Shown here: piece by piece, positions 1-45,730 of the stretch | How positions within the stretch are numbered: position 1 is the stretch's first letter | How the letters are laid out: every line of letters begins with the position of its first letter | From: Clostridia bacterium | Lineage (GTDB): Bacteria; Bacillota; Clostridia; Christensenellales; Aristaeellaceae | NCBI GenBank assembly: GCA_017447185.1 | Contig: JAFSOC010000030.1 | Span: 1 to 45,730 of the forward strand | DNA: 45,730 nt | Direction: 5' to 3' | Program-made: the position numbers and the translations under genes | The notes under the pieces: model-generated | What the model was told of the DNA's origin: nothing | The model's input: only the letters and a program-made list of their open reading frames with translations | The model's database searches: none

Positions 1-1
1 A

Positions 2-1875
2 ACGATCACCGGCCACAACGACACGAAGGACTACGACAGCGCAGAGCACAGCGTGAACGGCTATGACGTGGCATTCAGCACACCGCTGTACACGGAAGCT
101 GACTTCACCTTCAGCGGCACTGCTGCAGCGAAGCGGACCGACGCGGGCACCACGGAAATGGGCCTGAAGAAGGAACAGTTCGCGAACATCAGCGACAACT
201 TCGCAACCGTAACCTTCAACGTGACGGACGGCTGGCAGACGGTCAACCCGATCGACGTGAAGGTTGGCATCAAGGGCCACAGCAACACGACGGACTACGA
301 CGGCGCAGAGCACAAGGTAAGCGGCTACGACGTAACGATCGAAAACGATCTGTACAAAGAAGCTGACTTCACCTTCAGCGGCAATGCTGAAACGAAGCGG
401 ACCGACGCAGGCACGACGAACATGGGCCTGGCCAGCAGCCAGTTCAAGAACACGAACCGCAACTTCAAGACGGTAACCTTCGAAGTCGAAGACGGATTCC
501 AGACGGTTGAACCGATCGACGTGACCGTAACGATCGTCGGCGCGAACAACACGACGGACTACGACGGAGACAGCCACAGCGTGAACGGCTACACCGCGAA
601 AGCGAGCACCGAACTGTATGACGTCAAGAACGACATCACCTTCAGCGGTGCCGCGGGAGCGATGACGAAGCGTTCAGCACCCACCGCAAGCGCGACGCGG
701 ACGGAAGCGGGCACCACGGAAATGGGCCTGGCACCTGAACAGTTCGCGAACAACAACAGCAACTTCAGGACGGTAACCTTCGTTGTGACGGACGGCTACC
801 AGACGATCGACCCGATCGATGTGACAGTGACTGTGGTTGGCGCAAACGACGCTGTAACATTTGACGGCGAAGAGCACAGCGTAAGCGGCTACACCGCGAC
901 AGCGAGCACGAAGCTGTACGACGTGAACAATGACTTCACCTTCAACGGCAACGCGAACGCGGCCCGGACGGTTGAAGGCACGACGAACATGGGCCTGGCG
1001 GCCCAGCAGTTCGCGAACGCGAACGCGAACTTCGCGAACGTGACCTTCAACGTGACGGACGGCTACCAGACGATTGTGCCGGTGGACGAAGTGGTTGTGA
1101 CCATCACAGGACACAACAACACGACGGACTACGACGGCGACGAGCACAGCGTGGCTGACTACGACGTGAAGATCAGCAACCCGCTGTACACTGTGAATGA
1201 CTTCACCTTCAGCGGCACGGCCGCAGCGAACCGGACGGATGCGGGCACCACGAACATGGGCCTGGCGGAAGACCAGTTCACGAACACGAACAGCAACTTC
1301 GCGAAGGTAACCTTCAACGTGACGGACGGCTACCAGACGGTCAACCCGATCAACGTAACGGTTGACATCACGGGCCAGAAGAACACGACGGATTACGACG
1401 GCGAAGCGCACGGCGTGAGCGGCTACGACGTGAAGATCAGCAACCCGCTGTACACAGTGAACGACTTCACCTTCAGCGGCACTGCTGCAGCGAACCGGAC
1501 TGACGCGGGCACCACGAATATGGGCCTGGCGGAAGGCCAGTTCGAGAACACCAACGCCAACTTCAAGACAGTCGCCTTCAACGTGACGGACGGCTACCAG
1601 ACGATCAACCCGATCGACGCGACGGTTACGATCACCGGCCACAGCAATACGGCGGAATTCGACGGAACCGAACACAGCGTAAGCGGATACGACGTGGCGA
1701 CGAGCACGACCCTGTACACCGAAGCGGACTTCACCTTCAACGGCACAGCCGCAGCGGCGAGGACCGACGCGGGCACCACGAACATGGGCCTGGCGGACAG
1801 CCAGTTCGCGAACACGAACGGCAACTTCAAGAGCGTAACCTTCAACGTGACAGACGGCTGGCAGGCAATTGCCCG
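2..1875 (+). repeat. Tandem ~264-bp coding repeats of the surface protein
   Basis: Near-identical units begin at about 2, 266, 529, 829, 1099, 1363 and 1627, mostly 264 bp apart. The unit from 529 carries an insertion of about 12 codons. The units from 1099 and 1363 share a long identical protein block (GYDVKISNPLYTVNDFTFSG and onward), which suggests a recent duplication. Two more diverged copies lie at about 2100-2370 and 2830-3080, separated by MBG-like domains. Confidence 0.85.
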
Positions 1876-3838
1876 CAAGACCGTGACGGTGAAGGCAGAC
1901 GACCTGACGAAGATCTTCGGCGAGGGTGAAAACCTGACAGCCACCGTAACCGGCCTGGTTGGCGAAGATACGATCAACTACAGCCTGATCCGCGAGGAAG
2001 GCGAGAATGCCGGAACCTACACCATTACCGCAAGCGGAAATGAGGTACAGGGTAACTACAACGTTACCTTCGAAACCGGCGCAGTGACCATCAACAAGGT
2101 TCCGGAAGTCCACGTGAAGATCAACGCCCACGGCGGAAACTTCACCTACGACGCGCAGAACCACACGATCACCGGATACGACGTCGAGATCGACAACCCG
2201 CTGTACACAACGGATGACATCCTGTTCAGCGGCAAGGACACCCTGACGGTCCGGAACGCGGGCACCTACAACATGGGCCTGAGCGCGGCAGACTTCACCA
2301 ACCTGAGCAACAACTTCGAGAACGTGGTATTCGAAGTGACGAACAGCAGCCTCGTGATCGCGCCGAAGGCAGCCACCATCACGGTGCAGAACAAGAACAA
2401 GACCTACGGCGATGCTGATCCGATGCTGACCGCTACGGTTGACGGCCTGGCCGGAACCGACGCTGCGATCCCGATGATGAGCCGTGCGGCCGGCGAGAAT
2501 GTCGGCAGCTACACCATCAACGCGACAGTGGCTGCGGATCCGAACTACACCTTCACCATTGTGCCCGGAACAATGACGATCTCTCCGAAGACGCTGACCG
2601 TCAAGGCCGACGCGAAGGTTAAGACCTTCGGTGAAGATGAACCCGAACTGAGCGTCACGATTGACGGACTGGAGAACGGCGACACCGCTGATCTGATCAG
2701 CTACACGGTTGAGCGTGAAAGCGGCGAGGATGTCGGAACCCATACGATCAACGTCACCGGCAGCGAATTCCAGGGCAACTACAATGTGGTCTTCGAAAAC
2801 GCCGAAATGACGATCGTACCGGAAGACACCGTGGTTGTGCGGATCACCGCCCACAACGGAACATTCCAGTATGACGGCACGGAACGTGACCTGAGCGGCT
2901 ACGATGTTGAAATCAACAACGAGCTGTACAGCGAAGGTGCCTTCACCTTCACCGGCAACAGTGAACTGAAGGCTACCAACGCCGGCACCTACCGGACGGC
3001 CATGACCGCCGCTGACTTCACCAACAACGACCCGAACTTCACGAACGTTGTGTTCGAAGTCACCAACGGTGAACTGGTCATCACGAAGCGCCAGGTGACA
3101 CTGACCAGCGGAGACGCTGAGAAGACCTACGACGGCAAGGCGCTGAAGAACAGCGATATCACCGTCGGCGGCGACGGATTCGCCGAGGGCGAAGGCCTGA
3201 TCTACAACGTGACCGGTTCGATCACGAACCCGGGCACCGCGGAGAACACCTTCAACTGGATCCCCGCCGAAGGAACACTGGCAGCCAACTATAAGTTCAC
3301 CGCGACAAACGGTACACTGACCGTGCTGCCCGCGACGACGCATACGCTGACCATCAGCTACGTGACCGAAGGCGGCAGAGACGTAAGCACCTTCAAGCGT
3401 GAATATGCAGTTGGCGAACAGTACGAGGTCGTAACACCTGTCATGAGCGGATTCGAAGCGGATGAAGGGACGATCACCGGCATCATGGGTAACGCGGATG
3501 TCAACATCACCGTGACCTACAGCCCGATCCTCTACACGCTGGTAATCCACTATGCGGCAGTTGGTGAAGACGGCGAGGTTGCAGAACCCACCGTGCTCTA
3601 CCTGGCGGCCGGAGAAGAGTACAGAGCAGTCGTGGCCCAGATTCCCGGATACGAAGCGCTGCTGGATGTCATCACGGGCACCATGCCTGCGAGCAACCGG
3701 AGCATCACCGTTCCGATGATCGGTGAAGAAGCTGCGAAGATCCTCGGCGGCGGAAGACCTACGATGATTATCGAAGATGAGCGCACCGCGTTGGGTATCG
3801 ATAACGCAGTACTGGGCAGCGGCGAAATCATCGAATAA
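2..3838 (+). CDS. Repetitive cell-surface protein, 5' end missing
   Basis: The reading frame is open from base 2, so the gene begins upstream of the window; the first internal ATG, at 53, is not its start. The visible product is about 1,278 residues with no cysteine. Seven or eight units of about 88 residues follow each other (conserved pieces TTDYDG..HSVSGYDV, DFTFSGTAAA, GTTNMGLA, NVTDGYQT). From about base 1876 these alternate with MBG-like beta domains (FGEGENLTATVTGL, NYNVTFE). The last 200 residues hold two MucBP-like domains (HTLTISYVTEGG, YTLVIHYAAVG). These domain types are typical of secreted adhesins with bead-like Ig or beta-grasp folds. There is no LPXTG motif or C-terminal membrane helix; the protein ends in an acidic tail, TALGIDNAVLGSGEIIE. 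Binding to host or plant glycans is an inference. The anchoring mechanism is unknown. Confidence 0.85.
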   Translation, partial: TITGHNDTKDYDSAEHSVNGYDVAFSTPLYTEADFTFSGTAAAKRTDAGTTEMGLKKEQFANISDNFATVTFNVTDGWQTVNPIDVKVGIKGHSNTTDYDGAEHKVSGYDVTIENDLYKEADFTFSGNAETKRTDAGTTNMGLASSQFKNTNRNFKTVTFEVEDGFQTVEPIDVTVTIVGANNTTDYDGDSHSVNGYTAKASTELYDVKNDITFSGAAGAMTKRSAPTASATRTEAGTTEMGLAPEQFANNNSNFRTVTFVVTDGYQTIDPIDVTVTVVGANDAVTFDGEEHSVSGYTATASTKLYDVNNDFTFNGNANAARTVEGTTNMGLAAQQFANANANFANVTFNVTDGYQTIVPVDEVVVTITGHNNTTDYDGDEHSVADYDVKISNPLYTVNDFTFSGTAAANRTDAGTTNMGLAEDQFTNTNSNFAKVTFNVTDGYQTVNPINVTVDITGQKNTTDYDGEAHGVSGYDVKISNPLYTVNDFTFSGTAAANRTDAGTTNMGLAEGQFENTNANFKTVAFNVTDGYQTINPIDATVTITGHSNTAEFDGTEHSVSGYDVATSTTLYTEADFTFNGTAAAARTDAGTTNMGLADSQFANTNGNFKSVTFNVTDGWQAIARKTVTVKADDLTKIFGEGENLTATVTGLVGEDTINYSLIREEGENAGTYTITASGNEVQGNYNVTFETGAVTINKVPEVHVKINAHGGNFTYDAQNHTITGYDVEIDNPLYTTDDILFSGKDTLTVRNAGTYNMGLSAADFTNLSNNFENVVFEVTNSSLVIAPKAATITVQNKNKTYGDADPMLTATVDGLAGTDAAIPMMSRAAGENVGSYTINATVAADPNYTFTIVPGTMTISPKTLTVKADAKVKTFGEDEPELSVTIDGLENGDTADLISYTVERESGEDVGTHTINVTGSEFQGNYNVVFENAEMTIVPEDTVVVRITAHNGTFQYDGTERDLSGYDVEINNELYSEGAFTFTGNSELKATNAGTYRTAMTAADFTNNDPNFTNVVFEVTNGELVITKRQVTLTSGDAEKTYDGKALKNSDITVGGDGFAEGEGLIYNVTGSITNPGTAENTFNWIPAEGTLAANYKFTATNGTLTVLPATTHTLTISYVTEGGRDVSTFKREYAVGEQYEVVTPVMSGFEADEGTITGIMGNADVNITVTYSPILYTLVIHYAAVGEDGEVAEPTVLYLAAGEEYRAVVAQIPGYEALLDVITGTMPASNRSITVPMIGEEAAKILGGGRPTMIIEDERTALGIDNAVLGSGEIIE

Positions 3839-3872
3839 CAAACAGACCGAAAGGTCCAGAGACACAATACGA

Positions 3873-3904
3873 GGCCGGGCATATGAAAATATGCCCGGCC
3901 TTTT
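3873..3904 (+). terminator. Intrinsic terminator after the surface protein
   Basis: A perfect 12-bp stem (GGCCGGGCATAT / ATATGCCCGGCC) with a GAAA loop is followed by TTTT. It lies 35 nt after the stop of the surface-protein gene. Confidence 0.9.
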
Positions 3905-3979
3905 GCAGGAAATTTATGGACAAACGAAGAAATAATAAAGATATCAGTATAAGCAATATACGATATGGGCAGTGAGGAT

Positions 3980-4052
3980 AAGATTCTTCGCGTTGCTCAG
4001 AATGACACGTGCGGATGCCGGAATGACGCGTGCGGATTGTTCAGAATGACAC
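3980..4052. repeat. Short imperfect tandem repeat around AGAATGACRC
   Basis: AATGAC recurs at 4001, 4022 and 4045 (periods 21 and 23) within ACGTGCGGATGCCGG-like units. The upstream part, AGATTCTTCGCGTTGCTCAG, resembles the sequence at 13482-13508 (AGATCCCTCGACAAGCTCGG followed by GATGACA). It fills most of the gap before the solute-binding protein gene. Confidence 0.6.
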
Positions 4053-4086
4053 AGTATATTCATTTTTTCCAGAAGGAGTCGTATAC

Positions 4087-5994
4087 ATGATGAAGAAACT
4101 GATTTCCCTGATTCTTACACTGGTACTGCTGGCTGGCTGCTGCATCGCAACTGCAGAAGAAACGGTTACGGAGAAAAAGTATGAAAGCCTGACGGTCGGC
4201 GTGACCACTGCCTTTAACGGCAATTTTCTGGCGGACGCCATGGGAAGCAATATCAGCGACCAGGATATCCGGAAGATGATCCATTCCTATCACCTGGTGA
4301 CCTGGGACGGTTCATCCGGAATCTTCCGGCAGAATGGCCAGGTGATCACCGCCGGCGTGGCCAGCGAGGACGGGAGCACCTTCATCTACACGCTTGCGAA
4401 CGACCTGACCTACAACGACGGGACGCCGATTACGGCGCGGGACTATGCCTTCAGTTTCCTGTTGCTGACCTCCCGCCAGCTGCTGGAATCGACAGGGCTG
4501 CGGGAAGACGGAAGCCGGATCCATGGTTGGAAAGCCTATGACGAAGGCTTGTCTGCCACGGTCTCCGGATTCCGACTCATTGGCGACCATCAGATCGCCA
4601 TTACGATCTCCCCTGAGTTTACACCCTACTTCTACGAAATGAAGGCAATGGATTTTTATCCGCTGCCCATTAAAGTACTTGCGCCCGGATGCGAAGTTCG
4701 GGACGACGGCAACGGCATCTACCTGAGCGGCGACTTCACCGCACAGACGCTGCAGGAGACCCTGCTGGATCCGGATACGGGATATGCCTCGCATCCGACC
4801 GTCACCTCCGGACCCTACAACCTGGTTTCCTACGACGGAAAGAGAGTGGAGCTGAAGCTGAATTCCCTGTATAAGGGAGATGCGGATGGCAGCAAACCAT
4901 ATATCGAAAATATCATCGTGCGTTACGCGCCTTCCCGGGACATTATGGCGAACCTGATCGTCGGCGACGTGGACCTGGCGGTCCGCTGCGCACGGGTGGA
5001 AATGATTACCACCGGTATGGCGCTGGCCAGCAGCGACGAATACGCGCTGAAGAGCTACAGCCGCAACGGCCTGTCCTTCATCAGCTTCTGCGGTGAAAAG
5101 GGACCGACGGCGGACGTGAACGTGCGGAAAGCCCTGGCAATGTGCCTGGACAAGGATAAACTGGTGACCGACTACCTGGGCAACCTGGGTACCCCGGTAA
5201 AGGGATACTACGGCATCGGCCAGTGGATGTTCCCGATGACGCGGGGCAACATTCCGGATTCCTGGAAAGAGGAAGCCGGGGAGGACGCCACCTGGGACGA
5301 CATCAACCTGGACGGCCTGACGGAATACACGCTGGACGTGGATGCGGCCAAAGCCCTCCTGGACGCGGCCGGATGGAACCTGAACGCGGAAGGCGGCGCC
5401 TATACCGAAGGACTCCGCTACAAGGCGGTGGACGGGGAACTGAAACCCCTGTCGCTGCGCCTGATTTATCCGAACGACAACCTGGCCGGCCCGATGCTGG
5501 AGGAAGTATTTGCGCCTTACCTGCGGGAAGCCGGGGCGGAGATTGATTTTACCGCGCTGAGCATGCCGACGCTGCTGCAGATGTACTACCGGCAGATTGA
5601 ACGGGACTGCGACATGATCCTGCTGGGAAGCAATTTCCAGGATGTGTTCGATCCTTCCGTGAACTATGACGAGTACGGAACCGACCGGCTGACCGGCATC
5701 ACGGATCCGCAGCTGGCACAGCTGGCGCGGGAGATGCGCATGACCGAGTCCGGGGACGCGCCGCAGTATGTACGCCGGTGGATCAAATTCCTGGAGTACC
5801 GTTCCCAGGTGCTGCCGGAAATTCCGCTGTACAGCAACGCCTATATGGACTTCTCGACTTCCGCCCTGCGGGATTACACGCCGGGGATCTACTCCTCCTG
5901 GTCGGAGGCGCTGATGAAAGCCTACCTGAGCGACTACGTGGAGGAAGAGGAAGAAATGGTTGAGGTCGGCGACGACGAGGCCGTATTCGAATAA
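4087..5994 (+). CDS. Family-5 extracellular solute-binding lipoprotein (peptide/oligosaccharide ABC type)
   Basis: This 635-residue protein belongs to the SBP_bac_5 family, which captures oligopeptides, nickel chelates or oligosaccharides outside the membrane and delivers them to an ABC permease. The ATG at 4087 is chosen because AAGGAG ends 8 nt upstream; the in-frame ATG at 4030 has no site and would add residues before the signal peptide. The N-terminus MMKKLISLILTLVLLAGC is a lipoprotein signal with lipobox LAGC. Family landmarks follow: TYNDGTPITARDYAFSF near residue 110, a SGPYNLVSYDGKRVELK block, and VRKALAMCLDKDKLV. No permease or ATPase genes are adjacent, so it is an orphan that either uses a transporter encoded elsewhere or acts as a sensor partner. 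The C-terminus is acidic (EEEEEMVEVGDDEAVFE). Only 48 nt separate it from the next gene, a ligand-sensing GGDEF protein. Confidence 0.9.
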   Translation: MMKKLISLILTLVLLAGCCIATAEETVTEKKYESLTVGVTTAFNGNFLADAMGSNISDQDIRKMIHSYHLVTWDGSSGIFRQNGQVITAGVASEDGSTFIYTLANDLTYNDGTPITARDYAFSFLLLTSRQLLESTGLREDGSRIHGWKAYDEGLSATVSGFRLIGDHQIAITISPEFTPYFYEMKAMDFYPLPIKVLAPGCEVRDDGNGIYLSGDFTAQTLQETLLDPDTGYASHPTVTSGPYNLVSYDGKRVELKLNSLYKGDADGSKPYIENIIVRYAPSRDIMANLIVGDVDLAVRCARVEMITTGMALASSDEYALKSYSRNGLSFISFCGEKGPTADVNVRKALAMCLDKDKLVTDYLGNLGTPVKGYYGIGQWMFPMTRGNIPDSWKEEAGEDATWDDINLDGLTEYTLDVDAAKALLDAAGWNLNAEGGAYTEGLRYKAVDGELKPLSLRLIYPNDNLAGPMLEEVFAPYLREAGAEIDFTALSMPTLLQMYYRQIERDCDMILLGSNFQDVFDPSVNYDEYGTDRLTGITDPQLAQLAREMRMTESGDAPQYVRRWIKFLEYRSQVLPEIPLYSNAYMDFSTSALRDYTPGIYSSWSEALMKAYLSDYVEEEEEMVEVGDDEAVFE

Positions 5995-6042
5995 CAGGTT
6001 ACTCACGGGTGAATGGAGCGACTCAGGGGAGGTGAACGTTCC

Positions 6043-7965
6043 GTGCTGTCGGGCAAAAGAAAGACGATCGGAGCTTTTCTGTGCAAGGCATATTCGCTTT
6101 TTGACAATGCGGTATACCGCACGCTGGAGCAGGAAGCGAGAAAACTCGATTACAACATCATCATCTTTACGACGGTGGGTTATTTCTCGAGCCAGAATGA
6201 ATATGACAAACAGGAAAAACGGATGTTTTCCTTTGCCCCGATTGAGGAACTGGACGGGATCCTGGTGGCTCCGGATACCTACGAAATTGAAGGGTTCCGG
6301 GATGTCCTGATGGAGGAGATCCGGGACCGGGCGACCTGCCCGGTGGTGGCATTGCGCCATTTCAGCGATGAACTGGACTGCGTGCACACGGACGAATCGG
6401 CAGCGATCATGCCGCTGCTGCACCACCTGTTTGACGTACATAAGCCGAAGAAGGTCCGCTTCCTTGCCGGATACGAAGGACATCCGGACAGCGAAGCACG
6501 GCTGAATGCCTTCCGGAAGATGATGGAGGAGCACGGCCTGCCCCTGGACGAGGAAAAGGATATTGCCCATGGCAACATGTGGTACGACTGTGGCCCGAGC
6601 GCTTTCAAGGCGCTCTGCAGCGATCCGGATGACCTGCCGGACGCTATCGTCTGCGCAAACGACTATATGGCGGCGGGCCTGACACGGCAGCTGCTGGACC
6701 ACGGGATCCGGGTGCCGGAGGATATCATCATCACCGGATTTGACAACGTGCAGAACCTGCACCTGGACGAACTGAAAATGACGACGGTGGAGCAGGACTT
6801 CACCGGGATGGCGGAAACCGCGATACGGGAACTGGACCGGCAGATCCGCACAGGGGACAGCCGGAAGACCCGGGAGAACAACATCAGCATTGGAATCCCC
6901 GGTCAGCTGGTGCTGAGCGAAAGCTGCGGATGCGGCAAGCGGGACAGCGCCTTCTATTCCGAAATCAACCAGGGAAACGCAAACCAGATTGACCAGCTGA
7001 ACAACCGGGAAGTCGGCATGACGTACCTGACAATCGAAATGAGCGGATGCGACGATCTGAAGCAGTTCCACCAGGTGCTGATTGACAAGAAAGCGGATAC
7101 GCCCGGACTGCAGGACCTGTATATCTGCCTGTTCCAGAACGGGCGGGATGAAGCGGGAGAACCGATCTTCACCAAAGAAATGACGGACTCCGTATGCCTG
7201 GTGCATGTGATGAAGGACAAGCAGGACTGCGGTATGCCCATGGTCAGCTTTGACCGGACACAGATCCTGCCGGCCCTGGCGGAACGGGAAGATCCGCAGG
7301 TGCTTTACCTGGTGACACTGCACCAGAACGAGTTTGCCTACGGATATGCGGTGTTCCACTATTATCCCGATGTAATTCCGTCCAACTTCTTCCAGCACTT
7401 TAACGTGATCCTTTCCGGCGCGCTGAGCAACATCCACAAGCGGAACGAGATCCTGGCGCTGTATGAAGAGCGGCGGCTGAGCAGCATCACGGATGTGATG
7501 ACACGGCTGCTGAACCGGCGGGGCCTGGAAGAGAAACTGCTGCCAGAATGGCACGGCCTGTGCGCGCGTCGGGAGAATATGACATTTATCACCTTCGACA
7601 TGGACCACCTGAAGGAGATCAATGATACCTACGGCCACCAGGCGGGAGACTTCGCGATCCGCGCGATGGGCGCCGCGCTCCGCGCTGCGGCACCGAAGGA
7701 CGCCCTGACGGCCCGGATGGGCGGAGACGAGTTCCTGACGGTGCTGACCGGGGCGGATAAGCGGGCCGCAGAAATGTATATCAAACGCTTTGAGAAGGAA
7801 CTGAACGCGATCAACGTGAAAGAAAAAAGAAGCTTCCCGGTGGAAGCCAGCAGCGGCATCTGTTATGTGAAGCTGGATGAACTGATGTCCCTGGAGCACT
7901 GTATCCGGCTGAGCGATGAAGAGATGTACAAGGTGAAGGAAGCACGGCATGCGACACGGAAGTAG
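6043..7965 (+). CDS. LacI-type ligand-binding domain fused to a GGDEF diguanylate cyclase
   Basis: The product is about 640 residues. Residues 1-300 form a LacI/GalR-like periplasmic-binding fold without the DNA-binding helix-turn-helix (PDAIVCANDYMAAGLTRQLL, IIITGFDN). A middle segment of about 200 residues looks like a GAF-type or other sensor region. The C-terminal 170 residues are a GGDEF domain with DVMTRLLNRRG, FDMDHLKEINDTYGHQAGD and an intact GGDEF at about residue 559. It should make cyclic di-GMP from two GTP. The RxxD product-inhibition site five residues before GGDEF is absent. No signal peptide or membrane helix is seen, so it is probably cytosolic. GTG 6043 is preferred because GGGGAGG lies about 10 nt upstream; ATG 6013 is the alternative. 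Its position just behind a solute-binding protein suggests that sugar or peptide sensing is linked to c-di-GMP. Confidence 0.85.
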   Translation: MLSGKRKTIGAFLCKAYSLFDNAVYRTLEQEARKLDYNIIIFTTVGYFSSQNEYDKQEKRMFSFAPIEELDGILVAPDTYEIEGFRDVLMEEIRDRATCPVVALRHFSDELDCVHTDESAAIMPLLHHLFDVHKPKKVRFLAGYEGHPDSEARLNAFRKMMEEHGLPLDEEKDIAHGNMWYDCGPSAFKALCSDPDDLPDAIVCANDYMAAGLTRQLLDHGIRVPEDIIITGFDNVQNLHLDELKMTTVEQDFTGMAETAIRELDRQIRTGDSRKTRENNISIGIPGQLVLSESCGCGKRDSAFYSEINQGNANQIDQLNNREVGMTYLTIEMSGCDDLKQFHQVLIDKKADTPGLQDLYICLFQNGRDEAGEPIFTKEMTDSVCLVHVMKDKQDCGMPMVSFDRTQILPALAEREDPQVLYLVTLHQNEFAYGYAVFHYYPDVIPSNFFQHFNVILSGALSNIHKRNEILALYEERRLSSITDVMTRLLNRRGLEEKLLPEWHGLCARRENMTFITFDMDHLKEINDTYGHQAGDFAIRAMGAALRAAAPKDALTARMGGDEFLTVLTGADKRAAEMYIKRFEKELNAINVKEKRSFPVEASSGICYVKLDELMSLEHCIRLSDEEMYKVKEARHATRK

Positions 7966-8003
7966 TGGCTAGTGGCCAGTGGCTAGTGGCTGGTGGCCAG
8001 TAA
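7966..8003. repeat. TAGTGGC/TAGTGGCC low-complexity repeat
   Basis: Five or so copies of (T)AGTGGCYAGTGG start directly at the stop codon of the GGDEF gene. Similar tracts occur at 27241-27265 and, in a different variant, at 25551-25590. Confidence 0.55.
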
Positions 8004-8010
8004 TATGGAA

Positions 8011-8046
8011 GGGCTGGTTCGGATGAACCAGCCCCTGGTTTTTTAT
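8011..8046 (+). terminator. Intrinsic terminator between convergent genes
   Basis: A 10-bp perfect stem (GGGCTGGTTC / GAACCAGCCC) with a GGAT loop is followed by CTGGTTTTTT. It ends the GGDEF transcript and touches the stop of the convergent GH13 gene. Confidence 0.8.
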
Positions 8047-10115
8047 TTGTTGGCCAGGATGGCGGAGGCGTACGGGGGAAGACTGAAGGAGAGGCAGCCT
8101 TCGGCGACCTTGCCGGCCACTTCCTTTTCAATGGTATGGCCTTCCTGGGTAGTCTGGATGCGGAAGAGGAAGGTTTCCTCCTCCCTGGCGCCCGCATCCC
8201 GGACAAAGAGACGGAAATCCGTCGGGGAATTGGTATTGTTGACCGCCACGACGCAGCGGGTATCCTCATCAAAACGCGCATAGGCGATCCGGCCGTAGTC
8301 GGCGAGGAGCTGCTTGAGCGAGCCGCCGGCGAGGACGGACAATTCTTTGCGCAGGTGAATCAGGTCCCGGTGGAGGGAAATGAGGGACTGATCCTCATGG
8401 CCCCAGGGATAGGTGCGGCGGTTATCCGGATCGGTCCAGCCCACCTGGCCGGCCTCATCCGCGTAATAGACGGTGGGCGCACCGGGCCAGGACATCTGGA
8501 TGGTGACGGCTTCACGGAAGACACCCTTGTTGATCCCAGCGGAGGCCGCGGCGGGACCGAGGGTGGTGGTGCGGCCAATCATCCGGTTGGTACGGGTGAG
8601 GAAACGGGAATGATCGTGATTGCTCAGCTCATTCATGGCGCACATGAGGGAGGGATGGGAGAAGCGGGCCATCTTATCCTTCATGATGCCGAAGAAGGCG
8701 GAACCGTTCTGATACAGGTCATCCCGATATGAATCGGAATGCTTCTCCATGCCGGTGAGGAACCAGGTGACGGGCTCCATGAAGGCGTCATAGTTCATGA
8801 CACTGTCCCATTCCTTGCCATTGAACCAGGGCATCGGATCCCCGTAATGCTCGGCGATGATCAGGGCATCGGGATTGATGGCCTTGACCCGGGAACGGAA
8901 TTCCTTCCAGAACTTGTGGTTGAACTCGGCGCTGTGGCCCAGGTCCGCCGCCACGTCCAGGCGCCAGCCGTCAATGGAGTAGGGCGGGGAAAGCCATTTT
9001 TCGGCGATATGGAAGATCTCCTCCCGCAGCTCGGGAGAATCCTCATAATTCAGCTTCGGCAGGGTGGAATAGCCCCACCAGCCCTCATAGACAGGGGAGC
9101 GGCCGTTGCCGGAATCATTGAAATGGAAATAGGAACGGTAAGGACTGTGGATACTCTGGAAGGCGCCGGGCTGGAAGCCGGCCTTGCCCAGGTAGATGCC
9201 CTCATGGTCCATCCACTTGTTGAAGGAGCCGCAGTGATTGAACACGCCGTCGAGGATGATGCGCATGCCGCGGGCGTGCAGCTCATGGCAGAGGGAAGCG
9301 AAGAGCACATCGCTGCGCTCCAGGTTCTCCATGGAGGTGACGCGGCGGATATACTTCGGGGCGTAGCCGTTATGCTTCTCCCACGACTGCATCTCATGAT
9401 CCATATCATCCGAGATGACGCCGAAGTGGGGATCGATATGCTCGTAATCCTGGCAGTCATATTTATGGCTGGAGGGGGAGACAAAGATCGGATTCAGGTA
9501 CAGGACTTCAATGCCGAGATCCTGCAGGTAATCCAGCTTGTCGATAATGCCCTGCAGGTCGCCGCCGTAGAAGCAGCGGATATCCGTATCGGAAGGCACG
9601 GCATCCCAGTCGGCCACATGCTTCGCATGGCCGACGGTATAGTAATATTCATTGTCCGCAACATCGTTGGTGGGATCCCCGTTGCAGAAACGCTCCGGGA
9701 AGATCTGATACTGCACGGCGCCCTTGGACCAGGCGGGAGTGTGGAAACCGGGAATCAGGCGGAAAGCATAGATCGGATTGAAATCCGGCACCAGGTTATC
9801 CACGATGCGGGGGCCGATCTTGTCATACGCAAGGCGGACGCCGTCCGTGCACTCGATCACGAAACGGTAAATAATCTCGTTCTGGTTGCAGACGATGGAG
9901 GATTCATAATAATCGAAAAACTCATCTGAACGGACTTTCGCCATCAGGGAGCCGAAAAGCAGGGAATCAAACAGCAGGATTACACGGGACGCAGTGTCCT
10001 TCGCGACACGGATACGGATGGTGACGTTATCCCCGGGATTGGGCTCGGAAGGAAAACGGTAGCCGGGCGTTTCGTCACTGAAAATCGCGGAAAGGACATA
10101 GGGACTGGCAGACAT
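8043..10115 (-). CDS. GH13 alpha-amylase family enzyme (neopullulanase/cyclomaltodextrinase-like)
   Basis: The 690-residue protein has an N-terminal beta domain (about 1-115) resembling CBM34, then a (beta/alpha)8 barrel. All GH13 signatures are present: region I DGVFNH (about 289-294), region II GWRLDVAAD with nucleophile D387, region III LIIAEHYGD with acid/base E422, and region IV ELSNHDHSR with D501. The family hydrolyses or transfers alpha-1,4/1,6-glucans; the N-terminal domain and length fit maltogenic amylase, neopullulanase or cyclomaltodextrinase. No signal peptide is seen, so it probably acts on imported maltodextrins in the cytoplasm. The start at 10115 is chosen because AAAGGAGG precedes it; the upstream frame to 10169 has no site. 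It stands alone on the minus strand, divergent from glf. Confidence 0.9.
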   Translation of the reverse strand: MSASPYVLSAIFSDETPGYRFPSEPNPGDNVTIRIRVAKDTASRVILLFDSLLFGSLMAKVRSDEFFDYYESSIVCNQNEIIYRFVIECTDGVRLAYDKIGPRIVDNLVPDFNPIYAFRLIPGFHTPAWSKGAVQYQIFPERFCNGDPTNDVADNEYYYTVGHAKHVADWDAVPSDTDIRCFYGGDLQGIIDKLDYLQDLGIEVLYLNPIFVSPSSHKYDCQDYEHIDPHFGVISDDMDHEMQSWEKHNGYAPKYIRRVTSMENLERSDVLFASLCHELHARGMRIILDGVFNHCGSFNKWMDHEGIYLGKAGFQPGAFQSIHSPYRSYFHFNDSGNGRSPVYEGWWGYSTLPKLNYEDSPELREEIFHIAEKWLSPPYSIDGWRLDVAADLGHSAEFNHKFWKEFRSRVKAINPDALIIAEHYGDPMPWFNGKEWDSVMNYDAFMEPVTWFLTGMEKHSDSYRDDLYQNGSAFFGIMKDKMARFSHPSLMCAMNELSNHDHSRFLTRTNRMIGRTTTLGPAAASAGINKGVFREAVTIQMSWPGAPTVYYADEAGQVGWTDPDNRRTYPWGHEDQSLISLHRDLIHLRKELSVLAGGSLKQLLADYGRIAYARFDEDTRCVVAVNNTNSPTDFRLFVRDAGAREEETFLFRIQTTQEGHTIEKEVAGKVAEGCLSFSLPPYASAILANK

Positions 10116-10279
10116 AGGCAGCCTCCTTTCAATCAGTGAAATTTTACCATGAAAAAGAACGGGAAACAAGGAAAGAAAAGAGAAAACATAGTCTTTTTCC
10201 TCCGGTTATGATACAATCAAAAGAGCGGCTGTTTTTCCGGCCGCGGGCAAAATGCTGAAAAAGCAGGAGCGGGCTGTTC

Positions 10280-11392
10280 ATGTACGATTATCTGATTGTC
10301 GGCGCGGGGCTGTACGGCGCCACCGCTGCGCGGGAACTGACGGACGCGGGGAAACGCGTGCTGGTTGTCGAGCGGAGGCCGCACATCGCCGGGAACGCAT
10401 ACACGAAGCAGGTGGAAGGCATCAACGTGCATGTGTACGGCGCCCACATCTTCCACACGAACCTTCCGGAGGTCTGGGCGTATGTGAACCGCTTTGCGGA
10501 GTTCAACCGCTTTACAAACAGCCCGGTGGCAAACTATAAAGGGGAACTGTACTCCCTGCCGTTCAACATGCATACGTTCCACCGGATGTGGGGCGTCGTG
10601 ACGCCCCAGGAGGCGGAGGCCATCATCGAAAAGCAGCGGCAGGAAATCACCGGGGAGCCGCGGAACCTGGAGGAGCAGGCGATCCGCCTGGTGGGCCGGG
10701 ATATTTATGAGAAACTGATCCGGGGATACACGGAAAAGCAGTGGGGCAGGCCCTGCGACCAGCTGCCGGCATTCATCATCAAACGGATTCCGGTGCGGAT
10801 GACCTTTGACAACAACTACTTCAACGCCCTGTACCAGGGAATACCCAAGGGCGGATATACCGGGATCGTCGAGCGGATGCTGGAAGGCATCGAGGTGCGG
10901 ACCGGGTGCGACTACCTGCAGCACAAGGACGAGCTGGACGCGCTGGCGAAGCGCGTGATCTACACCGGGCCGATTGACGCGTATTACGGATACTGCCTGG
11001 GGCCGCTGGAATACCGGTCCGTGCGGTTTGAAACCGAGGTGCTGGACCAGGCGAACTTCCAGGGGAACGCGGTGATCAACTACACGGACGCGGAAACACC
11101 CTGGACCCGGATTATCGAGCACAAATGGTTCGAATTCGGGATCCGGTCCGACACGGGAGAACCGGCGGAAAAGACCGTGATCAGCCGGGAATACAGCGCG
11201 GCCTGGAAACCGGGAGACGAACCGTATTACCCGGTGAACGACGGGAAGAACTCTGCGCTGTACCGCCGGTACGCCGAAATGGCGGAAAAGGAAGAGCGCG
11301 TGATCACGGGCGGGCGGCTTGGCAGCTACCGGTACTACGACATGGACCAGGTGATTGCGTCCGCGCTGGAGAAAACCAGGACACTGAAATAA
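10280..11392 (+). CDS. glf: UDP-galactopyranose mutase
   Basis: This 370-residue flavoprotein converts UDP-galactopyranose to UDP-galactofuranose, the donor for galactofuranose-containing surface glycans. The N-terminal FAD-binding motif is IVGAGLYGATAARELTDAG, followed by the family signatures YGAHIFHTN and the NSPVANYKGELYSLPFNMHT region. RGYTEKQWG and the C-terminal GRLGSYRYYDMDQVI flavin contact are present. Length matches characterised bacterial enzymes (about 367). AGGAG lies 10 nt upstream of the ATG. It is the first gene of a run with a GT2 transferase (31-nt gap) and a flippase-like membrane protein, so the three probably build one surface polymer. A weak -10 (TACAAT, 10212-10217) lies upstream, without a convincing -35. 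Confidence 0.93.
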   Translation: MYDYLIVGAGLYGATAARELTDAGKRVLVVERRPHIAGNAYTKQVEGINVHVYGAHIFHTNLPEVWAYVNRFAEFNRFTNSPVANYKGELYSLPFNMHTFHRMWGVVTPQEAEAIIEKQRQEITGEPRNLEEQAIRLVGRDIYEKLIRGYTEKQWGRPCDQLPAFIIKRIPVRMTFDNNYFNALYQGIPKGGYTGIVERMLEGIEVRTGCDYLQHKDELDALAKRVIYTGPIDAYYGYCLGPLEYRSVRFETEVLDQANFQGNAVINYTDAETPWTRIIEHKWFEFGIRSDTGEPAEKTVISREYSAAWKPGDEPYYPVNDGKNSALYRRYAEMAEKEERVITGGRLGSYRYYDMDQVIASALEKTRTLK

Positions 11393-11422
11393 ACGAGGGA
11401 AAGGGAGAACGGGTATCTGAAC

Positions 11423-12469
11423 ATGGCTACAGGCAAACTGCTGACTTGCGTGATCCCCAGCTACAACTCCGCCGCCTATCTGGAGCGGGCGGTGGATTCC
11501 CTGCTTCCCGGCGGGGAAGAAATGGAGATCCTGATCGTCAACGACGGATCCACGGACGAGACGGGCGCCATCGCCGACCGGCTGGCGGCACAGTATCCGT
11601 CCATTGTGCGGGTGCACCACCAGGAAAACGGCGGGCACGGCTCCGCCCTGAACTACGGAATTGCCCACGGGGAAGGCATTTATTTCAAGGTGGTGGATTC
11701 GGACGACCGGCTGCTCAAGGAGCATCTTCCCGGGCTGATGGACCTGCTGCGGGAGCACAGCGCGCCGGACAAACAGGCGGACGTGGTGTACCACGACTAT
11801 GTGTATGACCGGCCGGAGAAGGAAAGCGCATTCCGGATTTCTTTCCCGGGGACGGCGAAGCCGGGGGAACTGAAAACGTGGGACGAATGCCGGTTCTATC
11901 TCTGGAGCCAGTTCGTGATTCACTGCCTGATCTACCGGACACAGATGCTGCGGGATGCCGGGTACAAGCTGCCGGAGCATACTTTCTACGAAGATAACCT
12001 GTATGTATACCAGCCGCTGGCACACAGCCGGAAGCTGATCTATTACCATGCACCGCTGTACGGATACTTCCTGGGGCGGGGCGACCAGTCCGTGAACGAA
12101 CAGAATATCCTGAAGCGGCTGGACCAGCTGACAATGGTTTCCAAAACACAGCTGACCACCTACCGCCTGGACGAGCTGAAGAAGCTGCCCAAACACCTGT
12201 ACAGGTATATGCTCAACAACTGCTGCGGGCAGCTGTTCAACGTGTGCGCGCTGCAGTACATTGAGGATTCGGAAAGAAGCCACCGGATGAACCGGGAAAT
12301 GTGGGAAACGCTGCGGGAGTTTGATCCGGCCCTGTACAAAAAGCTGCGCCGGAACCCGCTGGGGCGGTACTGCTGCCTGCCCGGACGGGCCGGGCAGCGG
12401 CTGTTGGTTTTCTCCTACCGGACCGGGCGGAGAATGCTTAAATTTGAGCAGGCGGCGAAAAAGAAATGA
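11423..12469 (+). CDS. GT2 family glycosyltransferase
   Basis: The 348-residue protein is an inverting GT-A glycosyltransferase. The nucleotide-binding start LLTCVIPSYNSAAYLERAVD, the ILIVNDGSTDETG motif (residues about 35-47) and the metal-binding KVVDSDDRLL are all present. The acceptor side contains TFYEDNLYVYQPLA, typical of the ED catalytic-base region. It has no membrane segment, so it works at the cytoplasmic face on a lipid-linked or nascent chain. The neighbour glf suggests that it transfers galactofuranose or extends a Galf polymer, but the sequence alone does not show the sugar. Its stop overlaps the next start (ATGA, 12466-12469), which implies translational coupling. Confidence 0.85.
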   Translation: MATGKLLTCVIPSYNSAAYLERAVDSLLPGGEEMEILIVNDGSTDETGAIADRLAAQYPSIVRVHHQENGGHGSALNYGIAHGEGIYFKVVDSDDRLLKEHLPGLMDLLREHSAPDKQADVVYHDYVYDRPEKESAFRISFPGTAKPGELKTWDECRFYLWSQFVIHCLIYRTQMLRDAGYKLPEHTFYEDNLYVYQPLAHSRKLIYYHAPLYGYFLGRGDQSVNEQNILKRLDQLTMVSKTQLTTYRLDELKKLPKHLYRYMLNNCCGQLFNVCALQYIEDSERSHRMNREMWETLREFDPALYKKLRRNPLGRYCCLPGRAGQRLLVFSYRTGRRMLKFEQAAKKK

Positions 12470-13482
12470 GTCCGAAGCTGAAGAAGATTCTGAGCGCGCT
12501 GTTCATTGTGGGCTCTATCTCCGCCGTGGTGATCATCGCCTTCAGCAATCCCGAGATGGGGAACGCCTGGGAAGCCATCTCCCGGATGGAGCTTCCCTGG
12601 ATCGGAGGACTGCTGCTGTGCTGGGTGCTTTTTGCCGGGTTTGAAACGCTGGGGAACCAGATCTGCCTGAAGGAACGGGGGTGCGGGATTTCCTTTATCC
12701 GGACGTTCCGGTCGGTGCTGATCGGCATGTACTACAGCAGCATTACGCCCGGCTCCGCCGGCGGACAGCCGATGCAGATCAACGACCTGCGGAAGGAAGG
12801 CGTGCCCGTTGAATACGGGACGCTGTCGCTGACGATCCGGTTTGTTTCCAACCAGTTTGTGATCTGCATGATGACCCTGGTGCTGTTCCTGATCCACCAT
12901 GATTTTGTAATGCAGCAGCTGGGCGGGGCTATCTGGGCGGCGCGCATCGGATGGCTGATCAATTTCATGTCGGTGCCGCTGGTGCTGCTGGCGGCCTTCC
13001 GCCGGAAATGGATCCAGAGCCTGGCGGAGAAGCTGATCCGCCTGGGGGCGAAGATCCGGCTGGTGCGGAATCCGGAAAAGGCCATCGAACGGGCCACCGA
13101 GATGCTGGATACCTACTATGAAGCGCTGAACGAGATGATCCGCCATCCCAGGGAGATCCTGCTGCAGCTGCTGTGCAGCACCTGCAGCCTGCTGGGACTG
13201 ATGGGAAGCACCGTGTTTACATATTTCGCCCTGGGGCAGCACGGGACGCCCTGGATCCATATCCTGACGCTGAGCTGCCTGCTGTTTGTCAGCGCCAGCT
13301 ATACGCCCCTGCCCGGTGCCAGCGGCGCCCAGGAGGGCGGATTCCTGCTGTATTTCCGGGGGATTTTCAAGGACGGGACGATTGGACTGGGACTGCTGAT
13401 CTGGCGGTTCTTCACATATTATATCTGGCTGATTACAGGCGTGATCGCGGTGCTGACGACGATTAAGAAGAAAAAAAGATGA
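12466..13482 (+). CDS. Flippase-like integral membrane protein (LPG synthase TM domain family)
   Basis: The 338-residue polytopic protein has seven or eight hydrophobic segments, starting with ILSALFIVGSISAVVIIAF. It matches the lysylphosphatidylglycerol-synthase TM-region family (PF03706/UPF0104 type): the SSITPGSAGGQPMQI loop near residue 95 and the signature YTPLPGASGAQEGGF near residue 283. It lacks the cytosolic aminoacyl-transfer domain of MprF. Members are proposed to flip or move lipids or lipid-linked sugars, and they often sit beside glycosyltransferases as here. It is translationally coupled to the GT2 gene. Moving a Galf-containing lipid intermediate across the membrane is an inference. 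Confidence 0.85.
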   Translation: MSPKLKKILSALFIVGSISAVVIIAFSNPEMGNAWEAISRMELPWIGGLLLCWVLFAGFETLGNQICLKERGCGISFIRTFRSVLIGMYYSSITPGSAGGQPMQINDLRKEGVPVEYGTLSLTIRFVSNQFVICMMTLVLFLIHHDFVMQQLGGAIWAARIGWLINFMSVPLVLLAAFRRKWIQSLAEKLIRLGAKIRLVRNPEKAIERATEMLDTYYEALNEMIRHPREILLQLLCSTCSLLGLMGSTVFTYFALGQHGTPWIHILTLSCLLFVSASYTPLPGASGAQEGGFLLYFRGIFKDGTIGLGLLIWRFFTYYIWLITGVIAVLTTIKKKKR

Positions 13483-13510
13483 GATCCCTCGACAAGCTCG
13501 GGATGACATT
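13482..13510. repeat. Dispersed AGATCCCTCGACAAGCTCGG-GATGACA element
   Basis: This short partly palindromic sequence resembles the one at 3980-4008. It lies between the flippase stop and the likely queH start, and would add unrelated residues to QueH if the upstream ATG were used. Confidence 0.5.
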
Positions 13511-13550
13511 TTGGGTGTCGGATCTGACAGGCTGGCGGATGGTTTGGAGT

Positions 13551-14168
13551 ATGGGTAATGGGAATGACGTAAAACGGAATTATGACCGGGAGATGGAGGC
13601 CGAGATCGCTTCTTTGGGGGAGCGGCGGCCTTCCCTGCTTCTGCACAGCTGCTGCGGGCCCTGCTCCAGCGCGGTACTGGAGCGGCTGCGGGAGCATTTC
13701 CGGGTGACCGTGCTTTATTACAATCCCAATATTGAACCGGAAGAAGAATACAATCACCGGAAGGCGGAACAGCAGCGGCTGCTGGGCCTGTTGGGGGACG
13801 ATACGGGCTGGATGGAATGTGAATACGACCATGCGGCTTTCGAAGCCTTTGCGCCAGGCATGGCGGAGGAACCGGAAGGCGGAAAGCGCTGCCTGGCCTG
13901 CTTTGCCATGCGGCTGGACAAGACGGCGGAGATGGCCAAAGCCAACGGATTTGAATACTTCACCACGACGCTGTCCGTGAGCCCGCACAAGAACGCTGAC
14001 AATGTGAACCGGGCCGGCGAGGCAGCGGGGGAGCGGCACGGGGTGAAGTACCTGTATGCAGATTTCAAAAAGAAAAACGGATATCTGCGTTCACTGCAGC
14101 TATCCGCTGAATACGAGTTATACCGCCAGAATTACTGCGGGTGCCTGTACTCCAGAGGCGACCGTTAA
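13551..14168 (+). CDS. queH: Epoxyqueuosine reductase QueH
   Basis: QueH performs the last step of queuosine synthesis, reducing epoxyqueuosine to queuosine in tRNA wobble positions, independently of QueG. The DUF208 signatures are all visible: LLLHSCCGPCSSAVLE, YYNPNIEPEEEYNHR, CLACFAMRLDKTA, FTTTLSVSPHKN and a C-terminal NYCGC. The vicinal cysteines and further cysteines fit its iron-sulfur and zinc sites. The ATG at 13551 is chosen because the N-terminus then resembles family members, which start a few residues before NYDREMEAEI. The frame is open back to 13479 (ATGA overlap with the flippase gene), but the extra 24 codons are read from a dispersed repeat. The partner gene tgt is about 13 kb downstream. 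Confidence 0.88.
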   Translation: MGNGNDVKRNYDREMEAEIASLGERRPSLLLHSCCGPCSSAVLERLREHFRVTVLYYNPNIEPEEEYNHRKAEQQRLLGLLGDDTGWMECEYDHAAFEAFAPGMAEEPEGGKRCLACFAMRLDKTAEMAKANGFEYFTTTLSVSPHKNADNVNRAGEAAGERHGVKYLYADFKKKNGYLRSLQLSAEYELYRQNYCGCLYSRGDR

Positions 14169-14410
14169 GGACGGAAATCGTCGCCGGAAGGGCCGCGGTC
14201 ATCCGGATCCCGGCTGAGGCGCAGGATGCCGAAGACGGCCAGTCCGCAGGCGAGCAGCCCGGCCAGGCGGACCAGGCCGCCCCAGAAGAAGGGCCGGGCC
14301 AGCATGGAAAACAGGCAGTAGCCGCCAAGGAAACAGAGCCCGATGATCACCATTACCCGGATAATCATGCCGAAGGCGCCGGAGAAGACCTTGAGGATGG
14401 ATTTCAGCAT
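14165..14410 (-). CDS. Small two-helix membrane protein of unknown function
   Basis: This 81-residue protein has two hydrophobic stretches (MIIRVMVIIGLCFLGGYCLF and LVRLAGLLACGLAVFGILRL) and a polar Asp/Arg-rich tail, DPDDRGPSGDDF. I do not recognise a family. Its ATG lies inside the last codons of the upstream GH39 gene (ATGCTGA, 7-nt overlap), which supports a real, translationally coupled gene. Its stop overlaps the convergent queH stop by 4 nt. Two inner-membrane helices with a cytosolic or surface tail are all that can be said. Confidence 0.6.
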   Translation of the reverse strand: MLKSILKVFSGAFGMIIRVMVIIGLCFLGGYCLFSMLARPFFWGGLVRLAGLLACGLAVFGILRLSRDPDDRGPSGDDFRP

Positions 14411-15906
14411 GGGCAGTACCAGCTGTAATCGTAGCCTTTATCGGCGGATTTCGTGACGGGCATCAGGCGGAGACGGACAAGGGCATTGGGGGCCAGGGTC
14501 AGGGTGATCCCGGCTCCTTCTTTTGTCTTCTCCGGAGTGATGACGGTGCGGGCCGGCTGGCCGGCGGCGCGGAGGAACTCCAGCTGATTCTTTGTCAGGT
14601 CCGCCGGTTCACCCATGCGGTGCCAGCAGGCCAGGGGATTGCAGGTTTCCTCATCCACCCGGTCGATCAGGGCGGCGGTATCGCCTTCCAGGGGGAAGGA
14701 GAGGGACAGCTCCAGGGATTCCTTTTCCTCCTGGCAGAGATTCCACAGGACTGCCTCATAGCCGCCGTCCTCCCGGCGGACGATGACGGCATGTTCATCG
14801 CGCAGGACACATTCGCCCTGCAGGTTTGCAAAGAAGGAGAAGGCCCAGAGGGTGGGCTTGGGAATCAGGCCGTTGGCCATCAGGCCGAAACCGCCGTGGA
14901 AGGGGCGGTTCGGGAGACCCTGCTCCTCAAACACGTCGCCGAAGGTCCAGTAGCTGTAGCCGTCCGACACATCTCCCAGGCGGGAAAGAAGGGCGGCCAG
15001 GATGACGGCATTCTCATTGGTATCGTGAATGGGGCAGAAGGGGGAATAACTGGTGTTGAACTCTGTGATATACATGGGTATGCCCTTGTATTCCGGGAAG
15101 GAATCGATGACATTCCGGGATTCCTGCATCTCGGCGATGAGCACGTCCGGCTTATTCATTTTGTGATACAGATAGCGGGCATTCCGCTCCGGATCCTGGC
15201 CCAAATAGGCATGGCGGGTGACGAAATCCACGGGCAGCTTTTCATCCCGGCAGAAGGCCAGGAAATCCCGGATCCAGTCCTGGTGGTTCTGGATGCCGCA
15301 GATGGCGGGACCGCCGACGCGCATACCGGGCAGGACTTCCTTGATGGCCCGGACGGTGATCTTATACAGCTCCAGGTACTTCGCCTTGTCCGCATGCTCC
15401 CAGAAACCGGGGAGGTTCGGCTCATTCCAGATCTCGCAGGGCCAGGTTTCCACCCGTTCCTTCCCGTAGCGCTGCGCCAGGTGCTGCAGCGTCTCCCGCA
15501 CCAGGCGGCACCACTCGTCCGGATCCTTCGGCGGGACGGTATGCGCCTTCCAGTAGAACAGCGTCTGGGGCGAGGAAGCCAGCTTCTCCGGCATGAAACC
15601 GATCTCCAGGAAGGGCTCCAGGCCATTCTCCAGATACGCGTCCACGACGCGGTCCAGGTAGGTGAAACACAGCCAATGCTCCCGCGGGAGGAAGGGGGGA
15701 CCCCACTCCTGCCAGATGCCCATCTGATCGCTGAAAAGGCCATGGCCGCGGATATAGCGGAAATGGCATTCCTTCTGCACGGCGGCAAGCTGCTCCTGGT
15801 ATTCCCGGTGCAGGGCCAGGTCCAGCCGGCCGGTGCCGACGCAGTAATCTGTCAGGTTCCGGAAGGATGCGGTATCTCCCGGGCGGATCACAATTTCCTT
15901 GCGCAT
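14404..15906 (-). CDS. GH39-type beta-xylosidase-like glycosidase
   Basis: The 500-residue enzyme fits GH39 retaining glycosidases, mainly beta-xylosidases that release xylose from xylo-oligosaccharides. Catalytic landmarks are IWNEPNL (acid/base E162) and YITEFNTSY (nucleophile E282), close to E160 and E277 of the Thermoanaerobacterium enzyme. The N-terminal RYIRGHGLFSD and the C-terminal beta-sandwich (about 390-500) also match, and the length is the family norm. There is no signal peptide, so the substrate is probably imported oligosaccharide. The site before the start is a weak GAAAGG. Its 3' end overlaps a small membrane-protein gene; upstream on the same strand lie a secreted protein and a lipid kinase. 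Confidence 0.87.
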   Translation of the reverse strand: MRKEIVIRPGDTASFRNLTDYCVGTGRLDLALHREYQEQLAAVQKECHFRYIRGHGLFSDQMGIWQEWGPPFLPREHWLCFTYLDRVVDAYLENGLEPFLEIGFMPEKLASSPQTLFYWKAHTVPPKDPDEWCRLVRETLQHLAQRYGKERVETWPCEIWNEPNLPGFWEHADKAKYLELYKITVRAIKEVLPGMRVGGPAICGIQNHQDWIRDFLAFCRDEKLPVDFVTRHAYLGQDPERNARYLYHKMNKPDVLIAEMQESRNVIDSFPEYKGIPMYITEFNTSYSPFCPIHDTNENAVILAALLSRLGDVSDGYSYWTFGDVFEEQGLPNRPFHGGFGLMANGLIPKPTLWAFSFFANLQGECVLRDEHAVIVRREDGGYEAVLWNLCQEEKESLELSLSFPLEGDTAALIDRVDEETCNPLACWHRMGEPADLTKNQLEFLRAAGQPARTVITPEKTKEGAGITLTLAPNALVRLRLMPVTKSADKGYDYSWYCPC

Positions 15907-15923
15907 AGGTTGACGCCTTTCAT

Positions 15924-15948
15924 GCCCGCGGTGCGGGCTTGTTTTTTT
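15924..15948 (+). terminator. Hairpin with T-tract, reading on the plus strand
   Basis: GCCCGC-GGT-GCGGGC is followed by TTGTTTTTTT on the plus strand. No plus-strand gene ends here, so it may limit antisense transcription into the secreted-protein gene. On the minus strand it lacks a U-tract. Confidence 0.35.
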
Positions 15949-15949
15949 A

Positions 15950-17305
15950 TCAGGCCGCAGACGGATCGTCAGAGGGGGTGTCTTCGACAGGGCCTTCCTC
16001 AGGCGTTTCCGTCGTCACGGTAACCGGGAGGAGAGAGCCGAGGTCAATCGTGGAGGCCAGGTCTGGGAAGGCCACCAGCAGCTTGCCGGCGGTGATGATC
16101 AGGCCGGTTTTGAGGCTGTTCATCAGGGTGGCGGACAGTTCTTCCGCCTCTCCGGATTCCGGATTCATCAGCTTTTCCAGTTCGATGACTTTCGGCGTTT
16201 CGCCGGCATCGAAGACGGGCTTTTCATTCCGCAGCTTCAGGGCAGCACGGGCCGTGAAGGGCTCGCTGTCGCCCAGCTGGAAGGTAACATAGATATTGAC
16301 ATCAGAGCCTCCGTCCACGGGGGCCAGGGAAGCCTTCGCGTGGAATTTCTGCTCGAAGCCGGCGCCGGAGATATCCAGGTCAAAGTTCTGCGTTGCCTTG
16401 TTGACGGACAGGACTGCATCCAGACCCATATCATCCCAGGTATGAACCAGGACGGTCACGGTGGAAGCATCTTCCGAATCAGCGGCGTAGAAGGCAATGC
16501 CTGTCTCCTCCTTCAGGAGAAGGACTTCCAGGCAGGTGTTTCCGGCATCACCGGTATAGCGGGTAACAGAGAAGTCCACATCCGCCGGAATATTCGCAGT
16601 GAAATCCAGACCGGAAACAGCGGGCGGCTGCGTGCCGAGCGCGGAGAAGGCGGCAGCCACATTCTCATCCGACAGGACCGACTGCGCGGCGTTCAGGAGC
16701 AGATCCCGGGCCTCGGCCAGGGTGAGGCTGCTGACGGATTTCTGCGTGTATTCCACACCGTCCACGGTGAAGACGCCGGTTTCCGGCTCGCCGAACTTCG
16801 CCTCAAAATCGGACTGCAGTTGCAGGGCTGCAGAGAGGACAACGGAAAGGATGGCCTGGGGATTGATCTTCTCCAGCAGGTCCTGGATGGCAACACTGTT
16901 GATGGCGGCGGAGGAGGACACCTGGGACATCATCTGATCCAGGGTTTCCTGCTTCACGGTGAGGGCCGTCCGGGGCAGGAGATCGGAGGCCAGGGCCCAG
17001 CCGCCCTCCTGCTGCTGCAGGGCGATGGAGAGAAGGGAAGTCCCGTCCGCCCGGAGCTCCAGCTGCATGGCGGCCGGATTCTGCGGATCCAGCGCGGCGC
17101 GCAGCGTCAGCTTCTCCAGCAGGGCCGGAATCATGGCAGCGATGCCTTCGGCAGGGGTACCCTGCAGGGCGCTTTCAAAATTGCCGTCCAGGCCGAAACC
17201 GACTTCCACCGAAACGGGCTCCGTCATTCCGATACTTCCGACGGAACCACAGATGCCGCTCAGGGCCATGACGATCACCATGAGAATACTGAAAAACTGT
17301 GACAT
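15950..17305 (-). CDS. Secreted protein of unknown function
   Basis: The 451-residue product starts with a hydrophobic export signal (MSQFFSILMVIVMALSGICG). ATG 17305 is preferred to the longer frame from 17350 because AAAGGAG lies 8 nt before it. The body alternates beta-rich stretches with an Ala/Leu-rich helical part (about 140-230) and ends in an acidic Pro/Glu/Asp tail (TPEEGPVEDTPSDDPSAA). I recognise no catalytic motif. The pattern of ALDPQNPAAMQLELRADG and LDFTANIPADVDFSVTRY resembles secreted lipoprotein-like carriers, but that is a loose impression. It lies between a lipid kinase (65-nt gap) and a GH39 gene (43-nt gap) on the same strand, so co-transcription is likely. Confidence 0.75.
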   Translation of the reverse strand: MSQFFSILMVIVMALSGICGSVGSIGMTEPVSVEVGFGLDGNFESALQGTPAEGIAAMIPALLEKLTLRAALDPQNPAAMQLELRADGTSLLSIALQQQEGGWALASDLLPRTALTVKQETLDQMMSQVSSSAAINSVAIQDLLEKINPQAILSVVLSAALQLQSDFEAKFGEPETGVFTVDGVEYTQKSVSSLTLAEARDLLLNAAQSVLSDENVAAAFSALGTQPPAVSGLDFTANIPADVDFSVTRYTGDAGNTCLEVLLLKEETGIAFYAADSEDASTVTVLVHTWDDMGLDAVLSVNKATQNFDLDISGAGFEQKFHAKASLAPVDGGSDVNIYVTFQLGDSEPFTARAALKLRNEKPVFDAGETPKVIELEKLMNPESGEAEELSATLMNSLKTGLIITAGKLLVAFPDLASTIDLGSLLPVTVTTETPEEGPVEDTPSDDPSAA

Positions 17306-17370
17306 ATTCAACACTCCTTTATCCATGCCGGCTCTTCCGCCGGCTTTCATTCTGCTGCTATTTGGGGCGC

Positions 17371-18234
17371 TTACAGCCGGACGGCCAGGGCGCCGGGGAG
17401 GATCTCATACCGGGCTTCATCCATGGGGATCAGCTCGCCGTCCACATCCAGCACCATGCCGGGGCAGCGGAAGGTGATCTCCGTACACTGGAATTCCCGG
17501 ATGCCGGGGAGGGTCGTATGCTTCCCGGGAATAAACTTGGACAGCATTTTCAGGATTTTGCCGCGGCTGAATTTGTCCGCGATGACCACGTTGAAGAGGC
17601 CGTCATCCGGCTCCGCGTGGGGAACGGCCTTCATGCCGCCGCCGATCCAGCAGCCGTTGCCGACGGAGAAGATGGTCACGTCCTTCTTTTCCGTCTTTCC
17701 GTCGAGGGTGATTTCCACCGGGAGGGGTTTGAAATGCTTCAGGGCGGCGAAAATGCCCGCCAGATAAGGCAGGATGCCGTGGCCGAGATACTTGAAGCGG
17801 GCAGCCTGGCGCAGCACCTCCACATCGAAGCCGGAGCCGGACACATTCAGGAAATACCGGTCGTTCAGCTTGCCCACATCGAGGCGGCGGAGTTTCCCGG
17901 ACAGCTGGACCTTCAGGGCCTCGAGCGGATCCTTCGGGAGATCCAGCACGCGAACGAAATCGTTGCCCGTGCCGCAGGGGACAAAATACATGGTGACAAA
18001 ATGGCCGGCCAGGCCGTTCACCACACCGGAAATGGTCCCGTCCCCGCCGATGCAGACGATTTCCGTCTCACCGGCCTCCACGGCCTGGGCTGCCAGGACT
18101 GTTGCGTGGCCGGGAGCTTCCGTCCTGCTGAAATGGAAGGGAATCTTCCTTTCCTCCAGCAGTTCCCGGACCCGCGTAAAAACCGCGGCGCCGTTCCCGT
18201 TGCCGGCGGTTTCATTCACAATCAGATAGAGCAT
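17371..18234 (-). CDS. Diacylglycerol kinase family lipid kinase
   Basis: This 287-residue protein belongs to the DagK/YegS/LCB5 fold family, which phosphorylates diacylglycerol or related lipids with ATP. It has the N-terminal IVNETAGNGNG nucleotide region, the catalytic CIGGDGTISGVVNGL motif, the PCGTGNDFVRVL loop, and the later FSVGNGCWIGGGMKAVPHAEPDDGLF block typical of these kinases, with the Asp-rich general-base region. ATG 18234 is chosen because GGGAGG lies 10 nt upstream; the frame's first ATG (18252) overlaps that site. In Gram-positives such enzymes recycle diacylglycerol left over from lipoteichoic acid or glycan synthesis, which would suit the surface-glycan genes nearby. The true lipid substrate is not visible. 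Confidence 0.88.
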   Translation of the reverse strand: MLYLIVNETAGNGNGAAVFTRVRELLEERKIPFHFSRTEAPGHATVLAAQAVEAGETEIVCIGGDGTISGVVNGLAGHFVTMYFVPCGTGNDFVRVLDLPKDPLEALKVQLSGKLRRLDVGKLNDRYFLNVSGSGFDVEVLRQAARFKYLGHGILPYLAGIFAALKHFKPLPVEITLDGKTEKKDVTIFSVGNGCWIGGGMKAVPHAEPDDGLFNVVIADKFSRGKILKMLSKFIPGKHTTLPGIREFQCTEITFRCPGMVLDVDGELIPMDEARYEILPGALAVRL

Positions 18235-18329
18235 GCCGCGTGTACCTCCCATAATGGTCTCATCTTACCACAGAAGCAGGCGGGCCGGAAGGTTTTTTCA
18301 CAGTTTTTTACGCTTTCCCGCGGAAAGAA

Positions 18330-18358
18330 TTGCACCGATTGCTTCTTAATGATACAAT
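18330..18358 (+). promoter_or_regulatory. Likely promoter of the ABC transporter gene
   Basis: TTGCAC (18330-18335), 17 nt, TACAAT (18353-18358). It lies about 50 nt upstream of the ABC gene start, in the divergent gap to the lipid kinase. Confidence 0.45.
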
Positions 18359-18410
18359 ATTATATCTATGTACCTGGAGTATATAGAGGATTATCGGAGG
18401 TTTTCAACGG

Positions 18411-21056
18411 ATGCTTACACTGAAACAGATCACAAAGGTTTATTCCGGCGGAGAAATGCAGGTAAACGCGCTGCGCGGAATCAACCTGGAATTCCCGGAG
18501 AGCGAGTTCGCTGCGATCCTCGGTCCCTCCGGCTGCGGCAAGACGACGCTGCTGAATATTATCGGCGGACTGGACCAGTACACGGACGGTGACCTGGTCA
18601 TCCGCGGCAAGAGCACGAAACAGTTCAGGGAAAGCGACTGGGACACCTACCGGAACCATGCGGTTGGCTTCGTTTTCCAGAGCTACAACCTGATTCCGCA
18701 CCAGACGGTGCTGGCCAACGTGGAACTGGCGCTGACGCTTTCCGGCATCGGCCGGGAGGAACGGCGGCGCAGGGCGATTGACGCCCTGGAGCAGGTGGGC
18801 CTGGCAGACCAGATCCGCAAAAAGCCCAACGAGCTGAGCGGCGGCCAGATGCAGCGTGTCGCCATCGCCCGGGCCCTGGTGAACAATCCGGAGATCCTGC
18901 TGGCGGACGAACCCACCGGCGCCCTGGACAGCGAAACCAGCATCCAGGTGATGGAGATCCTGCGGGAAGTCGCCCGGAAGCGGCTGGTCATCATGGTGAC
19001 ACATAACCCGGAACTGGCGAACGAATACGCCGACCGGATTATCCGCCTGCTGGACGGGCAGGTGGTCAGCGACGAGCAGACCGTGCGGGAAAACGCGCCG
19101 GATGAAAGGACCCTGCAGGAGACGAAGAAAAAGCGCTCCATGAGCTTCGGGACGGCGCTGAAGCTGAGCCTGACCAACCTGATGACCAAGAAGGGACGGA
19201 CGATCCTGACCGCCTTTGCCGGCTCCATCGGCATTATCGGCATCGCGCTGATCCTGAGCATTTCCAGCGGCGTGGACCGGTTCATCGACCGGGTGCAGCG
19301 GGATACGCTGTCCGCCTATCCGCTGGAGATCAACGCCCAGAGCATGGATATGACCGAGACGCTGCAGAACATGTTCAGCACGGACTCGGGCAGCGGCGAG
19401 GCGCACAACGACGGGAAGGTCCATTCCGGAACACGGATGACCAATACCATGAGCGCCATGATGAGCGGTGTGAAGACCAATGACCTGAAATCCTTCAAGG
19501 CCTGGCTGGACGACCCGGCAAACGGGATTGACAAGCTGGTTACCGGCATCCAGTACGAGTACGATACACCGCTGGTGATCTACCGGACGGACGGCGGGAT
19601 GAAGCTGAAGGTGAATCCCTCCACCACGATGCAGTCCACCGGCATGATGGACATGTGGAATTTCGGCGCGGCCAGCGCAGGCATCCAGCAGACCATGATG
19701 GATACCTTCATGAAGCGGATGAACGTGTTTGAGCCGATGCTGGACAATGAGGAACTGCTGAAGAGCCAGTACGAAGTGCTCTACGGCCGGATGCCGGAGA
19801 ATAAGTACGAAGTCGTGCTGATCCTGAACAAGCGGAACGAGCTGAGCGACTACACGCTGTACTCCCTGGGACTGAAGGACCAGGGCGAGCTGCGGGGACA
19901 GTTCACGAACCTGATGAGCGGCCAGGGCGTCGAGAGCGTGGATATGGAATTCACGTATGAAGAGCTGCTGAACCTCCAGTTCAAGCTGATGCCGACCACG
20001 GACCTGTATGTGAAGAGCGGGAGCTTCTGGAAGGATGCAAGCGGCGACGAAGCATTCCTGACGCAGAAGCTGGCGGAAGCGACAGAGCTGAAGGTTGTCG
20101 GCGTGATCCGGCCCGCGGAGGGCACGATTGCCACCTCCAACAGCGGCACCATCGGCTACAAACGGGAACTGATGGATGAGATGATCCGCCGGGTGAACGA
20201 AAGCCCGATCGTGCAGGAACAGCTGGCGGATCCGGAAAAGGACGTTTTCACGGGCCAGGTATTCCATACGGAACAGATCGACGTGCTGAGCCTGACGGAA
20301 ACCATGGAGATGCCGGAACTGATTTCCCTGATGGAAGAAAAGGGATTCATTCCCAAGGGCATGATTCCGGACGTGCTGAAACCGCTGATTACCAAGGATA
20401 TCGTGCAGCAGTTCGTCCAGAAGGGCACCGTCATGATTGAGGGCAACACGCTGGAGAAGAACCTGGAGAAACTGGGTGTCAGCGATGAAACCAAACCCTC
20501 GGCCATCCGGATCTACCCGAAGAACTTCGAATCCAAGCAGACGCTGACCGCGAAGATCAAGCAGTATAACGCGGAGGGCGGCGAGGAAAAGGCGATCTAC
20601 TACACGGACGTGCTGGAGCTGCTGATGAACAGCGTGACGACGATCGTCAACTCCATCAGCTACGTGCTGATTGCCTTCGTGGCCATCAGCCTGGTGGTAT
20701 CCTCCATCATGATCGGGATTATTACCTACATCAGCGTGCTGGAGCGGACGAAGGAGATCGGTATCCTGCGGGCCATCGGCGCAAGCCGGAGGGACGTGGG
20801 CCGGGTGTTCAACGCGGAGACGCTGATCGTCGGATTCGCGGCGGGATGCATCGGCATCGCGATTACGCTGCTGCTGGTGGTGATCGCGAACATTATCCTG
20901 AAGTCCCTGACGGGCATCGGCGGACTGGCGTTCCTGCCGGCAGGCGGCGCGGGCGTGCTGGTGCTGATTTCCATGGTGCTGACGCTGATTGCGGGTATTA
21001 TTCCCTCGCGGATGGCATCGAAGAAGGATCCGGTGGTTGCGCTGCGCAGCGAGTAA
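18411..21056 (+). CDS. MacB/FtsX-type ABC transporter, ATPase fused to permease
   Basis: The 881-residue protein joins an ABC ATPase and an FtsX-type permease. The ATPase (about 1-225) has Walker A GPSGCGKTT (38-46), LSGGQ (142-146), Walker B ILLADEPTGALD and the switch VTHN. A first membrane helix is near residue 262 (FAGSIGIIGIALILSISSG), followed by an extracytoplasmic domain of about 450 residues and three closing helices (ISYVLIAFVAISLVVSSIMI to PAGGAGVLVLISMVLTLIAG). The ERTKEIGILRAIGAS coupling motif is typical. Such transporters work as mechanotransmitters that export antimicrobial peptides or activate cell-wall enzymes rather than as classical pumps. GGAGG lies 10 nt before the ATG. 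No membrane-fusion partner is adjacent. ileS follows 76 nt later with no obvious terminator between. Confidence 0.9.
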   Translation: MLTLKQITKVYSGGEMQVNALRGINLEFPESEFAAILGPSGCGKTTLLNIIGGLDQYTDGDLVIRGKSTKQFRESDWDTYRNHAVGFVFQSYNLIPHQTVLANVELALTLSGIGREERRRRAIDALEQVGLADQIRKKPNELSGGQMQRVAIARALVNNPEILLADEPTGALDSETSIQVMEILREVARKRLVIMVTHNPELANEYADRIIRLLDGQVVSDEQTVRENAPDERTLQETKKKRSMSFGTALKLSLTNLMTKKGRTILTAFAGSIGIIGIALILSISSGVDRFIDRVQRDTLSAYPLEINAQSMDMTETLQNMFSTDSGSGEAHNDGKVHSGTRMTNTMSAMMSGVKTNDLKSFKAWLDDPANGIDKLVTGIQYEYDTPLVIYRTDGGMKLKVNPSTTMQSTGMMDMWNFGAASAGIQQTMMDTFMKRMNVFEPMLDNEELLKSQYEVLYGRMPENKYEVVLILNKRNELSDYTLYSLGLKDQGELRGQFTNLMSGQGVESVDMEFTYEELLNLQFKLMPTTDLYVKSGSFWKDASGDEAFLTQKLAEATELKVVGVIRPAEGTIATSNSGTIGYKRELMDEMIRRVNESPIVQEQLADPEKDVFTGQVFHTEQIDVLSLTETMEMPELISLMEEKGFIPKGMIPDVLKPLITKDIVQQFVQKGTVMIEGNTLEKNLEKLGVSDETKPSAIRIYPKNFESKQTLTAKIKQYNAEGGEEKAIYYTDVLELLMNSVTTIVNSISYVLIAFVAISLVVSSIMIGIITYISVLERTKEIGILRAIGASRRDVGRVFNAETLIVGFAAGCIGIAITLLLVVIANIILKSLTGIGGLAFLPAGGAGVLVLISMVLTLIAGIIPSRMASKKDPVVALRSE

Positions 21057-21132
21057 GCCGGTGAATAAAGGAAAACACGCGGAAAACGCAGAAATATAAA
21101 CATTTGTGAATCGCACAGAGAGGAAGAGAGTT

Positions 21133-24100
21133 ATGTACAACAAAGTCGCGACAGATATGAACTTTGCAGCCAGGGAAAAACAAACCGCGGAAATGTGGAA
21201 GGAAAAAGACATCATCCGCAAGAGTTTTCACCACCGGGACGGAGCGGAGCAGTTCACGTTCTTTGACGGACCGCCTACCGCCAACGGAAAGCCGCATATC
21301 GGTCATATCGAGACGCGCGTGATCAAGGACCTCATCCCCCGGTACCACACGATGAAGGGGAAGAGCGTGCTGCGCAAGGCCGGCTGGGATACCCACGGCC
21401 TGCCGGTGGAACTGGAAGTGGAAAAGACGCTGGGCCTCGACGGAAAGCCCCAGATCGAGCAGTACGGCATCGAGCCGTTCATCGCCGAATGCAAAAAGAG
21501 CGTCTGGAAATACCTGCATGAGTGGGAGAAAATGTCCGAACAGGTGGGTTACTGGGTGGACATGGAGCATCCCTACATCACCTATGAAAACAACTACATC
21601 GAGAGCGAATGGTGGAGCCTGAAGCAGATCCACGAAAAGGGACTGCTGTACCAGGGACACAAGATCGTGCCGTACTGCCCGCGCTGCGGAACGGCGCTGT
21701 CCAGCCATGAAGTGGCCCAGGGCTACAAGAATGTGAAGGAAATCTCCGCCTTCGTGCGGTTCATGGTCAAGGGCGAGCCGGATACCTACCTGCTGGCCTG
21801 GACCACCACGCCCTGGACGCTGCCGAGCAACCTGGCTCTTTGCGTGAACGCCCGCGAAACCTACTGCCGCGTGCTGGTCAAGGATGAAGGGAAGACCTGC
21901 ATCATGGCCAAAGCCCTGGTGGAAAAGGTGTTCGAGGGACGGGAAACCGAAATCAAGGAAGAATTCCCGGGCGCGGACCTGAAGGGCATGGAATACGAAC
22001 CGCTGTACCGCTTCCGTGAGCCGGACGGAAAAGCCTGGTTCGTGGTATGCGACGACTATGTCACGATGGAAGACGGTTCCGGCATCGTGCATATTGCGCC
22101 TGCCTTCGGTGAAGACGACAACCGGGTCTGCAAGGAGAACGGCGTGCCGTTCATCAACCTGGTGAACACCCAGGGCAAATTCGACGAGGATACGACCTGG
22201 GCCGGCACCTTCGTGAAGGACGCGGATCCCATGATCCTGCAGGACCTGAAGGACCGCGGCCTGCTGTTCGCAGCGGTGCCCTTCGCCCATGACTATCCCT
22301 TCTGCTGGCGCTGTGACACGCCCCTGCTGTACTACGCACGGCCGACCTGGTTCATCAAGATGACCGCCCTGCGGGACAACCTGGTGCGCAACAACCGGAC
22401 CGTGAACTGGATGCCGGACAACATCAAGGACGGCCGGATGGGCAACTTCCTGGAGAACGTGATCGACTGGGGTCTCAGCCGGGAACGCTACTGGGGAACG
22501 CCCCTGCCGGTATGGAAGTGCGAAGAGGGCCATCTGCACGTGATCGGTTCCCGGGAGGAACTGCGGAAGATGGCGATCACCGATCCGGGTCCGGACGTGG
22601 AACTGCACCGGCCCTTCATCGATGAAGTGACGATCCGCTGCCCCGAGTGCGGCAAGGAAATGCACCGGGTGAAGGAAGTCATCGACTGCTGGTACGACTC
22701 CGGCAGCATGCCCTTCGCGCAGTGGCACTATCCCTTTGAAAACAAGGAAATGTTCGAAAAGAACTTCCCCGCGGACTTCATCTCCGAAGCCATCGACCAG
22801 ACCCGCGGATGGTTCTATACGCTGGAAGCGATCTCCACGCTGCTGTTTGACCGGGCGCCGTTCAAGAACTGTATCGTGATGGGTCACGTGCAGGACGCGG
22901 AAGGCCGCAAGATGAGCAAACACCTGGGCAATGTGGTGGATCCCTTCGAAATGCTGGACAAGTTCGGCGCGGACGCGCTGCGCTGGTACTTCTACACCAC
23001 CTCCGCTCCGTGGCTGCCCAAGCGCTTCAGCGAGGAAGCCGTGCAGGAAGGACAGCGGAAATTCCTGGCCACCCTGCAGAATACCTACGCCTTCTTCGCA
23101 ATGTACGCGCAGATCGACGGATTTGATCCCCAGGCCCATCCGCTGGAAAAGACGGAACTGACGCTGATGGACCGCTGGATCCTGAGCAAGCTGAATACCC
23201 TGATCGCCGAAGTGGACGATCACCTGGCCAACTACCGGATCACGGAAGGCGCCAACGCGCTGGCCGCCTTTGTGGACGACCTGAGCAACTGGTATGTGCG
23301 CCGCGGCCGTGAACGCTTCTGGGGCAAGGGAATGGCCGGCGACAAGGAAGCCGCCTTCGCCACCCTGTACCATGTGCTGGTGACCCTGAGCCAGGTGTGC
23401 GCGCCCTTCATCCCGTTCCTGGCGGAAGAGATCTGGCAGAACCTGGTGGTGAACAACGTGCCCGGCGCCGCGAAGAGCGTGCACCTGACCGATTTCCCGG
23501 TGAGCGACGCGAGCCGCATCGATCCGGACATGGAGAAGCAGATGGACGCGCTGCTGGAAGCGGTCCAGCTGGGACGCGCCTGCCGCAACGCGGCGAACCT
23601 GAAGGTCCGCCAGCCGCTGGCAAAGATGTATGTCAAGGGCGCTTCCTTCGACAAGGCGTACCAGGAACTGTGCGAAGACGAACTGAACGTGCAGGAGGTC
23701 GTATTCACCGAGGATGCGCACGCCTTCACAACCTATAAGCTGAAGCCGCAGATGCGGACCCTGGGACCGAAGTACGGCAAGCTGCTGGGAAAGATCGGCC
23801 AGAAGCTGGGCGAGATGGACGGAAACGACGTGGTGGACGCCTTCGCCCGCGGCGAGGAAGTTTCCTTCACGATCGACGACACCCAGGTGACCCTGGCCAA
23901 GGACGACGTGCTGACCGAGCCGATGCAGAAGCCCGGCTTCATGGCCATGGAAGACAAGGGCGTCACGGTTGTGCTGGACACCAACCTGACGGAAGACCTG
24001 ATCCGCGAAGGCTATGCCCGCGAAGTGATCTCCAAGCTGCAGACCATGCGCAAGGAAGCCGGCTTCGAGGTGACCGACCGGATCAACGTAACCTACACCT

Positions 24101-24264
24101 GTGATGACGATCTGGCGGCGGCGGTGGAAGCCTTCCGCGAGATGATCACCCGGACCACGCTGGCCCTGAGCCTGGAGCGCGGCGACGCGCCGGAAGGCGC
24201 TGTTTCCCGTGAGTGGGATATCAACGGCAGGAAGGCTGTGCTCGGAGTACAGAAAAACGCATGA
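21133..24264 (+). CDS. ileS: Isoleucyl-tRNA synthetase, IleS2 type
   Basis: It charges tRNA-Ile with isoleucine and has a class I fold. The 1,043 residues contain the HIGH motif (55-58, GKPHIGHIETRVIKD), the editing CP1 domain (LLAWTTTPWTLPSNLA), the family WYDSGSMPFAQWHYP block and KMSKH (about 593, AEGRKMSKHLGNVVDPFEML). The length and KMSKH variant fit the longer, eukaryote-like IleS2 group, which is often naturally insensitive to mupirocin; that property is inferred, not seen. ATG 21133 follows GAGGAAGAGAG; the frame start at 21106 lacks a site. There are only 76 nt between the previous gene and this one, too short for the T-box leader that usually controls ileS in Firmicutes. The next gene overlaps by ATGA. 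Confidence 0.95.
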   Translation: MYNKVATDMNFAAREKQTAEMWKEKDIIRKSFHHRDGAEQFTFFDGPPTANGKPHIGHIETRVIKDLIPRYHTMKGKSVLRKAGWDTHGLPVELEVEKTLGLDGKPQIEQYGIEPFIAECKKSVWKYLHEWEKMSEQVGYWVDMEHPYITYENNYIESEWWSLKQIHEKGLLYQGHKIVPYCPRCGTALSSHEVAQGYKNVKEISAFVRFMVKGEPDTYLLAWTTTPWTLPSNLALCVNARETYCRVLVKDEGKTCIMAKALVEKVFEGRETEIKEEFPGADLKGMEYEPLYRFREPDGKAWFVVCDDYVTMEDGSGIVHIAPAFGEDDNRVCKENGVPFINLVNTQGKFDEDTTWAGTFVKDADPMILQDLKDRGLLFAAVPFAHDYPFCWRCDTPLLYYARPTWFIKMTALRDNLVRNNRTVNWMPDNIKDGRMGNFLENVIDWGLSRERYWGTPLPVWKCEEGHLHVIGSREELRKMAITDPGPDVELHRPFIDEVTIRCPECGKEMHRVKEVIDCWYDSGSMPFAQWHYPFENKEMFEKNFPADFISEAIDQTRGWFYTLEAISTLLFDRAPFKNCIVMGHVQDAEGRKMSKHLGNVVDPFEMLDKFGADALRWYFYTTSAPWLPKRFSEEAVQEGQRKFLATLQNTYAFFAMYAQIDGFDPQAHPLEKTELTLMDRWILSKLNTLIAEVDDHLANYRITEGANALAAFVDDLSNWYVRRGRERFWGKGMAGDKEAAFATLYHVLVTLSQVCAPFIPFLAEEIWQNLVVNNVPGAAKSVHLTDFPVSDASRIDPDMEKQMDALLEAVQLGRACRNAANLKVRQPLAKMYVKGASFDKAYQELCEDELNVQEVVFTEDAHAFTTYKLKPQMRTLGPKYGKLLGKIGQKLGEMDGNDVVDAFARGEEVSFTIDDTQVTLAKDDVLTEPMQKPGFMAMEDKGVTVVLDTNLTEDLIREGYAREVISKLQTMRKEAGFEVTDRINVTYTCDDDLAAAVEAFREMITRTTLALSLERGDAPEGAVSREWDINGRKAVLGVQKNA

Positions 24265-25556
24265 AAATCGCAATGATCGGGCAGGACATTCCGGTGCTCC
24301 TGCCCACCCTTTTAACTGACCTTCTTTTCGCGGGGAAGGAAGCAGACGCGACCGTCACCGTGGAGGAAGGAAACGCTGCCATGCAGGAGGTACTGCAGGG
24401 ATACGGCGACGCTGTGTTCCGGCACGCCGGGATCGGCGGCGGGATCCTGGTTTCCGCGGACCGGAAGGAAGTGCTGACCGGCGCGGACTGCGTGATCTAC
24501 GCAGGAGACCCGCAGGCGGCGAGCCGGTACTTCATGGACCGGAGCGCCCTGGGCAGCGACGATGAGAACGATCCGGGGCTGACGGACCAGGCCCGGGTGA
24601 ACGGCGGCATCGGCGGGCTGATGCACGCGATGCGGGCCGGGCAGGCGATCCTGCGCCTGTGCGACAGCATGGATGAATGCTGCCCGGACACGCTGGTGAT
24701 CAACCTGGGGCAGCCGATGGCAAGGACGACGGCCATCTTCCTGGACCGGGGATACCGGTGCCTGGGGATGGGCCGGACGCCCATGAAGGGCGCCAACGGC
24801 GCGGAAACTTACGCGAAACGCCTGCAGATCAAGCCGGAGAACCTGAAAGCGGCCACGGTGGGACTGCCGGGATTCGCTTTCCTGACGGAGATCCGGGATG
24901 GAAAGGCGGACATGCTGCCGAAGCTGAAAAAAGCGGCGGAAAAGAACGAGCTGGGCAGCCTGAGCAAGCGCTGGCTCGGATGGTGGGACGCGATCCCCGC
25001 GGGGGATGTGACGGACCACGCTGAATTCCTGCCGGCGCAGCCCGACTATATTCCGGAAGAGAAACCGGAATTCGGCGAGAGCGTCGAACGCCGGAAGGAC
25101 CGGATCCTTTACATGAACACGGTGCGGGAGCAGGGCGCGGAGGCGCGGGAAGGCGCCATGGCCCAGCTGCTGCTTCTGAGCAAGGCGCCGCCCATCCGGC
25201 CCATGCAGCTGGCGCTGGCAGTGCTGCGGAAGGAAACGGCGGAGATTCCGGCGGTGACCCGGAAGAACGAAAACGAGATGGCACAGCTGCCGCCGGAGGC
25301 CGTGATCGAAACGACGCTGCACCTGGAAAACGGCGTGGAGCAGAAGCAGGCGATCCGGGTGCCGGAAGCGCTGGCGGAAGTGCTGCGGGAAGTGGACGAA
25401 GCCAACCGGCTGGCCGCCAAAGCCGCGGAAGGCGACACGGGCGCCCTGCGGGAATGCGTGGAGACGGACCCGGCGCTGGGCGGACTGGACCGGCTGTACT
25501 GCATGGATGTGGTGCAGGCACTGATCCGGCTCCATGAGGACGTGCTCAGTTTTTAG
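24261..25556 (+). CDS. Degenerate GH4-like protein
   Basis: The 431-residue protein follows the GH4 (NAD/Mn-dependent glycosidase) fold: MKIAMIG at the N-terminus, ADCVIYA in the Rossmann region, a DTLVINLGQPMARTT segment where the family has the NPM motif, and the C-terminal LPPEAVIETTLHLENGV plus DPALGGLDRLYCMDVVQALI. The glycine-rich nucleotide loop is replaced by IGQDIPVLLPTL, and the conserved Cys-His that binds the catalytic metal (GLCH in active members) reads GMGRT. It is therefore probably not an active GH4 glycosidase and may bind a sugar, be regulatory, or be decaying. It is still a complete, uninterrupted frame. ATG 24261 overlaps the ileS stop (ATGA). Confidence 0.7.
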   Translation: MKIAMIGQDIPVLLPTLLTDLLFAGKEADATVTVEEGNAAMQEVLQGYGDAVFRHAGIGGGILVSADRKEVLTGADCVIYAGDPQAASRYFMDRSALGSDDENDPGLTDQARVNGGIGGLMHAMRAGQAILRLCDSMDECCPDTLVINLGQPMARTTAIFLDRGYRCLGMGRTPMKGANGAETYAKRLQIKPENLKAATVGLPGFAFLTEIRDGKADMLPKLKKAAEKNELGSLSKRWLGWWDAIPAGDVTDHAEFLPAQPDYIPEEKPEFGESVERRKDRILYMNTVREQGAEAREGAMAQLLLLSKAPPIRPMQLALAVLRKETAEIPAVTRKNENEMAQLPPEAVIETTLHLENGVEQKQAIRVPEALAEVLREVDEANRLAAKAAEGDTGALRECVETDPALGGLDRLYCMDVVQALIRLHEDVLSF

Positions 25557-25590
25557 CTGTTAGTTTTTAGCTTTAGTTAGTTTTAGAGGG
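25551..25590. repeat. TTAGTTTTTAGCT low-complexity tract
   Basis: The 43-nt gap between the GH4-like gene and the methyltransferase gene consists largely of TTTTTAGCTGTTAG-type repeats. It belongs to the same kind of post-stop tract as those at 7966 and 27241. Confidence 0.5.
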
Positions 25591-25599
25591 GTATGAGGA

Positions 25600-26463
25600 A
25601 TGTTTCTGGCAGACAGCTGGGTTGATTACGAGGTACTGGACACCGGGGACGGCGAAAAGCTGGAACGGTGGGGCGAGATTATCCTGCGCCGGCCGGATCC
25701 CCAGACCATCTGGCCGAAGGGAAAGGAAGCCCTGTGGCGGAAAGCCCAGGCGCACTACCACCGCAGCGACCGGGGCGGCGGGGAATGGGAATTCCTTCAG
25801 AAGCTGCCGGAACGCTGGACGGTAAGCCATGAAGACCTGACCTTCTATGTGCGGCCGACGGGCTTCAAGCATACGGGCCTGTTTCCGGAACAGGCCGCCA
25901 ACTGGATCTGGATGAGCGACCTGATCCGGAAGGACGGGCGGAAGGACCTGAAGGTGCTGAACCTGTTCGGATACACCGGCGGGGCCACGCTGGCCTGCGC
26001 CGCTGCCGGCGCGCATGTGACCCATGTGGACGCAGCGAAGGGCATGGTGCTGTGGGCGAAGGAAAACCGGGAACTGAGCGGACTGCCGGAGACCTCCTTC
26101 CGCTGGATCGTGGAGGATGCGCTGCGGTTTGTGCAGCGGGAAATCCGCCGCGGGAACCACTATGAAGGCATCCTGATGGATCCGCCCAGCTACGGACGGG
26201 GACCTTCCGGCGAAGTATGGAAACTGGAAAATGAACTGTACGGACTGATCGACACCTGTGCCCAGGTGCTGTCCGAAGAGCCGCTGTTCTTCCTGATCAA
26301 CAGCTATACGACGGGATTCCAGGCCAGCGTGCTGAATAACATGCTGGACAAGTGCGTGGTGCGGCGGTACGGCGGATTCGCGGACAGCGAGGAGCTGTGC
26401 CTGCCGGTGACCACCGGCGGAGTGCTGCCCTGCGGCGCCAGCGGGAGGTGGCAGCGTGCCTGA
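25600..26463 (+). CDS. Class I SAM-dependent methyltransferase (RlmI/RlmK-like)
   Basis: The 287-residue protein has a short N-terminal region followed by a Rossmann methyltransferase domain. SAM-binding motif I is VLNLFGYTGGATLACAAAGA (residues about 126-145), motif II is VTHVDAAKGMV, and the target-base motif is ILMDPPSYGRGPSGEVW. This matches the Methyltrans_SAM family, whose known members methylate cytosine-5 or guanosine in 23S rRNA. The exact base is not predictable here. GAGG lies just before the ATG at 25600. Its stop overlaps the start of the RluA-type gene by 8 nt, so the two rRNA/tRNA-modification enzymes are coupled. Confidence 0.82.
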   Translation: MFLADSWVDYEVLDTGDGEKLERWGEIILRRPDPQTIWPKGKEALWRKAQAHYHRSDRGGGEWEFLQKLPERWTVSHEDLTFYVRPTGFKHTGLFPEQAANWIWMSDLIRKDGRKDLKVLNLFGYTGGATLACAAAGAHVTHVDAAKGMVLWAKENRELSGLPETSFRWIVEDALRFVQREIRRGNHYEGILMDPPSYGRGPSGEVWKLENELYGLIDTCAQVLSEEPLFFLINSYTTGFQASVLNNMLDKCVVRRYGGFADSEELCLPVTTGGVLPCGASGRWQRA

Positions 26464-27240
26464 CATCCTGTATGAAGACAACCATGTGCTCGTGGCGATC
26501 AAGCCGCCGAACATGCTCTCCCAGGCGGACCAGACGGGGGATACGGATATCCTGACCCTGCTGAAGGAATACATCCGGGAGAAGTACCACAAGCCGGGGA
26601 ACGTCTACCTGGGCCTGGTGCACCGGCTGGACCGGCCGGTGGGCGGGCTGATGGTATTTGCCCGGACGAGCAAGGCTGCAGCCCGGCTGGACGCCCAGAT
26701 GCGGGAGCACGAGATGGGCCGGGAATACCTGTGCGTGGCCATGGGCGAGGCGGAGGAGAAATTCACCCTGACGGACTACCTGATCCACGATCCGATTTCC
26801 AACAAGGAAACGGTATGCGAGGCAGACATGAAGGGCGGAAAGCTGGCGATCCTGCACGGACGGTGCATTGAGCGCCGGGAGGGAACCAGCCTGTGCGGCA
26901 TCAAGCTGCAGACGGGGCGGAAGCACCAGATCCGGGCGCAGATGAGCGCCGCGGGACTGCCGCTGTGGGGCGACAATCGCTACGGCAGCGGAATTCCCGG
27001 ACAGCAGATTGCCCTGTGGGGATACAAGCTGACGTTTGAGCACCCGATTACCCACGAAACCATGACGTTCCACAGCATGCCGGAAGGCAACGTGTGGAAC
27101 CTGTATGCCGACCTGCTGACGATTCCGGAGGACACGGAGGAGAAGAAGGAACCGGATCAGATCCTGATCCGCCCGGAGGTCGTGCAGAAGCTGGAAGAGT
27201 TTGATAAATACAAGCCGGTCGGAGTGGACGAACTGCTGTA

Positions 27241-27241
<1 letters not shown>
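26456..27241 (+). CDS. RluA-family pseudouridine synthase
   Basis: It isomerises uridine to pseudouridine in rRNA or tRNA. The 261 residues include the family's N-terminal ILYEDNHVLVAIKPPNMLSQ, the catalytic LVHRLDRPVGGLMVFARTS with its Asp, the central GREYLCVAMG, and the C-terminal LQTGRKHQIRAQMSAAGLPL with YGSG. There is no S4 RNA-binding domain at the front, so it is a short RluA/TruC-like member. The start is GTG at 26456 with GGGAGG about 8 nt upstream; it overlaps the methyltransferase stop. The last 35 residues (EDTEEKKEPDQILIRPEV and on) are a charged extension. Confidence 0.9.
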
Positions 27242-28418
<1,177 letters not shown>

Positions 28419-28435
28419 TAAGGAGGACCCCAACC

Positions 28436-29071
28436 ATGAAAATCTTACCCGTTTCCGATCCCTCTTTCCAGAACTACGGACAGGTGCTGGAAGGCTACGA
28501 CGTGAAGGAACTGCTGGCGACCCTGGACAAGGTGACGCCCTGCCCCGACGGCGTGGAATATGTGCCGGAACAGCCGGAGCTGCAGGCATTGGCCATTGAA
28601 AAGGAACTGCGGAACAACGCATACGGCGGTATGCCGATCCAGCTGGGCTGGTGCAACGGCCACAACACGAAGATGAACTGCCTGGAATATCACCGGGACA
28701 GCGAGCTGAACGTCGGAACGGAAGATTTTATCCTGCTGCTGGCCAAGCGTGAGGACCTGGTGGACGGCGTGCTGGATGCGGACAAGGTGGCCGCGTATTA
28801 CTGCCCCGCCGGTGTGATGGTTGAAGTGTACGCCACCACCCTGCACTATGCTCCCTGCAGCGCCAAGAAGGGCCAGGGATTCAAAGTGGTCATCGTGCTG
28901 CCGAAGGGAACCAACCTGGCGAAGCCGGAAATCACCGTGAAGAATGCGGAAGACGAAATCTTGTGGGCGGCCAACAAATGGCTGCTGGCCCATGCGGACT
29001 CTTCTGAAGCGGCCCAGGGCGCGAAAGTGCTCATCAAGGGCAAGAACCCCGATATCGCGGACCTGATCTGA
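28436..29071 (+). CDS. DUF4867 family protein (cupin-like)
   Basis: The 211-residue protein has the look of DUF4867: N-terminal MKILPVSDPSFQNYGQVLEG, the GMPIQLGWCNGHNTKMNCLE block, EYHRDSELNVGTEDFILLL and EVYATTLHYAPCSA. The family is small and uncharacterised in function; its members are linked with sugar metabolism and have a cupin-like barrel. The conserved His and Glu residues (HNTKMNCLEYHRDSE) could bind a metal, which is an inference. AGGAGG lies 8 nt before the ATG. It sits immediately after tgt and before a terminator, so it shares the tgt transcript. There is no export signal. Confidence 0.75.
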   Translation: MKILPVSDPSFQNYGQVLEGYDVKELLATLDKVTPCPDGVEYVPEQPELQALAIEKELRNNAYGGMPIQLGWCNGHNTKMNCLEYHRDSELNVGTEDFILLLAKREDLVDGVLDADKVAAYYCPAGVMVEVYATTLHYAPCSAKKGQGFKVVIVLPKGTNLAKPEITVKNAEDEILWAANKWLLAHADSSEAAQGAKVLIKGKNPDIADLI

Positions 29072-29083
29072 GGATAAACAACG

Positions 29084-29120
29084 GGCGCTGCCGGAGTGGC
29101 AGCGCCTGTGTTCGTTTTCT
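29084..29120 (+). terminator. Intrinsic terminator after the DUF4867 gene
   Basis: A 9-bp perfect stem (GGCGCTGCC / GGCAGCGCC) with a GGAGT loop is followed by TGTGTTCGTTTTC. It lies between convergent genes. Confidence 0.75.
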
Positions 29121-30619
29121 TACAGCGAGTAGAGCTCGCTGTATTTCTTTTTGAGGTAATCAGTATAGACGGTGGCATCCAGGGGGCCGCCCATGGCGTT
29201 CAGGAGGATTTCCTGCGGCTTTTTCAGGCGGCCGTACTGATGGATCTTCTCCGTCAGCCAGGCGGTGGCGGGGGAGAGATCGCCCCGGGCGACCGAGCCC
29301 CACACATCCACGGTCTTCTCCATCTGGCGCAGCATCTGGACGCCGTAGGCGCTGCCGAGGGCATAGGAGGGGAAGTAGCCGATGCCGCCGAAGGACCAGT
29401 GGCTGTCCTGCAGGCAGCCGCGGCGGTCGTCCGGCACATCCACGTCCAGGACCTCCTTATACAGGCGGTTCCATTCACCGGGGATATCCTTCACGGCCAG
29501 GTCACCGCTGAGCATGGCGCGCTCGATCTCGTAGCGGATCATGACATGGAGCGGGTAGGTGAGCTCGTCTGCCTCGGTGCGGATGAGGGACGGCTTCGAA
29601 AGGTTAATGGCGGAATACAGGTCTTCCTCCGTGACGCCCTTCATCCGGTCCGGGAAGACTTCCCGCATGACCTTCAGCAGCGGCGTGCAGAAGGCGCGGC
29701 TGCGGGCCAGGATGTTCTCATAGAAGCGGGACTGGCTCTCATGGATGCCCATGGTTGAACCGCCGGCGAGGCAGGTGAACTGCAGGTCGTCCGCGGTGTT
29801 CAGCTCATACAGGGCATGGCCGCCCTCATGGATGACGCTGAACATGCTGGAGAGGGGATCCTCCTCATGGTAATGGGTGGTGATGCGCACGTCCCATTTG
29901 TTGGTGTTGTTGGTGAAGGGGTGCTCCGTTTCGCCCAGGGTGCAGTTCAGGGGATCGATGCCCTCCAGGGCCATGATTTTTTCGGAGAAAACACGCTGCT
30001 GCGCGATGGGCCAGGTATTCTTCAGAAAGGCGGGGACGGGCTTTTCCCGGGCGGCCACTTCTTTGATCACCGGGGCCAGCTCCTCCCGCAGGGTGCGGAA
30101 GAAGGGATCCAGCATCTCCATGGTGGCGCCTTTTTCATATTCATCCACCAGGACGTCATAGGCGGGCTTCTCCGGCGCCTTCAGCGAGGCGAAGCGGCGG
30201 CGGGCAGCCAGGACCTTCTCCAGGTAGGGTTCGAACATTTTCCAGTCGCTCCGGACCTTGGCGTCATGCCAGACGGCGGAGGACTCGTTGGTCAGCTCCT
30301 GCCAGGCAATAAATTCCTCCATGGGGAGGACATGCAGGTCGTCGTAGGATTCCTTCATCTCTTCCGCCTGGCGGAAGGTTTTCTCGGGAACTTCCTCTTT
30401 ATGCTGCAGGATGGTTTCCAGCACCTCACCGGTCTCCGGATTCACCAGCTGCTTATAGGTCAGCTCCCCCAGGTAGGCGAGGGCCATGCCCCGGCCTTTC
30501 CAGGAATTTTTCGGCGCAACGGTATCGCCGTCCGTATACAGGATGCTCTGGGCATGCCCCAGGGCATAGGCGGCTTTTTCCAGCTCGTTCAGTTTTTCAA
30601 TGGCTTCGTTCAGTGTCAT
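29120..30619 (-). CDS. M32 family metallo-carboxypeptidase
   Basis: It removes C-terminal residues from peptides using a zinc or cobalt ion and probably works in the cytoplasm. The 499 residues carry the HEXXH zinc motif IHEGGHALYE (about 264-268) and the downstream GIHESQSRFYEN with the third ligand. DVRITTHYHEEDP and KPSLIRTEADELTYPLHVMI are M32 signatures, and the length is the family norm. ATG 30619 is preferred because AAAGGAG lies 10 nt upstream; the GTG at 30628 is only 1 nt from that site. It stands alone and convergent to DUF4867. It could complete digestion of peptides brought in by the importer at 38-43 kb. Confidence 0.93.
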   Translation of the reverse strand: MTLNEAIEKLNELEKAAYALGHAQSILYTDGDTVAPKNSWKGRGMALAYLGELTYKQLVNPETGEVLETILQHKEEVPEKTFRQAEEMKESYDDLHVLPMEEFIAWQELTNESSAVWHDAKVRSDWKMFEPYLEKVLAARRRFASLKAPEKPAYDVLVDEYEKGATMEMLDPFFRTLREELAPVIKEVAAREKPVPAFLKNTWPIAQQRVFSEKIMALEGIDPLNCTLGETEHPFTNNTNKWDVRITTHYHEEDPLSSMFSVIHEGGHALYELNTADDLQFTCLAGGSTMGIHESQSRFYENILARSRAFCTPLLKVMREVFPDRMKGVTEEDLYSAINLSKPSLIRTEADELTYPLHVMIRYEIERAMLSGDLAVKDIPGEWNRLYKEVLDVDVPDDRRGCLQDSHWSFGGIGYFPSYALGSAYGVQMLRQMEKTVDVWGSVARGDLSPATAWLTEKIHQYGRLKKPQEILLNAMGGPLDATVYTDYLKKKYSELYSL

Positions 30620-30734
30620 GGTGTTCACGCTCCTTTGAACCTATTCTATCACACCGCAGGAATCCGATAAAGAAAAAGGCTGAGAAAAAAGTGCTTTACA
30701 AACCGGAATCCATATGGTAATATACCATCTGTTC

Positions 30735-30807
30735 GGGGCATTAGCGCAGTTGGTAGCGCACAACACTGGCAGTGTTGGGGTCAGGAGTTCGAATCTCCTA
30801 TGCTCCA
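30735..30807 (+). tRNA. tRNA-Ala(GGC)
   Basis: The 73-nt cloverleaf has acceptor stem GGGGCAT / ATGCTCC, D stem GCGC/GCGC, anticodon stem CAACA/TGTTG with loop CTGGCAG (anticodon GGC), and T arm AGGAG-TTCGAAT-CTCCT. Discriminator A73 is present and the CCA is not encoded. Confidence 0.95.
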
Positions 30808-30810
30808 CAG

Positions 30811-30840
30811 AAAAAACCACCTTCACGGTGGTTTTTTTCT
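30811..30840 (+). terminator. Intrinsic terminator of tRNA-Ala
   Basis: AAAAAACCACC / GGTGGTTTTTT pairs around a TTCAC loop and starts four bases after the tRNA ends. The A/T flanks make it work in both directions. Confidence 0.85.
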
Positions 30841-30852
30841 GTGGAAATACAG

Positions 30853-30931
30853 GGCGTTGGAGCACCTGATTGCAGAACACTGACAGCGGCAGTGGCGGAA
30901 CAGGAGTTCGAATCACTGGCAGTGGCTCCCA
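30853..30931 (+). pseudogene. Decayed tRNA-Ala-like sequence
   Basis: CAGGAGTTCGAATC is identical to the T arm of the tRNA-Ala gene about 110 nt upstream. A 5-bp stem with a 7-nt loop (CACTG-ACAGCGG-CAGTG) stands where the anticodon arm should be. The T stem is broken (AGGAG against CACTG), position 33 is C, and the acceptor does not close. AACACTG and GCAGTG are shared with the intact gene but separated by an insertion. It is probably a duplicated tRNA in decay. Confidence 0.4.
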
Positions 30932-30939
30932 TTATTTGT

Positions 30940-30968
30940 TTGCCCTCCCGGATTACGTATGTTATAAT
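30940..30968 (+). promoter_or_regulatory. Promoter upstream of the GH1 region
   Basis: TTGCCC (30940-30945), 17 nt, TATAAT (30963-30968). It would give the GH1 gene a leader of about 295 nt containing a 10-codon frame (31009-31041) and the 48-codon frame below. Confidence 0.55.
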
Positions 30969-31029
30969 ACCCCAGTCAAAACTTACAACCGAACACATCA
31001 GATATCATGGATGAACCGGTGAATCCCCA

Positions 31030-31176
31030 TGAAATATAGAAACTATGTGTCACCCGGCAACGCGAATGGAAGTGATTTTTTGCCTGACTGGTTTGATGAA
31101 GCCTGGAATCAGAATGGATTTTGCAAATTTGATATCCGTGATCTGAAGAAGGGACTGTTCCCGGGAGCGACCTGAC
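31030..31176 (+). CDS. Possible 48-residue leader ORF
   Basis: It starts MKYRNYVSPGNANGSD and ends KKGLFPGAT, and contains the acidic/aromatic stretch LPDWFDEAWNQNGFCKFDIR. I recognise no family. No good ribosome site precedes it; an overlapping 10-codon frame ends in its second and third codons. It may be a regulatory leader, a relic or chance. An 8-bp hairpin (CGATGCTC-AGG-GAGCATCG, 31185-31203) without a T-tract follows. Confidence 0.25.
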
Positions 31177-31270
31177 GCATTATGCGATGCTCAGGGAGCA
31201 TCGATGACAGCGTAAAAAACTGCGGCGGCTGCGCTGCAAAAAGATTATTCACTGAAAGGACGGGAAGGGA

Positions 31271-32587
31271 ATGGCATTTTCCAAAGATTTTCTGTGGGGC
31301 GCCGCCAGCGCCGCACACCAGGTGGAAGGCGCCTGGGATGAAGACGGAAAAACCGCTGGCATCTGGGACGCGCTGTGTCCCGGGCATATTGCCCACCATG
31401 AGACAGGGCATACCGCCTGTGACCACTACCACCGTTTCCGGGAAGATATCGCCCTGATGAAACAGCTGGGACTGAAGGCATACCGCTTCTCCGTGAGCTG
31501 GCCCCGGGTGATGCCGCGCCCGCATGAGGTGAATGCGAAAGGACTCCAGTTCTATGTGGACCTGGTGGATGCGCTGAACGAGGCGGGCATCATTCCGATG
31601 TGCACGGTCTTCCACTGGAACCTGCCCATGTGGCTGTATGACATGGGCGGATGGTTCTGCCCGGAGGCACCGGCGTACTTTGAGGAATACACACGGGTGC
31701 TGGGGAAAGCCCTGAAGGGCAAAGTGAAATACTGGTTTACGATCAATGAACCGCAATGCTTTATCGGACTGGGATACGAATCCGGACATCATGCGCCGTT
31801 CCTGCAGACGCCGCCGGAGAAGATCCCGGAAGCGATCCGGATTGTCATGCTCGCCCACGGCCGGGCAGCCAAGGCGCTGCGCGAAACGGCCGGGGAACAG
31901 CTGAAGATCGGCTACGCGCCCACGTCCGGAGTTTTCACACCGGATAACGAAACGCCGGAGGCCATTGAGGACGCGCGGCAGAAGACCTTCGCGACACTCG
32001 GCACTTTCAGCAACGCGCTGTGGGCGGATCCCCTCATCCTGGGGACGATACCGGACATGATGCAAGGCGTGCTGAGCGCGGAGGATATGGAGATCATCCA
32101 CCAGCCGCTGGATTTCTACGCCTTCAATATCTACCAGTCCGTTAACCTGAACGACCGGGACGGCAAGCTGAATCCGCGGGTATGGCCGGGGCTTCCGCGC
32201 ACGGCGCTGGGATGGCCGGTCACGCCGGAATGCATTTACTGGTCCGCCCGCTTCCACTATGAGCGTTACGGCCTGCCGATCATTATTTCCGAGAACGGAA
32301 TGGCCAATACGGATTTCGAGATGCTGGACGGCAAGGTACACGATCCGCAGCGGATTGACTATGTACACCGCCACCTCCTGCAGCTGGAGAGGGCCGCCAA
32401 TGAAGGCATCCCGGTTGCCGGATACCTGTACTGGTCCATTATGGACAACTTCGAATGGGCACAGGGATATGATCCGCGGTTCGGACTGATTTATGTGGAC
32501 TACCGGACACAGAAGAGAATCCTGAAAGATTCCGCCTATGACTACGCAGAGATCATCCGGACCAACGGGGAGAGCCTGCATTCCTGA
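31271..32587 (+). CDS. GH1 beta-glucosidase
   Basis: The 438-residue retaining glycosidase cleaves beta-linked glucosides (or 6-phospho-glucosides) such as cello-oligosaccharides in the cytoplasm. GH1 signatures are FLWGAASAAHQVEGAW at the N-terminus, WFTINEPQ with acid/base E160, PIIISENGMA with nucleophile E341, and the substrate-binding YWSIMDNFEWAQGYDPRFGL. The aglycone and phosphate residues cannot be judged by eye, so phospho- versus plain glucosidase remains open; no PTS gene is nearby, which favours plain glucosides. A purine-rich GGGAAGGG precedes the ATG. It lies about 295 nt after the best promoter. Confidence 0.92.
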   Translation: MAFSKDFLWGAASAAHQVEGAWDEDGKTAGIWDALCPGHIAHHETGHTACDHYHRFREDIALMKQLGLKAYRFSVSWPRVMPRPHEVNAKGLQFYVDLVDALNEAGIIPMCTVFHWNLPMWLYDMGGWFCPEAPAYFEEYTRVLGKALKGKVKYWFTINEPQCFIGLGYESGHHAPFLQTPPEKIPEAIRIVMLAHGRAAKALRETAGEQLKIGYAPTSGVFTPDNETPEAIEDARQKTFATLGTFSNALWADPLILGTIPDMMQGVLSAEDMEIIHQPLDFYAFNIYQSVNLNDRDGKLNPRVWPGLPRTALGWPVTPECIYWSARFHYERYGLPIIISENGMANTDFEMLDGKVHDPQRIDYVHRHLLQLERAANEGIPVAGYLYWSIMDNFEWAQGYDPRFGLIYVDYRTQKRILKDSAYDYAEIIRTNGESLHS

Positions 32588-32617
32588 AAAACTCTAAGAG
32601 AGAAGAGGAAGCTGTTC

Positions 32618-32749
32618 ATGGATAATAAGGCAATCAAAAATCTGGAATCTGATCTGTGGGAAGCTGCCGATCTTCTGCGGCAAGGATCCAAACTGACATC
32701 ACAGCAATACTGCATGCCGGTATTGGGCCTGTTGTTCCTGCGCTACTGA
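32618..32749 (+). pseudogene. N-terminal remnant of type I restriction methyltransferase HsdM
   Basis: The 43-residue frame MDNKAIKNLESDLWEAADLL continues to PVLGLLFLRY and then stops. This is the conserved start of HsdM (about 500 residues in intact genes), with the ESDLWEAADLLR helix and GLLFLRY. A ribosome site (AGAGGAAG) is still present. No further HsdM, HsdS or HsdR sequence follows, so it is a deletion relic. The 150 nt after it hold only short frames. Confidence 0.7.
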
Positions 32750-32901
32750 TGGAACAACAATTGAAACAGAATCATTTGGCAGAATACTAACCTTTGGAAA
32801 GTGATCGTGGGACAGACCATTCTGTTGGTGAATGCCGGCGGCGTATTTTATATCATAAGAACAGAAGATATGTTGTGTTTAGGGTGAGATCCAAATAAAG
32901 A

Positions 32902-32941
32902 GACGCGAACAGGCTTTTCCGCCCGTTCGTGTCTTCCTTTT
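32902..32941 (+). terminator. Terminator after the hsdM remnant
   Basis: A 13-position stem, GACGCGAACAGGC against GCCCGTTCGTGTC, with one wobble and one mismatch, and a TTTTCC loop, is followed by TTCCTTTT. It is convergent to the peptide gene on the minus strand. Confidence 0.7.
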
Positions 32942-32956
32942 CAGGTCATATGCCGT

Positions 32957-33247
32957 TTATGCGCAGCTTAATTTGCGGATTTTTTCCTTTTTCCCGGGAC
33001 GAAGGTAGCTCAGCATTTCCTGGACCTTCTCTCCACCGGCAATTCCGCCTACGACCGCGCCGCCGACGGTTCCGCCGACAAATCCGACTGCTCCGCCAAC
33101 CGGACCGGCGGCTATAAGGCCGGTTATGGTCCCGCCTACGCAGCCGATTGCGGCGCCGGCGACTGCTCCCTTTACACGGTTCCAAAGGTCTCCGCCAGTA
33201 ATCATTTCCATTTCGTCCAGATTCAGTTCCATTGTATTTGTATTCAT
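32957..33247 (-). CDS. Double-glycine-leader peptide with a glycine-zipper cargo (bacteriocin-like)
   Basis: The 96-residue precursor starts with MNTNTMELNLDEMEMITGG, a classical double-glycine leader that C39-peptidase ABC exporters remove. The remaining 77 residues begin DLWNRVKGAVAGAAIG and are full of GxxxG steps (GCVGGTITGLIAAG, VGGAVGFVGGTVGGAVVGG), then end in a basic tail RPGKKEKIRKLSCA. This is the plan of class II bacteriocins of the two-peptide or Blp type that insert as helix pairs into membranes. ATG 33247 is chosen because AAGGA lies 10 nt upstream; GTG 33265 and ATG 33256 are weaker. No immunity protein or exporter gene lies next to it, so secretion would have to rely on machinery elsewhere. 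Antibacterial activity is an inference. Confidence 0.7.
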   Translation of the reverse strand: MNTNTMELNLDEMEMITGGDLWNRVKGAVAGAAIGCVGGTITGLIAAGPVGGAVGFVGGTVGGAVVGGIAGGEKVQEMLSYLRPGKKEKIRKLSCA

Positions 33248-33407
33248 AATATTCATTTCCTTCACTTTCTCTTTATTCGGCCGGCCTGTTTTGCCAACCT
33301 TGCATGTATATACGCAGCCTTTGGAAGGAATGGCAGTTGAGGATCCCCCGTTTTGTGGATAGTGAATACCATTTTATGAAAGAATGCAGTTACAACCGCT
33401 TTAAAAA

Positions 33408-33454
33408 GTGCAAATTTTGCACACGGAATTGACAACAAGATGCAAATTGTGCAT
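33408..33454 (+). promoter_or_regulatory. Paired palindromic operators of the mntA-hepT promoter
   Basis: GTGCAAATTTTGCAC (33408-33422) is a perfect 15-nt palindrome. ATGCAAATTGTGCAT (33440-33454) matches it with one mismatched pair. Their centres are 32 nt apart, about three helical turns, on either side of the -35 and overlapping the -10. Both fit a dimeric HTH regulator such as the HTH-MntA protein encoded just downstream. Confidence 0.7.
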
Positions 33455-33457
33455 AAT
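33429..33457 (+). promoter_or_regulatory. Promoter of mntA-hepT
   Basis: TTGACA (33429-33434), 17 nt, CATAAT (33452-33457): a near-consensus promoter 25 nt before the mntA start. Confidence 0.8.
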
Positions 33458-33481
33458 ACAGGCAGAGAGGAGATGCAAGAT

Positions 33482-33967
33482 ATGACGGAACTGAAATTGC
33501 TGCGGATGAAAAGCAGACTGACGCAGAAGGAAGCAGCACAGAAAATCGGAATATCACTGCGTTCCTATGTTTCCTATGAAAATGAAGATGCACTGTCAAA
33601 AACACCCAAGTATCGGTTCCTGCTGGCTGAAATGAATGAACTCGTCCGGCTTGATGAAGAGCATGGAATCCTGACAGTGGATGAAATCAAAACGATATGC
33701 AGCGGAATCCTGAAAGACTATCCAGTACAGTATTGCTATCTCTTTGGTTCCTATGCAAAGGGAACAGCATCTCCAGCAAGCGATGTCGACTTGCTGGTTT
33801 CCTCCGAAATTACCGGTTTGCGCTTCTATGAACTGACTGAAAAACTCAGGGAAGCTCTGCATAAGAAAATCGATCTGTTGGACGTGAAACAGCTTGCCGG
33901 TAATGAGGAACTGCTGAACGAAGTGCTAAGGGACGGAGTAAAGATATATGGACAATGTAAAAAATGA
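33482..33967 (+). CDS. mntA: MntA-type nucleotidyltransferase antitoxin with N-terminal HTH
   Basis: The 161-residue protein joins an XRE-like helix-turn-helix (residues about 1-55, SRLTQKEAAQKIGISLRSYV) to a minimal nucleotidyltransferase with the motif GSYAKGTASPASDVD (G89-S90, ten residues, D101-x-D103). MntA enzymes neutralise HepT toxins by adding AMP to a tyrosine next to the HEPN active site. Known MntA proteins of this class are often shorter and lack the HTH, so this version can probably also bind DNA and repress its own promoter; the two palindromes upstream fit that. ATG 33482 has GGAGA about 9 nt upstream. Its end overlaps hepT by 20 nt. Codons are more AT-rich than in flanking genes, a sign of transfer. 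Confidence 0.85.
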   Translation: MTELKLLRMKSRLTQKEAAQKIGISLRSYVSYENEDALSKTPKYRFLLAEMNELVRLDEEHGILTVDEIKTICSGILKDYPVQYCYLFGSYAKGTASPASDVDLLVSSEITGLRFYELTEKLREALHKKIDLLDVKQLAGNEELLNEVLRDGVKIYGQCKK

Positions 33968-34289
33968 CAAGTATTATATTGGCAGGATTTTTGAGGACCT
34001 GTCTTACATTATTCGGCATATGCAGGAAACAAGTGCTGAAGATTTTTCCAACAATGAACTTCTTCAGGATTCAATGATGTTCAGGCTGATTCAGATATCA
34101 GAAAACGCCCGGAAGCTGAGTGATCAGTACCGGGAAGAGCATTCCATTATTCCTTGGACTGCGATATTCGGGCTTCGCAACCGGATTGTTCATGATTATG
34201 GGAACGTTGCCCTTGATATTGTTTATGACACACTGAAAAAAGATATTCCGGATCTGCTGAATACTATGAAAGAAAACCTGGACGAATAG
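33948..34289 (+). CDS. hepT: HEPN-domain toxin HepT
   Basis: The 113-residue all-helical protein is the ribonuclease toxin of the MNT-HEPN pair. The RNase motif R77-N-R-I-V-H82-D-Y84 is intact, including Y84, which the partner AMPylates in the characterised system. The N-terminal IGRIFEDLSYIIRHMQETS and the ENARKLSD helix are typical. GGAG lies before the ATG. It overlaps mntA, so the antitoxin is made first and the two are translated together. The frame is complete, so the system may be functional. Confidence 0.87.
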   Translation: MDNVKNDKYYIGRIFEDLSYIIRHMQETSAEDFSNNELLQDSMMFRLIQISENARKLSDQYREEHSIIPWTAIFGLRNRIVHDYGNVALDIVYDTLKKDIPDLLNTMKENLDE

Positions 34290-34329
34290 TAAAAGATGGT
34301 TTCATCGGAAGAAATGTGCGCGCAGATTT

Positions 34330-34512
34330 TTATGTTCTGTCGTTTTTGATATTCTCTTCCTGCTCTTTATCCCACCATTTCTTGTATTCTGCCCGCAACC
34401 ACTCTTTTTTGTCTTCGGGTATCGAATCGTCAGTGAAATAAATCTCTCCAAGGCCGAATCCAACAAATTGATCCTGCCGGAGATACGGAAAGGGATTTGG
34501 GTCTATAAACAA
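34330..34512 (-). CDS. Small hypothetical protein
   Basis: The 60-residue acidic protein starts from TTG with AGGTGA about 5 nt upstream (MFIDPNPFPYLRQDQF). Its second half is charged and helical (PEDKKEWLRAEYKKWWDKEQ). There are no membrane or export signals and I recognise no family. The frame is uninterrupted and its composition is protein-like, but a 60-codon frame in AT-rich DNA could occur by chance. It is convergent with hepT. Confidence 0.45.
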   Translation of the reverse strand: MFIDPNPFPYLRQDQFVGFGLGEIYFTDDSIPEDKKEWLRAEYKKWWDKEQEENIKNDRT

Positions 34513-34559
34513 TTAATCACCTACTTTTAAGATGTTCATATGAATACTTTTGAATAAGG

Positions 34560-34800
34560 ATTATTTCACTAAATTTCCTATTATTTCACTTTTTTTCATA
34601 GGCCCCTACGTGGTAATGTTATGCTATCCAAAATAAGACTTGGGTAGCTTGCCGGGGGTCTGTGAACGCAAGCAACGCAACTAATTCTTATTATATTAAT
34701 ATCAAAAAATACAACAGTATAGAGTGAACACGGTAAAAAATTAAATCAATATATAAGAAAAAAGTTGCGAACTTGCGTACTTGCGTCACGAAGAAAGGTG
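34560..34800 (+). other. Structured tandem element, copy A (candidate noncoding RNA)
   Basis: A 20-nt direct-repeat pair (TTTCACTAAATT type, 34563 and 34583) is followed by a conserved block from 34607 (TACGTGGTAATGTTATGC, then CCGGGGGT). A long hairpin follows: ACGCAAG (34666-34672) pairs with CTTGCGT (34772-34778), CGCAAC (34676-34681) with GTTGCG (34764-34769), and TTCTTAT-T-ATATT (34685-34697) with AATATATAAGAA (34748-34759). Copy B lies 286 nt downstream. Transcription direction is not known; the plus strand is shown for convenience. There is no open frame of note. Confidence 0.5.
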
Positions 34801-34827
34801 GTCGGGATCAGGGCAAAGTGAAAAAAT

Positions 34828-35090
34828 TTTTTCCGCAAATTGCCGGTCATTTCCGCAAATATCCGGTTATATCCTCTTTTATCCCGGGTCCATATGTGGT
34901 AATATTATGCTAACCAAGATAAGAGTTGGGCACCTCACCGGGGGTGGGTGAACACGAACAACACAAGCTCCCCTTATTATATTAAATATAATATTTACTA
35001 CAGTACTACTGAGTGTACAGTGAATACCATTAATCATATATAGAAAAATGCTGTGATTCCTGTGCACCTGTGTCACGAAGAAGGGGAGTG
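34828..35090 (+). other. Structured tandem element, copy B (candidate noncoding RNA)
   Basis: It repeats the plan of copy A: direct repeats TTTCCGCAAAT at 34830 and 34850, the core from 34893 (TATGTGGTAATATTATGC), the CCGGGGGTGGGTGAACAC block and the ending GTCACGAAGAAG. The long stem is kept: CACAAGC (34962-34968) with GCTGTG (35050-35055), GAA (34956) with TTC (35057), CAC (34953) with GTG (35062). Two aligned G-C pairs of copy A are A-T pairs here. A local hairpin, CACCTCACC-GGG-GGTGGGTG (34931-34950), is seen only in this copy. Confidence 0.5.
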
Positions 35091-35131
35091 TTTAGTGAAA
35101 AGTGGGTAGTTTGCGAGTGCTTGCGGTACCC

Positions 35132-35187
35132 CACGGGGACGGTTCCAGTGATACCCGCTTCGGGGTACCACCGAAACCGTCCCCGTG
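35132..35187. repeat. Long inverted repeat (nested hairpin)
   Basis: Perfect 13-nt arms, CACGGGGACGGTT (35132-35144) and AACCGTCCCCGTG (35175-35187), enclose a second hairpin, TACCC-GCTTC-GGGGTA. GGGGACGGTT-type palindromes are common dispersed REP-like elements in many genomes. A related stretch (GTCGGGGACGGGTTGGG) lies at 35761. Confidence 0.75.
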
Positions 35188-35299
35188 AAGCACCTAGTCG
35201 AGTGGCCTGCGCCCCCGTGAAGCACCTAGTCGAGTGGCCTGCGGCCCCTGAAGCACCTAGTCGTGTGGCCTGCACTCCATGAAGTGCCTGGTCGAGTTG
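35185..35299. repeat. 31-32-nt minisatellite, 3.5 copies
   Basis: TGAAGCACCTAGTCGAGTGG starts at 35186 and 35218 with variants at 35249 and 35280 (periods 32, 31, 31). There are no unique spacers, so it is not a CRISPR. The first unit overlaps the right arm of the inverted repeat. Confidence 0.8.
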
Positions 35300-35413
35300 A
35301 AAAAGTCTTTTTGTAAAATGCTGCCATCTTGCTGATTTGGTGCGTATAAAAAGATGTCAGGTGAATAACACCGGACAATGAGAAAGAAAATAAATTGAGA
35401 GGAGATTACAAAT

Positions 35414-35665
35414 ATGGAAATCAATGAAGTCAATGTCAATGAACTGGAAAAAGCAGTAGGCGGCCGCGGCGGATACCGGTATCCCCCGGAATGGATCGAA
35501 GGCCTGGAGATTTACCAGATCAAGCGGGGCGACAATCTGACCAAGATCGCCCGGAAGTATCATACCACCTGGATGCATCTGCAGGAGCTGAACGCGGATG
35601 TGATCCCGAACAAGAATGACATCACCGACGGATACTACATCTACGTGCCGGCGCTCCCTGACTAA
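35414..35665 (+). CDS. Double-glycine-leader peptide carrying a LysM domain
   Basis: The 83-residue product starts MEINEVNVNELEKAVGG, a double-glycine leader (cleavage expected after G17), then a short RGGYRYPPEWIEGLE linker and one LysM domain (about 33-79: YQIKRGDNLTKIARKYHTTW, LQELNADVIPNKNDI, GYYIYVPA). LysM domains bind the N-acetylglucosamine chains of peptidoglycan or chitin. A LysM domain released through a peptide exporter instead of the Sec route is an unusual design; the product would be a free 66-residue wall-binding protein. GAGAGGAG lies 9 nt before the ATG. Its leader resembles that of the glycine-zipper peptide 2.2 kb upstream, so both may use one exporter, which is not in the window. 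Confidence 0.8.
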   Translation: MEINEVNVNELEKAVGGRGGYRYPPEWIEGLEIYQIKRGDNLTKIARKYHTTWMHLQELNADVIPNKNDITDGYYIYVPALPD

Positions 35666-35711
35666 GATATCCTTCAATCCAAACTCCTTTTTATCATCTT
35701 CCCCTAAAAAA

Positions 35712-35733
35712 CCCTCCGGTGATTGCCGGAGGG
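35712..35733 (-). terminator. Hairpin with T-tract on the minus strand
   Basis: An 8-bp perfect stem (CCCTCCGG / CCGGAGGG) with a 6-nt loop has AAAAAA on its left, which reads as a T-tract on the minus strand. On the plus strand it has no T-run but still follows the LysM-peptide gene by 47 nt. Confidence 0.5.
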
Positions 35734-35819
35734 CGATTCTGCATATCACTTTTTTGGAACGTCGGGGACGGGTTGGGGGAACAGGATTCGGAAAAAAAGA
35801 CGCAGGCACCTAAAAAAGT

Positions 35820-35883
35820 GGTGCACTAAAAAACGCTGAAAGCAAGTAAAATCAACGGTCGCATGGATTTTTGGTGCACTAAA
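35820..35883. repeat. Direct repeat GGTGCACTAAA
   Basis: Two exact copies, 35820-35830 and 35873-35883, frame the last part of the intergenic stretch (35666-36012), which otherwise holds no gene. Confidence 0.5.
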
Positions 35884-35933
35884 CGGGGAAATAAAGGAAA
35901 TGGAGGCGTTCCGGGAAATTATTTTTGTTCGCC

Positions 35934-35962
35934 TTGTGTGTCTGCACCTCCCATGTTATGAT
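35934..35962 (+). promoter_or_regulatory. Promoter of recQ
   Basis: TTGTGT (35934-35939), 17 nt, TATGAT (35957-35962), with TG one base before the -10 (extended -10). It lies 51 nt before the recQ start. Confidence 0.5.
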
Positions 35963-36012
35963 TTTATTACAGATACAGGACGATGATTTGATTTGAGAAG
36001 ACGGTGCGCGAG

Positions 36013-38052
36013 ATGAACACGAAAGACAAGACGATTGATACTCTGAAGAAAATTTACGGATACCAGGCCTTCCGGGCCGGGCAGCAGGAACTGGTGGACG
36101 GTCTGCTGGACGGGCAGGACGTACTTGGCGTGATGCCGACGGGATCCGGGAAATCCATATGTTACCAGATTCCGGCCTTGCTGCTGGAAGGAACCACTAT
36201 TGTTATCTCTCCGCTGATCTCCCTGATGAAGGACCAGGTGACCGCACTGAAACTCCGCGGGATCCAGGCAGCATTCCTGAACAGCTCCATGGAGGAGGAC
36301 GAATACCGGGAGACCGCGTACCAGGCGGCGACAGGGGCATACAAAATCCTGTATGTTGCGCCGGAAAGACTGCAGGCGCCGGGCTTCCAGGAAATGTGCC
36401 GGCATATGGAAATCCCGCTGGTGGCGGTGGACGAGGCCCACTGCATTTCCCAGTGGGGACAGGATTTCCGCCCGAACTACCTGAAGATACCGGAATTCAT
36501 CTGCTCCCTGGAGAAACGGCCTACGGTCGGAGCCTTCACGGCGACAGCTACGCCGAATGTGCGGAAGGATATCCTGGAGAACCTGCAGCTGAAGGAGCCG
36601 CTGACCGTCACCACCGGATTTGACCGGCCCAATCTCTCTTTCTCTGTCTACCAGCCCAAGGACCGGGACAAAACACTGTCGGAGCTGCTGCGGGACCGGT
36701 ACCGGCAGTCCGGCATCATCTACTGCGCGACGCGCAAGAACGTGGAAGCGGTCTGCGCCGCCCTGGACCGGGAAGGTTTTTCCGTGACCCGGTATCATGC
36801 CGGGCTGGCCCCGGAGGAACGGCGGCAGAACCAGGAGGATTTCCTTTTCGACCGGAAAAGGGTCATGGTGGCGACGAATGCCTTTGGCATGGGCATTGAT
36901 AAATCAAACGTATCCTACGTGATCCATTACAATATGCCAAAAAGCCTGGAAGCCTACTACCAGGAAGCCGGCCGGGCCGGACGGGACGGATGCGACGCAG
37001 ACTGCATCCTGCTCTACGCGTCCCAGGACGTGGTAACCGCCCACTGGCTGATTGATCATTCCGAGCCGAATCCGGACCTGAGCCCGGAGGAGCAGGCGGA
37101 AGTGCGGGCGAAGGACGAGGAACGGCTGAAATGGATGATCTTCTACGCCAAATCCCGGAAATGCCTGCGGCGGGACCTTCTCCGCTACTTCGGAGAATCC
37201 GCGCCGGAGACCTGCGGGAACTGCTCGAACTGCGTGCCGGACTGCGAGCATACCGACATCACCACTGAGGCGCAGATGATCCTCTCCTGCGTGGCGCGGA
37301 CAGAGCAGCAATACAACGGGGAAGTGATCATCCAGCTGCTGCGGGGCGAGATGCCGTCCACGATGCCGGAAAGCTTCGACCCGGCAGAACTGACGACCTT
37401 CGGGCTGATGAACGATGTGGAGGAATCCGCCATCCGGGAGGCGGTCCGTGCCCTGCTGGAACAGGGATACCTTGAATCCGGTGAAAACGGATGCCTGAAG
37501 CTGAACGACCAGTCCAGGGAAGTGCTGTTCAAACAGCGCCGGGTGGCGGTGAAACGGGGACTGAAAAACCGGATGGACGTCACGGGAGAAGACCTGTTCC
37601 AGGCGCTGCAGCGGCTGCGGTTTGACATCTCCGCACGGGAATATATTGCCGCTTCCACGCTGTTCTCCGACGCGACGCTGCGGGATCTGTGCAGGGTGCT
37701 GCCCAGGAATAAAAAACAGCTTGCGGCTGTGGACGGCATGGGCCTGTTCAAAGCCGGCAAATACGGGGATGCAATTCTCCGGATGATCCGGTATTACGCG
37801 CCTGAACCGGAAAAGCAGAAGGCCGCGAAAGAAGAGAACCGCGGAACCGGAAAATTCCAGACGTATAAAGATAAGGTGATTGCACGGGGAAACACGGAAG
37901 CCTACCAGTCCTGGAGTAAAAAAGAGGACGATCAGTTGCTGCGGGAGCAGGCAGATGGTCGGACGGTCCGGGAAATGTCCGCGATTCACAAGCGGACGGA
38001 AGGCGCCATCCGGAGCCGACTGAAGAAGCTGGAGCTGAAATCTTCACATTGA
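36013..38052 (+). CDS. recQ: RecQ family ATP-dependent DNA helicase
   Basis: The 679-residue 3'-5' helicase acts in recombination and fork repair. Motif I is MPTGSGKSICYQIPAL, DEAH box VDEAHCISQWGQDFRPNY, motif III FTATATP, motif VI QEAGRAGRDG. The RecQ zinc site follows (RRDLLRYFGE...CGNCSNCVPDCE), then a winged-helix region and an HRDC domain (about 530-600, ISAREYIAASTLFSDATLRD). The last 50 residues form a Myb/SANT-like helix-turn-helix (WSKKEDDQLLREQADGRTVR, RTEGAIRSRLKKLE), seen in some RecQ proteins. ATG 36013 is preferred; GTG 36004 is the alternative. The stop codon at 38050 lies inside the -35 of the next promoter. Confidence 0.93.
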   Translation: MNTKDKTIDTLKKIYGYQAFRAGQQELVDGLLDGQDVLGVMPTGSGKSICYQIPALLLEGTTIVISPLISLMKDQVTALKLRGIQAAFLNSSMEEDEYRETAYQAATGAYKILYVAPERLQAPGFQEMCRHMEIPLVAVDEAHCISQWGQDFRPNYLKIPEFICSLEKRPTVGAFTATATPNVRKDILENLQLKEPLTVTTGFDRPNLSFSVYQPKDRDKTLSELLRDRYRQSGIIYCATRKNVEAVCAALDREGFSVTRYHAGLAPEERRQNQEDFLFDRKRVMVATNAFGMGIDKSNVSYVIHYNMPKSLEAYYQEAGRAGRDGCDADCILLYASQDVVTAHWLIDHSEPNPDLSPEEQAEVRAKDEERLKWMIFYAKSRKCLRRDLLRYFGESAPETCGNCSNCVPDCEHTDITTEAQMILSCVARTEQQYNGEVIIQLLRGEMPSTMPESFDPAELTTFGLMNDVEESAIREAVRALLEQGYLESGENGCLKLNDQSREVLFKQRRVAVKRGLKNRMDVTGEDLFQALQRLRFDISAREYIAASTLFSDATLRDLCRVLPRNKKQLAAVDGMGLFKAGKYGDAILRMIRYYAPEPEKQKAAKEENRGTGKFQTYKDKVIARGNTEAYQSWSKKEDDQLLREQADGRTVREMSAIHKRTEGAIRSRLKKLELKSSH

Positions 38053-38077
38053 AAAAAACGCCTGTTCAGATTATAAT
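38049..38077 (+). promoter_or_regulatory. Promoter of the peptide-importer operon
   Basis: TTGAAA (38049-38054), 17 nt, TATAAT (38072-38077). The -35 hexamer includes the TGA stop of recQ. Confidence 0.78.
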
Positions 38078-38119
38078 AAACCTATCAGAATTAAACCAAC
38101 CAGAAAGGATGCTTTACAC

Positions 38120-39709
38120 ATGAAGAAGTTTATTTCGTTATTGATTGTTTTGGCTATGCTGCTTGGCTGCGCCGCTGCTTTCGCGGACGACGCGGAGGCC
38201 GGCCTGCTGCGGACGGCGATCCGCTACGACATCCGCACCATGGATGTGGCACGGACCACGGACGATTACCTGATTCCGATGAACGTATTTGACCGGCTGT
38301 TTGAAACCCGGCGCGGGAAGGACTCCCTGGAAGTGGTGAAGAGCCTGATCACGGACTACTCCGTCAGCGAAGACGGGCTGACCTACACCTTCACCCTGAA
38401 GGACGGGATCGTGTTCTCCAACGGCAGCAAGCTGACGGCTTCCGACGTGCAGTACACGTTTGAACGGCTGCTGAAGATTGCGGACCAGAACACGGAGATC
38501 CCGCTGGAGGTCGTGGGCGGCGCAGCCGTGATGAAGAAGGAAGCGGATACCCTGGCAGGATTCAAGGTGACGGACGACACCCATTTCTCCATTACGCTGA
38601 CCGCGCCGAACGCCGGCTTCCCGGCGGAACTGTCGGCTCCGGCCATGTCCATCGTGGACAAGGAAACCACCTCCGCAGCCGCGGCCTTCGGAACGGAACC
38701 GAAGGATACCATCGGCACGGGTCCCTACATTGTGACGGAATGGATCTCCGGGGATCATTACACCCTGGTGTACAACGACAAATACTGGGGCACCGCACCC
38801 AGCGTGAAGAAGCTGATCGTCAAGACGATTCCGGACGCCAACACCCAGAACATGATGTTCCTGAACAAGGAACTGGATATCATCGACCTGCAGAACCAGG
38901 ATGCCGTCGTCATCGAGGGCACCTACAAGAGCATGCCGGCGGACCGGATGGTCAGCACTCCGAAGGTCGGCCTGACCTACCTGATTTTGAACGAAAACCA
39001 GAAGTACCTGAAGGATGTGAAGGTCCGCAAGGCCATCGGCATGGCCATCAACGCGGATGAAATCATCCAGGGCATTTTCAAGGGAAACGCCCAGCGGGAA
39101 AAGGGCATCATTCCCACCGGCGTATTCGCCCACAGCGACGACATGAAGGCATTCACCTACGATCCGGAAGGCGCAAAGGCCCTGCTGAAGGAAGCCGGAT
39201 ACGCCGAAGGCGAGGTTACCTTTGAACTGGCGCTGAACACCACCAAGGCCAGCGAAAGCGTCAAGCTGGTATACTCCTACATCAGCAGCCAGCTGAAGAA
39301 GGCCGGCATCACGGCCAACGTGGTCAGCTACGAGGACTCCGCATGGGCGAACAAGCGGAACAGCGGCGAGATGGAATCCTTTGTTGCCACCTGGGGCATG
39401 GACTACAACGATCCGGCGAACATCATGTACACCTTCTTCGGCACTGCGGAGAACGTGAAAATGCGCAGCATCAACTATCCGGATGCTTCCATTATTGCCC
39501 GGGTATCCGCTGCCCGCGCCATCGTGGATGACGCGAAGCGCGAAGCCGAATATAAGGCGCTGGACAAGAAACTGATTGAAGAGGATGCGGCCTGGATTCC
39601 GATGTATGCGGAACTGCATCTGTGGTGCCTGGGCGACCGGGTGGCCTCCTTCACGCCCCAGTGGGCCGGATTCGCTGATTTCTACGCGGCTGACGTTACG
39701 CTGAAGTAA
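38120..39709 (+). CDS. Peptide-type ABC transporter solute-binding protein
   Basis: The 529-residue protein is an SBP_bac_5 member that captures peptides (or nickel/oligosaccharides) for the transporter encoded by the next four genes. The signal peptide MKKFISLLIVLAMLLGCAAA has a lipobox-like LLGC, so lipid anchoring is likely. Family landmarks are SEDGLTYTFTLKDGIVFSNG, SDVQYTFERLL and VRKAIGMAINADEIIQGIF. GAAAGGATG precedes the ATG. It is the first gene of a five-gene operon with 8-12-nt gaps or overlaps. It is clearly different from the orphan binding protein at 4.1 kb. Confidence 0.92.
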   Translation: MKKFISLLIVLAMLLGCAAAFADDAEAGLLRTAIRYDIRTMDVARTTDDYLIPMNVFDRLFETRRGKDSLEVVKSLITDYSVSEDGLTYTFTLKDGIVFSNGSKLTASDVQYTFERLLKIADQNTEIPLEVVGGAAVMKKEADTLAGFKVTDDTHFSITLTAPNAGFPAELSAPAMSIVDKETTSAAAAFGTEPKDTIGTGPYIVTEWISGDHYTLVYNDKYWGTAPSVKKLIVKTIPDANTQNMMFLNKELDIIDLQNQDAVVIEGTYKSMPADRMVSTPKVGLTYLILNENQKYLKDVKVRKAIGMAINADEIIQGIFKGNAQREKGIIPTGVFAHSDDMKAFTYDPEGAKALLKEAGYAEGEVTFELALNTTKASESVKLVYSYISSQLKKAGITANVVSYEDSAWANKRNSGEMESFVATWGMDYNDPANIMYTFFGTAENVKMRSINYPDASIIARVSAARAIVDDAKREAEYKALDKKLIEEDAAWIPMYAELHLWCLGDRVASFTPQWAGFADFYAADVTLK

Positions 39710-39717
39710 AGATAAAG

Positions 39718-40641
39718 ATGTTACGTACCCTCGCGCGCCGAGCCCTTCAGGCTCTCGTCGTGCTGATCGGAGTCGTACTGCTGATCTTCGTGATGCTGCG
39801 GATTGTTCCGGGCAATCCGATCGAGACCATGATGGGCGAGCACGCAAATGCTGAAACCATCGCGCGCATGACGAAGGAAATGGGCCTGGACCAGCCGCTG
39901 CTGACACAGTTCTTCCGGTACATCGGATCCGCGTTCCGCGGGGACTTCGGGACCAGCTATTCGCTGGGAAAACCCGTTGCCCAGCTGATCGGAAATGCCT
40001 TTGTCAACACGCTGCTCCTTGCAGTGTTTGCCGCGGTATTTGCCTGGATTTTCGGCATTACCTGCGGCATCATCTCCGCGGTAAAAAAGAACCGGCTGAC
40101 AGACCGGATTTTCATGGGAGTTTCCCTGCTGGGAATCTCCCTTCCTGTGTTTATGTCAGCCATGTTCCTGCAGTACATATTCGCCTTCAAGCTCCACTGG
40201 CTGCCCATCTCCGGAACGGACAGCTGGACGGGGTTCATCCTGCCTGCCATCGCGCTGGGCTGGAACTCCGCCGGGCAGGTGGCGCAGATTACCCGGACAA
40301 CGCTGTTGGAGACGCTGCAGGAGGACTATATCGACACGGCACGGGCAAAGGGCAGGGGACCGACTGGCGTACTGCTGCGCCACGCGCTGCGCAACGCCAT
40401 GCTGCCTGTGCTGACGATGATGACAATCCAGTTTTCCGGCCTGCTTTCCGGCGCGGTGATCACGGAAACCGTGTTCTCGATCAACGGCGTAGGGCGCCTG
40501 ATGGTGCAGGCGATTTCCGGGCGGGATATCCCCCTGCTGCAGGCCACGGCACTGCTGGCGACGACGGTTGTGATTCTCGGAAACCTGCTGGCGGACAGCC
40601 TGTATTCCGTACTGGATCCGCGGATCCGGAAGGAGGGCTGA
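39718..40641 (+). CDS. DppB-type ABC transporter permease
   Basis: The 307-residue inner-membrane permease has six hydrophobic segments, starting LQALVVLIGVVLLIFVMLRI and ending LLATTVVILGNLLADSLYSV. The N-terminal MLRIVPGNPIETMMGEHAN is the signature of the B-subunit family, and the EAA-like loop that contacts the ATPases is DTARAKGRGPTGVLLRHALR. It begins 8 nt after the binding-protein stop and ends 3 nt before the DppC-type gene. It forms the channel half together with that protein. Confidence 0.92.
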   Translation: MLRTLARRALQALVVLIGVVLLIFVMLRIVPGNPIETMMGEHANAETIARMTKEMGLDQPLLTQFFRYIGSAFRGDFGTSYSLGKPVAQLIGNAFVNTLLLAVFAAVFAWIFGITCGIISAVKKNRLTDRIFMGVSLLGISLPVFMSAMFLQYIFAFKLHWLPISGTDSWTGFILPAIALGWNSAGQVAQITRTTLLETLQEDYIDTARAKGRGPTGVLLRHALRNAMLPVLTMMTIQFSGLLSGAVITETVFSINGVGRLMVQAISGRDIPLLQATALLATTVVILGNLLADSLYSVLDPRIRKEG

Positions 40642-40644
40642 GCC

Positions 40645-41559
40645 ATGCTGCGAAAGAAACGTGAACAGCTGGAGCAGGCCGCGGACATCCGCCTGCAGAG
40701 CCAGATCGGCGAGGAGGAACGGTTCTGGTTCCTGATGCGCCGCATGGCCCGGGAGAACAAGACCGCGGTAATCTCCTTCATCTTTATCGTGCTGATGATC
40801 CTGGCCGCCATCCTGGCGCCGGTACTGACTGTCTACGAAGAAAACGATATGGACCTGATGAACCGCCTGTCGGCACCGGGCGGAGCGCACCTGCTCGGCA
40901 CGGACGAGGGCGGGCGCGACGTGCTGACGCGGCTTTTGTACGGCGCGCGGGTATCGCTGCTGATCGGCGTGATTCCGGCGCTGCTGAGCCTGATCCTGGG
41001 CGCGGTGCTGGGCGTGATCGCCGGCTACCGGGGCGGGATCACCGATACAATCATCATGCGCATCGCGGACGTGACGCTGGCGTTTCCGTCCATGCTGCTG
41101 GCGATGGTGATCATGTACGCGCTGGGCGGGGGACTGATCAACGTATTCCTGACGCTGACACTGGTGAACTGGGCCAGCGTGGCCCGGGTGGTCCGCTCCC
41201 AGACGCTGCAGCTGAAAAACAGCGAATTCGTGGAGGCGGCCCGGGTGATGGGTGTATCCAACCGGAAGATCATGATGCGGCATATCCTGCCGAACTGCCT
41301 GCCGACGCTGCTGGTTCTCTTTACACTGAACATCCCCACCTCCATCCTGACGGAGAGCAGCCTGAGCTTCCTGGGCCTCGGCGTCCAGCCGCCGAACGCC
41401 TCCTGGGGACTGATGATCAATACGGGAAGGCAGTACCTGTTTACCGCGCCGTGGCTGAGCTTTGTGCCGGGCATCGCGATCATGCTGACTGTGCTTGCCT
41501 TCAATTTCCTGGGGAACGGACTGCTGGACGTGCTGGATCCCCGGCAGAAAAAACAGTGA
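40645..41559 (+). CDS. DppC-type ABC transporter permease
   Basis: The 304-residue second permease has the C-subunit N-terminal extension with one helix (AVISFIFIVLMILAAILAPV), then the LGTDEGGRDVLTRLLYGARV signature. Four or five more helices follow, with the EAA loop EAARVMGVSNRKIMMRHILP near residue 200. It pairs with the DppB-type protein in the membrane. GGAGGGCTGAGCC before the ATG serves as ribosome site. Confidence 0.92.
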   Translation: MLRKKREQLEQAADIRLQSQIGEEERFWFLMRRMARENKTAVISFIFIVLMILAAILAPVLTVYEENDMDLMNRLSAPGGAHLLGTDEGGRDVLTRLLYGARVSLLIGVIPALLSLILGAVLGVIAGYRGGITDTIIMRIADVTLAFPSMLLAMVIMYALGGGLINVFLTLTLVNWASVARVVRSQTLQLKNSEFVEAARVMGVSNRKIMMRHILPNCLPTLLVLFTLNIPTSILTESSLSFLGLGVQPPNASWGLMINTGRQYLFTAPWLSFVPGIAIMLTVLAFNFLGNGLLDVLDPRQKKQ

Positions 41560-41571
41560 AGGGAGCAGACG

Positions 41572-42549
41572 ATGGAACAGAAAACACTGGAAGTCCGTAA
41601 CCTGACCGTCTGCTTCCGGACGGAAAAGGGAATTATCCGGCCTGTGAACGGCGTATCCCTGGACGTGCCCGCGGGAAGCATTGTGGGCATCGTGGGAGAA
41701 TCCGGATGCGGCAAGAGCATGACAGCCCGGGCCGTGATGGGACTGCTGCGGTATCCGGGAAAAGTGACGGAGGGATCTGTCCTGCTGAACGGCCGGGACA
41801 TTACGAACCTGACGGAGAAGGAGCGGAGGAAGCTGCGGGGCGCAGAGGTCTCCATGATCTTCCAGGAGCCCATGACCAGCCTGAACCCGGTGGTCAGGGT
41901 GGGGAAACAGGTGGAGGAAGCAATCCGCCTGCATACGGACTGCACAAAGGAAGAAGCGAAGGCCAGGACGCTGGAGATGTTCCGGGAAGTGGAGATTCCC
42001 GAGGCGGAAACCCGGTACAAATGCTATCCCCACCAGCTGTCCGGCGGACTGCGGCAGCGGGTGCTGATCGCCATGGCCATGATCTGTAAGCCCAGCCTGC
42101 TGATTGCCGATGAACCGACGACGGCGCTGGACGTGACGGTGGAAGCCCAGATCCTGAAGCTGCTGGAACAGCTGCGGGACGGGGGAACGAGCGTGCTGAT
42201 CATCAGCCACGACCTGGGCGTGATCGCGAAGGTATGCGACTACGTCTATGTGATGTATGCCGGAAGAATCGTGGAGGAGGCGGAGACGGAAGTGATCTTC
42301 CGCCGGCCGGCCCATCCGTACACACAGGGGCTTTTCCGCTCGGTGGCCTCCCTGCGGGAAGGCGGAAGCACGCTGGAGACCATTCCCGGGGTGGTGCCGA
42401 ACCTGCACCGCCTGCCGGCGGGCTGCAGCTTCTCCCTGCGCTGCGGGGAATGCGACGCGCGCTGCGAGCAGGAGCTTCCGGAACTGAAGGAAACAGAGCC
42501 CGGCCATAAGGCACGCTGTTTCCGGACCGGAAAGGAGGCGGCGGAATGA
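41572..42549 (+). CDS. DppD-type ABC transporter ATP-binding protein
   Basis: The 325-residue ATPase powers import. Walker A is GESGCGKSM, signature [14 protein letters not shown], Walker [15 protein letters not shown], switch [12 protein letters not shown]. The C-terminal oligopeptide domain (oligo_HPY) carries the cysteine cluster [14 protein letters not shown], which in related DppD proteins binds an iron-sulfur cluster; that is inferred here. Signature LSGGL instead of LSGGQ is common in this subfamily. It overlaps the next gene by 4 nt (ATGA). Confidence 0.92.
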
Positions 42550-43511
42550 GCGAATACCTGCTGGAAACCCGGGAAATCACAAAGGAATTCCCGGCAGCCG
42601 GGAAAAAGACCGTGCATGCGGTATCCGGAGTATCCCTGCAGATCCGGGAAGGGGAAACCCTGGGCCTGGTGGGGGAATCCGGCTGCGGCAAGTCCACCCT
42701 GGGGAGGCTGATGATCCGCACGCTGAAGCCCACCTCCGGAGAGGTATGGTACCGGAGGCAGAACATCACCGCCATGAAGGACAAGGCGTTCCTGCTGATG
42801 CGGAAGGAAATGCAGCTGATTTTCCAGGATCCCTACGCGTCCCTGGATCCGCGGATGACGGTGCGGGACCTGGTGGCGGAGCCCATCGAGACCTGGAAGC
42901 TTTGCCCCAACCGGGAGGCGGTAACGGAGAAAGTAAAAGAACTGCTGAACGCGGTGGGGGTACCGGAGGAATTCCTGTACCGCTATCCGCACCAGTTTTC
43001 CGGCGGGCAGCGGCAGCGCATCGGGATTGCCCGGGCGATCGCCGCGGAGCCGGCATTCATCGTTTGCGACGAGCCGGTATCGGCGCTGGACGTTTCCGTG
43101 CAGAACCAGATCCTGAACCTGCTGAAGGAACTGAAAATCTCCCGGAAGCTGACCTACCTGTTCATCAGCCACGACCTGTCCGTGGTGCGGTACCTGGCGG
43201 ACCGGGTATGCATCATGTTCCTGGGGAAGATCTGCGAGCTGGGGCCGACGGAAGAGGTTTACCGCCATCCGAAGCATCCCTACACGCGGTTTCTGCTGGA
43301 CGCGGTGCCGGAACCGGACCCCTCGCTGCGGGGGAAGGAAATCCGCCTGCTGAAGGGCGAACCGCCGAGCCCGGCGGATCCGCCCTCGGGATGCAGTTTC
43401 CGCACGCGGTGTCCCTACGCCACGGAACGCTGCGCCACGGAAGAACCGGCGCTGCGGGAGATCGGGAACGTACAGGCGGCCTGCCACTATGCCGAAGGGA
43501 TACAGGAATAA
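42546..43511 (+). CDS. DppF/OppF-type ABC transporter ATP-binding protein
   Basis: The 321-residue partner ATPase completes the importer. Walker A is [12 protein letters not shown], signature FSGGQRQRIGIARA, Walker B FIVCDEPVSALDVS, switch FISHDLSVVRYL. The C-terminal oligo_HPY part has SGCSFRTRCPYATERC and a further cysteine. It is the last gene of the operon and is followed immediately by a terminator. Confidence 0.92.
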   Translation: MSEYLLETREITKEFPAAGKKTVHAVSGVSLQIREGETLGLVGESGCGKSTLGRLMIRTLKPTSGEVWYRRQNITAMKDKAFLLMRKEMQLIFQDPYASLDPRMTVRDLVAEPIETWKLCPNREAVTEKVKELLNAVGVPEEFLYRYPHQFSGGQRQRIGIARAIAAEPAFIVCDEPVSALDVSVQNQILNLLKELKISRKLTYLFISHDLSVVRYLADRVCIMFLGKICELGPTEEVYRHPKHPYTRFLLDAVPEPDPSLRGKEIRLLKGEPPSPADPPSGCSFRTRCPYATERCATEEPALREIGNVQAACHYAEGIQE

Positions 43512-43514
43512 AAG

Positions 43515-43543
43515 AAAGGCCTTCCGATAACGGAAGGCCTTTT
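43515..43543 (+). terminator. Bidirectional intrinsic terminator of the importer operon
   Basis: A 12-bp perfect stem (AAAGGCCTTCCG / CGGAAGGCCTTT) with an ATAA loop is followed by T. The A-rich left flank lets it serve the convergent symporter gene too. Confidence 0.88.
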
Positions 43544-43556
43544 CAGATGCGGTTGT

Positions 43557-45098
43557 TTATTCGTCGTCGATGTCATGGAGTTTCAGGGCTTCTTCCTGCT
43601 CCGCCTGGATATCCGGGAAGGCGCTCAGCAGGGGCTCCACTTCCTTGCGGCCGCGGATGCGGCGGTCCACATAGTTCTTTGTGATCTTCATGACCGTGCC
43701 GGAGAGGGCGATGACGCCGATCAGGTTCGGGATCATCATCAGTCCGTTGAAGGTATCCGCCAGGTCCCAGGCCAGGTTGTCGCCCATGACCGCGCCGCCG
43801 AAGACCAGCAGCACGAAGATCACGCGATAGGGGATGGTCCGCTTTTCACCGAACAGGTATTCGCAGGCTTTAGTGCCGTAGTGGCTCCAGCCCAGGACTG
43901 TGGAGAAGGCGAAGAGCATGATGGAGATGGCGATAAAGGAGGAACCGACGATACCGAACTGCTGGTTGAACACGGCGGAAACCAGATTGGCCTTGCTCAG
44001 GGTGATGGTGGCGCCGGCCTGGGTGGTGAAGGTCTCGCTGACCAGTTTGCCGGTTTCCAGGTTGATGAGGCCGGAGGACAGGACCGCGAAGGCAGTCAGG
44101 GTGCAGACGATGATCGTATCTGCGAACACTTCGAAGATGCCCCACATACCCTGCTTGACGGGCTCATGGGTGTTGGAGTTGGAATGGACCATAACGGAGG
44201 AGCCGAGGCCGGCTTCGTTGGAGAAGACGCCGCGCTTCATGCCCTGCTCGATGGCCAGCTTGATGCCGTAGCCCACGATACCGCCGGCGGCCGCTTCCGT
44301 CGCGAAGGCGCCCCGGAAGATGGCGGCGAACACCGCGCCCACGTGGGTGATGTTGATAAAGAAGATGGCGATGGTGCCGATCATGTAAAGGATGACCATG
44401 AAGGGAACGATCTTCTCCGTGACGGCGGCGATGCGCTTCAGGCCGCCGACCACCACCAGGCCCACCAGGATGGTGATGACCAGGCCGGTGACCCAGGTGG
44501 GAACACCGAAGACCGCATCCATATTGCCGGAGATGGAGTTCACCTGTGTCATGTTGCCGATGCCGAAGGAGGCGATGAGGCAGAACACGGCGAAGAGCAC
44601 GGCCAGCACCTTACCGATGACCTTGCAGCCCTTCTTCGCGCCCAGGCCGTCCCGCAGGTAGTACATGGCGCCGCCGGACCATTCACCGGATGAATTCTTG
44701 CGGCGGTAGAAGATGCCCAGCACGTTTTCGGAATAGTTGGTCATCATGCCCAGGAAGGCCATGATCCACATCCAGAACACAGCGCCGGGGCCGCCCACCA
44801 GGATGGCGCCGGCCACACCGACGATATTGCCAGTGCCGACCGTGGCGGCCAGGGCAGTACAGAGGCTCTGGAACTGGGAGATGCTCTTGTCCTTGGTATG
44901 GGAGGTGACGTGCTTGTCCTTAAAGACAGCACCGATGGTCTTCTTCATCCAGTGGCCGAAATGGGACACCTGGAAGACTTTGGTGAGCACCGTCATCAGG
45001 ATGCCGACAAACGCCAGCAGCGCCAGCGCAGGCACACCCCAGACGATGCCGTTGACCGCACCGTTCACATTGGATACGGTGTTGAGAAAATCGTTCAT
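43557..45098 (-). CDS. AGCS family sodium:alanine/glycine symporter
   Basis: The 513-residue membrane protein has 10-12 hydrophobic segments and imports alanine or glycine with sodium. AGCS signatures are LCTALAATVGTGNIVGVAGA, GPGAVFWMWIMAFLGMMTNY, the WSGGAMYYLRDGLG loop and FSNEAGLGSSVMVHSNS. The C-terminal tail is acidic and cytosolic. GGGAGG lies 7 nt before ATG 45098. The leader carries a glycine riboswitch and a terminator, so glycine is a likely substrate and effector. Confidence 0.93.
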   Translation of the reverse strand: MNDFLNTVSNVNGAVNGIVWGVPALALLAFVGILMTVLTKVFQVSHFGHWMKKTIGAVFKDKHVTSHTKDKSISQFQSLCTALAATVGTGNIVGVAGAILVGGPGAVFWMWIMAFLGMMTNYSENVLGIFYRRKNSSGEWSGGAMYYLRDGLGAKKGCKVIGKVLAVLFAVFCLIASFGIGNMTQVNSISGNMDAVFGVPTWVTGLVITILVGLVVVGGLKRIAAVTEKIVPFMVILYMIGTIAIFFINITHVGAVFAAIFRGAFATEAAAGGIVGYGIKLAIEQGMKRGVFSNEAGLGSSVMVHSNSNTHEPVKQGMWGIFEVFADTIIVCTLTAFAVLSSGLINLETGKLVSETFTTQAGATITLSKANLVSAVFNQQFGIVGSSFIAISIMLFAFSTVLGWSHYGTKACEYLFGEKRTIPYRVIFVLLVFGGAVMGDNLAWDLADTFNGLMMIPNLIGVIALSGTVMKITKNYVDRRIRGRKEVEPLLSAFPDIQAEQEEALKLHDIDDE

Positions 45099-45130
45099 GA
45101 TGATACCTCCCTCATTTCAACACGGGCCAA

Positions 45131-45161
45131 GAAAAACGCGGAATGGAAAAGCCATTCCGCG
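45131..45161 (-). terminator. Riboswitch-controlled terminator
   Basis: On the minus strand, CGCGGAATGG / CCATTCCGCG (10-bp perfect stem, CTTTT loop) is followed by TTTTTC. It lies between the second glycine aptamer and the symporter gene and is the probable expression platform. Confidence 0.85.
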
Positions 45162-45169
45162 AAACGTTC

Positions 45170-45345
45170 ACTGCTTTTCCGTCCTTTTGCCTGAGAGATT
45201 TGGCTGCACGAGCGTGCGCCATTGCACCTTCGGCACCGCCGAAAACGGCGGATTCTCCGGAATGTCGTCCGCATGCAGTCGGTTTACCTGAGAGCGTTAC
45301 TCCTTCGGCGGCCCCTGCGGAGCCTTTTCCTGCAAGCTTCTTCCG
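45170..45345 (-). ncRNA. Tandem glycine riboswitch
   Basis: On the minus strand two aptamers follow each other. The first holds GCCGAAGGAGTAACGCTCTC and CAGGTAAA. The second holds CCGGAGAATCCGCC, GCCGAAGGTGCAA and CTCTCAGGCAAAAGGACGG. These are the conserved cores of the glycine aptamer family. The terminator downstream would act as the switch. Glycine riboswitches in front of AGCS transporters may turn the gene off when glycine is plentiful, whereas those in front of gcv genes turn it on; the direction here cannot be read from the sequence. Confidence 0.93.
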
Positions 45346-45365
45346 ACCCGTATTCAATTGCAAGT

Positions 45366-45395
45366 ATCATAAAACATATCTGCGCTGCAAGTCAA
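45366..45395 (-). promoter_or_regulatory. Promoter of the riboswitch-symporter transcript
   Basis: On the minus strand TTGACT (45395-45390), 18 nt, TATGAT (45371-45366). It sits just upstream of the first aptamer. Confidence 0.65.
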
Positions 45396-45547
45396 ACAGA
45401 ATACACGAGAAATACAGTGTTTTCAACGGATTGTATCCTTTCCGGACATTTTCCGGGGAACAGCTTGCAGGAATTGGAAAAACTGACGCTCTCCGGACCG
45501 GACAGGTGAAACGCGCTATTCTCCCGATCCGGAGGAACAGATTTCTC

Positions 45548-45579
45548 TTGACGACCTTATCAACTCATGATAATATAAT
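45548..45579 (+). promoter_or_regulatory. Promoter of the tRNA-Ser genes
   Basis: TTGACG (45548-45553) is followed by an AT-rich -10 zone (GATAATATAAT, 45569-45579). A 17-nt spacer selects TAATAT, while the better TATAAT is 20 nt away. The tRNA starts 15 nt after the zone. Confidence 0.5.
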
Positions 45580-45594
45580 CGGGCTGGTTGCTCT

Positions 45595-45683
45595 GGAGCG
45601 ATGGCCGAGCGGTTGAAGGCGCTGGTCTTGAAAACCAGTGATACCGAAAGGTACCGGGGGTTCGAATCCCTCTCGCTCCGCCA
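45595..45683 (+). tRNA. tRNA-Ser(TGA)
   Basis: Acceptor GGAGCGA / TCGCTCC, anticodon stem CTGGT/ACCAG with loop CTTGAAA (anticodon TGA), a long variable arm (TACCGAAAGGTA) typical of tRNA-Ser, T arm with GGTTCGAATCC, discriminator G and encoded CCA. Confidence 0.96.
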
Positions 45684-45693
45684 GCCTTGACAT

Positions 45694-45730
45694 GGAGAAG
45701 TACCCAAGTGGCCGAAGGGGCTCCCCTGCT
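45694..45730 (+). tRNA. tRNA-Ser(GCT), cut by the window end
   Basis: The 5' half is present: acceptor GGAGAAG, D arm CCCAAGTGGCCGAAGGGG, anticodon stem CTCCC and the loop start CTGCT, giving anticodon GCT. The window ends at the anticodon's last base. It lies 10 nt after tRNA-Ser(TGA). Confidence 0.85.

Follow-up and report, generated by a model that had tools for sequence, protein, structure and literature searches.

Two described systems come closest to the locus reported here. The first is the origin of Streptococcus phage Sfi21, which is annotated in the phage record, after the primase gene, as 'origin of replication, 302 bp non-coding region, phage inhibitory sequence'. Read by eye, its inner part carries GTTAC words 8 bp apart in inverted arms that enclose an AT-rich stretch ending in ATATATAG. 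According to the accessible part of the published account, this element works as an origin that is activated by infection, its DNA blocks the accumulation of invading phage DNA, the effect depends on copy number and 17 of 25 phages were held off; immunity was also linked to a similar element that lies in a cryptic prophage (PMC6356513). The phenotype, phage-encoded resistance (Per), has been reported for lactococcal phages too. The second is a phage-derived chromosomal origin in Bartonella which, in the accessible text, drives amplification and run-off replication (PMC3610622). The accessible portions of PMC9040626 and PMC3445015 hold nothing on chromosomal origin copies, and the open literature searched, which excludes most subscription journals, yielded no account of chromosomal orphan phage origins as a defence.

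The window (the whole stretch of DNA analysed, 45,730 nt) is contig C28 of a 2.9-Mb Clostridia genome (GenBank GCA_017447185.1, contig JAFSOC010000030.1). Two copies of an element, A and B, lie at 34560–35090 with a period of 286 nt. As an earlier note on this DNA had proposed, they are diverged copies of one another (157 nt at 71% identity without gaps; 240 nt at 71% by BLAST), and each is preceded by its own pair of 20-nt direct repeats (34561–34580/34581–34600 for A; 34830–34849/34850–34869, 85%, for B). The cores span 34662–34797 in A and 34948–35084 in B. The copies and the two genes preceding them are laid out as follows.

33440–33967, plus strand: gene for an HTH + MNT-like nucleotidyltransferase (Pfam Polbeta; PADLOC PDC-S09-like, 2e-14)
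33948–34289, plus strand: gene for a HepT-like RNase
34561–34600, plus strand: iteron pair of A, TTTCACT type; similar segment at C25:125815–125897
34601–34661, plus strand: promoter-like segment and leader of A, with GTGGTAATGTTATGCTATCC at 34610–34629; similar to C32:48263–48282, upstream of a phage head-protease gene
34662–34682, plus strand: origin-like element A, 5′ arm with CGCAA words in inverted orientation; the same as in C15
34683–34757, plus strand: AT-rich loop of A, 75 nt
34758–34797, plus strand: 3′ arm of A, with TTGCG three times at 8-bp spacing; equal to C15 over the 28 nt compared
34830–34884, plus strand: iterons of B, TTTCCGC type; similar segment within C32:48261–48335
34885–34947, plus strand: promoter-like segment and leader of B, with GTGGTAATATTATGCTAACC at 34896–34915
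34948–34968, plus strand: origin-like element B, 5′ arm with imperfect words of the CACAA type
34969–35043, plus strand: AT-rich loop of B, about 75 nt
35044–35084, plus strand: 3′ arm of B, three CTGTG words

Each unit consists of a 5′ half and a 3′ half, each of which has its own relatives in the rest of the genome. The 5′ half, made up of iterons and a promoter-like GTGRTAATRTTATGCT segment, recurs alone at C32:48261–48335, C25:125815–125897 and C2:2276–2372 and the 3′ half alone at C15:16446–16580, while a third unit with both halves, about 250 nt apart, is present at C10:22254–22699. Nucleotide searches with the 531-nt region against phages, plasmids and E. coli gave no match, and a pattern of the 3′ arm of A gave none in viral contigs.

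The segment C15:16446–16580 aligns with A at 76% identity over 136 nt. It sits between the gene for a 796-residue VapE protein (Pfam VapE-like, 4e-74; PHROG DNA helicase, 9e-281) and an endonuclease gene (PHROG, 5e-29; no Pfam match), the product of which we take to be of the VRR-NUC type. The gene run encodes an exonuclease, a Gp2.5-like single-stranded-DNA-binding/annealing protein, a family A DNA polymerase, VapE, the endonuclease and an SNF2 helicase (VapE, polymerase A and SNF2 are Pfam names) and is a phage replication module. Judged by sequence similarity, the cores of A, B and the C10 copy are homologous to this phage VapE–endonuclease intergenic element, which resembles a replication origin; the match to a phage repeat that the earlier note had named as speaking against its own reading was thus found in part.

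The plan of this element recurs at other loci. At the endonuclease-relative loci analysed (160, comprising 80 of 423 viral and 80 of 183 bacterial loci), the region upstream of the endonuclease has, at many of those listed, the same plan in other words: inverted short words, an AT-rich loop and the words in direct orientation, with the words in such arms about 8 bp apart. A 6-mer inverted-word score of at least 3 was reached at 56 of 119 distinct loci, whereas control windows taken from these loci reached it in 32 of 456 cases. At E ≤ 1e-3 the sequence model R2, described below, has a single match in each of 40 native loci out of 160, always upstream of the endonuclease, and no locus has two. 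We also applied a strict, sequence-independent grammar, in which a 5-mer occurs twice per arm, 7–11 bp apart, with the arms separated by 75–115 nt. Within 330 nt upstream of the endonuclease it was present at 26 of the 119 distinct loci (the other 93 fail it), with two places in the rest of these 795,302 b and one in a Markov sequence of that length. The 521,846 b of genus DNA analysed hold seven places with the grammar: four native, all between VapE and the endonuclease (C15 and loci L277, L280 and L284 from genomes G068, G006 and G012), and three orphan (A, G008a and G008c). Five Markov controls of 521,846 b each gave 0, 1, 0, 0 and 0 places. A passes the strict form of the plan (inverted word arms with a spacing of about 8 bp around an AT-rich loop) and B only a relaxed form.

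By layout, after the example of Sfi21, the native VapE–endonuclease intergenic element would be a replication origin. That the cores of A and B are phage-origin-like DNA is probable and well supported. The link to Sfi21 is one of layout only, since Pfam places the Sfi21 primase in a different subfamily (Pox_D5; the one domain in common with the C15 VapE is DUF5906, which in VapE scores 8e-5, below the cut-off) and no probe matched: neither the VapE C-terminus nor the endonuclease found a counterpart in Sfi21 DNA, and with the search applied the gene after the Sfi21 origin is no relative of the endonuclease. The identity of the VapE C-terminus is lower in three relatives, too slightly to count as evidence.

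Copies outside a replication module were sought across the genus. A search of 45 genus genomes with a covariance model (R1) built from 13 elements, of which A, B and C10 are orphans, found 15 matches at E ≤ 1, spread over nine genomes. These included new orphans in G022 (a tandem pair, a and b, at single-genome E values of 1.5e-4 and 0.001), G008 (copies a and e, 0.03 and 0.72) and G033:C80 (0.015). Reading the G008 locus by eye revealed four copies in tandem and a fifth 9 kb away; copies b–d were recognised in this way. The sequence model R2 (18 elements, ten orphan) was then run on 40 genus genomes, where 27 matches were found at E ≤ 0.1, 18 of them at E < 1e-5. Seven of these strong matches lie beside VapE (C15, G015:C32, G004:C55, where the endonuclease was not found, G016:C33, G033:C16, G033:C113 and G066:C39) and 11 are orphans (A, B, C10, the five of G008, the two of G022 and G033:C80); ten of the 11 were in the training set, so that only G033:C80 was new to the model. 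Family-wide, 308 genomes gave 20 matches at E ≤ 1e-4, consisting of the same 11 orphans and nine native loci. A shallow first look across the order, with eight candidates scored per genome, matched ten of 395 genomes. Beyond the genus it added a native locus in G194, a locus in G165 that has VapE but not the endonuclease, and no further orphan; six weak matches without VapE or endonuclease were taken for chance.

The orphans differ from the native elements in setting. C15 lies directly downstream of a helicase-primase gene, and A, B and C10 do not. Around the orphans (the window and regions of 19–20 kb, five in all) no pieces of VapE, endonuclease, terL or head protease were detected by tblastn at E ≤ 0.01, and the G008 and G022 genomes have no VapE match at E ≤ 1e-30, a cut-off that leaves room for weaker relatives. 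Tandem orphans are present at three sites in three species, namely the window, G008 and G022. Neighbouring copies often carry different words: TTGCG then CTGTG in the window, GTTCA then TTGTG in G022, and in G008 TGTCAC (a and b), TTGTTCA (c and e) and a mixture of TGTAC and GTTCA (d). Mean arm pairing is 11.8 in orphans (n = 11) and 11.05 in natives (n = 10). In the four tandem G008 copies it is significant (reached by 0, 2, 0 and 5 of 500 dinucleotide shuffles), but not in B, C10, G022b and G033:C80 (26, 247, 288 and 117 of 500), the last of which has a poorly pairing 3′ arm. Among natives it is not significant in G004, G066 and L161 (104, 376 and 52 of 500), and G016 is just under the 5% level.

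Between A and C15 the 21-nt 5′ arm is identical (by eye) and the 3′ arm is 100% identical over 28 nt, while the loop is 68% identical; between A and B the loop is 75% and the 3′ arm 64% identical. The A/B contrast depends on where the boundaries are set, because wider arms differ about as much as the loop (5′ arm 15/21, 3′ arm 30/41, loop 58/75). The loop of A shares slightly more with B (75%) than with C15 (68%), which has the same words as A; the gap amounts to some five bases and is not significant alone. G008 copies with clearly different words (a and b versus c, d and e) have loops that are 65–83% identical, compared with 60–71% among five native genus loops, and the loop length is 72–77 nt in all 16 genus elements measured (11 orphan and five native, with anchors that we set). 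The words of A match those of the C15 module and the TGTG of B matches the G015 module of the genus; the G004 and G016 modules carry TTGTCC and TGTCA words. For the GTTCA words of G008 and G022, a pattern search of viral contigs established no native partner: the pattern was too loose, with at least 120 stretches, and among 80 examined the endonuclease was in none and distant VapE pieces were in three.

Folding separated the two copies. The long hairpin described earlier for A was borne out (z of −4.42 as DNA, with one of 200 shuffles as good, and −4.43 as RNA, with none of 200), and its arm pairing was matched by none of 2000 mononucleotide and none of 500 dinucleotide shuffles. The matching stem claimed for B was not confirmed (z of −0.92 as DNA, with 35 of 200 shuffles as good, and −1.29 as RNA, with 19 of 200); mononucleotide shuffles equalled its arm pairing in 3 of 2000 cases, dinucleotide shuffles in 26 of 500. 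The 6-mer inverted-word test scores A at 4 and B at 0, and B is the weaker copy of the two. Of the two G–C to A–T changes noted between the copies, the one at pair 8/138 (columns of A1) is kept as aligned, whereas the pairing at 21/121 needs a shift of 1 nt in B. They are coherent word changes, since the words switch in both arms, where B has TGTG, and A agrees with its phage homologue C15 in having TTGCG. What stands of the earlier proposal of a structure-selected element is therefore a constrained and unclassified element, both arms of which change together and which is plausibly a protein-bound DNA; RNA-style pair-by-pair covariation does not appear to describe the changes. RNAalifold gave no consensus pairs on 13 relatives, with an alignment not registered on the stems, and for ten named pairs 76% of cells were paired, with a modest covariation score that was reached by 13 of 500 shuffles. 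As the note had judged, no known RNA family was recognised: in Rfam nothing reached the gathering score in the A/B region, and at E ≤ 10 all matches were sub-threshold.

The 5′ half points to another part of the phage genome. A similar segment lies upstream of the DUF2213/head-protease gene that opens a phage structural cluster at C32:27.6–48.3 kb (portal, terL and protease identified by search) and, by eye, is directly followed by a terminator-like hairpin; the arrangement at the head-protease gene of the G015 phage is similar, also by eye. From this resemblance we infer that the 5′ half may be a late promoter with activator sites. Such a late-promoter-like segment precedes A, B and C10; a scan for the sigma-70 consensus did not report it. 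In the G015 phage the origin and the protease are about 10 kb apart, and A and B are therefore composites. A promoter pattern had six matches in viral contigs, all without iterons and origin, and an iteron pattern run over 41 genomes was discarded as too strict, as it missed even known copies.

Several further observations concern these phage pieces. The structural cluster C32:27620–48340 (L203, L204) has an unusual order, with the head protease first and portal and terL last; the G015 phage, unlike C32, has terL before the protease. The segment C10:22254–22890 (L206) comprises a late-promoter-like segment, an early leader (C15:9908–9973), the origin, the pre-protease hairpin, the terL end with a GTGCAC repeat and a start codon, with no coding sequences. 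Strings of phage intergenic pieces are also present on C34, C2 and C25. A 91-nt dispersed repeat with two direct GGTGCACT boxes is found in the window (35793–35883) and at C2:2387–2477, C10:22762–22852 and 26982–27072, C25:125709–125799, C32:28229–28320 and C34:15001–15090; in C32 it lies between the terL stop codon and a gene for a 201-residue protein without family matches, and elsewhere it is mostly intergenic. The GTGCAC repeat beside terL in C32 was considered as a packaging site and rejected: the gene that follows it, which has no PHROG or Pfam match, may resemble a transposase, and the repeat was not seen after the 11 other terL genes listed, one of which (L285) has a GTTACACTAAA repeat in that place.

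The flanks of A and B are as first described, with the nucleotidyltransferase and HepT genes upstream and a LysM peptide gene downstream. The defence link drawn from this position survives in part: candidate defence genes do adjoin, and they are candidates only. The G008 array follows a PADLOC PDC-S06 homologue (3e-251) and a 222-residue protein without matches, and the G022 array adjoins an ABC transporter and a GGDEF/EAL regulator; of the two L301 proteins run against PADLOC, one had no match, and the match of the transporter to mads genes probably reflects its generic ATPase. From these neighbours at the window, G008 and G022, the defence link is limited to two of three arrays and to candidate systems. 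Pfam scans of five window and nine L301/L302 proteins revealed no integrase, regulator or replication gene of a PICI-like phage satellite. Three consecutive G008 genes by the fifth orphan origin (L302:12772–15873) have no Pfam matches and one weak CARF-like PADLOC match (4e-4); they are possibly a new defence cassette.

Other features of the window were noted in passing. Positions 35125–35280 hold a 32-nt imperfect palindrome (beginning GGTACCCCACGGGGACGG) followed by three 32-nt GC-rich direct repeats (GTGAAGCACCTAGTCGAGTGGCCTGC). The LysM peptide gene (35309–35738) has a GG-type leader and relatives at C34:5278–5712 and C10:33966–34295, with upstream DNA 72–76% identical, and GG-leader-like peptides were seen by eye at window 32957–33265 and C10:21862–22224. 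Tandem glycine riboswitch aptamers lie at 45177–45342 on the minus strand, near the contig end.

The reading that we tentatively prefer is that A and B may be orphan phage origins kept as decoys against several phages. Phage origin copies would have been placed behind a phage late-promoter-like segment in the host chromosome, and the phage initiator, either VapE or a partner, would bind to their words. On infection by a phage with the same words, the chromosomal copies would compete for the initiator, and titration or misfiring in the infected cell would stall phage replication, as has been described for the origin of Sfi21 (Per). Where neighbouring copies differ in words, each would act against other phages; more speculatively, the phage-type promoter and own iterons of A and B might add control. 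In favour we count the place of the C15 homologue between VapE and the endonuclease, the identity of the words of A and C15, the grammar counts, the layout and the reported effect of the Sfi21 origin, the share of orphans among strong matches (11 of 18), the lack of phage-gene pieces around them, tandem copies as opposed to single native ones, orphan arm pairing close to that of natives and the defence neighbours. Against it we count that the reported Sfi21 effect depends on copy number and two chromosomal copies may be too few; that the link to Sfi21 is one of layout; the 93 native loci that fail the strict grammar; the ten orphans that had served to train R2; the weak arms of four orphans and three natives and the A and B arms that differ about as much as the loop; the phage-piece strings on C10, C34, C2 and C25, which fit prophage decay; and defence neighbours that are candidates at two of three arrays, together with GTTCA words without a native partner. 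The fuller version, a gene-free multi-target anti-phage locus in which tandem origin decoys each record the initiator specificity of one phage and are re-specified by arm-word changes on a constant backbone, we consider rather unlikely.

That A, B and C10 are remnants of deleted prophages, short cis-elements that have outlived their genes and have no present function, is a real possibility, albeit one that we would not expect to hold. As the Sfi21 primase proved to be of another subfamily, confidence in the origin and decoy assignments was lowered and that in remnants raised. The stringing together of phage intergenic pieces at C10:22254–22890 is what decay would leave, C34:14950–15420 resembles a partly deleted phage locus, and the poorly paired 3′ arm of G033:C80, like the weak arms of B, C10 and G022b, fits the loss of function. 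However, the arms of A equal those of C15 while the loop is only 68% identical, the four adjacent G008 copies all retain significantly paired arms with no phage sequence by the probes used, and tandem copies without phage genes occur in three species.

It is less probable still, and in our view quite unlikely, that the orphans are origins fired in trans, with a phage or domesticated module such as C15 replicating from them and thereby amplifying the neighbourhood for packaging or serving gene-poor satellites. The words of A are those of the C15 module in the same genome, a late-type promoter segment stands before A, B and C10, and a phage-derived amplifying origin has a precedent in Bartonella (accessible text of PMC3610622). 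The lack of a VapE match at the cut-off used in G008 and G022 nevertheless means that no resident module of the VapE type could fire their arrays, and the 14 neighbour proteins scanned included no satellite gene or integrase. The structured noncoding RNA first proposed is very improbable: A folds well and has a promoter-like segment upstream, but the fold of B is not significant, RNAalifold gave no consensus pair on the 13 relatives as aligned, no Rfam family matches at its gathering score, and the common feature is a spaced word, direct and inverted, which is the layout of protein-binding DNA sites.

Defence searches seek genes, and if noncoding origin decoys do protect cells then gene-based surveys miss them. 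With the grammar, candidate origins in VapE-type phages can be sought as inverted arms of spaced words that lie downstream of the gene for the helicase-primase, and one can ask which phages a stray copy would target. Stray arrays of this kind are also present in related species, and bacteria may be keeping the copies as phage bait; even as debris, they record the phage lineages that have entered the genus.

Set beside the known systems, A and B share homologous sequence and the arm–loop–arm plan with the native Clostridia VapE–endonuclease element. The native element is flanked by both genes and has at most one model match per locus (160 loci), whereas A and B lack the VapE and endonuclease genes and carry the promoter–iteron segment. 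The Bartonella origin is likewise a phage origin retained by a chromosome, but in the accessible text a six-gene phage remnant surrounds it at a single site (PMC3610622); here there are several copies with differing words and no phage genes found beside them. With the Per element of Sfi21, A and B have in common the noncoding phage origin plan of inverted short-word arms around an AT-rich loop, which in Sfi21 adjoins the primase gene. Per involves the Sfi21 element or a cryptic-prophage copy, with a primase of another subfamily, whereas the element described here is alone in the chromosome, in tandem, with different words and twice in genomes without a VapE match. Origin-based resistance is already known from Per; set against the open literature searched, what appears new here is the stand-alone chromosomal tandem array with different words.
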